From Oscillospiraceae bacterium (lineage in GTDB: Bacteria; Bacillota; Clostridia; Oscillospirales; Oscillospiraceae), in contig JAFPWF010000035.1 of the NCBI GenBank assembly GCA_017395085.1, positions 1 to 43,609 on the forward strand: a DNA stretch of 43,609 nucleotides, in the 5' to 3' direction. Every line of letters begins with the position of its first letter. The first letter of the stretch is position 1. Shown here in pieces: positions 1 to 43,609 of the stretch. The notes beneath the pieces are model-generated. The model did no database searches. It was not told the DNA's origin and worked only from the letters and a program-made list of their open reading frames with translations. A program made the position numbers and the translations under genes.

Positions 1-319
1 CCTGGCCGCCGATGTCGATGATCGCCTTCACACTCGGGTCGGTCACGTGCACGCCCATGGCGTGGCAGGAGATCTCGGAAATGTTCTCATCCGCAAACGG
101 AACCTTGTTGCGGCCGTAGCCGGTACCGATGAGGTACTCCAGCTCCTTGCTGCTCTTCAGGCCGACCTGCTTCAGAACTTCATCCATCGCCGCAATGGCA
201 CTCTGCTCGGAATTGATCTTGCTCTTAATCGTGGTGTCGGCAACCATCTTGCCGTTCTCGTCCAGAATAACTGCCTTGGTGTAGGTGGATCCAACGTCGC
301 AACCGCCGAAATATTTCAT
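1..319 (-). CDS. 2-hydroxyacyl-CoA dehydratase activase, BadF/HgdC type (3' end outside window)
   Basis: The first 106 codons of an ATPase of the BadF/BadG/HgdC family are present; the gene continues past the left edge. Seen: the N-terminus MKYFGGCDVGSTYTK carries the ASKHA phosphate-1 loop (DVGSTYTK), followed by GTGYGR near residue 67 and an IDIGGQ motif at the truncation point, all characteristic of these activators. Family knowledge: the homodimer holds one [4Fe-4S] cluster between subunits and uses ATP to push one low-potential electron into the dehydratase. It starts at ATG 28 nt after the large dehydratase subunit and is the last visible gene of the operon. The cluster cysteines lie beyond the window, so an intact enzyme cannot be confirmed. 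Confidence 0.9.
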   Translation of the reverse strand, partial: MKYFGGCDVGSTYTKAVILDENGKMVADTTIKSKINSEQSAIAAMDEVLKQVGLKSSKELEYLIGTGYGRNKVPFADENISEISCHAMGVHVTDPSVKAIIDIGGQ

Positions 320-347
320 AATATGTATATCCTCCAAATCAATATTA

Positions 348-2144
348 TTACATGCAGACTTCGTCTTCGAATTCTACCAGGGACGGGTCAACCGGCTCGG
401 CACGCATGACCGTGCGCATATACTCGTTGACCTTGTCGCGCATCGTGCGGCGGGAAACCGTACGCGGATCCATGAGGTCGTGCTCGACCCAGATCAGGTC
501 GTAGCCGCGCTGACGGCCCTGCTCGTCCAGGAGGCCCTGAACCGTTGCCATGTTCTTGCAGGCAACATTCTGATACATGATGATCAGCTTTGCATTCCAG
601 GCTTCGCACTGGCGCCAGCATTCATCTACGACGTTCTGGTAACCGCCGTTTGTATGACGGCGCATAACCATACGCTCGTACAGACGGGCCAGGTCACGAA
701 GCGCCTCTTCCTTGTCTTCGGTTTCCAGATGCTTCGTGTAGTTGAGCGATTCCATCTCAACCAGAACATCGATACCCCAGCAGTTGGCAAGCCAGTTCGA
801 GAAGTTGGCATAGTAGTGAGCCGGGCAGGACCAGACCAGAGCGCGGTACTTCATCTTGCGTGCGGGCCATGCGGTCTCGCCATTCTCATAAGCCTTGTGC
901 AGCATCTTGTTCATCTTCTGCATCTCAGGCAAAACACGCGGGTCGATACCGCCGTCCATTTCATAGTTCCACTTGCGGAAGAGCTCATAGCTCGGCCCGA
1001 TGAACTGCGGACGGGAAGTCTTGTTGATCTCCCACTTCTGAAGTTCAAGATCCGTCTCCTGGTTAAAGCGCTTCATGCAGGTAAAGTAGTGATCCCAGTT
1101 CCATTTGGCTCCGGTGGCGTCCTCAATGGCCTTAATGCAGGCTTTAATGTCTTCGGCGCCCATCTGTACGGTTTCCTCATCCAGGTAACGAACCGGGAAG
1201 CAGAGATGGAAGACCGGAATATTGGGGAAGCGGCGGGCAAAGTAGGAACTCGCCATCGTGGAACCGTCGCAGGGCATGGAGCTGGAGATAAACAGGGAGC
1301 CCATGTCGGGAAGTGCATTAATCACCAGCGCACCGCATTCGGAGGACGGAACCGGGCAGGTATCGGAAGGAAGACCGTAGCTTTCCACCGCATCGATATA
1401 CGGGATGCAGACAAGCTGGTCAATTTCAGAGACGAGGAACATCGGGAGAAGCTGATGCGGGATCGCAAGCAGATCCGGGAAGCCTGCGGCGATCTGACCC
1501 ATGGTCATCTCGTCAAAGGTGAAGAGCATCTTGTTGAGCTCGTCGCTGTTGCCGTTCTTGCGGTCTGCTTTGGAAAGGAGAACCAGGTTCTCGGCAACAT
1601 AGCGGAAAATGGAGAAGGTTGCGGCATGGCTCATGCGGAGGTTGGAACCGCGCAGACCCATGATATTTTTGTCCATAAAGCCGTGGCAGCAGAAATAGGA
1701 GATCATCCAGCGATACCACAGCGCGCTGTTCATGGCGGGAATCAGATCCTTGGAGAAGGTCATGAGGAGCATGCCCCACATGCGTGCCCACTCCCAGAAA
1801 TCGTAGGCAGTATCCACAACGCCGCGCCACTCACGACGCACGGTGCACATGGCGCCCTTGCGATAGAGACGGCCGAGGCTGCGCTCGCCGTTTACTACGC
1901 GATCCCACTTCTCTTTGCTGTCAAGAGCCATGAAGTCTTCGTATTCGCTCTTGATCCGTTCCTTATCGGACTTCAGAATGTCAACCATGCCTTCACCGAA
2001 GGCTTTCCAGTCGGTTCCGGCAAGCATCTTGCCAAAGATGCCCATGACTTCTTTCAGGTTTTCTCCCTGTTTTTTCCACTCAATGTTATCTTTGGCTTTA
2101 AAGAATTTCGGATTTGGGTACTGTACTTTCTGAGCTTTTGCCAT
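348..2144 (-). CDS. 2-hydroxyacyl-CoA dehydratase family protein, large subunit (598 aa)
   Basis: Recognised as a member of the 2-hydroxyglutaryl-CoA dehydratase/benzoyl-CoA reductase subunit family (HgdA/HgdB/BcrB/BcrC). Family members bind a [4Fe-4S] or double-cubane cluster and carry out ATP-driven reductive chemistry on acyl-CoA thioesters. Seen: candidate cluster cysteines at about C263 and C270 (DTCPVPSSECG), C292 (MPCDG) and C529 (QNVACKN). The usual subunit is about 370-480 aa; here about 220 aa lie before the recognisable core, including a CC pair at 152-153. The ATG overlaps the stop of the upstream subunit (TAATG), so the two are translationally coupled and probably form a heterodimer. 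Substrate is unknown; the operon carries no CoA-transferase or dehydrogenase to suggest one. Confidence 0.8.
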   Translation of the reverse strand: MAKAQKVQYPNPKFFKAKDNIEWKKQGENLKEVMGIFGKMLAGTDWKAFGEGMVDILKSDKERIKSEYEDFMALDSKEKWDRVVNGERSLGRLYRKGAMCTVRREWRGVVDTAYDFWEWARMWGMLLMTFSKDLIPAMNSALWYRWMISYFCCHGFMDKNIMGLRGSNLRMSHAATFSIFRYVAENLVLLSKADRKNGNSDELNKMLFTFDEMTMGQIAAGFPDLLAIPHQLLPMFLVSEIDQLVCIPYIDAVESYGLPSDTCPVPSSECGALVINALPDMGSLFISSSMPCDGSTMASSYFARRFPNIPVFHLCFPVRYLDEETVQMGAEDIKACIKAIEDATGAKWNWDHYFTCMKRFNQETDLELQKWEINKTSRPQFIGPSYELFRKWNYEMDGGIDPRVLPEMQKMNKMLHKAYENGETAWPARKMKYRALVWSCPAHYYANFSNWLANCWGIDVLVEMESLNYTKHLETEDKEEALRDLARLYERMVMRRHTNGGYQNVVDECWRQCEAWNAKLIIMYQNVACKNMATVQGLLDEQGRQRGYDLIWVEHDLMDPRTVSRRTMRDKVNEYMRTVMRAEPVDPSLVEFEDEVCM

Positions 2145-3340
2145 TACTCGACGCCCTCCTCTTTATGAATGCGTTTGATCTCAAGCGATTCCACGAAGGC
2201 CTGGCAACGGGTCCGGAGCTGACCGGAATTGCCGTTGTTGTACAGACGATCGATGGAAAGCACGGGCCAGCCGTATTCATCGTGCATAATGTGGCTGACA
2301 AGGGCACGTTCGAAGCCCCAGTAGTCACAATATTTCATCTGCTCATAAATAATGCCCTCTGCACCGTATTCCTTCGCCAGGCGGTCTGAGGTCTCACGGC
2401 GCTGCATGACCTTTTCATCGGAGATGTAACGGGCGCACTCGGAAACTTCCATATAATGGCGGCAGATCTGAGTCAGGACGTCTTCCTTATCGTTCAGCTC
2501 AATCACTTCACGACCGGGAGTCGAGCCGAAGCAGTAACGGTCAGATACCACCAGGGCGCCGCAGCCTTCAATCAGCTTGGTGAGGTTGGGATCGTCAATT
2601 TCGGAGCCGACAATCGCAACTCTGGCCCGGAACGGATTCTTGCGGTCGGGACGCCTTGCCTTGATCTCTTCCAGTGTCTCGCGCAGGTAGGGAAGAATCT
2701 CGCTCTTCGGGCAGACATAAGTGACCAGGTTCAGGACATGGAACTCATAGCCCGTAATCACCGGGTTCTTTCTCTTGCGCAGCTGTCCGATTTCAGAGAT
2801 GATGCGGCAGACTTCATTGTGTTCTTCCACCGCTTTTCGGAGCGCGTCGTCCGAGGTGTCAACACCGAACACTTCGGTCAGACGGTCCAGAACCCGGACG
2901 CGCATCTGTCTGCGATAGCCTTCAATGGTATAGTCAGTGATCTTGAAAGGCATATCGGTATGCGTCACGAAGAAATCCGGATTCTCGTTGACCTGAAGGA
3001 TTTCAAAGTGTTCCATCGAACGGTTCATCATCGAGCAGGCATCGACGCCGATCAGCGCATTCAGGAACTGATACCCGCCTTCAATGGCACGCTCCAGAAG
3101 AGCGCGGGCATATTCGCAGGTGTAGTTCGACATGTAATACGTTGCAATGTCGATGGAGCCGGTGTTGGGCGCGCGGAGCCTGGTCGAGAAGCACTTGTCA
3201 ACATTGAGAATCACTTCCGGGATATGGAAGCAGGTATAGCCGAGGCAGATGCCGCCTTCGGCCTTTTTCTTCTCAATCAGTTCGTTGTCAGCGTTCTCAA
3301 GCAGCCTCTCAAAGTAGATCAAATGCTTAAGATCTTTCAA
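2144..3340 (-). CDS. 2-hydroxyacyl-CoA dehydratase family protein, small subunit (398 aa)
   Basis: HgdB/BcrC-like subunit. Seen: an N-terminal GYTCFHIPEVIL motif (C37), NYTCEYARA (C75), IGVDAC (C102) and a C-terminal MKYCDYWG (about C346) followed by GQLRTRCQAFVE, which matches the family signature of a cysteine plus a terminal GQxRTRxxAFxE block. Three of these cysteines (C37, C75, C346) occupy the positions that bind the cluster in characterised members. Length is normal for the family. It lies 18 nt downstream of the CooC-like ATPase gene and overlaps the large subunit gene. Inference: partner of the 598-aa protein, activated by the BadF-type protein. Whether the pair is a dehydratase, an aryl-CoA reductase or a double-cubane small-molecule reductase cannot be decided here. 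Confidence 0.85.
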   Translation of the reverse strand: MKDLKHLIYFERLLENADNELIEKKKAEGGICLGYTCFHIPEVILNVDKCFSTRLRAPNTGSIDIATYYMSNYTCEYARALLERAIEGGYQFLNALIGVDACSMMNRSMEHFEILQVNENPDFFVTHTDMPFKITDYTIEGYRRQMRVRVLDRLTEVFGVDTSDDALRKAVEEHNEVCRIISEIGQLRKRKNPVITGYEFHVLNLVTYVCPKSEILPYLRETLEEIKARRPDRKNPFRARVAIVGSEIDDPNLTKLIEGCGALVVSDRYCFGSTPGREVIELNDKEDVLTQICRHYMEVSECARYISDEKVMQRRETSDRLAKEYGAEGIIYEQMKYCDYWGFERALVSHIMHDEYGWPVLSIDRLYNNGNSGQLRTRCQAFVESLEIKRIHKEEGVE

Positions 3341-3358
3341 ATGTTACACCTCTTCTTC

Positions 3359-4123
3359 CTATAAGATTTCTATTTTTTGGAGTGCTTCCTCCACTCCCTT
3401 GAGCATAGCGGAATCTGCGGGAAGATCCAACACACTCTGCCCCCGGATGTCGTTGGCGGCAAAGGCACTGTCCGCAGGGATCGCCGTGAGAATCTCAACT
3501 CCGGGAAGACTGATCAGATCGACCAGTTCCGGGTTTGTCACACGGTTGATGATAATACCGATGCGGTCATATGCGATGAGTTCATCGGCAACACTCTTGA
3601 TGGTGGAAATTACCTGCCCGCCCTTCTTGCTCTGGTCGGTAATCAGCAGAAGATGCGTGACTTTTTCCATGACGCGGCGCTGAATCTGTTCAATACCGGC
3701 TTCCCCGTCAATGACAACATAGTCAAAACTGCCGGCAAGAAGACCGATCACTTCTTTCAGATAGGAGTTGACTTTGCAATAGCATCCGGAACTCTCAGGC
3801 CTGCCGATGGCAAGAAAGGCAAATCCCGGCAGTTCGACCAGCGCATCAAAAATCCGGAACCGCGCCTCACTGAGCAGTTCAAGTGCTTCCCGTGTTTCTC
3901 CATTCTCTACACTGTCGACAATGCTCATGCGAATATCGTCCAGCGTAAGCTTTACATCCACGCCAAGCGCTACGGAAAGGCCAACCGCAGGGTCTGCGTC
4001 GATTGCAAGAATCTTCTTATCCGGATACCGTTCGGCTAAAAGCCGTACGATGGAAGCACAGATCGAGGTCTTGCCAACGCCGCCCTTACCGGCCACCGTA
4101 ATAATCTTGGCTTCATTTCCCAT
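3359..4123 (-). CDS. CooC-like P-loop ATPase with CxC metal-binding motif
   Basis: MinD/CooC-type ATPase of 254 aa. Seen: deviant Walker A GKGGVGKTS at residues 12-20, IDADP at 41-45 (switch region) and YVVIDGEAG (Walker B) in the middle. C114 and C116 form a CxC in SSGCYCKVNSYLK; in CooC, the nickel-inserting ATPase of carbon monoxide dehydrogenase, the equivalent CxC binds the metal at the dimer interface. No membrane-targeting amphipathic C-terminus like that of MinD is evident. It is the first gene of the operon with the two dehydratase-family subunits and the activase, and no CO dehydrogenase gene is in the window. Inference: a metallocluster insertion or electron-delivery ATPase for this enzyme. 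A ParA/MinD partition role is unlikely given the CxC and the context. Confidence 0.8.
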   Translation of the reverse strand: MGNEAKIITVAGKGGVGKTSICASIVRLLAERYPDKKILAIDADPAVGLSVALGVDVKLTLDDIRMSIVDSVENGETREALELLSEARFRIFDALVELPGFAFLAIGRPESSGCYCKVNSYLKEVIGLLAGSFDYVVIDGEAGIEQIQRRVMEKVTHLLLITDQSKKGGQVISTIKSVADELIAYDRIGIIINRVTNPELVDLISLPGVEILTAIPADSAFAANDIRGQSVLDLPADSAMLKGVEEALQKIEIL

Positions 4124-4219
4124 ATACGTCCCCCCATTTCAGCTGGCTTTTGATCCGATAGCTTCGCTGCAAAGCCGACCGAATACAGCAAAAAAGCATA
4201 CTATCTCACTATCTTTTGC

Positions 4220-4248
4220 ATTTTAGCATACGGAGGCAAAATATGCAA
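4220..4248 (-). promoter_or_regulatory. Promoter of the CooC-like/dehydratase operon
   Basis: On the minus strand, TTGCAT (4243-4248) and TAAAAT (4220-4225) are separated by exactly 17 nt, and TGC before the -10 box makes an extended -10. It lies about 95 nt upstream of the ATG, which has a GGGGGG-rich ribosome binding site. The rest of the 4124-4418 intergenic region holds only this promoter and the polC terminator. Confidence 0.75.
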
Positions 4249-4338
4249 GATGAACACAGCGACAACAACTGCATACCGTGTTTTCGTGCAATTTGCAGAT
4301 AATAATCCTAAGTATAGACAAATAGAATTCAGCTGTAT

Positions 4339-4378
4339 AAAAACCCGGTACAGAAAACAGCGTCTGTACCGGGGTTTT
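4339..4378 (-). terminator. Intrinsic terminator after polC
   Basis: Arms at 4339-4354 and 4363-4378 form a 16-bp stem (ACCCGGTACAGA core) with one mismatch and an 8-nt loop. On the minus strand the stem ends in TTTTT. It begins about 40 nt after the polC stop and closes the long housekeeping run. Confidence 0.85.
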
Positions 4379-4418
4379 CGCATGTTGCACAAAATGCGTA
4401 TATAAATTTCGTAAAACA

Positions 4419-7400
4419 TTACCAACCGTCAAAGGAGACCTGACTGCTGTCCGGCAAATCGCCGAACGCGCCAAGCCTTTTCAGCGCCTCCAGATGCGTC
4501 TGGGAAACCTTCGGGCATACCGCGCCGATTTCATCCACGGAAACATACTCCGTGACGGACTCCCCTGCCCTGGCAAGGTCCTGAGCGGCCGATTCTCCAA
4601 GTCCGCCGATTGCCACATAGGGCGGCCGGATTTGTCCGTCATCGGTCAGGAGAAATCTGGATGCATCGGATTTGCGGAATTCGATCGGTGCAAAACGGAA
4701 TCCCCGCATGTTGAATTCATATACAGCCTCCAGCGTAACCAGAAGGTCTTCTTCATTGGCTGTCAGGCTTGCGGCACGGCGCAGTTCATTGATTTTCCGC
4801 CGGACCTTCTCAGTCCCGCCGCACATCATCTCCGCATCAAACCCGCCCTTCTGACTCCGCCTGTAGAAATAGGCGGAATAGAAGGCCAGCGGTTCATGGA
4901 CCTTAAACCACGCGATTCGAAACGCCATCATGACATAAGCAACCGCGTGTGCCTTCGGGAAAAGATATGCAATCTTTCGGGCGGACTCCACCCACCAGCC
5001 GGGCACGCCCATATCTTTCATCTGCTGTTCCGCATCATCCGGAAACTGGCCGGTTTTCTTGACCTTTCCCTTACGCACAGCCTCCATGGTCTTAAAGGCA
5101 AGCGACGGCTGCATTCCCCTGTCGATCAGGTAGCTCATGATGTCGTCGCGGCAGCCTATCGTTTCGTCAACCGTGGCGGTTCCGTCCACAATCAGGTCGT
5201 GGATGTTTCCGGCCCACACGTCGGTGCCGTGCGAGAATCCGGAAAGGCGCACCAGGGTGTCAAACTGCTTCGGCTGTGTATCCACCAGCATCTGCCTGGT
5301 AAAAGCAGTGCCGAACTCCGGCACGCCGATGGTACCGGTATCGCCGATAATCGGATCTCCCTTTGAAAGGCCGAGCGCTTCCGGACTGGTGAATATGCTC
5401 ATGGTTTCCGGATCCGAAAGTGAGATTTCCTTCGCGTTCACTCCGGTCATGTCTTCCATCATACGTATCATGGTGGGATCATCGTGACCGAGCTCGTCAA
5501 GCTTCAGGAGATTGTCTTCCATGCAGTGATACTCAAAATGCGTGGTGATGATGTCGGAGTTCGGGTCATCCGCCGGGTGTTGAACCGGGCAGAAATCCGT
5601 CACGTCCATGTCCTGCGGGATCACGACCAGCCCGCCGGGATGCTGCCCGGTCGTGCGTTTGATCCCGACCAGCCCGCCGGCCAGCCTGTTTTCCTCGGCA
5701 TGCGTGGCTTTGATTCCCCGCTCCTCGAGATATTTTTTGACATAACCGTAGGCTGTCTTTTCGGCAAGAGTACCGATGGTGCCGGCACGGAAAACATGAT
5801 CGGAACCGAACAGTACTTCCGTGTATTTGTGGGCTCTGGCCTGATATTCCCCCGAGAAGTTCAGGTCGATATCCGGTGTTTTCTCATTCCCCGGAAATCC
5901 AAGGAAGGTCTCAAAGGGGATGTTAAATCCGTCTCTGAGCAGTTTCGCACCGCAGCAGGGACAGTCTTTCTCCGGCATGTCGGCACCGCACCCGTAACTC
6001 TCGCCCAAAGCATCCTCCAGAGGCAGCTGTTCGACCATATCCGGCTTCCAGGCAAAATGCTGCATGGGAAATTCCGAATAGCAGCAGTCCGGACAGACAT
6101 AATGCGGCGGAAGAGAGTTTACCTCGGTGATTCCGGACAGAAAGGCAACCATCGAAGACCCGACGCTTCCCCGGCTTCCAACCAGGTAGCCGTGCTCCAG
6201 GGAATTCTGGACCAGTTTCTGCGCACTCATGTAAATCACATCATAGTTGTGATCCAGAATGGTATTCAATTCCGTTTCGACACGCTCGGTCACAAGCGGC
6301 GGCGGAGTCTTTCCGTAAACCCGGTGCATTTTTTCTAGAACCAGCATTTTGAGATCTTCAGCCGAGTTTTCAATCTTTGGCGGAAACAGGCCCTTCGGAA
6401 GCAGCTGGATCTCCTCGACTTCATCTGCAATCGCGCGGGTGTTGGTTATTACCACTTCGCGGGCCGTCTCTTCACCGAGATATTGGAACTCCTGCAGCAT
6501 CTCATCCGTCGTTCTGAAGAAAATGGGGCAGTCCCGATCCGGATCTGAGAATTTTTTGGCCGCCTGGAGGATCTTTCGGTACTGCTCGTCCTCCGGGTCC
6601 ATAAAATGCACGTCGCCGGTGGCAACAACAGGCTTTCCCAGCTCTCTGCCGATCCGCAGAATCGTCCGGTTATAATCTTCCAGAACCTGCGCAGACTCTA
6701 CCCTTCCGTCTTCAATCAGAAAGGCATTGTTGCAGATCGGCTGGATCTCCAGATAATCATAGTAGGAGGCAATCCTGCGGAGTTCTTCATCCTCCTCGCC
6801 TCGCATGACCGCACCGTAAAGCTCTCCCATCCCGCAGGCAGAGCCGACCAGGATTCCTTCCCGGTGCTCTTCGAGCAGGCTCTTCGGAATGATTGGGCTT
6901 CTGTCAAAGTGCTTCAGGTACGATTGCGAGATCATTTCGTACAGGTTTTTCAGGCCTTTCCGGTTTTTGACCAGAAGAATCATATGCCAGGTTTTCTGTA
7001 CGTCGCTGCGCTTCAGGCTCTGATATACCGCTTCGGCTCCCCGCAGGGTACCGGCGCCGTGCTCCTGCAGCATTGGGAGAAACTTCTCCATAATTCTTGC
7101 AACCACCAGCGCGTCATCGCTGGCCCGATGATGGTTGAACTTCGGAAGATTCAGATGGTTGGAAACCGTGTCCAGTTTAAAGCGCTTCAGATCGGTCAAG
7201 AGCGCCTGGCTCAGGGTCAGGGTATCCAGATAGACCGGGTGAAAGTCCAGACCGCAGCGTTTTGCGCTCTCTCTCATGAAACTGGTATCGAAGTGGGCAT
7301 TGTGCGCCACCAGCGGCCGATCCCCTGCAAAGGCGAGGAAAGCCTGCATTGCGTCTTTTTCATCCGGCGCGTTCATCACATCGTCATTCCGGATGCCGGT

Positions 7401-8486
7401 CAGTTCCGTGATCTCGTCAGGGATCTGCCGCCCCGGATTCACAAAGGTGTCGAAAGATTTCAGGATACTGCCGCCGGAAAAAATAACCGCCCCGATTTCA
7501 ATCATGCGGTCATTCTGAGCGTTCAGACCGGTGGTTTCAATGTCAAATGCGACAAACTCTGTATGGAGCGGCAGGTCCGAGTCTCCGATTACGGCATGGC
7601 TGAGATCAATGTCGTTTTTGTAATAGGCCTCGAGACCATAAATGATTTTGACGCCGAGTTTCCTGCCCGCGGACCACATATCCGGAAAAGCCTGGGCAAC
7701 CCCATGATCGGTTACGGCAACCGCCTGCATCCCCCAGTCCGCAGCGCGTTTGACCACGGCTTTCGGATCGGTCAGCGCATCAAGGGCGGAGAAGCGGGTG
7801 TGCAGGTGCAGTTCCACGCGTTTTTCCGGGGCATTGTCCGGGCGCAGTTTCTTTTTTGATTTCACAATGTTCTTTGGCTCAAGAACCATGTCGTCGTCAA
7901 ATTTTGAATAACCGATTTCGCCCTGAACCGTCAGATGGCTGCCTTCCGCAATTCTGTCGAGAACACTCTGATCTTCATCGGAACGCAGGAATCTCGTCAC
8001 CCGGATGCTGTTGGTATGGTCCGTAATGTCGAATGACAACACCGCGCCGCCGCGTTTTTGCAGCTGACGGCTGGAAACGGCAAAAACGTCCCCTTCCACT
8101 GTCACCCTGCCCGATTCCAGAGTCAGGGTATCCATCGAAACCGGCTGCTGACGGATGGAACGGCCCATCAGGACATCTCCCGCCGGCACATTTGGGCCTG
8201 CGGCGGCGGTCCCTAAAAACTCAGTACCAGATTTCTGAATCTCGGTTCTGGGATAATCTGGATCAAGCTTCACACTTTTCAGCCCGTAAAGCAGAGCAAT
8301 CCGGTCTTCCAGCTGCTTCTGCTCCACTGGCGACGGCATTGCCGCAAACTTGGCTTCGATTTCCATCCTGGCTTCCGCCGCATGAACCTTCACCTGGGTA
8401 ATATGTGATTTTTCCAGTCCGCCTGCCAGATCATGCAGATCCCGGCAGTCCGGAAAAATGGTTAAAAACGGTGTATATTCCATCAC
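4419..8486 (-). CDS. polC: DNA polymerase III alpha subunit, Gram-positive PolC type
   Basis: The replicative DNA polymerase with built-in proofreading. Domains in order: N-terminal region, an OB fold around 125-210, a PHP domain starting at HLHTRFS (227-233), an epsilon-like exonuclease inserted in the PHP domain with DIETTG (315-320), a four-cysteine zinc motif (CPDCC ... CPCC) and the polymerase core with PDIDLNFS carrying catalytic aspartates. At 1355 aa it is slightly shorter than the usual 1430 aa, mainly through a short N-terminus. The start is GTG at 8486 (2-nt gap to the ispG TGA) or the next codon, ATG at 8483; no strong ribosome site is seen, so coupling to ispG is likely. Last gene before a terminator. 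Confidence 0.97.
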   Translation of the reverse strand: MMEYTPFLTIFPDCRDLHDLAGGLEKSHITQVKVHAAEARMEIEAKFAAMPSPVEQKQLEDRIALLYGLKSVKLDPDYPRTEIQKSGTEFLGTAAAGPNVPAGDVLMGRSIRQQPVSMDTLTLESGRVTVEGDVFAVSSRQLQKRGGAVLSFDITDHTNSIRVTRFLRSDEDQSVLDRIAEGSHLTVQGEIGYSKFDDDMVLEPKNIVKSKKKLRPDNAPEKRVELHLHTRFSALDALTDPKAVVKRAADWGMQAVAVTDHGVAQAFPDMWSAGRKLGVKIIYGLEAYYKNDIDLSHAVIGDSDLPLHTEFVAFDIETTGLNAQNDRMIEIGAVIFSGGSILKSFDTFVNPGRQIPDEITELTGIRNDDVMNAPDEKDAMQAFLAFAGDRPLVAHNAHFDTSFMRESAKRCGLDFHPVYLDTLTLSQALLTDLKRFKLDTVSNHLNLPKFNHHRASDDALVVARIMEKFLPMLQEHGAGTLRGAEAVYQSLKRSDVQKTWHMILLVKNRKGLKNLYEMISQSYLKHFDRSPIIPKSLLEEHREGILVGSACGMGELYGAVMRGEEDEELRRIASYYDYLEIQPICNNAFLIEDGRVESAQVLEDYNRTILRIGRELGKPVVATGDVHFMDPEDEQYRKILQAAKKFSDPDRDCPIFFRTTDEMLQEFQYLGEETAREVVITNTRAIADEVEEIQLLPKGLFPPKIENSAEDLKMLVLEKMHRVYGKTPPPLVTERVETELNTILDHNYDVIYMSAQKLVQNSLEHGYLVGSRGSVGSSMVAFLSGITEVNSLPPHYVCPDCCYSEFPMQHFAWKPDMVEQLPLEDALGESYGCGADMPEKDCPCCGAKLLRDGFNIPFETFLGFPGNEKTPDIDLNFSGEYQARAHKYTEVLFGSDHVFRAGTIGTLAEKTAYGYVKKYLEERGIKATHAEENRLAGGLVGIKRTTGQHPGGLVVIPQDMDVTDFCPVQHPADDPNSDIITTHFEYHCMEDNLLKLDELGHDDPTMIRMMEDMTGVNAKEISLSDPETMSIFTSPEALGLSKGDPIIGDTGTIGVPEFGTAFTRQMLVDTQPKQFDTLVRLSGFSHGTDVWAGNIHDLIVDGTATVDETIGCRDDIMSYLIDRGMQPSLAFKTMEAVRKGKVKKTGQFPDDAEQQMKDMGVPGWWVESARKIAYLFPKAHAVAYVMMAFRIAWFKVHEPLAFYSAYFYRRSQKGGFDAEMMCGGTEKVRRKINELRRAASLTANEEDLLVTLEAVYEFNMRGFRFAPIEFRKSDASRFLLTDDGQIRPPYVAIGGLGESAAQDLARAGESVTEYVSVDEIGAVCPKVSQTHLEALKRLGAFGDLPDSSQVSFDGW

Positions 8487-8487
8487 A

Positions 8488-9537
8488 TCAAGATTCTTCG
8501 ATCAGTTCCATCAGCCTAGCGAGCAATTCCTCATATGGATACGTTCCAAGCACTTCGCCTTTCCGGAACAAGATCCCCCTTTCTTTCCCGCCGGCGATCC
8601 CGTAGTCAGCTTCCCTTGCCTCTCCCGGGCCGTTTACCACACAACCCATCACGGCAACGGTAATATCCCGGTCGAGATTACGCACTCTGTTTTCCACTTC
8701 CTCTGCAAGAGCGATCAGGTTGATTTCCGTTCGCCCGCAGGTCGGGCAGGAAACGAATTTGACTCCGCCCGTGCGCAAGCCGGCCGCTTTCAAAATGGCA
8801 ATTCCGGCAGAGACCTCACGGACAGGGTCGGCCGTCAGTGAAACACGGATGGTGTTTCCGATCTCTTCGCTGAGAAGGGTCCCGATCCCGACAGCGGACT
8901 GGATGGTTCCGTTCCATTCGGTTCCGGTTTCCGTGACTCCCAAATGAAGCGGGAACGGAAACTCCTCCGCCGCCAGGCGATATGCCGCAATCGTCAGCGG
9001 TACTGTCGACGACTTCAGAGACAAGCAGATATCCTCAAAACCATACTTCAGCAGGAGTGCCGCATGGCGTCTCGCACTCTCCACCATTGCTTCCGGACAG
9101 GGGTGGCCGTATTTTTCCAAAAGCGGCTTTTCCAGGCTGCCGGCATTCACGCCGATACGGATCGGAATTTTCCTCTCACGGCATGATTCTGCCACAGCCT
9201 TGACGTTCTCTTCTCCGCCGATGTTCCCGGGATTAATACGGATCTTATCGATGCCGCGTTCAGCGCACAGCAATGCCAGCCGATAATCAAAATGAATATC
9301 CGCAACAAGGGGCACGTCTGTTCTGTTTTTGATCTCTTCAATGGCAAATGCCGAACGTTCGTCCGGCACAGCAAGGCGGACAATGTCAACGCCGGCGGCA
9401 CGCAGTGCACGAATCTGGGTGACCGTTGCTTCCACATCCCAGGTTTTGGTATTGCACATGCTTTGCACGGTAACCGGAGCATCGCCGCCGATATAAACCT
9501 TGCCGACGCGAATTTGTGTTGTTTCGGTACGCTTCAT
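8488..9537 (-). CDS. ispG: 4-hydroxy-3-methylbut-2-enyl diphosphate synthase
   Basis: IspG (GcpE) converts methylerythritol cyclodiphosphate to HMBPP, the penultimate step of the MEP isoprenoid pathway. Seen: N-terminal TIM-barrel sequence VQSMCNTKTWDVEAT, then the [4Fe-4S] ligands in CPTCGRTEINL and MGCVVNGPGEA in the C-terminal domain. The 349-aa length is normal for the bacterial two-domain form. ATG at 9537 follows GGAGG by 5-6 nt. It lies 14 nt after rseP; dxr of the same pathway is two genes upstream, and the order dxr-rseP-ispG-polC is common in Clostridia. Needs reduced ferredoxin or flavodoxin as electron donor. Confidence 0.97.
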   Translation of the reverse strand: MKRTETTQIRVGKVYIGGDAPVTVQSMCNTKTWDVEATVTQIRALRAAGVDIVRLAVPDERSAFAIEEIKNRTDVPLVADIHFDYRLALLCAERGIDKIRINPGNIGGEENVKAVAESCRERKIPIRIGVNAGSLEKPLLEKYGHPCPEAMVESARRHAALLLKYGFEDICLSLKSSTVPLTIAAYRLAAEEFPFPLHLGVTETGTEWNGTIQSAVGIGTLLSEEIGNTIRVSLTADPVREVSAGIAILKAAGLRTGGVKFVSCPTCGRTEINLIALAEEVENRVRNLDRDITVAVMGCVVNGPGEAREADYGIAGGKERGILFRKGEVLGTYPYEELLARLMELIEES

Positions 9538-9551
9538 GGGTTCCTCCGAAG

Positions 9552-10607
9552 CTACTGAAAGATTTTGAAGATGTCCTGGAACATGATGACCGCCATCAGG
9601 GTAAGCAGCAGCACCATTCCGGCCGCGTGAATGTAACCTTCATACTTCGGATTCATCTTTTTGCCGGTCACGGCACAGATTACCGTTGAAACCAGCAGCA
9701 GGAATACCCTGCCGCCGTCCAGGGCGGGAATCGGCAGCATATTCATGATGGCAAGATTGACGGCGATAAAGGCTGCCAGATACAGAATATCAAAGACTCC
9801 GTCCGATACGCTTTCCGCGTTTTCGCCGGTTTCCGCCATCAGTTCCACAATTCCGACCGGCCCCGACATTTCCTTCAGTCCGACCTCACCATTCACAAGC
9901 ATCCGGAGGCTTACCCAGACCATCCGTCCGAACTCCATGGCAGTATTCCAGGTATGACGCAGTTTGACCGGAAATGTCGCTTCTTCGTATCCGAAATTAA
10001 AGCCGAAGAGTTCCCGATCCTGGCCCTCATACTGTCTCGGCGTCATTTCAAAGTCTTTCAGCCGAACCGTTTTCCCGTCGCGTATCAGAACCAGATCATA
10101 GACGCCGTCTCCGTCCCGAAGAAGGTCGCCCACATCGTAGTACTGGTAAACCCGTTTCCCGTTGATTTTCACAAAACGGTCGCCGACCTGCAGGGCATCC
10201 GCACCCTCATAAGGGCAACCGTCAAGAAAACTGTCAATCGTAGGAGAAAGAAACGCTCCTGCTCCCAGATACAGGAAGAAAATGATCAGAATCCCAAGCA
10301 GAAAATTGTTGAAGGAACCCGCACAGAGAATCAGCAGACGTTTCCAGACATTCTGGGAAGTAAATGCACGCGGATCTTCCGAATCGCCGTCCTCGCCCTC
10401 CATCGCGCAGTATCCGCCCAGCGGAATTCCGCGCAGAGCATAAAGAGTTTCCCCTCTCTGCCTTTTCCAAATAGCCGGTCCCATGCCCACGGAGAATTCA
10501 TTGACTTTCACCCCGCAAAGCTTGGCCGCAAGGAAGTGCCCGAACTCGTGCACTGCAATCAGCACGCCGAAAATCAGGATTCCGAATAAAACATATGCCG
10601 CTGTCAT
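9552..10607 (-). CDS. rseP: Site-2 intramembrane metalloprotease RseP
   Basis: Zinc protease that cuts substrates inside the membrane, such as anti-sigma factors and remnant signal peptides. Seen: the HEFGH zinc motif at residues 20-24 in the first membrane segment, one PDZ domain (ALQVGDRFVKINGKRV) in the middle, and the second zinc-site motif MLPIPALDGGRV near the C-terminus between further membrane segments. The 351-aa length with one PDZ is typical of Gram-positive RseP/RasP. ATG at 10607 lies 4 nt after the dxr stop, preceded by GGAGAG. No partner anti-sigma factor is in this operon. Confidence 0.95.
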   Translation of the reverse strand: MTAAYVLFGILIFGVLIAVHEFGHFLAAKLCGVKVNEFSVGMGPAIWKRQRGETLYALRGIPLGGYCAMEGEDGDSEDPRAFTSQNVWKRLLILCAGSFNNFLLGILIIFFLYLGAGAFLSPTIDSFLDGCPYEGADALQVGDRFVKINGKRVYQYYDVGDLLRDGDGVYDLVLIRDGKTVRLKDFEMTPRQYEGQDRELFGFNFGYEEATFPVKLRHTWNTAMEFGRMVWVSLRMLVNGEVGLKEMSGPVGIVELMAETGENAESVSDGVFDILYLAAFIAVNLAIMNMLPIPALDGGRVFLLLVSTVICAVTGKKMNPKYEGYIHAAGMVLLLTLMAVIMFQDIFKIFQ

Positions 10608-10611
10608 TCGT

Positions 10612-11760
10612 TTACTCTCCGGTCACACGGTGTACATACTTTCTTGCCGCTTCATCCGCAAGAAGGATCGTTTCCAGAGAACCAGCATCATCACCGGCGA
10701 CTTCCGAAACCGCACCGGCTGCCAGATCATAGATCCGGTTAAAGCCGATTTTTCCCTTCAGAAACAGATGGACCGCCTCCTCGTTAGCGGCACTCATTAC
10801 ACAGCCAGCAGTGCCGCCGCGGCGGGCACAGTCCATGGCAAGCTTCAGGCACGGAAACTCTTCCAGATCCGGCGCCTCGAAAGTCAGATTCTGCATCGCA
10901 GTAAAATCAAGCCGGGAAAACATGGAGGGGATTCTATGCGGCCAGGTCAACGCCAGCTGAATCGGCAGACCCATGTCGGGAACGCCCATCTGTGCAATTA
11001 CCGTTCCGTCAACAAGTTCCACCATGGAGTGGATCACGCTTTGCGGATGAACCACAACCTGAATGACGTCCGGTGTTACACGGAAAAGACGCATGGCCTC
11101 GATGAATTCCAGCCCTTTGTTCATCAGCGTTGCACTGTCTACCGATATTTTTGCACCCATGTTCCACTTCGGATGTTTTACCGCTTCCGCCGGGGTGATG
11201 TGTTCCAAATCCGCACGTTTTCTGCCGCGAAAGGGCCCGCCGGAGCATGTCAGCAGGATTTTACGCAGTTCTCCGGGGCCTCTGCCGGTCAGGCACTGAA
11301 AAATCGCCGAATGCTCGGAATCCACCGGGATAATTTCCGCTCCCGTTTCGGAGGCTCTCTGCATTACTAGTTCTCCTGCGCAGACCAAAGTCTCTTTGTT
11401 TGCAAGAGCAATGCGCTTTCTGGCATCAATGGCGGCAAGCGTCGGCTTTAAACCGACGGCGCCGGAAACAGCAGTAACGACACAGTCAACGGAAGAAAGT
11501 GTTGCCGCTTCGATCAATCCATCCATTCCGCTGCCGACACGAATATCCGTATCGGCAAGGGCTGTCTTCAGTTCTCCGGCTGCCCCTTCGTCATAAACTG
11601 CCACAAATTCCGGATGAAACTTTCTGGCCTGCTCCTCCAGACGGTCAATCTGGCGATTGGCTGTCAGCGCCGCCACGCGAATCCCGGTGTAATCCGCAAC
11701 CGCAGCAGTCTGCCGGCCGATCGAACCGGTGCAGCCAAGAATTGAAATGCTTTGTACCAT
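10612..11760 (-). CDS. dxr: 1-deoxy-D-xylulose 5-phosphate reductoisomerase
   Basis: Dxr makes methylerythritol 4-phosphate, the first committed step of the MEP pathway, using NADPH and a divalent metal. Seen: N-terminal dinucleotide-binding motif ILGCTGSIGRQT, LANKETLV, the metal-site region PVDSEHSAIFQ and a WNMGAKISVDSATLMNKG block. The reading frame is open to 11808, but ATG 11760 is chosen: it follows a GGGGG ribosome site, sits just ahead of the conserved first beta strand and avoids overlap with uppS, giving 382 aa. uppS ends only 19 nt upstream, so the cdsA gene usually found between them is missing. Confidence 0.96.
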   Translation of the reverse strand: MVQSISILGCTGSIGRQTAAVADYTGIRVAALTANRQIDRLEEQARKFHPEFVAVYDEGAAGELKTALADTDIRVGSGMDGLIEAATLSSVDCVVTAVSGAVGLKPTLAAIDARKRIALANKETLVCAGELVMQRASETGAEIIPVDSEHSAIFQCLTGRGPGELRKILLTCSGGPFRGRKRADLEHITPAEAVKHPKWNMGAKISVDSATLMNKGLEFIEAMRLFRVTPDVIQVVVHPQSVIHSMVELVDGTVIAQMGVPDMGLPIQLALTWPHRIPSMFSRLDFTAMQNLTFEAPDLEEFPCLKLAMDCARRGGTAGCVMSAANEEAVHLFLKGKIGFNRIYDLAAGAVSEVAGDDAGSLETILLADEAARKYVHRVTGE

Positions 11761-11779
11761 AAAAACCCCCAGTGGTTTC

Positions 11780-12511
11780 TCAGCGGAGTCCGCCGTAACG
11801 TCGGTCACGATTCATATATGCGGCAATGGCCCTGTCCAGCTCGCCAGTCGTGAAATCCGGCCACAGGACATCCGTAAAATAGAATTCGGAATATGCGCAC
11901 TGCCACAGCAGAAAGTTGGAAATGCGAAGCTCGCCGCCCGGCCGGATCAAAAGATCCGGGTCCGGAATACCCGCAGAATAGAGGTAGCTTCCGAATCTTT
12001 CCTCAGTCAGCGGCTCGCTGACGACTCCGTCACGGAAATCGCGCGCATAGCGTTCCGCCGCCTGAATCAGTTCGGCTCGGCCGCCGTAATTCAGACAGAT
12101 GTTAGCCTGAAAACCGTCGTAATGTTCAGAGATTTCATTCGTACGGGCAACCAGTTCCTGTAGTTCTCCGGGCAGTCCGCTGACATCGCCGAAGACGCGC
12201 ATTTTGATTCCGTCGCGCTCCATCGTTTCGATCGCTTCATGCAGATACTTGCCGAGAAGGCGCATGATGGTCCTGACCTCTTCCATGGGGCGTTTCCAGT
12301 TTTCCGTTGAGAACGCATATACCGTCAGATAGTCAAGCCCGATATCCCTGCAGTAATAAGCGATTTTACGGAAGTTTTCGGAACCGGCAGAATGCCCCGC
12401 AGTGCGCGGAAGCCCCCTCTGTTTTGCCCAGCGGCCGTTTCCGTCCAGTATAATCGCAACATGGCGGGGGAACCCGTCCCCCGCCTGCTCTGTTTTCATT
12501 CCTGATGCCAT
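11780..12511 (-). CDS. uppS: Isoprenyl (undecaprenyl) diphosphate synthase
   Basis: Cis-prenyltransferase that builds undecaprenyl diphosphate, the lipid carrier for peptidoglycan and other wall polymers. Seen: HVAIILDGNGRWAK at 17-30 with catalytic D23, the GHSAG block, and the C-terminal PDLLIRPGGELRISNFLLWQ signature. 243 aa, normal length. ATG 12511 overlaps the frr stop in TGATG, which favours this start over the internal ATG at 12499. It consumes the isoprenoid units that dxr and ispG in the same operon help to make. Confidence 0.96.
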   Translation of the reverse strand: MASGMKTEQAGDGFPRHVAIILDGNGRWAKQRGLPRTAGHSAGSENFRKIAYYCRDIGLDYLTVYAFSTENWKRPMEEVRTIMRLLGKYLHEAIETMERDGIKMRVFGDVSGLPGELQELVARTNEISEHYDGFQANICLNYGGRAELIQAAERYARDFRDGVVSEPLTEERFGSYLYSAGIPDPDLLIRPGGELRISNFLLWQCAYSEFYFTDVLWPDFTTGELDRAIAAYMNRDRRYGGLR

Positions 12512-13062
12512 CAGATTTCCGTCAGCTCTTTTTCTTTCTTTTCCGTAATCTTGTCGATTTCCTTGATGAAGTCATCCGTCAGCTTCTGAATATCCTTTTC
12601 GGCGATCTTGTAATCATCTTCCGTGATCTCAGAACTCTTCTGCTGTTTTTTCAGCTTCTCGATCGCATCCCGGCGGATGTTGCGGATGGCAACCTTGCTC
12701 TCCTCCCCATACTTGCGGGTCTGCTTGGCAAGATCTTTGCGGCGTTCTTCGGTAAGCGGCGGGAAGACCAGGCGGATGCATCTGCCGTCATTCTGAGGAT
12801 TGATTCCCAGGTCCGAGGCAAGAATCGCCCGTTCGATTCCCTTCAGCAGGCTGCTGTCCCAAGGCTGAATCAGGAGTGAGCGGGGATCCGGGGTCGCAAT
12901 GGTTGCAACCTGCTGAATGGGCGTTGGTGAGCCGTAGTAGTCCACCTGAATCTGATCCAGAACAGCGGCATTGGCACGACCGGCCCGGATCGTCGCAAGC
13001 TGAGAAGTCAGTGCGTCACAGGTCTTTTTCATTTTGTTTTCAAATTCCGGGTAATCTGACAT
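12511..13062 (-). CDS. frr: Ribosome recycling factor
   Basis: RRF splits post-termination ribosomes with EF-G. The 183-aa protein is full length. Seen: IRAGRANAAVLDQIQVDYYG in the N-terminal helix/loop and the C-terminal lysine- and glutamate-rich helix ending KEKELTEI. The ATG has AGGAGG eight nt upstream. The gap to pyrH (13063-13127) contains a small CCGTC/GACGG hairpin with no T-run. The stop shares one base with the uppS start. The pyrH-frr-uppS order is the classical one. Confidence 0.97.
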   Translation of the reverse strand: MSDYPEFENKMKKTCDALTSQLATIRAGRANAAVLDQIQVDYYGSPTPIQQVATIATPDPRSLLIQPWDSSLLKGIERAILASDLGINPQNDGRCIRLVFPPLTEERRKDLAKQTRKYGEESKVAIRNIRRDAIEKLKKQQKSSEITEDDYKIAEKDIQKLTDDFIKEIDKITEKKEKELTEI

Positions 13063-13127
13063 CGTTCAAATCCTCCTGTAAACAGTAATATTTGTTATAA
13101 GATCCGTCCGGGAAGACGGCAGAATAC

Positions 13128-13838
13128 TCAGTGAACCAGTGTTCCGACGGCCTCGCCGTTCAGAACCCGGACAATATTCTCCGGATCTGCAAGGGCAAAC
13201 ACAATGACGGGAATGCCGTTATCCATTGCAAGGCTTGTCGCGGTGGAGTCCATCACCTGCAGCCTGCGTGCAAGTACTTCATCATAACTGATTTCGTCAA
13301 ATCGCACGGCATCCGGATTCTTTTTGGGATCCGCGGAATAAACACCGTCGATGTTTTTAGCCAGCAGAATTGCGTCTGCACCGATTTCAGCCGCACGCAA
13401 TGCCGCGGCTGTATCCGTGGAAAAGAACGGATGACCTGTCCCACAGGCAAACAGAACGACTTTTCCCTCTTCCAGATACTCAAGCGCTTTGCGTACATCA
13501 TGCCGCTCGCCCACGCTCTGGATCTCAACGGCCGTCATCACGCGTGCATCCACTCCGCACTGACGGAACACATCGGAAACCGCCAGGCAGTTCATCGCAG
13601 TGGCAAGCATACCCATGCGGTCCGCGCTGACACGCTCAATCTTGCCGGCACCGTCTTTTACACCGCGCCAGAAGTTTCCGCCGCCGATGACAATTCCCAC
13701 CTGAACTCCCATCTTGAGACAGCGCTTTACGCTTTCACAGACCTCCGTGACAAACGCAATGTCATATCCGGTTCCCTTTCCTCCGCTCAGTGCTTCGCCG
13801 CTGATTTTGATCAAAACACGCCGATATTTTCCACCCAT
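13128..13838 (-). CDS. pyrH: UMP kinase
   Basis: Bacterial UMP kinase of the amino acid kinase fold, converting UMP to UDP; normally a GTP-activated, UTP-inhibited hexamer. Seen: RVLIKISGEALSGG at the N-terminus, IVIGGGNFWRG (nucleotide binding), DRMGMLATAMN and a C-terminal GT(L)VH end. 236 aa, normal. AAAGGA lies 11-12 nt before ATG 13838. It has its own promoter in the gap after the Nudix gene. rpsB and tsf, which usually precede pyrH, are not here; clpE and a Nudix gene take their place. Confidence 0.97.
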   Translation of the reverse strand: MGGKYRRVLIKISGEALSGGKGTGYDIAFVTEVCESVKRCLKMGVQVGIVIGGGNFWRGVKDGAGKIERVSADRMGMLATAMNCLAVSDVFRQCGVDARVMTAVEIQSVGERHDVRKALEYLEEGKVVLFACGTGHPFFSTDTAAALRAAEIGADAILLAKNIDGVYSADPKKNPDAVRFDEISYDEVLARRLQVMDSTATSLAMDNGIPVIVFALADPENIVRVLNGEAVGTLVH

Positions 13839-13885
13839 GTCAGCATAGTTCCTTTCCCATCGTACTCATCGTATTCGCGTGTAAC

Positions 13886-13914
13886 AGTGTAGCACAACAC
13901 ATCGACCTTGACAA
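13886..13914 (-). promoter_or_regulatory. Promoter of pyrH-frr-uppS-dxr-rseP-ispG-polC
   Basis: On the minus strand, TTGTCA (13909-13914), a 17-nt spacer and TACACT (13886-13891), with TGC before the -10 box (extended -10). It fills most of the only sizeable gap in this stretch (13839-13920), so pyrH and the genes after it can be transcribed independently of clpE. Confidence 0.65.
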
Positions 13915-13920
13915 CCGCTT

Positions 13921-14394
13921 TTAAATCTCCATAACTCTTCCATTCAGCTCCGCGCCGGTCAGCAGATCGCCTCGGTAACAGAGCTTCAGAGAGAAAAACG
14001 GTTCGTTGTTTTCCATCATCCGAAGGAAAATCCGGTCTCCTTCCCACAGGTCCGGCAAAGATGCCAGAGCTGATTTTTCGATCCACTCCAGTGATCCTTC
14101 GTCACATTCACGCAGCGAACCGTGGAAGTCTTCGGAATGGAACAGGTGCATGTATTCCGTTCCCCATTCGTCCGAGACGAAGGTCACAATCCCGCAGTAA
14201 CGCCAACTGCCGAGGGTCAGGCCGGTTTCCTCCCGCACTTCACGCAACAGGCAGTTTTCCGGGCTCTCACCCTCTTCAAACTTTCCGCCGATGCCGATCC
14301 ACTTGTCACGGTTCAGATCATTCTCTTTTTTGATCCGGTGAAGCATCAAATAGCATCCGTCACGCTCCAGATAACAGAGCGTCGTATTGCGCAT
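13921..14394 (-). CDS. Nudix hydrolase, MutT/8-oxo-dGTPase-like
   Basis: Small pyrophosphohydrolase. Seen: a perfect Nudix box (G-x5-E-x7-REVxEExGL) formed by GKFEEGESPENCLLREVREE plus TGL, preceded by DKWIGIGGKFE, a hallmark of the MutT/YjhB-like 8-oxo-dGTP diphosphatase group. Start ATG 14394 is chosen because the conserved MRNTTLCYLERDG begins there, 2 nt after the clpE stop; an in-frame ATG at 14412 would overlap clpE. About 157 aa. Probable role: cleaning oxidised nucleotides from the pool. Substrate assignment within the Nudix superfamily is tentative. Confidence 0.88.
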   Translation of the reverse strand: MRNTTLCYLERDGCYLMLHRIKKENDLNRDKWIGIGGKFEEGESPENCLLREVREETGLTLGSWRYCGIVTFVSDEWGTEYMHLFHSEDFHGSLRECDEGSLEWIEKSALASLPDLWEGDRIFLRMMENNEPFFSLKLCYRGDLLTGAELNGRVMEI

Positions 14395-14396
14395 GT

Positions 14397-16811
14397 TCAG
14401 CCTGCTGTGCATGGAATTTCCGCTGCTTTCTTTCCAACGGTACAGAGAATATGCTCCTCGTCCGCGGTGAGTGCAATTGCCTGAATTTCGGTTCCGCGGG
14501 CTTCTATTATGCGGGCGGCGATCTCGTCTTCCACTTCCTTCTGGATCAGGCGTCTGAGATTCCTGGCGCCGTAAACCGTCGAGTATCCTTTTCTGACCAG
14601 ATACGCGGGAACGCTGTCATCCCAGCTCAGTTCGATTCCGTTTCCTGCCAGGACATCCCGCACCTCTTCCAGCATGAGTACCGCAATCGAAGCGAAGTCT
14701 TCCTCAGTCAGGCTGTTGAAGCAGATGATTTCATCCACGCGGTTCAGAAATTCCGGACGCAGGAAGTCATTCAGCGCTTTCAGAGCCTTCTCTCGGCCCA
14801 TGTCACCGACCGTGCCGCCAAAGCCCACGGTGGCCGTATTCGTATTGCTGCCTGCATTGGTGGTCATCACAATGATGGTATTCTCAAAATTGACGGTTCT
14901 TCCCTGCGCATCCGTGATTCTGCCGTCATCAAGAATCTGAAGCAGTATATTCATCACATCGGGATGCGCTTTTTCAATTTCATCAAAGAGCACAACGGAA
15001 TAAGGCTTCCGGCGGATCTTCTCCGTCAGCTGGCCGGCCTCGTCATACCCCACATATCCCGGAGGCGAACCGATAATCCGCGAAACGGAAAACTTCTCCA
15101 TGAACTCAGACATATCCAGGCGGATCAGACTCTCCGGGCTGTCGAACATATCGGCGGCAAGGCGTTTCACCAGCTCCGTTTTTCCGACGCCGGACCCTCC
15201 GACAAAAATAAAGCTGACCGGTTTCCGTTTCACTTTCAGCCCGACACGGCCGCGGCGGATCGCGGCGCACAGGGTGTCGATTGCCTCGTCCTGCCCGACC
15301 ACATGTTTCTTGAGTCTCTCATTCAGGCCTGCCAGACGTTCCAGCTCATCCTCTTTGATCGAAGAAGCTGGAATTCTGGTCCAAAGCTCAATGATTCGTG
15401 CCAGATTATCCACGGTCAGTGCCGGGCGGGGTCTGGCATTCAGTTCCTTCAGTTCCTCTTCCCGCTGCATTTCGCGGCTTCTGAGTTCCGCAATCCGTGC
15501 GTAACGCTGATCGAGCATCTCATCGGTCAGTTCCATTCCCTGGGGCGCATCGGCGCTCATCAGCGCCTCGCGCTCAAATCGCAGGTTCTCCAAATCCCGT
15601 TCCAGCTCCATCCGCCGATTGATGTCCGGGTGCTTGAGATTGACATCCGAGCAGGCTTCATCCAGCAGGTCGATCGCCTTATCCGGGAGGAAGCGGTCGG
15701 TAATATACCGTTCACTCATGGTGACGGCTTTTTCGCACATTTCGTCCGGAACCGTCACTCCGTGGAATTCTTCATAATAGTGGGCAATCCCCTTGAGAAT
15801 CAGGATGCTGTCCTCTATGGACGGCTCGTTGACCGTAACCGGCTGGAAACGGCGTTCCAGGGCGGAATCTTTTTCAATATGCTTCCGGTATTCCGTAAAG
15901 GTTGTCGCACCGATGACCTGGATTTCGCCGCGAGATAAGGCCGGCTTGAGAATATTGGCGGCGTTCATGCTGCCCTCGGCATCTCCGGCACCGACGATCG
16001 TGTGGACCTCATCTATGACAAGGATAATATTCCCCTGCTTCCTGATTTCTTCGATCAGGCCTTTCATCCGGCTTTCAAACTGGCCGCGAAACTGAGTTCC
16101 CGCAACCAGCGACGTCAGATCCAGCAGGAAGATTTCTTTCTGGAGCAGTTTTGCCGGAACATTACCCATGGCAATACGCTGAGCCAGCCCCTCGGCAATG
16201 GCGGTCTTCCCGACACCCGGTTCACCGATCAGGCAGGGGTTGTTTTTCTGTCTTCGGTTCAGGATCTGGATCACTCGTTCCAGTTCTTCCTCACGGCCGA
16301 TCATGGTATCCAGCTTCCCGGCACGCGCACGCGCGGTCAGATCAATGCAGTAGTTATCCAGGAACTTGCGCTTCGGCTGTTTCCCGTTCTGCCGCTGTGC
16401 CTGTCCGGGTGTTTCACTGCGTTCACGGCTGCGGCCCGGCGTCTCGTGAGGCTGATCCTGTGAAGAAGAGCCTTGCTGCACGGGCCCGTCGCCGGATCGG
16501 AACGCGTCCAGAATCTTCCCGAAAAACGGAAAAGTTGCCGTTTTCCCGTCGTCGTCTTCTTCGCTGTCGCTGTCGTCCGTACCGATGAGATCTTCCACCC
16601 CGCTCAAGGCATTCATCATTTCCCCGGAAAGGTTGTCCAGATCTTCGTCGGAGATTCCCATTTTGGTCAGGATATCGTCCACAGGTTTGATGCGGAGTTC
16701 TCTTGCGCACTTCAGGCAGAGTCCTTCGCTTTTAGACTGTCCGTTTTCTATTTTGGTGATAAACACGACTGCGGGATTCTTCCCGCAGCGTGAGCACATA
16801 CTTGCCTGCAT
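14397..16811 (-). CDS. clpE: ATP-dependent Clp protease ATP-binding subunit, ClpE type
   Basis: AAA+ unfoldase that feeds ClpP. Seen: an N-terminal zinc finger with C6/C9 and C32/C35 (MCSRCG ... LCLKCA) in place of the Clp-N repeat, as in ClpE. A low-complexity acidic and glutamine-rich linker (about 75-150) follows, then AAA-1 with GEPGVGKT (196-203) and DEVHTIVGAG, a short coiled-coil middle region, and AAA-2 with GGSGVGKT and DEIEKAHPDV. A VGF loop in the second AAA domain fits the ClpP-docking tripeptide. 804 aa. GCGAGGT precedes the ATG. In Bacillus, clpE is under CtsR control; no CtsR heptad repeat was recognised in the 39-nt gap upstream. Confidence 0.9.
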   Translation of the reverse strand: MQASMCSRCGKNPAVVFITKIENGQSKSEGLCLKCARELRIKPVDDILTKMGISDEDLDNLSGEMMNALSGVEDLIGTDDSDSEEDDDGKTATFPFFGKILDAFRSGDGPVQQGSSSQDQPHETPGRSRERSETPGQAQRQNGKQPKRKFLDNYCIDLTARARAGKLDTMIGREEELERVIQILNRRQKNNPCLIGEPGVGKTAIAEGLAQRIAMGNVPAKLLQKEIFLLDLTSLVAGTQFRGQFESRMKGLIEEIRKQGNIILVIDEVHTIVGAGDAEGSMNAANILKPALSRGEIQVIGATTFTEYRKHIEKDSALERRFQPVTVNEPSIEDSILILKGIAHYYEEFHGVTVPDEMCEKAVTMSERYITDRFLPDKAIDLLDEACSDVNLKHPDINRRMELERDLENLRFEREALMSADAPQGMELTDEMLDQRYARIAELRSREMQREEELKELNARPRPALTVDNLARIIELWTRIPASSIKEDELERLAGLNERLKKHVVGQDEAIDTLCAAIRRGRVGLKVKRKPVSFIFVGGSGVGKTELVKRLAADMFDSPESLIRLDMSEFMEKFSVSRIIGSPPGYVGYDEAGQLTEKIRRKPYSVVLFDEIEKAHPDVMNILLQILDDGRITDAQGRTVNFENTIIVMTTNAGSNTNTATVGFGGTVGDMGREKALKALNDFLRPEFLNRVDEIICFNSLTEEDFASIAVLMLEEVRDVLAGNGIELSWDDSVPAYLVRKGYSTVYGARNLRRLIQKEVEDEIAARIIEARGTEIQAIALTADEEHILCTVGKKAAEIPCTAG

Positions 16812-16850
16812 GGTTACCTCGCCATTATCAGAGTTGGGTTCTTACAAACC

Positions 16851-17570
16851 TCAGAGAAGTCCGTTCGTAAGGAAACGGAACGTCATAAAAAAACGCGCCA
16901 GAAGGGTCTTTTCCAGTGTGCCTCTGCCGATAATGAGCCCGAGGAAACTCAGCAGCCAGCACAGAAGCACACAGTACAAAAAGCCTTTTACAAAGCCCAT
17001 CAGGGCTCCGCCGAGTTCATCGAGCAGTTCCATGCTGTCCGGCAGCCGGAATACCAGCCCGCCGATATTGCTGATTGCCACCAGCAGGATCAAAATCAAA
17101 AGGAAGCAGAGTGCCAAACCCATCACATAAGTGATTGTATCGCAAAGGATGCTGACAACGGCCTCGGTCATCGACACGCCGTTCTGATCGGAATACCGGA
17201 CTGAGCGTTCTGCCAGTTCCTCTGCACGTTCTTCATGGAAGCCTGTTTCCTCCATGCAAAACACCGCATAATCATAGCGCAGTGAGCTGTCGCTTTCCAG
17301 CACATCCTCCAGAGACAGGTCCGTGGAACCGTAGCCCATCTCTTCTAGAACCGCACTGCGGGTTTTCTGGGAATCGATGTAGCCGTCCACAAAGGGTTCC
17401 AGAACCGGAACCGCTTCCGAAGCGTAATTGTCGGAAAGAGAGCTTCCTGCCAGGAGTGCAATAATAATTGCGAAAATCCCGGCAATCCCGCCAATCAGGC
17501 CGCGCTTATATCCGTCCCAAATGCAGAGCGCGACAATCAGCAGCAAAAGCAGATCAAGAATGATGTTCAA
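16851..17570 (-). CDS. CvpA family membrane protein
   Basis: Polytopic membrane protein of the CvpA/colicin V production family, present widely in Firmicutes with no settled function. Seen: N-terminal hydrophobic segment with ALCIWDGYKRGLIGG, the family's signature DGYKRG loop, then a second segment. A long extracytoplasmic acidic loop and two more hydrophobic segments near the C-terminus follow. Start is uncertain: TTG 17570 lies 4 nt after the truA stop and just before the first membrane segment; a GTG at 17612 is in frame but overlaps truA and lacks a ribosome site. Probably co-transcribed with truA. Confidence 0.8.
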   Translation of the reverse strand: MNIILDLLLLLIVALCIWDGYKRGLIGGIAGIFAIIIALLAGSSLSDNYASEAVPVLEPFVDGYIDSQKTRSAVLEEMGYGSTDLSLEDVLESDSSLRYDYAVFCMEETGFHEERAEELAERSVRYSDQNGVSMTEAVVSILCDTITYVMGLALCFLLILILLVAISNIGGLVFRLPDSMELLDELGGALMGFVKGFLYCVLLCWLLSFLGLIIGRGTLEKTLLARFFMTFRFLTNGLL

Positions 17571-17574
17571 GCGT

Positions 17575-18372
17575 TCACCAGCTTTCCGTAAGCCCGAGAT
17601 CGTCCGGATCACCGAGTTGAAAATCGGGATACCAGATTTGGTTCATATAAAGGCCCTGAGGCGGCATTGTAGGCCCTGTCAGGCGGCGGTCGCCTTTTTC
17701 GAGAAGTTCCGGGATCTCTTCCGGCTGCAGCTTCCCGTACGAGGCGTACACCAGCGTCCCGACAATTGCCCTGCACATATTATACAGAAACCCATCCGCA
17801 CAGATGGAAACCGTGATCAGGTTCCCCGATCTGTTTATCCTGCAATGATATACGGTACGCACCGTCGTCTTCGTTTCCGTACCGACAGAACGCACGGCCC
17901 GGAAGTCATGCGTTCCTTCAAAGGCCGCGGCAGCACGGCGCATCTGGTCAAGATCCAGTTTCTGTGGATAGAAGCAGACACGATTTTGCAGAAACGGCTC
18001 GCGTATGGGCGCATTCAGGATCCGGTAGACATACTCTTTTTTTACACAGCTGCCGATTGCATTAAAGGACGCCGGGCCGTCCCAGGCTTCCCGGACGGCA
18101 ATATCTCTCGGCAGCCGGGCGTTCACCGCAAACGGAATCCGGTCTGCCGGGATCCCGCAAACAGTGCGGAAGTTTGCGCAGTAATGCCGCGCATGGACGC
18201 CTGCATCCGTTCTTCCGCAGCCTACGGCTTTCACCCGGTGACCGCACACCTGAGACAGCGCAGCCTCCAGCGTTTCCTGAACGGTACGTCCGTTTTTCTG
18301 AGTCTGCCAGCCATGATAGGCACTGCCGTCATAACTGAGATGAAGAATCACATTTCTTTCATCTGTCTCCAT
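17575..18372 (-). CDS. truA: tRNA pseudouridine synthase A
   Basis: Makes pseudouridine at positions 38-40 in the tRNA anticodon arm. Seen: N-terminal LHLSYDGSAYHGWQTQ, the catalytic aspartate in CGRTDAGVHARHY, and the C-terminal FLYNMCRAIVGTLV. 265 aa, normal. ATG 18372 lies 5 nt after the ecfT stop. The order ecfA1-ecfA2-ecfT-truA is the usual Firmicutes arrangement, but the rplM-rpsI pair that often follows is replaced here by cvpA. Confidence 0.96.
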   Translation of the reverse strand: METDERNVILHLSYDGSAYHGWQTQKNGRTVQETLEAALSQVCGHRVKAVGCGRTDAGVHARHYCANFRTVCGIPADRIPFAVNARLPRDIAVREAWDGPASFNAIGSCVKKEYVYRILNAPIREPFLQNRVCFYPQKLDLDQMRRAAAAFEGTHDFRAVRSVGTETKTTVRTVYHCRINRSGNLITVSICADGFLYNMCRAIVGTLVYASYGKLQPEEIPELLEKGDRRLTGPTMPPQGLYMNQIWYPDFQLGDPDDLGLTESW

Positions 18373-18377
18373 GCTCG

Positions 18378-19175
18378 TTACACCCCGAAGTGCTTCATCA
18401 CAATAATCCCGGCTGTCAGAGCCGCTCCAAGCAGCAATGCGATATAATCAATCCCGGTATAATGCAGCTCGTTCATCCTTGTTCTGCCTTCACCGCCGTG
18501 ATAACAGCGGCTTTCCATCGCGACGGCAAGCTCATCCGCGCGCCGGAATGCCGAAACAAACAGCGGAACAAGAATCGGCAGCAACGCTTTTGCCCGCTGG
18601 ATCAGATTTCCGGTCTCGAAATCTGCCCCGCGCGCACGCTGGGCCGACATGATCTTATCCGTTTCTTCAATCAGGGTCGGGATAAAGCGAAGCGCCATGC
18701 TCATCATCAGCGTCAGGGCGTGCACCGGCACCTTCAGCTTCTTCAGCGGATTCAGAAGATGTTCCAGCCCGTCAGTCAGTGCCATAGGGCTGGTCGTATA
18801 GGTCAGGAGAAATGTTCCCGTAATCAGCAGCGTAATGCGCAGAATCATTTTGACCGCGCGGTCCATGCCTTCCCAGGTAATGATCCAGCCTTCCCGGATC
18901 GGCGTTCCGCGGGTATAGAAGAGGTTGAGCAGCGCCGTCAGCACGATGATAAACAGCATCGGCTTCAGGCCCTTGAATATGTTTTTCAGACGGATGTTGG
19001 CGACGCGCATACAGACAAGCGTCAGCACAAGGATCAATCCGTTTGAAACCCAGCCTCTGGTATTGAACAGTGCGATAATATACAGAACTACGAGAATCAG
19101 CTTGGTACGCGGGTCAAGCCGATGTACCACGGTATCGCCGGGGAAATACTGGCCGAGTGTAACATCCTTCAGCAT
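18378..19175 (-). CDS. ecfT: Energy-coupling factor transporter transmembrane protein EcfT
   Basis: Membrane scaffold of the ECF transporter that couples two ATPases to interchangeable vitamin-binding S components. Seen: several hydrophobic segments and two cytoplasmic Ala-Arg-Gly-type coupling motifs; one is clear as SAQRARGADF near residue 180. N-terminal VHRLDPRTKLIL is typical of EcfT. ATG 19175 overlaps the ecfA2 stop by 7 nt, and GGGAGGTGA lies upstream inside ecfA2. No S component is encoded in the window, so substrates are set by genes elsewhere. Confidence 0.95.
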   Translation of the reverse strand: MLKDVTLGQYFPGDTVVHRLDPRTKLILVVLYIIALFNTRGWVSNGLILVLTLVCMRVANIRLKNIFKGLKPMLFIIVLTALLNLFYTRGTPIREGWIITWEGMDRAVKMILRITLLITGTFLLTYTTSPMALTDGLEHLLNPLKKLKVPVHALTLMMSMALRFIPTLIEETDKIMSAQRARGADFETGNLIQRAKALLPILVPLFVSAFRRADELAVAMESRCYHGGEGRTRMNELHYTGIDYIALLLGAALTAGIIVMKHFGV

Positions 19176-20029
19176 GCGGGCTCACCTCCCGCACAGCGGA
19201 TTGCGCTGAGAAGCTGTTCATGCGTATAGATTGGCCCGTTCAGCCTGAGCCCCGAATCACGCAAAGCAGAAGCAAGCGCCGCCGCTTTCGGTACATTCAG
19301 GCCGATGGAAGTCAGTTCACGCGGATGCGAGAAGACCTCTTCCGGGCTTCCGTCCATGCTGACCGATCCGCGTTCGAACACGATCAGCCTGTCCCCATAT
19401 TCAGCAGCGCTGTCCATATCATGGCTAACGACAATAATTGTTGCGCCGGTCTTCTCACGGTAACTGCGGATGTTTTCCATGATCTGCCGGCTTCCTGACG
19501 GATCCAGCCCGGCGGTCGGTTCATCCAGAATCAGGACTTCCGGATGCATGGCGATCACGCCGGCAATCGCAATCCGGCGCTTCTGTCCGCCTGACAGTTC
19601 AAGTGGGGAACGGGACAGGAGCTCCTCTCCAATGCCTGTAAAGCCGGCGGCCTCCAGAACACGTTCCTGCACTTCTGTTTCCGGCAGTTTCATGTTGCGC
19701 GGGCCGAAGGCAATATCGGCCTGCACGGTTTCTTCAAACAACTGATACTCCGGGTATTGGAACACCAGGCCGATTCTGTGCTTGATGTCCCGGCGGCTGA
19801 TTTTGCTGCGATTGATATCCTCTCCGTCGACGAGGACCTCCCCTGCGGTCGGCTGGAGCAGTGCGTTCAGGTGCTGCACAAATGTCGATTTCCCGGAACC
19901 TGTGTGTCCGAGGAGAAAAATATTCTCTCCCTGGCCGATCTTCAGATCAATATCCCGGATGGCAGTTTTTTCAAAGGGCGTCCCCACACTGTAGGTGTGC
20001 AGGAGATTCCGTACCGTTATTTCTGCCAT
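19169..20029 (-). CDS. ecfA2: ECF transporter ATP-binding protein EcfA2
   Basis: Second ATPase of the ECF module. Seen: Walker A LLGHTGSGKST, signature SPLELSGGQKRR, Walker B VLILDEPTAGLDPSG and a switch histidine in VVSHDMDS. The frame is open upstream to 20080, but ATG 20029 is preferred: GGAGCAGGAAGC precedes it and the conserved start MAEITVRNLLHTYS fits, giving 286 aa. It overlaps ecfA1 by 13 nt and ecfT by 7 nt. Confidence 0.95.
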   Translation of the reverse strand: MAEITVRNLLHTYSVGTPFEKTAIRDIDLKIGQGENIFLLGHTGSGKSTFVQHLNALLQPTAGEVLVDGEDINRSKISRRDIKHRIGLVFQYPEYQLFEETVQADIAFGPRNMKLPETEVQERVLEAAGFTGIGEELLSRSPLELSGGQKRRIAIAGVIAMHPEVLILDEPTAGLDPSGSRQIMENIRSYREKTGATIIVVSHDMDSAAEYGDRLIVFERGSVSMDGSPEEVFSHPRELTSIGLNVPKAAALASALRDSGLRLNGPIYTHEQLLSAIRCAGGEPAC

Positions 20030-20877
20030 GCTTCCTGCTCCCGCTTTCGCAGCGATGCGGCAATATACTCCGCACAGCATTTCATCTGCAGCACATCCGG
20101 CGGCAGCTCTTCCCCGGCCAGATTCAGGTCGAACAGGACGCGCATTGTTTCAGGGACATCCAGGCCTTCCTGTTCCATCCGTTCGACATTGCGGAACACC
20201 TCAATCGGCTTTCCGTCAAGGACGATTTTCCCGTTCGACATGACAACAAGTCGGTCCGCATCGATGCACTCGTCCATATGATGCGTAATCAGGATAACGG
20301 TAATATTCTTTTCCCGGCAGAGCCGGTGGATCGTAGAAATGACTTCCTGCCTGCCGACGGGATCCAGCATGGCGGTAGGTTCGTCCAGAACAATCACCTT
20401 GGGCTGCATGGCAAGCACACCGGCAATGGCCACTCTCTGCTTCTGTCCACCGGAAAGCAGGTGCGGCGCATGCATCCTGTATTCATACATGCCGACCTGT
20501 TTCAATGCGTTGTCAACGCGTTCACGAATCTCCTCTGAAGGGATCCCGAGGTTCTCCGGGGCAAACGCCACATCCTCTTCCACGACATTGGAAACGATCT
20601 GATTGTCGGGATTCTGGAATACCATTCCCACTGTCTGCCGGATTTCCAGCAGATGATCTTCATTTGCAGTATCCATGCCGGAAACCAGGACTCTCCCCTC
20701 GGTCGGGAGAAGAATCCCGTTCATCTGTTTGGCGAGGGTAGACTTTCCTGATCCGTTGTGACCGAGAATAGCATTGAAGCTTCCCGGTTCGAACCCGATT
20801 GAGATGTCACAAAGGCTGTCGTGATCGCTCTCGGGATAACGAAAACGAACACTCTCAAACTCGATGATAAAAGCCAC
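20017..20877 (-). CDS. ecfA1: ECF transporter ATP-binding protein EcfA1
   Basis: First ATPase of the ECF vitamin uptake module. Seen: Walker A ILGHNGSGKST, signature APHLLSGGQKQR, Walker B VIVLDEPTAMLDPVG and H-loop LITHHMDE. The start is decided by two signals: AAGGAG with 6-nt spacing to GTG 20877, and a promoter whose -10 box overlaps the alternative ATG at 20922, which would put that codon ahead of the transcript. The GTG start yields 286 aa beginning MAFIIEFESVRF. Heads the run ecfA1-ecfA2-ecfT-truA-cvpA. Confidence 0.94.
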   Translation of the reverse strand: MAFIIEFESVRFRYPESDHDSLCDISIGFEPGSFNAILGHNGSGKSTLAKQMNGILLPTEGRVLVSGMDTANEDHLLEIRQTVGMVFQNPDNQIVSNVVEEDVAFAPENLGIPSEEIRERVDNALKQVGMYEYRMHAPHLLSGGQKQRVAIAGVLAMQPKVIVLDEPTAMLDPVGRQEVISTIHRLCREKNITVILITHHMDECIDADRLVVMSNGKIVLDGKPIEVFRNVERMEQEGLDVPETMRVLFDLNLAGEELPPDVLQMKCCAEYIAASLRKREQEAWQK

Positions 20878-20912
20878 TGCGAACTCCTTGCTGCATAGGA
20901 ATAAACTGTGAT

Positions 20913-20941
20913 ATTTTATCATTGTTCAGGGCTTTGGTCAA
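20913..20941 (-). promoter_or_regulatory. Promoter of ecfA1 operon with palindromic -10 region
   Basis: Minus strand TTGACC (20936-20941), 17-nt spacer, TAAAAT (20913-20918). The -10 box sits within TGATAAAATATCA, a perfect TGATA/TATCA inverted repeat, part of a 15-mer (20908-20922) that also occurs at the promoter near 43411. Back to back with the tRNA promoter. Confidence 0.75.
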
Positions 20942-20955
20942 CTAAAAAAAAGAGG

Positions 20956-20984
20956 TTGACAAACGCAGTTGAATCGGGTATGAT
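20956..20984 (+). promoter_or_regulatory. Promoter of the tRNA cluster
   Basis: TTGACA (20956-20961), 17-nt spacer, TATGAT (20979-20984), 16 nt before tRNA-Val. Near-consensus, as expected for a stable RNA operon, and divergent from the ecfA1 promoter with the two -35 boxes 14 nt apart. Confidence 0.85.
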
Positions 20985-21000
20985 ACATAAGCTGTCGCGC

Positions 21001-21077
21001 GGGAGCATAGCTCAGCTGGTTAGAGCACCTGCCTTACAAGCAGGGGGTCACTGGTTCGAGTCCAGTTGTTCCCACCA
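21001..21077 (+). tRNA. tRNA-Val (anticodon TAC)
   Basis: Cloverleaf with acceptor GGGAGCA/TGTTCCC, D arm AGCTCAGCTGGTTAGAGC, anticodon stem CCTGC/GCAGG around loop CTTACAA, T arm CTGGTTCGAGTCCAG and an encoded CCA. First of four tRNAs from one promoter. Confidence 0.95.
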
Positions 21078-21086
21078 TATTGATTT

Positions 21087-21162
<76 letters not shown>

Positions 21163-21178
21163 CCCCTAACTGGGGTAT

Positions 21179-21254
21179 GCGGGCATAGCTCATCCGGTAG
21201 AGCGCCACCTTGCCAAGGTGGAGGTAGCGAGTTCGAGCCTCGTTGCCCGCTCCA
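21179..21254 (+). tRNA. tRNA-Gly (anticodon GCC)
   Basis: Acceptor GCGGGCA/TGCCCGC, anticodon stem CCACC/GGTGG around loop TTGCCAA, T arm GCGAGTTCGAGCCTCGT (last pair imperfect), discriminator T and encoded CCA. Confidence 0.95.
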
Positions 21255-21257
21255 AAC

Positions 21258-21282
21258 ATCTTGCGGGGTTCCCCCGCAAGAT
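21258..21282 (+). other. Perfect 11-bp hairpin between tRNA-Gly and tRNA-Cys
   Basis: Arms ATCTTGCGGGG (21258-21268) and CCCCGCAAGAT (21272-21282) with a 3-nt loop, followed by ATTATTAT rather than a T-run. It could be a weak attenuator or an RNase processing signal in the tRNA precursor. Confidence 0.6.
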
Positions 21283-21288
21283 TATTAT

Positions 21289-21363
21289 GGCGCCATAGCC
21301 AAGTGGTAAGGCAGCGGACTGCAAATCCGCGATTCCCCGGTTCAAATCCGGGTGGCGCCTCCA
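21289..21363 (+). tRNA. tRNA-Cys (anticodon GCA)
   Basis: Acceptor GGCGCCA/TGGCGCC, D arm AGCCAAGTGGTAAGGC, anticodon stem GCGGA/TCCGC around loop CTGCAAA, T arm CCCGGTTCAAATCCGGG, encoded CCA. Last tRNA of the cluster, directly before a terminator. Confidence 0.95.
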
Positions 21364-21366
21364 AAG

Positions 21367-21393
21367 AGATGCAGTTCAAGCTGCATCTTTTTT
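21367..21393 (+). terminator. Terminator of the tRNA cluster
   Basis: AGATGCAG (21367-21374), six-nt loop, CTGCATCT (21381-21388), then a run of T to 21393. It starts 3 nt after the CCA of tRNA-Cys. Confidence 0.88.
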
Positions 21394-21408
21394 GTTATCC
21401 TGCAGCGA

Positions 21409-21470
21409 AAAACAGGCTGTCTCAGTCACGAAATCCCGAATTCGGGAATGGACCTGTGACAGCCTGTTTT
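21409..21470 (-). terminator. Terminator after ybaB, long GGCTGTC-type stem
   Basis: AACAGGCTGTC (21411-21421) pairs perfectly with GACAGCCTGTT (21458-21468), and the loop contains a nested TCCCGAATTCGGGA palindrome. T-rich on both strands (TTTTT on the minus side), so it can close dnaX-ybaB and back up the tRNA terminator. It shares the GGCTGTCTCA core with the rpsR terminator at 36121. Confidence 0.75.
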
Positions 21471-21499
21471 CAGATGCTGAACTGTGCGATTCTGCTGAA

Positions 21500-21844
21500 T
21501 CAGAACATTCCGGGGAATCCTCCGAGACCTCCCTGCAGTTTGGCCATCGATTCGCCCGTTTTTTCGTCCGCCATCTTCAAAGCTCCGTTGACGGCGGCCA
21601 GGATCAGATCCTGCAGCATTTCAACGTCTTCCGGATCGACCGCTTCGGGATCGATGGTGATCTCCTTGAACTCCCTTGTTCCGACAATGACTGCTTTCAC
21701 GGCACCGCCGCCAGCTGTAAACTCAAACGCAGTATTCTCCAGTTCCTGCTGCATCTTCATGAATTCCTGCTGCATTTTCTGAGCCTGCTTCATCATGTTT
21801 ACCTGACTGCCGGGCATGCCCCCGCGGAATCCGCCTTTTGCCAT
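21500..21844 (-). CDS. YbaB/EbfC family nucleoid-associated protein
   Basis: Small DNA-binding protein of the YbaB/EbfC family (tweezer-shaped dimer). Seen: glycine- and methionine-rich N-terminus, MMKQAQKMQQEFMKMQQELE helix, AGGGAVKAVIVGTREFKEITID and a glycine-rich tail ending GGFPGMF. 114 aa. It follows dnaX, as in the usual scr-dnaX-ybaB-recR order, but a terminator and tRNA genes come next and recR is absent. Confidence 0.94.
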   Translation of the reverse strand: MAKGGFRGGMPGSQVNMMKQAQKMQQEFMKMQQELENTAFEFTAGGGAVKAVIVGTREFKEITIDPEAVDPEDVEMLQDLILAAVNGALKMADEKTGESMAKLQGGLGGFPGMF

Positions 21845-21905
21845 AGTATTGTACCTCCCTGCTGCCGCAGATGCGGCTGACTATGCTTTAAAAATATCTG
21901 CTGAA

Positions 21906-23555
21906 TTATGAAAGAAAACTTACTTCAGGAAACTGCTTCAGTTCATTCAGGTCTCTCAAAGAGCGCTGATCCGGCTTCAGTTCCTGAACCTGGACCGCGA
22001 CCGGAACGCCGGTGATCCGCTGCGCAGCAGCCGAGAATACATTCCTGATCTCAGGGCGCTTCATCCGTTCAAACAAAAAGCCGGGTATCGCTTCCAGAAT
22101 AAGATCCTGACCATATAAACTCATCCGGAACCGTGAAGGATCGTCCACCGCAAAGCGGATCTCAATCGGCAGGTTTATCCTTGCCTCCTGCAGAATACCG
22201 CTGACCGCATCTTCCGGTGCTGCCGGGACAGGCTCCGGCCCAACCGCGTTCTGCCCGTCATCCTGCGGCAGCTCTGGACCTGACTCCGGCTCTTCGGGCT
22301 TGTTCTCAACGGGCAGCATGCTTTTTGCCGAGTCCTGCAAGCCCTCCGGTTCGCTTGCTGCCGGCTGAATTGCAGATTCCACAGGCACCTCAATCCTGCT
22401 CTGAACAGAAATTCCCTTTTTCATCTCGGCTTCCAGCCTTGAGAGCCTTGCACGCAGGGATGCCGCCGTATCAGCAAGCCTGTTATCACAGAGGCTGACA
22501 ATACAGAGTTCCGCAACAATCCGCGGATTTCGAACCGTGCGGATTCTGCTGAGTGCGCTCTGCATCGTATCCGCGCAGTAAAGTATTTCTTCCTCGGTCA
22601 TGCTCCTGGCGAAGCTGTTCAGATCATCCCGCTCATAGTTGCCGGAGATCAGCTCTTCGGCGCCTGCGCCGGCAGCTTTCACGATCATCACATCACGCAG
22701 GAGGCCGTTCAGTTCCCCTAAGAAGGTTGCCGGTTCTTTTCCATCCAGCCAGATCTGCTGGAAGAGCTGGAGGGCTGATGCGCTGTCATGTCGAAGAATG
22801 ACCTGAAGCAGTTCCACCAGATTACGGTTTCCGGCGAGCCCCATTGTTTCAAACACGGTATTGACCGTAATCCTGCCACCGGCGGAACACTGGTCCAGGA
22901 TGCTCAGCGCATCACGCACACCGCCCTCGGCAAGCCTGCCAATCTGGACAGCCGCCTCCGGTTCCAGCTGAAGGCTTTCACGGGCTGCGATCTCCTGCAG
23001 GTAGGCAGCCAGCCGCTCTGTCGGGATTCTGCGGAAGCTGTGCCGCTGGCATCGCGAAAGAATCGTCGCCGGCACCTTCTGAAGTTCCGTGGTGGCGAGA
23101 ATGAACATCAGATGCTCAGGCGGTTCTTCTATGATCTTCAGAAGCGCATTGAAAGCCTGCATGGAAAGCATATGAACTTCGTCAATGATATAAACGCGTT
23201 TTTTTGCTGCCGCAGGCGAGAAGATCGCCTCTTCCTTCAGGTCCCTGACATTATCAACGCCGGTATTTGACGCGGCGTCCAGTTCAACGATATCCAGAAT
23301 GCTGCCGTCATCGATTCCGCGGCAATACCGGCAGCGGTTGCACGGGTTCCCGTCAATGGGGTTTTCACAGTTTACCGCTTTTGCCAGAATGCGCGCACAG
23401 GTTGTCTTGCCGGTACCGCGTGTTCCGATAAATATATATGCGTGAGAAAGATGCCCCGTTCGCACCTGGTTTTTCAGTGTTTCTGTAATATGCTCCTGAC
23501 CGATGACCTCATCAAAGGTCTTCGGCCTCCATTTTCGATACAGCGCCTGGTACAA
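21906..23555 (-). CDS. dnaX: DNA polymerase III subunit gamma/tau
   Basis: Clamp-loader ATPase. Seen: MYQALYRKWRPKTFDEVIGQ start, Walker A GTRGTGKT, a four-cysteine zinc module (CENPIDGNPCNRCRYC), Walker B DEVHML, sensor TTELQKVPATILSRCQR. A proline/glutamate-rich linker (about residues 375-445) leads to a C-terminal domain. 549 aa. The start is TTG at 23555, nine nt after GGAGG; no ATG alternative fits the conserved N-terminus. No A-rich slippery frameshift site for a short gamma form was recognised. The SRP RNA gene lies immediately upstream on the same strand. Confidence 0.96.
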   Translation of the reverse strand: MYQALYRKWRPKTFDEVIGQEHITETLKNQVRTGHLSHAYIFIGTRGTGKTTCARILAKAVNCENPIDGNPCNRCRYCRGIDDGSILDIVELDAASNTGVDNVRDLKEEAIFSPAAAKKRVYIIDEVHMLSMQAFNALLKIIEEPPEHLMFILATTELQKVPATILSRCQRHSFRRIPTERLAAYLQEIAARESLQLEPEAAVQIGRLAEGGVRDALSILDQCSAGGRITVNTVFETMGLAGNRNLVELLQVILRHDSASALQLFQQIWLDGKEPATFLGELNGLLRDVMIVKAAGAGAEELISGNYERDDLNSFARSMTEEEILYCADTMQSALSRIRTVRNPRIVAELCIVSLCDNRLADTAASLRARLSRLEAEMKKGISVQSRIEVPVESAIQPAASEPEGLQDSAKSMLPVENKPEEPESGPELPQDDGQNAVGPEPVPAAPEDAVSGILQEARINLPIEIRFAVDDPSRFRMSLYGQDLILEAIPGFLFERMKRPEIRNVFSAAAQRITGVPVAVQVQELKPDQRSLRDLNELKQFPEVSFLS

Positions 23556-23590
23556 AACGGTTCACCTCCCCCTGTTCAGCTTATAAAAAC

Positions 23591-23888
23591 GTGGCTCTTG
23601 ACAAGACTGCACACCTTTCCTTGAGTCCCCTTCCATGCCCGTTACGCCGGCAGCCGGCTCGGACCCGGCAGCCCCGCGGCACACGAAAAGCACCGCTTAA
23701 TGCTGCTCGGTTCCCCGCCTGACATGGTTCACGGGTTTCCGTTGCGCGGGACCGGATCGTCAACGCTGCTTACCGGAGTCAGACAACACAGAAACAGCCC
23801 TCGGTCAGGAATTCATCCCTGCTGTAGCGGATTGCAGGTTACAGGGCACCGCTGGCTCCCCGACTAGTGCAGCCTTGTCAAAAGCCAC
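23591..23888 (-). ncRNA. ffs: Signal recognition particle RNA, large Bacillus-type with Alu domain
   Basis: SRP RNA of about 298 nt that binds Ffh and targets membrane proteins co-translationally. Seen on the minus strand: the SRP54-binding helix 8 with CCATGTCAGG and the asymmetric-loop strand GAGCAGCATTAAGC; Alu-domain sequence CAGCGGTGCCCTGTAACC and TGCAATCCGCTACAGCAGGG, which closely resembles Bacillus scRNA; and a closing helix in which 23867-23888 and 23591-23612 pair over 22 bp (with G-U pairs). TTTTTAT follows the 3' arm directly, so the closing helix probably doubles as a terminator. Upstream of dnaX, as in Bacillus. Confidence 0.93.
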
Positions 23889-23895
23889 GGGTGGT

Positions 23896-23924
23896 ATCTT
23901 ACACCTTTTTAATTCTCCTTGCAA
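23896..23924 (-). promoter_or_regulatory. Promoter of the SRP RNA gene
   Basis: Minus strand TTGCAA (23919-23924), 17-nt spacer, TAAGAT (23896-23901). The expected start, about 7 nt downstream, coincides with the 5' end of the SRP closing helix. Confidence 0.75.
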
Positions 23925-23944
23925 CTGGTTTTTTCAAACCGGGC

Positions 23945-25000
23945 TCAGGGCAGATAGACGGACGCGCTCTGCCCGAGCATCAGGCCGGTGTCATTGACAC
24001 TGAGATGTACATTATAATAGGCTGCATTCTGTTTCGTGTTTCCAAGGGCGGAAATCTCCGTCACAGTCCCGGTCAGGACTCTGGATTCATCGGTATCCAT
24101 GGTAACCGGGATCTGGTCTCCCACACTCAGATTCCCCAGATCCATCTCATCCACTTCGGCCACCACTTCCGTGGTGCCGCTCCGCCAGACCCTGCAGAGG
24201 AGCTGTCCCTTCCAAACCTGTTGGCCTGGACTCACGGCAACCGTGCCAACCACGCCGTCCGCAGGAGCAGAGACCGCCGCCTGCGCGCCGGCGTCCGCGT
24301 CCTGAGCCATCACGCACAGAAGCACGTCGCCTTTCTTCACTTCATCTCCCTGCGCCACCAGGATTTCCGCAATCCTTCCGGCTGCCGCCACGGTGACATC
24401 ATCCCGAAGATAAACTTTGCCTTTTCCGACTTTGTCATGAGACCGGTATCCGGAATCCTTATACAGGTCCATTTTTTTGTCTGCGTCAAAACTGCCGGTA
24501 AGGATCTCCACTTCGTAGTTGTCACCCGCCGCGGCAATCACAACGCCGGAGCCTTTCTCGCTGCTGGATTTGAAGTAGAGCACATCGCCGATATGCAAAT
24601 GCTTGTTCTCCTCATAATCGGCAGCGTCCTCGTAGGTGCAGTGCATCCTCTGCCGTGCGGATGGCTCCAGGGCCAGAACCGCGCCGTAGGTTGCCATCGC
24701 GGAATCGGCACTGTCACCCTGTTCGGCAAAAAGATAGCGAACCGTCCCGTCTTCCGGGGCACAGATATTTGTCGTCATCATTTTAAACATTGCCGTTCCG
24801 GCATCAACCGTGTCCCCAGCCTCCCAGTCAAAAGGCAGGAGCGTCCCGGAGCAGGGCGCAGTAATATCATCAAAAGCGGAAGCTCGTACCACTCCGTTTG
24901 CGATGGCATACTGCGTCAGATCCGTCTCAGCAGCCGCCCGGGTGCCGGGAAGGCAGACCAGCAGGACCAGACACAGGATCACAGGGATAAGTTTTTTCAT
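23945..25000 (-). CDS. Efflux ABC transporter adaptor (HlyD/MacA-like membrane fusion protein)
   Basis: Secreted or membrane-anchored adaptor of a MacB-type exporter. Seen: a signal sequence MKKLIPVILCLVLLVCLPG, two biotinyl-lipoyl-like half motifs (ICAPEDGTVRYLF and VSAPADGVVGTVAVSPGQQV) and beta-barrel-like sequence toward the C-terminus. ATG 25000 is chosen because AAGGAG lies 7 nt upstream and the signal peptide begins there; an in-frame ATG at 25039 would add 13 residues and overlap the permease gene. About 351 aa. Last gene of the ATPase-permease-adaptor operon. In a Gram-positive cell it would sit outside the membrane; its substrate is unknown. Confidence 0.82.
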   Translation of the reverse strand: MKKLIPVILCLVLLVCLPGTRAAAETDLTQYAIANGVVRASAFDDITAPCSGTLLPFDWEAGDTVDAGTAMFKMMTTNICAPEDGTVRYLFAEQGDSADSAMATYGAVLALEPSARQRMHCTYEDAADYEENKHLHIGDVLYFKSSSEKGSGVVIAAAGDNYEVEILTGSFDADKKMDLYKDSGYRSHDKVGKGKVYLRDDVTVAAAGRIAEILVAQGDEVKKGDVLLCVMAQDADAGAQAAVSAPADGVVGTVAVSPGQQVWKGQLLCRVWRSGTTEVVAEVDEMDLGNLSVGDQIPVTMDTDESRVLTGTVTEISALGNTKQNAAYYNVHLSVNDTGLMLGQSASVYLP

Positions 25001-25035
25001 AATCGTACTCCTTGCAAGTATGTTCAATTCAGAAT

Positions 25036-27390
25036 TCATTCCACACTTTTCAGTGCTTCCACCATGTCAATACCGCGGACCTTCCGGGTCAGAAGCCCTT
25101 CCACAAACAAACTGTAAACATAGGTGATCACGCTGGCGAGCAGAACCGAGCGGGCACTCACATGCCTGACAAACACCATGGATTCAAACTCGCAGGTTCG
25201 CAGAATGATGCCGACCAGCACGATACCCGGGACAATGCCGAGCACCACGCCGATGATGGCGGTCAGGTCGCTCTCGCGGAGCATCAACGAACGGATTTCC
25301 CGCTGGTGATAGCCCAGCACTTTCAGTGTCGCATAATCTCTCACCCGCTCGGTAAAGTTCATCAGGCCCATATTGTAGCAGATCACAAATGCCAGCCCGA
25401 GAGCGGCTCCGGACAGGATGGAAAACGCAGCCGACGTGGCATCCAGGATCGTCATCCCGTCTGCAAACTGATCTTCCAGATAGTGGACCGCGTCCACTTC
25501 GTCCATTTCATCAATTTTATGAAGCGTCATGGAATCCGGTCCACGCAGCAGAAGCGACGTAACCCGGAAGTCTCCCTTTCGGCAGCTGTTCCAGGCCGAT
25601 TCGCTCATGAAGATGCCCTGTGCCGCATTAGTTTCGGCAAACGCCGCTATCTTCATCTCAAGAGGTTCGTCATCATCCGGAAAATAAATACTTACTGTTT
25701 CTCCCATGGAGATTCCCATGATGGATGCCAGTTTCCGGCTGATGACCAGATCCTTTTCCGGCATGGGCATGATCTCCTGATCTCCCGTGAGCCGGATCAT
25801 GGTCTGGTTATCCTTCAGGACGGTGAGCAGACATGCCCTGGAAGTATCGCCGCCATGGAGCGATACGCTGAGATCCATAATGCCCTCAATTTGCTCGGCG
25901 TTCAGGCGCTTCTGATAGCTCTCAAGTGTTCCGGCTTTTCCGTCAATCAGGTCCACGCGGAGTTCATAGCCCAGAGTGCCGCCGTAATACTGGCGCATGA
26001 ACCAGGTCAATGACTCCTTCAGGCCGAAGGTCGCAATGATCAGCATGTTGCAACACAGGATGCCAACCAGAACAATGACCGTGCGGCCCTTATTGCGCAT
26101 CAGGTTGCGAATGATCATCTTGCTGTTAAAGCTGAGTTTTGACCAGAACCATTTCCAGCGTTCCAGAAGGATCCTGGTTCCGCCTTTCGGCGGTCTCGGC
26201 CTCATGAGATCGGCTGTCTGCTCCCGCAGTGAACTCCGCAGGGTCAGCATGCAGATTGCAACAGACAGCAGCACCGACAGAACGGTCATTCCGTAGGCAA
26301 TACGGCTGATGGGCGGCCGCAGCATATACGGGTAGCGGGAGTTGTGCACCATCATCTTCCACAGAACATCCGGAATGGTGTATCTACCCACATACAGGCC
26401 GATCAGGGATCCGATCGTCGAGGGCAACAGGGCGTACCACAGATAATGCCGGCGGATCTGCCGGTTGGTATATCCGAGCGCTTTCAGAGTCCCGATTTCC
26501 AGCCGTTCCTTGTCAATCATGCGCTTCAGCGTGGATACTACGATCAGGGCCGCAACGGAGAACGCAAGAACCGGGAACACATAGGTCATGCCCTTAAACA
26601 TCTTGGCATAGCTTCGTGCCATTGAAATGTTTTTATGAGAACCCGTCGACACCACAATCGCCGACGGCACTGCTGACTCAAGGGCTTCGCGGACCGTGTT
26701 CTCATCGGCGCCGTCTTCAATTCTGACCATCACGCTGGTATACGGCAGATTGGGAAATGCAGTATGTGACAGGATGATAAATCCGTAATGATCCGGATCC
26801 GGAACAATTTCTTTGCTCGTAATCGCATACTCCGCAGAAAGCACGGTTCCTCGTATGATAAACTGCATCTGCTGGCCGAAAACATCCATCGTTACGGTGT
26901 CTCCGAGTTTCAATCCGAGCGCCTTTGCAAACTGTTCCTCAATCAGGCAGCCTTTGGTATCGGACGCGGCAAGCATGCTTCCCGAGCGGAGATAGGGTTT
27001 GTTCAATTCAAAATCGCCCTCATAGATCTCCAGCGCAGCTTCCACATCGCCGCCCACGTTTTCCAGATCCACCGTGATGGAAGTGCGGCTCTGGGCGGCG
27101 GCAACGCCGGGCGTATGACGGATTCTATCGATATCCTGCCTGGAAAGCGAAGAGGTACTCACCCAGAAGTCTGAGAGATTGCATTCTTTGAAATAGGTCT
27201 CCACTGTTGTGTCCATCAGCCGCCAGGTGCCATCCAGACCTGAGAAGACCCATGTGCCGAGAAAACACAGCAGGATCATCGCGATGAACTGCATGGCGTT
27301 CTCGCGCATATCCCGCATCAGCTTCCGGGCCAGCATGCCTTTTCGTGCAGAAGCATGTTTCGATCCCGGAGGCACGGCTTTTTTTACCAT
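25036..27390 (-). CDS. ABC transporter permease with two FtsX domains (784 aa)
   Basis: Large MacB/FtsX-type permease. Seen: an N-terminal membrane segment (FIAMILLCFLGTWVF), a long extracellular domain, a three-helix FtsX module containing RLEIGTLKALGYTNRQIRR, a second extracellular domain, and a C-terminal FtsX module with RDYATLKVLGYHQREIRS. The two LKxLGY motifs are the cytoplasmic coupling helices. Duplicated FtsX organisation in one chain is typical of Firmicutes exporters of lipids, peptides or drugs. ATG overlaps the ATPase gene by 7 nt (ATGGTAA). Substrate unknown. Confidence 0.9.
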   Translation of the reverse strand: MVKKAVPPGSKHASARKGMLARKLMRDMRENAMQFIAMILLCFLGTWVFSGLDGTWRLMDTTVETYFKECNLSDFWVSTSSLSRQDIDRIRHTPGVAAAQSRTSITVDLENVGGDVEAALEIYEGDFELNKPYLRSGSMLAASDTKGCLIEEQFAKALGLKLGDTVTMDVFGQQMQFIIRGTVLSAEYAITSKEIVPDPDHYGFIILSHTAFPNLPYTSVMVRIEDGADENTVREALESAVPSAIVVSTGSHKNISMARSYAKMFKGMTYVFPVLAFSVAALIVVSTLKRMIDKERLEIGTLKALGYTNRQIRRHYLWYALLPSTIGSLIGLYVGRYTIPDVLWKMMVHNSRYPYMLRPPISRIAYGMTVLSVLLSVAICMLTLRSSLREQTADLMRPRPPKGGTRILLERWKWFWSKLSFNSKMIIRNLMRNKGRTVIVLVGILCCNMLIIATFGLKESLTWFMRQYYGGTLGYELRVDLIDGKAGTLESYQKRLNAEQIEGIMDLSVSLHGGDTSRACLLTVLKDNQTMIRLTGDQEIMPMPEKDLVISRKLASIMGISMGETVSIYFPDDDEPLEMKIAAFAETNAAQGIFMSESAWNSCRKGDFRVTSLLLRGPDSMTLHKIDEMDEVDAVHYLEDQFADGMTILDATSAAFSILSGAALGLAFVICYNMGLMNFTERVRDYATLKVLGYHQREIRSLMLRESDLTAIIGVVLGIVPGIVLVGIILRTCEFESMVFVRHVSARSVLLASVITYVYSLFVEGLLTRKVRGIDMVEALKSVE

Positions 27391-28085
27391 TGGATGTCCT
27401 CCACACGGATCGGATTCTCATTGATGGTGATTTCCTGCACTTTGCCGTTGCTCAGGCGGATAATCTTGTTCCCGAGAGGAGCAATGGAAGCATTATGCGT
27501 GATGATCACCACCGTAGTGTGATAGTCACGGCAGAGGCGGGTCAGGAGCTCCAGCACCTGCTCACCGGTGGTGCTGTCCAAAGCGCCGGTCGGCTCATCG
27601 CACAGCAGCAGAGCCGGGTTCTTGCAGAGAGCCCGGGCAATGGAAACACGCTGCTGCTCACCGCCGGAAAGCTGCGGCGGGAAATTGTCTATCCGTTCCG
27701 CAAGGCCGACGTCCCTCAACACCTCCGCCGGGTCCAGCGCATCTTTGCAGACCTGCTGAGCAAGTTCCACATTCTCCAGAGCCGTCAGGTTATGCATCAG
27801 GTTATAGAACTGAAATACGAAGCCCACGTCCAGCCGACGGTATTCCGTCAACTGGCTGTCGTTCATATCGGTGATCACTTTGCCGCCGACCGTGATTTTC
27901 CCGGAAGTCGCGCGATCCATCCCGCCAAGCAGGTTCAAAACGGTCGTCTTCCCCGCGCCGCTGTGGCCGAGGATGACACAAAGGTCCCCCTTTTCGATGG
28001 TGAAACTCACGTGATCCGCCGCATGTACCACCGTATCTCCGGTCGGATAATCCTTGCAGACATTTTCGAACTCAATATAACTCAT
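27384..28085 (-). CDS. ABC transporter ATP-binding protein, MacB/LolD type
   Basis: ATPase driving the adjacent FtsX permease. Seen: Walker [13 protein letters not shown]-loop [12 protein letters not shown], signature [11 protein letters not shown], Walker [14 protein letters not shown] and H-loop IITHNAS. 233 aa. First gene of a three-gene exporter operon with its own promoter; AAGG lies before ATG. Confidence 0.94.
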
Positions 28086-28143
28086 TTGCCTTAACCCTCA
28101 ACCAAAAGCATACCTGAAAACTTGTATACTAATCTGATATTAT

Positions 28144-28172
28144 AGATTATCACTACCCCGGTTTTCTGTCAA
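28144..28172 (-). promoter_or_regulatory. Promoter of the exporter operon
   Basis: Minus strand TTGACA (28167-28172), 17-nt spacer, TAATCT (28144-28149). TGATA and TATCA arms (28135-28139, 28148-28152) flank the -10 with an 8-nt gap. From 28173 to 28234 nothing else is recognised. Confidence 0.7.
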
Positions 28173-28270
28173 TCTTCTGCAAAGTACAGAGGATTCCCGC
28201 TTCTGGAGGGTTTACAATGATGTGTGATAGTTAACAAAAAAACAGTGAACAGAAGTGGCCTGTACTAAGG

Positions 28271-28519
28271 TTGAGTTGTCAAGACAAAACCGAAAGGCAG
28301 GTTCCACGCTATTCGCCAGATATATTGATGGATGAAGAGATATGCCGGTACATACAGGACTTGCGTGCAAACAAGGCTGGCATTCCGGAGCATCACAATG
28401 TGACGCCGCTGTTACGCGACCGTTACGTAGAGAAAGAGAAAGATATAGAGATAGAGCCAGAGGCGGTAAAAAGATGTCAAGTAGAAATTTTTATAGAATG
28501 GCGCACAAACAGGGTTTAA
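28271..28519 (+). pseudogene. Small open frame of unknown identity, probable gene remnant
   Basis: An open frame from 28235, with first possible starts at TTG 28271 or ATG 28328, ends at a TAA at 28517-28519. The predicted charged peptide contains ILMDEEICRYIQDLRANKAG and YVEKEKDIEIEPEAVKRC. None of the candidate starts has a ribosome binding site. I do not recognise a family. It reads like the tail of a larger protein left at the edge of the acquired cassette, but it could be a short real gene. It ends 46 nt before the sigma factor gene. Confidence 0.3.
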
Positions 28520-28565
28520 TTCCGTTATACATATTAAAGATTACACTGAGGAAGGAGGTCGTTCG

Positions 28566-29027
28566 TTGAATCTGGAAGAGCAATATGACCGGATCTATAA
28601 ATATCTGTATTTCCGCCTTCATGACCAACATACAGCGGAAGACCTGACACAGGAAACCTTCCTTCGGTTTATTGGAAGTAGGACGTATCAGGATGAGAAC
28701 CGCCAACTGCAGTACCTGTATACGATTGCGCGCAATCTGTGCAGTCAGTATTACAGAGACAGGATGATTGTTTTCAACTTTGATGAAGCATTGGATATCC
28801 CGCAGCTGGAAGAATCGGAACAGTCATTATTAGAGCGTATCAGCCTGACAGATGCTCTCCAGAAGCTTTCACAGGAGGAGCGGGAAATGCTGCTATTGCG
28901 GTATGTCAATGGCGTCCCAGTCCCCGTGATAAGCCGTCTGTACCATATATCAAGGTTTTCTGTATACAGGAGGCTGAAGAGGATACTGAAAAAGGTCAAG
29001 GTTGAAATGGAGGGAGAAAATGGATAA
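28566..29027 (+). CDS. ECF-type RNA polymerase sigma factor
   Basis: Sigma-70 family factor of 153 aa with regions 2 and 4 only. Seen: region 2 with LFRLHD-like helix and DLTQETFLRFIG (core binding), LYTIARNLCSQYYRD (region 2.4), and region 4 helix-turn-helix SLTDALQKLSQEEREMLLLR followed by VISRLYHISRFSVYRRLKR. TTG 28566 is the start, eight nt after AAGGAGG. It overlaps the membrane protein gene downstream. The gene uses many AGG/AGA and ATA codons, unlike the flanking housekeeping genes. Inference: it controls the ABC cassette that follows, and the membrane protein may be its partner. Confidence 0.85.
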   Translation: MNLEEQYDRIYKYLYFRLHDQHTAEDLTQETFLRFIGSRTYQDENRQLQYLYTIARNLCSQYYRDRMIVFNFDEALDIPQLEESEQSLLERISLTDALQKLSQEEREMLLLRYVNGVPVPVISRLYHISRFSVYRRLKRILKKVKVEMEGENG

Positions 29028-29745
29028 TGACAGGATCATCAAGCATCTGAAAGAAATCTGCCGGACTCCGGAACCGGAAGAGAAGAAGGCTTTCTTTCAA
29101 GGATTAGAAGAGCGGGGCCTGATATCCAGACATCCTGAAGCCATAAATCATGGAGACTTTCTCCTGAGACAGTTTTTTTATGTTGGTAAATGGATATGGC
29201 TGTTGTCGGCGGTCTTATTGTTGCTCATTACGGGAATCTGTTATGGCAACACAGGAAACTATCCTTTTGCATTAACTCCTCTTCTGGCGGTTGGGATCCT
29301 TGCAGAGACAGGAAGGTCTTTTCGGTGGAAAATGGCTGAACTGGAGTATACTGCCAGATTTTCATTAAGGAGTGTAATGCTTGCAAGGATGTTTCTGGTG
29401 GGAGTCGTGGAGACGGCAGGCCTCATGCTTGTTGTTTTGGTGGTACGTCCATGGTTTTCGTATTCTCTGATCAGAGTATTCCTATACATGATGGTGCCGT
29501 ATCTGGCAGCTTCACTGTCAGGCTCAGTGTATGAGAGGAAGACCAGGTCGGACAACAGCTGGGGAAGCATCATAATCTGCTTCTTGTCATCAGGACTTTT
29601 TGCGGCGGCACCATATTTTCTAAGCAGTTTATATGAAGAAAGGTTTACTGTCATCTGGACAGTGGCGTTTATCCTGCTTATCTTCAGCCTTTTTGTCAGC
29701 GTGCGCAGATGGATTTGTGAGTTGGAGGAACCGGTATGGAACTAA
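29020..29745 (+). CDS. Polytopic membrane protein, possible anti-sigma or ABC accessory protein
   Basis: 241-aa protein not matched to a named family. Seen: about 50 cytoplasmic charged residues (starting MDNDRIIKHLKEICRTPEPE), then about six hydrophobic segments, with a positively charged SVRRW near the end. ATG 29020 is chosen because GGAGGG lies just upstream and it overlaps the sigma factor stop by 8 nt; a GTG-like extension to 29002 has no ribosome site. The position directly after a sigma factor and before an ABC ATPase suggests an anti-sigma factor or a permease-like component, but there is no recognisable zinc anti-sigma motif (HxxxCxxC). Confidence 0.7.
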   Translation: MDNDRIIKHLKEICRTPEPEEKKAFFQGLEERGLISRHPEAINHGDFLLRQFFYVGKWIWLLSAVLLLLITGICYGNTGNYPFALTPLLAVGILAETGRSFRWKMAELEYTARFSLRSVMLARMFLVGVVETAGLMLVVLVVRPWFSYSLIRVFLYMMVPYLAASLSGSVYERKTRSDNSWGSIIICFLSSGLFAAAPYFLSSLYEERFTVIWTVAFILLIFSLFVSVRRWICELEEPVWN

Positions 29746-30434
29746 TAGCAGACAGAATCACCAAACAATATAAGAACAAGATTGCGGTTGACCGGATGTC
29801 ATTTACCCTGACAAAAGGAGTAACGGGACTTCTGGGTGCAAACGGAGCGGGAAAAACAACCCTGATGAGGCTGCTCTGCGGGATTCTCACTCCTGACAGC
29901 GGAACCGTTTCCTGTGACGGAATGAGCGTAGGAACAGAGGAATATCGAGATATTTTGGGATATCTTCCCCAGGACTTCGGTTTCTATCCGGAATTCTCCG
30001 GAAAGGATTTCCTGCTCTATATGTCCGCTGTAAAGGGCCTGACAAAAAAAGATGCCGATCGAAAAACAAAGGAACTGATCGAGCTGGTCGGGCTGGGAGA
30101 TTCCGCCGGGAAAAAGGTGCGTACGTATTCCGGTGGGATGAGGCAGAGGCTTGGGATCGCGCAGGCTCTCTTAAATGATCCACAGATTCTGATCATGGAT
30201 GAACCGACAGCGGGTCTTGATCCGCAGGAGAGAATCCGCTTTCGCGAGCTGATCTCAGGATTGGGACAGAATAAGATCGTTCTGCTCTCCACACACATCG
30301 TATCGGATCTGGAGCATATCGCAGACCGGCTGATGATTATGAAGGACGGACAACTGCGCTGGCAGGGAAACCGGTCTGCCGGGGGAGAAGATCTGGAGGC
30401 ATTCTATATCTCTCAGATTGGGGAAAAGAGGTGA
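29736..30434 (+). CDS. ABC transporter ATP-binding protein, ABC-2/BcrA-like
   Basis: Seen: Walker A LLGANGAGKTT, Q-loop GYLPQDFGFYPE, signature VRTYSGGMRQR, Walker B ILIMDEPTAGLDPQ and H-loop LLSTHIVSD. 232 aa, without the long C-terminal extension of drug-resistance ATPases such as DrrA. ATG overlaps the end of the preceding gene by 10 nt. Pairs with the ABC-2-like permease downstream; antimicrobial peptide or bacitracin-type resistance is a common role of sigma/ABC cassettes but is not shown here. Confidence 0.92.
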   Translation: MELIADRITKQYKNKIAVDRMSFTLTKGVTGLLGANGAGKTTLMRLLCGILTPDSGTVSCDGMSVGTEEYRDILGYLPQDFGFYPEFSGKDFLLYMSAVKGLTKKDADRKTKELIELVGLGDSAGKKVRTYSGGMRQRLGIAQALLNDPQILIMDEPTAGLDPQERIRFRELISGLGQNKIVLLSTHIVSDLEHIADRLMIMKDGQLRWQGNRSAGGEDLEAFYISQIGEKR

Positions 30435-30440
30435 ATTTGC

Positions 30441-31577
30441 GTGATGCTTCGGACGATATATTTGTACGAACTGAAAAAGCTGTTTCGTGCAAGGGTAAAT
30501 TTGATTGCGCTTACAGGAGCAGTCCTTATGCTCTTGTTCCTGGTGATATTCTCCATCTTGGAGGTCCAACCGGTATCCCGGGAAGCGGCCAAAGAACTGG
30601 ACGGCAGGACCATTGACGGAGATCTGATAGAGGAAATGAAGCCTGCCATGAGGTTTGAAAACGGAACTACGTTTTTGGAGATTACTGCAGAGTCTGAAAA
30701 ATATGTTCCTGTTATGGAGGTGATCACTTCCGTGACCGGTTATGTCGGTGATCTTACCCGCTTTGATGGATCAGAGTTTTATGTCTTGCGTGAGCAGGAA
30801 CTGAAGCAGCGAATCGAAAAACAGGGACTCTCAGAAACAGAAAAGGAATTCTGGCGCAGCCGGGAGGCGCAGGTTTCCAAACCTTTTGTTTATCATTATC
30901 ACAGCGGGCCTGCAAACCTGCTCAAAGCCTTTCAGGTACTTGGATTCTTTATCTTTCTCCTGTCTACTGTCGGACTGTCAGGCGTCTATGCAAGAGAAAC
31001 GGCAGATAACATGAATCAGCTTCTGCTGTGCAGCCGATACGGAAAGAAAGAACTGTATCTGATCAAATTTGCTGCTGGCCTTACTTGGATTCTTGCAGCG
31101 GCATTCCTGTTGCTTCTTGCTATATTCACCCCTTATTCCTTTGTTTACGGGATGGAAGGGATGGGGGAAATGCTGCAGCTGGTGAAACCGTGGTCCATGC
31201 TTCCGTATACGCTCGGACAAATGCTGGGGGTGTACGCAGGAATATACCTTCTTACAGCGGTCCTTTTTGCCGCTGTGACCATGCTGCTGTCTGTGATTAC
31301 GCAGAATCAGCCCGCTGTGACCTGCGGATTGTTGGGGTATCTGATCGTTGATCTGTTTGCGGAACTTCCGGATCGCTTTGGCGTAATACAGAAGATATGG
31401 CTTCTCCGGCCGAATGCGGTTTTGATGAACACAGGATTTACCAACTACCGACTGACACATCTTGCAGGCAGATTGTTTTTGAACTTTCAGGCGGCGCCTG
31501 TAATATACACAGTGATAATTGTGGCAGCGCTGCTGATTGGACGGAGGAAATACCGCAGGCTTCAAGTCGGGAATTGA
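30441..31577 (+). CDS. ABC-2-like transporter permease
   Basis: 378-aa membrane protein. Seen: first membrane segment (NLIALTGAVLMLLFLVIFSI), about 110 residues of extracellular domain with acidic and helical character, and then five further hydrophobic segments, with the charged RETADNMNQLLLCSRYGKKE loop typical of ABC-2 permeases. GTG 30441 directly precedes an in-frame ATG; AGAGGTG lies nine nt before GTG. Last gene of the cassette, closed by a terminator at 31664. Confidence 0.82.
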   Translation: MMLRTIYLYELKKLFRARVNLIALTGAVLMLLFLVIFSILEVQPVSREAAKELDGRTIDGDLIEEMKPAMRFENGTTFLEITAESEKYVPVMEVITSVTGYVGDLTRFDGSEFYVLREQELKQRIEKQGLSETEKEFWRSREAQVSKPFVYHYHSGPANLLKAFQVLGFFIFLLSTVGLSGVYARETADNMNQLLLCSRYGKKELYLIKFAAGLTWILAAAFLLLLAIFTPYSFVYGMEGMGEMLQLVKPWSMLPYTLGQMLGVYAGIYLLTAVLFAAVTMLLSVITQNQPAVTCGLLGYLIVDLFAELPDRFGVIQKIWLLRPNAVLMNTGFTNYRLTHLAGRLFLNFQAAPVIYTVIIVAALLIGRRKYRRLQVGN

Positions 31578-31663
31578 TGCCCACCTGAATAGAAACATCA
31601 GCAAAGCATAGATGCAAACAAGAATAAGCGGAGTAAACATGGCAATCAAGCCATAAAAGCAAA

Positions 31664-31701
31664 AATCCTGAACTGGGGTAAACCCGGTTCAGGATTCATT
31701 T
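31664..31701. terminator. Bidirectional terminator after the sigma/ABC cassette
   Basis: AATCCTGAACTGGG (31664-31677) pairs over 14 bp (one G-T) with 31683-31696; CATTTTT follows on the plus strand and TTTTT on the minus strand. The 31578-31663 stretch before it holds nothing supported. Confidence 0.85.
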
Positions 31702-31766
31702 TTAATCATTTTGCTGGAAAGTGCCAAGAGTAGCTTTATTTCAAATCTTTCAAGACGCTTTTGGGC

Positions 31767-31810
31767 AAAAAAATCAGGATTGCTATGTTGTTAAAACAGC
31801 AATCCTGATT
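31767..31810 (-). terminator. Terminator of ssrA
   Basis: On the minus strand the stem AATCAGGATTGCT/AGCAATCCTGATT (13 bp, arms 31798-31810 and 31772-31784) is followed by seven T. It begins one base after the tmRNA CCA. Confidence 0.92.
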
Positions 31811-31811
31811 C

Positions 31812-32161
31812 TGGTGGAGATGAGGGGAATTGAACCCCTGTCCGAAAGCACTTTGACAAAGACTTCTCCGGGCGCAGACGGTAATTTACATTCCCTCACC
31901 GAAGCGCATGCCGTCATGCTCATCGGTTCGGTAGCTTCATCATTCATGATATGCGCAAAGCTTAGCATATTCACGTGCACCACTAGTCGACGCCCCGTCC
32001 CGAGCCGTGGTCCTCTCAGGCGGGACGCTCACTGCTTAAGCAGCGAGGAGAACAGCGTTATCGTCGTTCTTTAATTTATAAAGGTTGCCCGTTTTATGGA
32101 TGTCAGGCGCATCCGCCCGCTGTCTCGGCCTCCACACCCCCGTCGAAACCGTTACATCCCC
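31812..32161 (-). ncRNA. ssrA: Transfer-messenger RNA (tmRNA)
   Basis: Rescues stalled ribosomes with SmpB by acting as tRNA then mRNA. Seen on the minus strand: 5' acceptor GGGGATG followed by TAACGGTTTCGACGGGG; 3' end GGGGTTCAATTCCCC T arm, CATCTCC acceptor strand and encoded ACCA. An internal tag reading frame at 32071-32036 encodes KNDDNAVLLAA then TAA. 350 nt, normal for a one-piece tmRNA. The expected Ala resume codon is not present in frame at the aligned position (AAG is found, preceded by TTA). The gene starts only 2 nt after the ppi stop, and no promoter is seen before it. Confidence 0.95.
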
Positions 32162-32163
32162 GG

Positions 32164-32682
32164 TTATACTTTTTCAGGCTCCGGATACTCCACGCCGAAG
32201 GTTTCCACAGTCACCTTTTTCATGACCTGAGGAGTCCTCGGACGGTCGTTATAGTCCGTGCGCACGGCGGCGATGGCGTCCACCACATCCATGCCTTCGG
32301 TCACGCAGCCGAACGAAGCATACTGCCCGTCAAGATGCGGTGCATCCTCATGCATGATGAAAAACTGGCTCCCTGCAGAGTTCGGCGCCATGGTACGTGC
32401 CATACTCAGCACGCCGCGGCTGTGCTTTAGGTCATTTTTGAATCCATTGGCGGTGAATTCCCCGCGGATGCTGTATCCGGGGCCGCCGGTACCGGTTCCG
32501 CGCGGGTCGCCGCCCTGCAGCATAAAGCCGGATATGACACGGTGGAAAATGACGCCGTCATAGAACCCTTTTTGAACCAGGGAGATAAAGTTGTTCACCG
32601 TGTTCGGTGCGATGTCTGGATACAGTTCAGCACGGATGATTCCGCCGTTTTCCATTTCAATTGTCACTACAGGATTTGCCAT
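32164..32682 (-). CDS. Cyclophilin-type peptidyl-prolyl isomerase
   Basis: Catalyses proline cis/trans isomerisation, cytoplasmic (no signal peptide). Seen: GVIFHRVISGFMLQGGDP (active-site Arg and Phe), MARTMAPNSAGSQFFIM with the conserved QFFI, and DGQYASFGCVTEGMDVV. 172 aa. ATG 32682 is 1 nt after the smpB stop (TAAGATG), so the two are translated together. The stop lies 2 nt from the tmRNA 5' end. Confidence 0.95.
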   Translation of the reverse strand: MANPVVTIEMENGGIIRAELYPDIAPNTVNNFISLVQKGFYDGVIFHRVISGFMLQGGDPRGTGTGGPGYSIRGEFTANGFKNDLKHSRGVLSMARTMAPNSAGSQFFIMHEDAPHLDGQYASFGCVTEGMDVVDAIAAVRTDYNDRPRTPQVMKKVTVETFGVEYPEPEKV

Positions 32683-32683
32683 C

Positions 32684-33151
32684 TTATCGGTTCCTCTCTT
32701 TCATCACTCTGTCGATTTCTCGTTTGGATTCGCGTTCCGCGTCACTTTCGCGTTTGTCATGCAGCTTTTTGCCTTTGCACAGGCCGAGTTCCACCTTGAC
32801 CCTGCTGTCTTTAAAATACAGAGAGAGCGGGATCAGCGCAACGCCGTCCTGCATGACCCTGGCCTGAAGTTTGATAATTTCACGCTTATGCATCAGGAGC
32901 CTTCGCGGCCGGACCGGATCGCGATTGAAGATGTTCCCGTGTTCATACGGGCTGATATGCATTCCGCGAACAAATAGCTCCCCGTCTTTGACTGTGCAGA
33001 AACAGTCCTTCAGGTTGACCTGCCCGGCACGGATCGACTTGACTTCGGTTCCCGCAAGTTCTATGCCTGCCTCAAAGCGTTCCAGGACAAAGTATTCATG
33101 ATACGCCTTTCGGTTCTCGGCTATTTTTTTGATGCCGGACTGCTTTGCCAA
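32684..33151 (-). CDS. smpB: SsrA-binding protein SmpB
   Basis: Binds the tRNA-like domain of tmRNA and takes part in trans-translation. Seen: [20 protein letters not shown], the [16 protein letters not shown] block, LLMHKREI and a basic C-terminal tail ending [13 protein letters not shown]. 155 aa. The start is TTG at 33151 with AGGGAAG upstream; no ATG is available. Same strand and likely same transcript as ssrA. Confidence 0.96.
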
Positions 33152-33174
33152 ATCGCTTCCCTTCTTTCCGGGGT

Positions 33175-33203
33175 ATCATAACACAAGGCTGATGGAATGA
33201 AAA
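33175..33203 (-). promoter_or_regulatory. Promoter of smpB-ppi-ssrA
   Basis: Minus strand TATGAT (33175-33180) with TGT before it (extended -10) and a weak TTTTCA -35 (33198-33203) at 17 nt. About 24 nt before the TTG start of smpB. Confidence 0.6.
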
Positions 33204-33253
33204 GGATTATTTGTAAATTTCATCCCGGACGACATGGAAAGGGGCTATCCTGC

Positions 33254-33282
33254 TTGACAAAACCTGTTTCGCTCCCTATAAT
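33254..33282 (+). promoter_or_regulatory. Consensus promoter of guaB
   Basis: TTGACA (33254-33259), 17-nt spacer, TATAAT (33277-33282): an exact consensus match. The short leader contains CCGCC/GGCGG complementarity but no recognisable guanine riboswitch. Confidence 0.9.
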
Positions 33283-33337
33283 ATCCAAAAATCCAAACCG
33301 CCGTTCCAGGCGGGATCTGCAGAATGGAGGAAACCCT

Positions 33338-34843
33338 ATGGCAACCATTATCAATGAACCGGCCCATACTTTTAATGAGTATCTGTTGATTCCTGGTTAT
33401 TCTTCTTCCCGGTGCATTCCCGAAAATGTTTCCCTGAAGACGCCGTTGGTCAAATTCCGCAAGGGTGAAGAGCCCGCCATTACGATGAATATCCCGATGG
33501 TTTCGGCAATTATGCAGTCCGTTTCCGGCGATCGCCTTGCAATTGCACTGGCGGCGGAAGGCGGTGTCTCCTTTATCTACGGGTCCCAGAGCATTGAGGA
33601 CGAAGCCGCCATGGTTCACCGCGTAAAAAGCTACAAAGCCGGTTTTGTACGCAGCGATTCAAATATCAGCCCCGACGCCACGCTTCGCGACGTCCTGATC
33701 CTGAAGGATAAAACCGGGCACTCCACCGTTGCGGTCACCGAAGACGGCACCGCTGACGGGAAACTTGTCGGCATGGTTACCAGCCGTGATTACCGCATCA
33801 GCCGGATGACTCCCGATACGCCCGTCCGCGATTTTATGACTCCGTTCGATAAACTTGTCTGGGCCAAGGAAGGCACCACCCTGAAGGAAGCCAACGACAT
33901 CATCTGGGATCACAAGCTGAATGCGCTTCCCATCATTGATGACAGTGGCAGACTCTGTTACTTCGTTTTCCGCAAAGACTATGAGACTCATAAGCAGAAC
34001 CCGAACGAACTCCTGGACGCTCACAAACGGTATGTCGTAGGCGCCGGAATCAACACCCGCGATTATGCAACCCGCGTTCCGGCACTGCTGGAGGCAGGCG
34101 CAGATGTTCTCTGCATCGACTCCTCCGAGGGGCATACCGACTGGCAGAAGTTTACCCTGGCGTGGATCCGTGAGCATTACGGTGATTCCGTCAAGGTGGG
34201 CGCCGGCAACGTCGTGGATGCGGCAGGCTTCCGCTATCTTGCCGACTGCGGTGCGGACTTTGTCAAAGTCGGAATCGGCGGCGGCTCCATTTGCATCACC
34301 CGTGAAACCAAGGGCATCGGCCGCGGGCAGGCTACGGCAGTGATCGAAGTCTGCGCAGAGCGTGACCGCTACTTCAAGGAAACCGGGATTTATGTCCCTG
34401 TCTGCTCTGACGGCGGCATCGTTTACGACCACCATATCACGCTGGCGCTGGCAATGGGTGCAGACTTTGTCATGCTGGGCCGCTACTTCGCCCGTTTTGA
34501 CGAGTCTCCCACCAACCGGGTCAACATCGGTGGTACCTATTATAAAGAGTACTGGGGCGAAGGCTCCGCACGCGCACGCAACTGGCAGCGTTACGACATG
34601 GGCGGCGACAAGAAACTCTCCTTTGAGGAAGGCGTCGACTCCTACGTTCCCTATGCGGGTTCTCTGAAGGACAATGTCGCGCTGACGCTCAGCAAGGTCA
34701 AGCACACCATGTGCAACTGCGGCGCTCTGACCATCCCCGAGCTGCAGGAAAAGGCTGTGCTGACACTGGTTTCGTCCACCAGCATTGTGGAAGGCGGCGC
34801 ACATGACGTCATCCAGAAGGACACTACGTCAACGATCAAATAA
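33338..34843 (+). CDS. guaB: IMP dehydrogenase
   Basis: Oxidises IMP to XMP, the committed step to guanine nucleotides. Seen: N-terminal [11 protein letters not shown], two CBS domains in the range 100-220 ([29 protein letters not shown]), the catalytic loop [13 protein letters not shown] with C319 and [11 protein letters not shown] phosphate-site sequence. GYSSSRC and other features place it in the longer anaerobe variant (501 aa). ATG 33338 follows GGAGG by 6 nt; upstream in-frame codons lie ahead of the transcription start. Single-gene unit with a terminator. Confidence 0.95.
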
Positions 34844-34866
34844 AATCTGAAGATTCCGTATTTCCG

Positions 34867-34914
34867 GCACTGTATCTGCATGGATCATCCGCAGATACAG
34901 TGCTGATTTTTTTC
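34867..34914 (+). terminator. Terminator after guaB
   Basis: GCACTGTATCTGC (34867-34879) pairs perfectly with GCAGATACAGTGC (34891-34903), then TGATTTTTTTC. The next promoter's -35 box starts at the end of the T-run. Confidence 0.92.
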
Positions 34915-34942
34915 TTGACATTCCGGGAAAAACCGTTATAAT
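34915..34942 (+). promoter_or_regulatory. Promoter of rpsF-ssb-rpsR
   Basis: TTGACA (34915-34920), 16-nt spacer, TATAAT (34937-34942). Confidence 0.85.
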
Positions 34943-34948
34943 AATACG

Positions 34949-34994
34949 GCCTGTGCAAAACGGGCAGAATCCTTGCTCCCGCCGCGAGCGGGGG
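34949..34994 (+). promoter_or_regulatory. Structured rpsF leader, candidate S6:S18 autoregulatory element
   Basis: Two hairpins precede the rpsF ribosome site: GCCTGT/ACGGGC (34949-34965, GCAAA loop) and CTCCCGC/GCGGGGG (34976-34994, CGCGA loop). S6:S18 leader motifs that repress rpsF are known in many bacteria; the presence of rpsF and rpsR in this operon fits, but I cannot confirm the CCG-containing consensus fold by eye. Confidence 0.45.
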
Positions 34995-35020
34995 CCAAAT
35001 GACCATAAGGAGGTGCAACC

Positions 35021-35317
35021 ATGGCAAAAGCAAGCGAAAAGTACGAAGTAATGTACGTCATCAACCCCAGCTTCACCGAAGAAGAGACTGCAGCTGTCGT
35101 TGAGAAGTTCAAAGCACTTGTGGAAGCAAATGGTACGCTCGAGGAGTTGACTGAAATCGGCAAGCGCAAGCTCGCATATGAAATCAACTACATCTCTGAA
35201 GGCTACTATGTGCTGATGAAGTTCACAAGCGGACCGGACTTCCCCGCCGAGCTCGACCGTATTCTCGGTATTACGGACGGGATCCTTCGCCGGCTGATCA
35301 TCACCAGACCGGAATAA
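35021..35317 (+). CDS. rpsF: 30S ribosomal protein S6
   Basis: Small-subunit platform protein that forms a pair with S18. Seen: YEVMYVINPSFTEEE, the GKRKLAYEINYISEGYYVL core and C-terminal LRRLIITR. 98 aa. AAGGAGG lies 7 nt before ATG. First gene of the classical rpsF-ssb-rpsR operon. Confidence 0.97.
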   Translation: MAKASEKYEVMYVINPSFTEEETAAVVEKFKALVEANGTLEELTEIGKRKLAYEINYISEGYYVLMKFTSGPDFPAELDRILGITDGILRRLIITRPE

Positions 35318-35329
35318 GGAGGCGCCAGT

Positions 35330-35806
35330 ATGTTAAACCACATTGTGATTATGGGCCGTCTGACCCGTGATCCCGAACTGCGCACCACCCAGTCGGGCGT
35401 CAGCGTTGCGTCTTTTACCGTTGCTGTCGACCGTGATTTTGGCGGCCGCGACGGCGGAGAGCGCCAGACCGACTTCTTTGACTGTTCCGCATGGCGCCAG
35501 ACCGGAGAATTTGTCAGCCGCAATTTTCGCAAGGGCAGCATGATCGTCGTATCCGGACGCATGCAGTCCCGGAAATACCAGGACCGTGAGGGCAATAACC
35601 GCACTGCCTGGGATGTTCAGGTTGACAACGTTTACTTCGGTGAGAGCAAGCGCGACAGCGAGTCACAGTCCGGTTTCAACGCCGGCAGCTATACTGCGCA
35701 AAACAACTACGGCGGATACGATTCCGCCCGTCAGAACACCCCAGCTCCCCAGGTCTCCCCGAGTCCGTTTGAAGAACTTGAGGATGACGGTGATCTGCCG
35801 TTCTGA
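35330..35806 (+). CDS. ssb: Single-stranded DNA-binding protein
   Basis: Homotetrameric SSB. Seen: MLNHIVIMGRLTRDPELRTT, the OB-fold sequence FDCSAWRQTGEFV, a glycine/serine/glutamine-rich linker (about 110-145) and the acidic tip EELEDDGDLPF, the partner-binding DDDLPF-type C-terminus. 158 aa. AAGGAGG precedes ATG; 12 nt after rpsF. Confidence 0.97.
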   Translation: MLNHIVIMGRLTRDPELRTTQSGVSVASFTVAVDRDFGGRDGGERQTDFFDCSAWRQTGEFVSRNFRKGSMIVVSGRMQSRKYQDREGNNRTAWDVQVDNVYFGESKRDSESQSGFNAGSYTAQNNYGGYDSARQNTPAPQVSPSPFEELEDDGDLPF

Positions 35807-35858
35807 TTTGATCAAGATCAACAACTGTTTTATTTGATTGCAAAGGAGGGTTCCTGAA

Positions 35859-36098
35859 GTGCCTTTTGATAAAAACAATCCGAAGACCCGTCGCCGCAGA
35901 AAGGTTTGCCAGTTCTGCGTGGACAAGGCCACTTATATCGACTATAAGGACACCGCGAAGCTTCGCCGTTTCCTTTCCGAGCGCAGCAAGATTCTCCCCC
36001 GCCGTACCACCGGCACCTGCGCGATGCATCAGCGTCAGCTCACCGAGGCCATCAAGCGCGCCAGACAGGTTGCGCTTCTGCCCTACGTGACCGACTGA
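35859..36098 (+). CDS. rpsR: 30S ribosomal protein S18, zinc-binding form
   Basis: S18, partner of S6. Seen: KVCQFCVDK with a CxxC, then [10 protein letters not shown] with CxxH, together a probable zinc ribbon (the C+ form); [17 protein letters not shown] is the universal core. GTG 35859 is chosen as start because GGAGG lies 8-9 nt upstream and [14 protein letters not shown] follows; an in-frame TTG at 35838 would sit before the ribosome site. 79 aa. Confidence 0.95.
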
Positions 36099-36120
36099 TT
36101 CTTTTTCCTGAAAGTAACGA

Positions 36121-36168
36121 GGCTGTCTCAAAACATTCGTTTGTTTTGAGGCAGCCCCATTTTTTATC
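36121..36168 (+). terminator. Terminator after rpsR, GGCTGTCTCA-type stem
   Basis: GGCTGTCTCAAAACA (36121-36135) pairs with TGTTTTGAGGCAGCC (36142-36156) over 15 bp with one G-T, then CCATTTTTT. Confidence 0.9.
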
Positions 36169-36209
36169 TGTCGGTTCCGGATTCCGCGGCATGCGTATGC
36201 CGCATTCCG

Positions 36210-36821
36210 TCAGGAAGCAATATTTCTGTAGTATTCCGCCAGGGCGGGAATCACTTTCTTGATTTCAAGTCCTGTCGTGTTGATGCAGAGGTCATAGCCC
36301 TCCTTATCTCCCCACTTGTACTCCGAGATGATGTCGTGAAACTCGGCACGGGCTTTGTCGATCCGTTTCATCGCGCGCAGCATTTCACGGTCCGTCAGAT
36401 TCTCCCCTTCTTCCGCACGCTGTTTGCAGCGGTCCAGCTTGGATTGCTCATCGGCATAGACAAAGATTTTAAACGGATTGTACTCTTCGAGGATGGAGTC
36501 GGCGGCACGGCCTACAAACACGCAGTTTCCCTTTTCCGCCAGTTCCTTAATCAGGCTTGTCTGCATCGACATCAGTTTTACCACATCGTTCGGGACAGTA
36601 GGGATCTGGGTGAAACTTCTGGCAAAATGAATGGGAAACTGTGAGAGCGCCCCGGTTTCCGTGCTGTTTGCAAGATACTCTTCGTCCAGACCAGTTTCGG
36701 CAGCAAGTGCCGTAACGATTTCCCGGTCAAAATAGGAAAACCCGAGTGCATCGGCAAGGCGTTTTCCAAGTTCTCTGCCTCCGCTGCCGAATTCACGGCT
36801 TACAGTGATGATGTGACTCAT
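36210..36821 (-). CDS. Cytidylate kinase-like family protein
   Basis: P-loop nucleoside-kinase-like protein of 203 aa. Seen: HIITVSREFGSGGRELGKRL (GSGGRELG replaces a classic GxGKS P-loop), SYFDREIVTALA and NCVFVGRAADSILEE. This matches the cytidylate kinase-like family common in Clostridia rather than Cmk itself, and the substrate is unknown. GAGAGGAG lies 8 nt before ATG. It follows the TIR gene by 73 nt on the same strand; a TATAAT (but no clear -35) and two AGTATTCT direct repeats occur in that gap, so separate transcription is possible. Confidence 0.85.
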   Translation of the reverse strand: MSHIITVSREFGSGGRELGKRLADALGFSYFDREIVTALAAETGLDEEYLANSTETGALSQFPIHFARSFTQIPTVPNDVVKLMSMQTSLIKELAEKGNCVFVGRAADSILEEYNPFKIFVYADEQSKLDRCKQRAEEGENLTDREMLRAMKRIDKARAEFHDIISEYKWGDKEGYDLCINTTGLEIKKVIPALAEYYRNIAS

Positions 36822-36894
36822 ATCGATTTCTCCTCTCGGTTCGCATTATATAAAGAATACTTCATTAGAATACTTACATGTCCTGACACCGTAT

Positions 36895-39800
36895 TCATCC
36901 GCTCTGTTTCGGTTCATAAGCATCCAGCTGGGCCAGTGCCCTCGCTGCAAGTTCCGCAGGACTGTATTCGCTGACAGCCGCCAGATGAAACAACCCTCTC
37001 TCCGTGGAATCAGCAAGACCGGACGGCACCTGCTTCTGTGCTGCCATACTGAACTGCAGCAAAGACTTGTTATCGTTCAGGTTATCCAGAACACACGCCG
37101 CGGAGAAGACCGGGGTGTTCGCATTCCCGTCAAGTGAAATGACGTTCAGATCGGCTCCGCAGTAGAGATAAAGCCTGTCTTCGGTGAAGACATAGCGGAA
37201 ATCCCTTCCGCTGACCATTGCATTCTGCAGGTTAAACGTCAACGGAACACTCCGGATTTCTGTCGTCCCCTGATAGATTCTCAGCCTTTCATCCGGGAAG
37301 ACACAAAAAATCTTCCCAGCATATGCTGTAAATGAAACGGGGTTGTCTCCCGACCATGAGATCTCCGACAGCGGCATTCCTTCCGCCGAGCACGCATAAA
37401 GCTCATGGAGGCCTGCAAACAGCACGGAATCGGCCGATCCGGAGGCACCTCCCGCAAACGCAACAGAACTCAGGTCATGCGGTGTGCCGGGAAGCAGAGT
37501 GACCACGCCGTCGGCGGGACTGACAAGGAGCGCAGCCCGATTCCCGCTTTCCGGATCCGTCGCTGCCGTAAAGAGCAGTTTACCGTCCGGCGAAAGGGCA
37601 AGCGGAGACGGCTTCAGAAAGCCGCGCTCTTCATAGGTCAGGTTGAAAGAGGCCGCTTCTTCGGGGAGCAAGACCGGGATCTCTGTCAGTTCCCCGCTTG
37701 TCAGGCAGAGCCGCCAGATCGAGTTGTCCGACAGATCATGTGCGAAAAGATCCTCTCCGCAAACCGCGACCGGCGACGGCGCCCGGTACATTGCGGTCAG
37801 GAACATTGCCTCCTCGTGAGAATACGGCGCTTTCTGGAGCCCGCTTGCACAATAATAGTCGAAAACCGGAAGCGTCATTTCCCTAACCTGCATCGCCGAG
37901 CCGAGATCAAAGCAGAGGACTGAAAGTTCCCCGGCATCGCCATGAATCCGCATGACATACGCATACTTGTCAATCGCCGTCAGCAGCACGAAAGCATCTT
38001 CCGCAGGCAGATCTGCACGCCCGGTTTGTTCACCGGCGGTTAAATCGTAGAACAGCAGGGTCCTGTCAGACAGCAGTACGGCGTTTTCTCCGCTGCGCAG
38101 AAGGCCCTCCGGCCGCCGGGCGAAGCCGTCATCCGGGAACAGCTGAATATTCTCATCACTGACGCTTTCATAGATGCACAGGTTTCCGGAAGAAAAAACC
38201 GCAAAGCATTCTTCCCCTCTATGGCGGTTCGGAACTGCATCCACACGGCGGATCCCATCCGGAAAAGTCTTTTTTGCCTGAATGATTCCGGACTCCGCCC
38301 AGCCGGTTCCCTGTTCCCCTTGATCTGTAATGAAGCCAAAGGTAGCCTTTCGGATATCCATCAGCTTTACAACATCCTCGCGCAGTTCCAAATAGCCGAT
38401 CGGATTGCCCTGACTGTTAAAGATATAAACACCGTTCCCAAGCGCAAGGAAGATCCGCTTCTCCGATTCCTCCGTCACCTCAAGCACGGGGCTGTCCGCC
38501 AGGGTCCGGGCCCCGATCATCTGTGACCAGAGGAGTTCCTCATTTCGGTAGGCACGCAGTTCAAACGAGATCGGAATCAGCACGGTTGTCCCGTCATGGC
38601 TGTCGGATTCTCCGACTCTGTTGTCTCCCAGCACATAGAGGCAGCCGTCCTGATCGAAGCAGAACGAATCAATGGATCCGAAACTGCAGTCCAGAGTCTG
38701 AAAAGCTCCCGTCTCGATCGTGAATACCCCGATCGAGACCTGATCCTCCCACAGCTTCTTCAGCTTTACGGCAATCCGGCTTCCATCAGCAGACCAGCAA
38801 AGGTCTGTAATATACTGGTCCTTCTCCGGAAGGAGAAGCCCCGCATATGGTACCTGGTCTGTGGTCAAAACCCAGACCGCGTAGGAATCCGCGACGGCGA
38901 TCAGGTCCCCCTGCGGGGAAAGCATTACCGCCCCCAGCGCAGCGTAGTTCATCGGTTCCCGCCACAGAGTTTCTCCGGAACCGTAATCTGCACATACGAC
39001 CTCGCCGCCGGCATAACAGAGAAGCTGACCCGGGATTCCCTCAATCGGAGCAGACGGGACAGTATTCTCCGCCACTCGGAAATGTGACAGCAGTTTCCGC
39101 TCCCGAATATCATAACTGTAGAATTCGCCTGTCTGATCCATACAGACCAGGACGCTCCCGTCACGGCTGATAAAGAACTCCGTAATGTCGCTGTTCAGAT
39201 CCACCCGCCAGGTTTCCAGCATCTGAGAAGGAGTTTCATAGGCGTAGGTAGCCCTGGTCAGAGCAAACTGCGCCTCCTCGGTCACCGGTCGTGCGGGGTC
39301 GTCACCGATCAGGGCCTGCAGCCCATTTGACACCGCTGTCAGGCGATCCTGGTTCTCAAAGGCTTCCAGAGACTCACTTGCCAGAAGTCTTGATTCGCTG
39401 ATCTGTGCCTGACGATAATTCCTGGAAATCTGTGCATTGCTCCAGATCAGATAGGTAATTGCCAGTGCAGCCGCTGCAGCCGCTGCCGTCAGTACCGCTG
39501 CAAGCTTTCTGCGGCGGTACTTCTCCTTCCGCATGACCAGCTCGTCATAACTGCACCCAAGCATCGCAGCGGCAAGGCGGGGCAGTTCAGTCCGTCTAGC
39601 ACTGCGGAAGCTCCCCCGGTAGTCACAGGCAAGCGGTTCCACCGTCTCATCCACAGTCACGATTCTGCCGTCTTCGGCCGTTGCTTCGCGCACTCGATGC
39701 AGCAGCTCAACCGGAAATACCGACGGCGGTTCGCCCGCAGACAGCACACAAAGCACATGATCATGCCCGCGCAGCCTGAGAAACGTCTCCAGTTCGTGAA

Positions 39801-40119
39801 GGCACCAGGGTGATTGGGAATACTCCGGTGAGCAGATGACGATCAGGAATTCCGACGATTCAAGCGCACGCTCGATCCTGCCGGAAAGGTCGGCCGTGAT
39901 TTCCAGTTCCTCCTGGTCGCGGAAAATCCGGTCGATCCGGTCTTTCCCGCTCTTCTTCCGGATACCGGCCGGAAGACGGAAACGTTCCAGACTGTGCTGA
40001 ACCTCCCGTGCAACCAGCGTGTCGTGCAGCGTGCGGCGGTATGAAATAAATGCGTTATACCGGAAGTCCTCAGGGCTACCGGATCCCGCTTTCATTCCAT
40101 TTTCAGGTTCTGCAGTCAT
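36895..40119 (-). CDS. TIR-domain transmembrane protein with C-terminal beta-propellers (1074 aa)
   Basis: Seen: a TIR domain at about 20-150 opening with YNAFISYRRTLHD and holding QSPWCLHELE with E109 at the position of the NADase glutamate of plant and bacterial TIRs. A basic stretch (RKEKYRRRK, 197-205) is followed by one membrane segment (about 206-226) and then a helix SRLLASESLEAFENQDRL. About 780 residues of WD40/PQQ-like blades follow, such as DGSVLVCMDQTGEFYSYD, GDLIAVADSYAVW and DGKLLFTAATD; at least twelve can be picked out. The basic stretch before the membrane segment implies TIR inside, propellers outside. GAGGA lies 9 nt before ATG. It follows thiI by 60 nt on the same strand. 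Role unknown; signalling, NAD cleavage or defence are inferences. Confidence 0.82.
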   Translation of the reverse strand: MTAEPENGMKAGSGSPEDFRYNAFISYRRTLHDTLVAREVQHSLERFRLPAGIRKKSGKDRIDRIFRDQEELEITADLSGRIERALESSEFLIVICSPEYSQSPWCLHELETFLRLRGHDHVLCVLSAGEPPSVFPVELLHRVREATAEDGRIVTVDETVEPLACDYRGSFRSARRTELPRLAAAMLGCSYDELVMRKEKYRRRKLAAVLTAAAAAAALAITYLIWSNAQISRNYRQAQISESRLLASESLEAFENQDRLTAVSNGLQALIGDDPARPVTEEAQFALTRATYAYETPSQMLETWRVDLNSDITEFFISRDGSVLVCMDQTGEFYSYDIRERKLLSHFRVAENTVPSAPIEGIPGQLLCYAGGEVVCADYGSGETLWREPMNYAALGAVMLSPQGDLIAVADSYAVWVLTTDQVPYAGLLLPEKDQYITDLCWSADGSRIAVKLKKLWEDQVSIGVFTIETGAFQTLDCSFGSIDSFCFDQDGCLYVLGDNRVGESDSHDGTTVLIPISFELRAYRNEELLWSQMIGARTLADSPVLEVTEESEKRIFLALGNGVYIFNSQGNPIGYLELREDVVKLMDIRKATFGFITDQGEQGTGWAESGIIQAKKTFPDGIRRVDAVPNRHRGEECFAVFSSGNLCIYESVSDENIQLFPDDGFARRPEGLLRSGENAVLLSDRTLLFYDLTAGEQTGRADLPAEDAFVLLTAIDKYAYVMRIHGDAGELSVLCFDLGSAMQVREMTLPVFDYYCASGLQKAPYSHEEAMFLTAMYRAPSPVAVCGEDLFAHDLSDNSIWRLCLTSGELTEIPVLLPEEAASFNLTYEERGFLKPSPLALSPDGKLLFTAATDPESGNRAALLVSPADGVVTLLPGTPHDLSSVAFAGGASGSADSVLFAGLHELYACSAEGMPLSEISWSGDNPVSFTAYAGKIFCVFPDERLRIYQGTTEIRSVPLTFNLQNAMVSGRDFRYVFTEDRLYLYCGADLNVISLDGNANTPVFSAACVLDNLNDNKSLLQFSMAAQKQVPSGLADSTERGLFHLAAVSEYSPAELAARALAQLDAYEPKQSG

Positions 40120-40179
40120 GGAAAACGTTCCTCATCTGTCATGTATACCGCACCGGTAATCTGTACGAACGGCTGTTCC

Positions 40180-41346
40180 TTAAAGGCGGATTTTTTCTCT
40201 GCCTTCCAGCGCTTCCGAAACGAGGCTCTCCACGTCAAGCGCCGCCTCCGCCTGTTCCACTTCCTGCAACTTCGGGTGTGTTTTCGGATGCCGCGGTGTA
40301 AACACCGTGCAGCAGTCCTCATAAGGCAGAATGGAAGTATCAAAAGTCCCGATTTTACGGGCAAGGCGAACGATTTCCTCCTTGTCCATGCCGACCAGCG
40401 GCTGCAGCACGGGAAGCTCCGTCACGGCCTGTGTCACGGCCATTGCCTCCATCGTCTGGCTGGCAACCTGGCCGAGATTCTCCCCTGTCACGATTGCTTT
40501 CGCCCCTGTCTGAAGGGCAATCGCCTCGGCGATGCGCATCATGAACCGGCGCATGATCAGGGTGAAGAACTCTTCCGGGCACTTATCGCGAATTTCCTCC
40601 TGAATGTGCGTGAAGGGCACCACTTCCAGAATCATATCTCCGCACCAAGGCGTCAGGAGACGGCCGAGTTCAATGACTTTTTCCTTCGCCTGCTGTGAGG
40701 TGTACGGGAAGGAGAAGAAGTGCACCGGAATCTGGCGGACGCCGCGTTTTGCGATCATCCAGGTGGATACCGGGCTGTCGATTCCGCCTGAAAGCAGCGA
40801 AACCGCCGTTCCATTTGAGCCCACCGGCATTCCCCCCGCCCCGTCTACCGGTGCGGCATGCACATAGGCTGCCAGATCACGCACTTCCACATTTACGATC
40901 AGTTCCGGATCATGCACATCGACCACACAGTCCGGATAAGCATCCGAAAGGGCGCTTCCGACTGACTGGCTGAGCTGAATGCTTGTCATCGGGAAGCGTT
41001 TGTCGCTGCGTTTGGATTCCACTTTGAAGCTCTTTGCGCGGAGCATGTCGTCCTTCAGGTAATCGATAGCGAGTCCGGCGATCGCGTCGGCGTTCTTTTC
41101 ACATGCTGCCGCCCGGCTGATTTTCACGACGCCGAACACGTCCTGCATGGCTGCAAAGGCCGCATCCATGTCCGCATCTTCCGAAAGCGGCTCCACATAA
41201 ATGGTCGACTGCATGCAGCTGACCTGAAACTCACCCAACCCGAGCAGCCGTCTGCGGACATTGCCCACCAGTTTCTGTTCAAAGCTGCGGCGATTCAGTC
41301 CTTTCAGGACGACTTCGCCGAGCTTCAGGAGAATAATCTCGTTCAT
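40180..41346 (-). CDS. thiI: tRNA 4-thiouridine synthase ThiI
   Basis: Adenylates tRNA U8 and transfers sulfur for s4U; also linked to thiamine thiazole synthesis. Seen: N-terminal ferredoxin-like region with EVVLKGLNRRSFEQ, a THUMP domain (about 60-170), the PP-loop SLLSGGIDSPVSTWM, and a downstream ENLGQVASQT. 388 aa, without the C-terminal rhodanese domain of E. coli ThiI, as usual in Gram-positives. Those depend on a cysteine desulfurase usually encoded next to thiI; none is in this window. ATG 41346 is preceded by AGGAG. Confidence 0.95.
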   Translation of the reverse strand: MNEIILLKLGEVVLKGLNRRSFEQKLVGNVRRRLLGLGEFQVSCMQSTIYVEPLSEDADMDAAFAAMQDVFGVVKISRAAACEKNADAIAGLAIDYLKDDMLRAKSFKVESKRSDKRFPMTSIQLSQSVGSALSDAYPDCVVDVHDPELIVNVEVRDLAAYVHAAPVDGAGGMPVGSNGTAVSLLSGGIDSPVSTWMIAKRGVRQIPVHFFSFPYTSQQAKEKVIELGRLLTPWCGDMILEVVPFTHIQEEIRDKCPEEFFTLIMRRFMMRIAEAIALQTGAKAIVTGENLGQVASQTMEAMAVTQAVTELPVLQPLVGMDKEEIVRLARKIGTFDTSILPYEDCCTVFTPRHPKTHPKLQEVEQAEAALDVESLVSEALEGREKIRL

Positions 41347-41400
41347 GGATACTCCTCTTTTTCATGTTCATGATTGAATCGATGATAAGCCATAAAGTAA

Positions 41401-43329
41401 TCACAACCCATTATGCCTGTAAAGATAATACGGGTATTCCGTCCCGTCATCCGTGAAATACGCAGTCTGAATCAGGGTATAGTGCGGACTCTCCACCGGA
41501 AGGCCCCTGGAGACAATGTAATCCGTCGCGCCTTCCGCCATATAACGGTCCATTTCGTGAAACATTTCTTCCGACTGGATATTCAGCATGCAGAAGTACC
41601 TGCAGGTCGGTACAATATCATTGACGGTATACTGCCCGATATCCAGCGCGCCGTAGTTGAACAGCGTTGCATCCGGAGTATCGGCAATTGTACCGGCAAA
41701 CTGGTACTGGGGCAGATCTGCCCTGCGGTACCGCAGCATCTCACTGTTTTCACTTCCGAAGAGCGCAGCCACGAACAAAAGCGGGATCAGGACCCGCACA
41801 AGACGACGTTCTTTTCTGCTCCGGATATCTTCAGGATTTTCCGGTCCCCCGGCCAGTCGGGCTGCCGTTTTCCAGAGCTGAGCCACTCCGACGGGAACAA
41901 AGATGCAGAGAATCTCAGAGTAGTACTTCATGTTGATGCCGCCCATATAGATCACAAAGAAGGCAAACACGAAGCTCAGGCCGATCATGCTACCGTATGT
42001 CCGCCTCTTCTCGCGGAACAAACTGATGACGGCAAATAAAACAAGCAGAAGCGTAGCATCGTTGAAGGTCAGCATGGAAGCTGCGCCGGACAGAAGGCCG
42101 CGTATGGTTGCGGCAAGGGAGGATCCCTTTCCGTAAACCACAATATTGTTGAAAAAATACGCCGTCCACAGATCAGAAACCGCCCCGTTCAAGCCGAAAT
42201 ACAGCAACACCGGCAGGCTTGCCAGAACAACCCCGGCCACGATCAGGAGAAGGAGTTTCAGAAGCTGCAATGCCCGGTGTTTCCGCAGCATCCGACACGC
42301 GGGAACCAGAATAAAGCCGAAGTAGAATCCCAACATGCTGTATTTGACCCAGAGCACCGCCCCGGAACTCAGGCCGATCAGCAGCGCTTCCCTTCCGGTC
42401 AGCTCACGATCCTGCAGGACGAGCAAGGTACCGTAATACACCGAGAGCATCATCAGCGGCAGGCAGAATTCCTCCGCACTTCCGCCTTTCAGAAAGGCCG
42501 GTGCTGTATACACCAGAACTGCAGTCAGAAGAAGTGCCGGCGGGCTCTTGCAGCCCATAATCAACTGCATGGTCCTGTAGGACAGGTTCAGGAACGCATA
42601 GGCTGCGGCAATCTCCATCAGCCAGACACCGAAAAAGCTCCTGTGTGATACCGGATAGGCCAGCGCATACAGCGCATAGAGCAGTGGGCCTTTCTGTTCG
42701 TACAGGTCGCGGTACGGAACCACTCCCGACAGCATTGATTTTCCGACGGTGAAGAAGCAATTCGCATCCACCCAGTTGTTGAACGGATACAGCGGAGAAG
42801 ACAGAGAACAGACGGAAACCGCAATGATCGCCGTGCAGAGCAGGAGCCGCCGGTCTTCCGTTGAATGTCTTTCCTCCTTTGCAAACTCCGGTGATCCGGT
42901 GCCCCGGATTTGAGTGTCCATTTCCCCTCTGCACGCAGCAAAGGCTGCCAGGACTCTGCTGAGGAACGGGACGGACAGCGGTACGGAACATACAGCAGCC
43001 GTCAGGACCGGAAGAGAACGCTTCCAGTCAATATACTGAAGCGAAACGACCCGCAAGGTTCTCAGCCAGACAGCAGCAAACACTATACCCAGCAGCACGG
43101 ACACGCCCGCCGCTCCAAGAAGCTTCCCTCTGCTGACTTCGGTCTTTTCCCGGTGTTGATCCTGATACCGTATCAGAAGAACCGTCAATGCCGCCACCAG
43201 GGCAGGCGCTACGAGAAAGCTTGTCTTCAACGGCCGTAAGAGCAGAACGCAGAGCGCTGCAGCAGAAAGGAAAAACAGCACCTGCCTGCGAGCCGATTCC
43301 GGTTCGGCGGCTGTCTTCGCTTTTCTCAT
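41401..43329 (-). CDS. Polytopic GT-C-like glycosyltransferase or membrane protein (642 aa)
   Basis: Many hydrophobic segments (about 12) followed by a C-terminal soluble part of about 120 residues. Seen: an extracellular loop with FNNWVDANCFFTVGKSML and VPYRDLYEQKGPLLYAL, which resembles the first loop of GT-C/ArnT-PMT-like glycosyltransferases, where an acidic residue is catalytic; here D in WVDAN or YRDLYEQ is a candidate. Probably transfers a sugar from a polyprenyl-phosphate donor to a wall or membrane acceptor, but the enzyme class is only suggested. GT gene and thiI are 54 nt apart on the same strand. It has its own promoter near 43411. Confidence 0.65.
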   Translation of the reverse strand: MRKAKTAAEPESARRQVLFFLSAAALCVLLLRPLKTSFLVAPALVAALTVLLIRYQDQHREKTEVSRGKLLGAAGVSVLLGIVFAAVWLRTLRVVSLQYIDWKRSLPVLTAAVCSVPLSVPFLSRVLAAFAACRGEMDTQIRGTGSPEFAKEERHSTEDRRLLLCTAIIAVSVCSLSSPLYPFNNWVDANCFFTVGKSMLSGVVPYRDLYEQKGPLLYALYALAYPVSHRSFFGVWLMEIAAAYAFLNLSYRTMQLIMGCKSPPALLLTAVLVYTAPAFLKGGSAEEFCLPLMMLSVYYGTLLVLQDRELTGREALLIGLSSGAVLWVKYSMLGFYFGFILVPACRMLRKHRALQLLKLLLLIVAGVVLASLPVLLYFGLNGAVSDLWTAYFFNNIVVYGKGSSLAATIRGLLSGAASMLTFNDATLLLVLFAVISLFREKRRTYGSMIGLSFVFAFFVIYMGGINMKYYSEILCIFVPVGVAQLWKTAARLAGGPENPEDIRSRKERRLVRVLIPLLFVAALFGSENSEMLRYRRADLPQYQFAGTIADTPDATLFNYGALDIGQYTVNDIVPTCRYFCMLNIQSEEMFHEMDRYMAEGATDYIVSRGLPVESPHYTLIQTAYFTDDGTEYPYYLYRHNGL

Positions 43330-43410
43330 GCGGCTGTCACCTCATTTCACTCTGGTCTGGGCCTCTGTTGCTGTTTTCAAGGCGGAAGCTTGTTTCTTTC
43401 GTGAAGTGAT

Positions 43411-43439
43411 ATTTTATCATGGATTCCTGCCTTTGGCAA
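43411..43439 (-). promoter_or_regulatory. Promoter of the glycosyltransferase-like gene, palindromic -10
   Basis: Minus strand TTGCCA (43434-43439), 17-nt spacer, TAAAAT (43411-43416), within the same TGATAAAATATCA palindrome found at the ecfA1 promoter (15-mer at 43406-43420). Confidence 0.7.
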
Positions 43440-43527
43440 GGAGTTCGGCCTATTCAGCAGAACACATCTGTAGGATTACAATACATATGTTACATCACAA
43501 CTGAATAAAGAAAACGGAAGAGCCAAC

Positions 43528-43603
43528 CTTGTGTTATAGTTAGTTCACCACAAACAAAACAAAAACATAAGGAGGTCTTCCGTTGTGGCTACTATAACAC
43601 AAG
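43528..43603 (+). repeat. Inverted repeat pairing upstream IS sequence with the transposase start
   Basis: CTTGTGTTATAGT (43528-43540) is a perfect inverted copy of ACTATAACACAAG (43591-43603), and ACGGAAG (43514-43520) of CTTCCGT (43577-43583). In an RNA that starts upstream, these would enclose the ribosome site and start codon. Confidence 0.8.
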
Positions 43604-43609
43604 ACATGC
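43585..43609 (+). CDS. Transposase, 5' fragment only
   Basis: GTG 43585, ten nt after AAGGAGG, opens the frame MATITQDM before the window ends. From memory, similar N-termini begin helix-turn-helix DDE transposases of clostridial insertion sequences; eight residues cannot settle the family. Confidence 0.5.

What the first reader, a model, noticed from the sequence alone, without database searches (positions are those of the whole stretch)
36895..40119. Single-pass TIR receptor-like protein with an extracellular double propeller
Seen: N-terminal TIR with the SPWCxxE glutamate, a basic stop, one membrane helix and about 780 residues of propeller blades. By the positive-inside rule the TIR is cytoplasmic and the propellers face outside. 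That is the reverse order but the same logic as Toll receptors: ectodomain, membrane, TIR. Known: bacterial TIRs are mostly soluble NADases of defence systems. It sits alone after thiI with no Thoeris-type partner, so a one-protein sensor-effector is possible.
Basis: partly seen in the sequence, partly recalled or inferred. Interest (0 to 1): 0.8.

Follow-up and report, generated by a model that had tools for sequence, protein, structure and literature searches.

The report
Bacterial membrane TIR receptor-like protein
A gut bacterium encodes a protein laid out like a reversed Toll receptor (an enzyme-type TIR domain inside the cell, one membrane helix, a large two-propeller sensor predicted outside), and relatives of it tend to occur with membrane proteins, some of them potassium channels, that end in a ryanodine-receptor-like domain, which suggests that an outside cue is turned into an NAD-derived signal acting on a channel.

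Summary
The gene is real, but on the minus strand: 1074 aa, TIR 21-187, one unbroken helix 191-255 (membrane span 206-226 plus stalk), then WD40-like tandem propellers 299-1050. Glu109 is kept in 106 of 113 aligned TIRs. TIR-inside/propeller-outside is supported: K/R are richer before the span in 44 of 44 rows, and the same span-stalk-propeller unit also occurs on Ser/Thr kinases. TIR is conserved, propeller diverges (59-71% against 29-39%). 'No partner' holds for this locus only. In a 120-genome Lachnospiraceae sample, 13 of 14 genomes with a TIR-span gene have one within 2.2 kb of a DHH phosphoesterase (10) or RyR-domain membrane protein (3). All 17 tested genomes with near relatives hold the RyR family, 12 its K+-channel kind; this genome holds both kinds on another contig. 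Best reading: a membrane TIR receptor whose NAD-derived signal acts on RyR-domain channels. Architecture is well supported; activity, ligand and gating are inferred; defence or other signalling is open. Ten searches of one open-access library found no description of the combination.

The parts
36895..40119 (-). TIR-TM-double propeller gene, 1074 aa (stop codon included); GAGGAA ribosome-site-like letters just upstream (by eye)
39550..40062 (-). TIR domain, residues 20-190
   Evidence: Pfam TIR_2 and TIR over cut-off; AlphaFold2 TIR-only model pLDDT 90.2, Foldseek to RPP1, MyD88, RUN1, TLR1, AbTir
39793..39795 (-). codon of Glu109, the TIR catalytic glutamate position
   Evidence: E in 106 of 113 aligned TIRs; invariant in the 44-row and 27-row alignments; aligned with the Glu of plant WCLxEL TIRs
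39505..39531 (-). basic stop RKEKYRRRK, residues 197-205, predicted cytoplasmic flank of the span
39442..39504 (-). single membrane span, residues 206-226
   Evidence: K/R before more than after in 44 of 44 rows; hydropathy peak 2.1 at 207; inside one helix 191-255
39247..39441 (-). juxtamembrane helical stalk, residues 227-291
   Evidence: helices 191-255, 259-270, 281-291; start of the ectodomain stretch (about 231-345) that most often still aligns in distant relatives
36970..39225 (-). tandem WD40-like propellers, residues 299-1050, predicted outside the cell
36916..36960 (-). C-terminal helix, residues 1054-1068
40180..41346 (-). neighbour thiI (not part of the system)
   Evidence: Pfam ThiI 1e-66
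36210..36821 (-). neighbour cytidylate-kinase-like gene (not part of the system)
   Evidence: Pfam Cytidylate_kin2 6e-41

Best explanation
It is a single-pass membrane receptor of a TIR nucleotide-signalling system. The double propeller outside the cell meets a ligand at the cell surface (inferred), the helical stalk and span pass this on by bringing TIR domains together (inferred), and the cytoplasmic TIR, whose Trp105 and Glu109 are intact (shown by alignment), cleaves NAD+ to an ADP-ribose-type signal such as a cADPR isomer (inferred from TIR enzymes). The signal binds the C-terminal RyR-like domain of membrane proteins encoded elsewhere in the genome, one of them a K+ channel (genetic linkage shown in relatives, binding inferred), and changes K+ flow, arresting or protecting the cell. 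In many Lachnospiraceae relatives a DHH phosphoesterase takes the partner place, probably removing or tuning the signal. Confidence by step: architecture and topology about 0.85; active TIR about 0.75; RyR channel as the output about 0.5; defence rather than other signalling about 0.5.
For: Fold. Topology: K/R 6.1 before against 2.5 after the span, 44 of 44 rows; the span-stalk-propeller unit is found on Hanks kinases (4 of 4 scanned have Pkinase, E 1.3e-31 to 1.6e-38) and on a kinase-TIR fusion. Active TIR: Glu109 in 106 of 113, the 7 losses all in one class of short partner proteins; best sequence and structure matches include NADase-type plant TIRs and AbTir, but also TLR and MyD88 TIRs. 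Receptor-like divergence: TIR 59-71% against ectodomain 29-39% identity to the six full-length orthologues. RyR link: RyR membrane proteins within 3 kb of a TIR-span gene in 14 of the 32 fetched loci that hold them (L133 lies inside L163 and is counted twice), plus two beside TIR-LRR genes (L179, L184); 5 nt upstream of the orthologue in L054, and 15-nt overlaps in L066 and L067. Six of these 16 loci hold a protein with the K+ filter, the rest only the filterless kind. Family present in 17 of 17 genomes with near relatives (1e-8; best hit of each at most 1.9e-90) against 8 of 145 in the family of one of them (1e-20) and 21 of 120 in a Lachnospiraceae sample (1e-8); in the window's genus 8 of 12 TIR genomes against 1 of 25 others, p 1e-4 (strong hits only, the weak G013 hit dropped). 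RyR-domain proteins of phages bind or cleave 2'/3'cADPR (PMC13232231, passages read). DHH link: in 10 of 10 sampled genomes with both genes they are close neighbours.
Against: No activity, ligand or localisation is measured. In this genome the RyR genes lie on another contig (draft of 86 contigs) with no TIR gene in the fetched stretches; in the window's own genus 0 of 9 regions fetched for RyR (8, plus L163) showed a TIR gene by these scans, though L047, fetched for its TIR pair, has both. RyR matches are mostly below Pfam's cut-off (E 6e-3 to 5e-6; L155 passes), so 'RyR' rests also on the conserved EHxxW...H pattern. 5 of the 17 genomes show no full-length K+-channel kind. Counts are not phylogenetically independent (near-copies such as L186-L188; both labels cluster on the tree). 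Genomes with this gene also have other TIR genes, and the RyR genes in them sit beside those, not beside this one, except in L054, so the channel may answer to those. Cysteine is not depleted in the ectodomain (1.66% against 1.70%). 14 of 112 relatives have no segment over the hydropathy threshold.
Confidence: 0.5

Rival explanations
1. Same receptor, but ordinary cell-envelope or environment signalling, not defence: the TIR makes a reversible second messenger in answer to a nutrient, surface or envelope cue, as the kinase versions phosphorylate in answer to theirs.
For: The same span-stalk-propeller unit carries Hanks kinases, with PP2C-like neighbours by eye. The scanned window neighbours are housekeeping or transport (DNA polymerase III, GcpE, Clp-type ATPase, FtsX, thiI), no defence family among 17. 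A phosphoesterase neighbour suggests a signal that is switched off. PADLOC gives P0001 only one weak partial match (E 2.5e-5) and NCBIfam nothing near cut-off. No match in 50,697 phage records.
Against: Ectodomain divergence, patchy presence (13 of 60 genomes, its own included), spread across Clostridia- and Erysipelotrichaceae-named lineages (tree) and tandem copies (L100, L107, L113, L121, L124) look like conflict genes. TIR cADPR signals known in bacteria serve immunity (PMC13232231 passages).
Confidence: 0.3
2. Stand-alone abortive-infection NADase: the receptor itself depletes NAD+ when triggered and needs no partner.
For: No partner at this locus, and orthologues L053, L055-L057 and L061 have no DHH or RyR gene directly beside them. 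Some bacterial TIRs deplete NAD+ alone (recalled).
Against: 13 of 14 sampled Lachnospiraceae genomes with TIR-span genes have a DHH or RyR gene close to one; 17 of 17 near-relative genomes carry the RyR family.
Confidence: 0.12
3. Inverted or peripheral topology: propellers in the cytoplasm and the helix an anchor or coiled coil, with the protein a cytoplasmic WD40-TIR scaffold.
For: Ectodomain cysteines are not depleted; the span of the window protein is alanine-rich; 14 of 112 relatives fall under the hydropathy threshold. Bacterial TIRs with WD40 repeats and a nucleotide-binding domain are known (PMC9153377 passages).
Against: 44 of 44 charge bias; kinase versions; a sister TIR-span protein ends in a Pro/Thr-rich wall-type tail (L002, by eye).
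Confidence: 0.06
4. Non-enzymatic TIR acting as an assembly adaptor, as in animal TLRs.
For: Foldseek ranks MyD88 and TLR1 TIRs high.
Against: Trp105 and Glu109 are invariant in 44 rows, and loss of Glu is confined to the short partner class; animal TLR TIRs are not kept for catalysis (recalled).
Confidence: 0.12

Closest known systems
Thoeris (TIR ThsB plus ThsA effector)
   Same: TIR that makes an ADP-ribose-type signal acting on a separate effector (here inferred)
   Different: Membrane receptor instead of soluble ThsB; no ThsA partner beside it; candidate effector is an RyR-domain membrane protein or K+ channel
Animal Toll-like receptors
   Same: Ectodomain, one span, cytoplasmic TIR
   Different: Reversed order (TIR N-terminal), propellers instead of LRR here (LRR in sister proteins L179, L184, L003), catalytic Glu kept
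Bacterial Ser/Thr kinases with an extracellular propeller or PASTA sensor
   Same: Cytoplasmic enzyme, span, sensor; the same stalk-propeller unit occurs on kinases here; kinase-propeller fusions are mentioned in print (PMC7159879 passages)
   Different: TIR in place of the kinase
Animal cADPR and ryanodine receptor signalling; phage RyDEP proteins
   Same: RyR domain as a reader of cADPR-type nucleotides (PMC13232231, passages)
   Different: RyR at the C-terminus of a bacterial K+ channel or membrane protein, linked to TIR receptors
TIR/WD40 and STAND conflict proteins of bacteria (PMC8195603 and PMC9153377, passages)
   Same: TIR and repeat modules in immune-like proteins; prokaryotic TIRs with a short transmembrane region are mentioned
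   Different: No NTPase, large propeller beyond a membrane span

Membership tests
TIR domain NADase | TIR fold | tested here: met
TIR domain NADase | catalytic Glu in the WxxxE position | tested here: met
   Glu109; 106 of 113 aligned TIRs, aligned with plant TIRs
TIR domain NADase | NAD+ cleavage | not testable with these tools
   needs a biochemical test
Thoeris | ThsB-type TIR at trusted score | tested here: not met
   ThsB_TIR 15.8 bits, cut-off 21.2; no ThsB hit in PADLOC for P0001; some relatives do pass ThsB_TIR
Thoeris | adjacent ThsA (SIR2/SLOG or macro) effector | tested here: not met
   neighbours are thiI and a cytidylate-kinase-like gene; ThsA was not searched for elsewhere in the genome
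Toll-like receptor | extracellular LRR, span, C-terminal cytoplasmic TIR | tested here: not met
   TIR N-terminal, ectodomain is propeller
Toll-like receptor (works like) | single span with TIR inside and sensor outside | tested here: inconclusive
   predicted; not measured
RyR-domain K+ channel (proposed partner, G000:C74) | K+ pore with TVGYGD filter (filter motif recalled) | tested here: met
   Ion_trans_2 6e-16 and TVGYGD
RyR-domain K+ channel (proposed partner, G000:C74) | RyR domain PF02026 | tested here: inconclusive
   22-25 bits, cut-off 27.4; relative L155 passes with 35.2
RyR-domain K+ channel (proposed partner, G000:C74) | adjacent to the TIR gene | tested here: not met
   different contig; no TIR in the fetched neighbourhood

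The most novel reading that the evidence does not exclude
Gut Bacillota carry a Toll-like surface-receptor system: cytoplasmic catalytic TIR, one span and exchangeable ectodomains (double propeller, LRR, TPR), signalling through an NAD-derived nucleotide to RyR-domain membrane proteins and K+ channels, with a DHH phosphoesterase as the partner in a second branch. This would be a bacterial counterpart of both Toll-type surface sensing and cADPR-ryanodine-receptor channel control, within one pathway.
Probability: 0.4. Interest if true: 0.92.

Novelty: new variant of a known kind. Interest (0 to 1): 0.77.

Why it matters
Bacterial TIR immunity is mostly known as soluble, intracellular sensing. 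A widespread membrane class with extracellular sensors would mean that bacteria can start TIR nucleotide signalling from the surface, before or without entry. The link to RyR-domain membrane proteins and K+ channels makes an old question testable: whether the RyR repeat is an ancient reader of cADPR-type signals that gates ion channels. It also gives a direct comparison with Toll receptors, since TIR-span-LRR proteins occur in the same genomes.

Tried and rejected
Rejected: Thoeris membership (ThsB_TIR below cut-off, no ThsA beside it). Rejected: degenerate TIR pocket. Rejected: phage or plasmid cargo (no phage record at 1e-5; 11 plasmid records, none covering 80% of the query, the best a Butyrivibrio TIR protein at 41.5% over 17%). 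Rejected as a partner here: DHH phosphoesterase (0 hits in this genome at 1e-10). thiI, the cytidylate-kinase-like gene and the 642-aa membrane gene are taken as chance neighbours: BLASTP of the three at 1e-8 found no copy among the kept ORFs of the 98 loci. Cysteine depletion as a topology test gave nothing. Viral contigs and metagenome scans were not run. The 745-aa protein upstream of the C80 TIR genes looked HD plus RyR by eye; Pfam gave RyR E 0.002 for its C-terminal piece and nothing at 0.01 for the whole, so it stays a lead. For one search I left out L062 by oversight (17 of the 18 nearest). In L172 and L183 my longest-ORF rule showed no RyR ORF although searches had one there. The output was cut, so parts of L154-L156 were not seen there (L154 and L155 are covered, L156).

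Literature: ten searches of the open-access PMC library. Passages only were read of eight papers: PMC8195603, PMC9153377, PMC13232231, PMC10022894, PMC7075850, PMC8635717, PMC10907252, PMC7159879; all others were seen as listings. None of these described TIR-span-propeller proteins or a TIR with RyR channels; mentions prokaryotic TIRs with short transmembrane regions and bacterial N-terminal TIRs with TPRs. A 2015 paper and a 2020 paper on nucleotide-based conflict systems and a 2025 preprint on TIR systems were not held. Absence from print is therefore weakly shown.
Full report
OBSERVATION. The gene is on the minus strand, 40119 to 36895, ATG start with GAGGAA just upstream. The product, 1074 aa, matches Pfam TIR_2 (24-128, 5e-10) and TIR (1e-7), both over cut-off, and ANAPC4_WD40 over cut-off for the whole protein. 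AlphaFold2 on a 44-row alignment gives pLDDT 87.4: TIR 21-187, an unbroken helix 191-255, short helices to 291, all-beta 299-1050 and a C-terminal helix. Foldseek's best matches include tandem WD40 proteins (Pwp2, Utp21) and Apaf-1, at low whole-query TM-scores (0.19-0.31), so two propellers are a fold-level reading. A TIR-only model (pLDDT 90.2) matches RPP1, MyD88, RUN1, TLR1, SPARTA TIR, AbTir and EcThsB.

TOPOLOGY. In the 44 rows (window protein included) the 15 residues before the span hold on average 6.1 K/R, the 15 after it 2.5, and before exceeds after in 44 of 44. A control that I did not expect: a profile search of 120 genomes drawn evenly from the family of G066 (a Roseburia-named MAG, Lachnospiraceae) gave seven rows that match only from about position 180 onward. 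All seven regions were fetched. Kinase-like N-termini were seen by eye in all seven (in L150 kinase and propeller are separate frames), and four of four scanned have Pkinase at 1.3e-31 to 1.6e-38. So the span-stalk-propeller unit is used by cytoplasmic kinases too, and L153 is kinase-TIR-span-propeller. This fits an enzyme inside and a propeller outside. Against: cysteine is not depleted in the ectodomain (1.66% against 1.70%), and 14 of 112 relatives have no segment over the hydropathy threshold.

TIR. Glu109 is present in 106 of 113 aligned TIRs and Trp105 in 103 of 113; the seven without Glu109 are the seven short (271-300 aa) TIR-span proteins encoded next to TIR-span-TPR genes in that set. 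So a TIR with the Glu is paired there with a degenerate one, also in this genome (C2, L045). Sequence searches of the PDB give plant TIRs first (AT1G72930, L6, Roq1), then a bacterial TIR protein, TcpB, TLRs and AbTir; the Glu aligns with the plant WCLxEL Glu. NAD+ cleavage is inferred, not shown.

DIVERGENCE. Against six full-length orthologues (L053-L057, L061) the TIR is 59-71% identical and the ectodomain 29-39%; in most others the TIR is near 38-54% while mainly the stalk and first blade (about 231-345) align. The orthologue clade (8 of 113 rows, support 100/98) joins the window protein, an Oscillospiraceae-named MAG and Erysipelotrichaceae-named MAGs, so horizontal transfer is likely. 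The window's genus includes a sheep-rumen MAG named Oscillospiraceae (L035 and L114 come from contigs of equal length and are identical in the TIR).

PARTNER 1, DHH. Among 98 loci a ~500-aa DHH-DHHA1 protein lies within 4 kb of the TIR gene in 26, mostly directly beside it. Pfam gives DHH at 1e-12 to 1e-16 in the four scanned, and DNPDAD, DHH and GGGH are invariant in 17 of 17 rows; order and strand vary. In the 120-genome sample TIR-span genes with the TIR part occur in 14 genomes, DHH-500 in 20, both in 10 (p 1.1e-6), and in 10 of 10 the two are close (nine within 90 nt, one at 1.6 kb). G066 is the sample's centre and G071 and G082 were known before; without these three it is 11, 17 and 7 (p 9e-5). 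In 47 genomes picked for the TIR gene, 43 have a match at 1e-40 (one, G062, only a short relative), so in about 16 of 42 the DHH gene is not within 4 kb. This genome has none.

PARTNER 2, RyR PROTEINS. The gene 5 nt upstream of the orthologue in L054 encodes a membrane protein ending in an RyR-like domain. A profile of this family found two kinds, often in tandem: a K+ channel (Ion_trans_2 3e-13 to 6e-16 in three of three scanned, TVGYGD) ending in RyR, and a filterless membrane protein, mostly 600-650 aa, ending in RyR. RyR scores are weak singly (E 6e-3 to 1.5e-8), but E-H-x-x-W and a later H are invariant in 11 of 11 rows. Within 3 kb of a TIR-span gene they occur in 14 of 32 loci that hold them (L133 and L163 are one place), and two more (L179, L184) lie beside TIR-LRR genes (LRR_4 1e-36 and 2e-30, TIR_2 4e-22 and 4e-21). 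Six of these 16 loci hold the K+-filter kind. Some loci had been fetched for the TIR. In the 25 regions fetched for RyR alone (L163, L167-L190) it is 8 of 25, against about 3% expected for a random gene with eight TIR genes in 2.5 Mb (rough arithmetic). L186-L188 are near-copies, as are L175 and L189.

CO-OCCURRENCE. In that sample 5 of the 9 strong and 6 of all 21 also have the TIR-span gene (p 0.001 and 0.017). In the window's genus: 9 of 37 have it strongly, 12 of 37 have a TIR-span gene, 8 both (p 1e-4). In the Lachnospiraceae sample 13 of 14 TIR-span genomes have a DHH (10) or RyR (3; one at 2.1 kb) gene close by; one (G130, the kinase-TIR) has neither. G110, G082 and G193 have both a DHH neighbour and an RyR gene further away. 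On the TIR tree both labels are clustered (3 changes against 16 shuffled), so species are not independent points. Against: this genome's RyR genes (contig C74) have no TIR in the fetched stretches, nor do the seven own-genus regions of the other genomes; of the genus only L047, fetched for its TIR pair, shows both.

MECHANISM. A phage study reports that RyR-domain proteins bind or cleave 2'- and 3'cADPR, the products of Thoeris TIRs (PMC13232231, passages). With the linkage above, the simplest chain is: surface cue, TIR clustering, cADPR-type signal, RyR-domain membrane protein and K+ channel; in the other branch a DHH enzyme that degrades or tunes the signal. Shown: parts, predicted fold, linkage. 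Inferred: ligand, enzyme product, gating, purpose. Kinase-swapped relatives and the housekeeping setting keep a non-defence role open.

KNOWN OR NEW. It is not Thoeris by membership (two features not met) and not a Toll-like receptor by membership, though it is laid out like one. PADLOC gives one weak partial match and NCBIfam nothing near cut-off for the proteins scanned. Ten searches of one open-access library and passages of eight papers gave no description of the combination; proteins of this kind are annotated in bulk as TIR domain-containing.

Noticed in passing
G000:C80 (L003, L162): Cluster of TIR-span genes with LRR ectodomains: 386 aa with TIR_2 5e-18 plus LRR_4 5e-10, a 1021-aa protein with LRR_4 4e-21 and a degenerate TIR-like N-terminus (by eye), preceded by a 745-aa protein with an HD-like motif (by eye) and a weak RyR match.
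   Followed up: partly
G000:C2 (L045:7262-10215); same in L042, L043, L046, L047, L048, L049: Gene pair: short TIR-span protein without the catalytic Glu (7 of 7) directly upstream of a TIR-span-TPR protein that keeps it.
   Followed up: partly
26 of the loci L069-L132; L156-L161: About 500-aa DHH-DHHA1 phosphoesterase with a conserved C-terminal part near TIR-span-propeller genes of Lachnospiraceae; no NCBIfam equivalog at cut-off.
   Followed up: yes
L145-L151: Ser/Thr kinase-span-stalk-propeller proteins sharing the ectodomain of the TIR family, several beside PP2C-like, prepilin-peptidase-like and large secreted genes (by eye).
   Followed up: partly
L153:3687-7997: Kinase-TIR-span-propeller fusion, 1437 aa.
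   Followed up: partly
L179:4229-6379 and L184:8008-10041: TIR-span-LRR proteins (the domain set of a Toll receptor, reversed; span by eye) next to RyR membrane protein genes.
   Followed up: partly
L051:5465-8806: TIR protein with a long array of YD-like repeats after the basic stretch, 1114 aa (by eye).
   Followed up: no
G000:C19 (L002, L164:5121-6176): TIR-span protein ending in a Pro/Thr-rich wall-type tail (by eye).
   Followed up: no
L186-L188: An 880-888-aa secreted-looking protein lies between the RyR membrane gene and the TIR pair.
   Followed up: no
L100, L107, L113, L121, L124: Two or three TIR-span-propeller genes in tandem.
   Followed up: no
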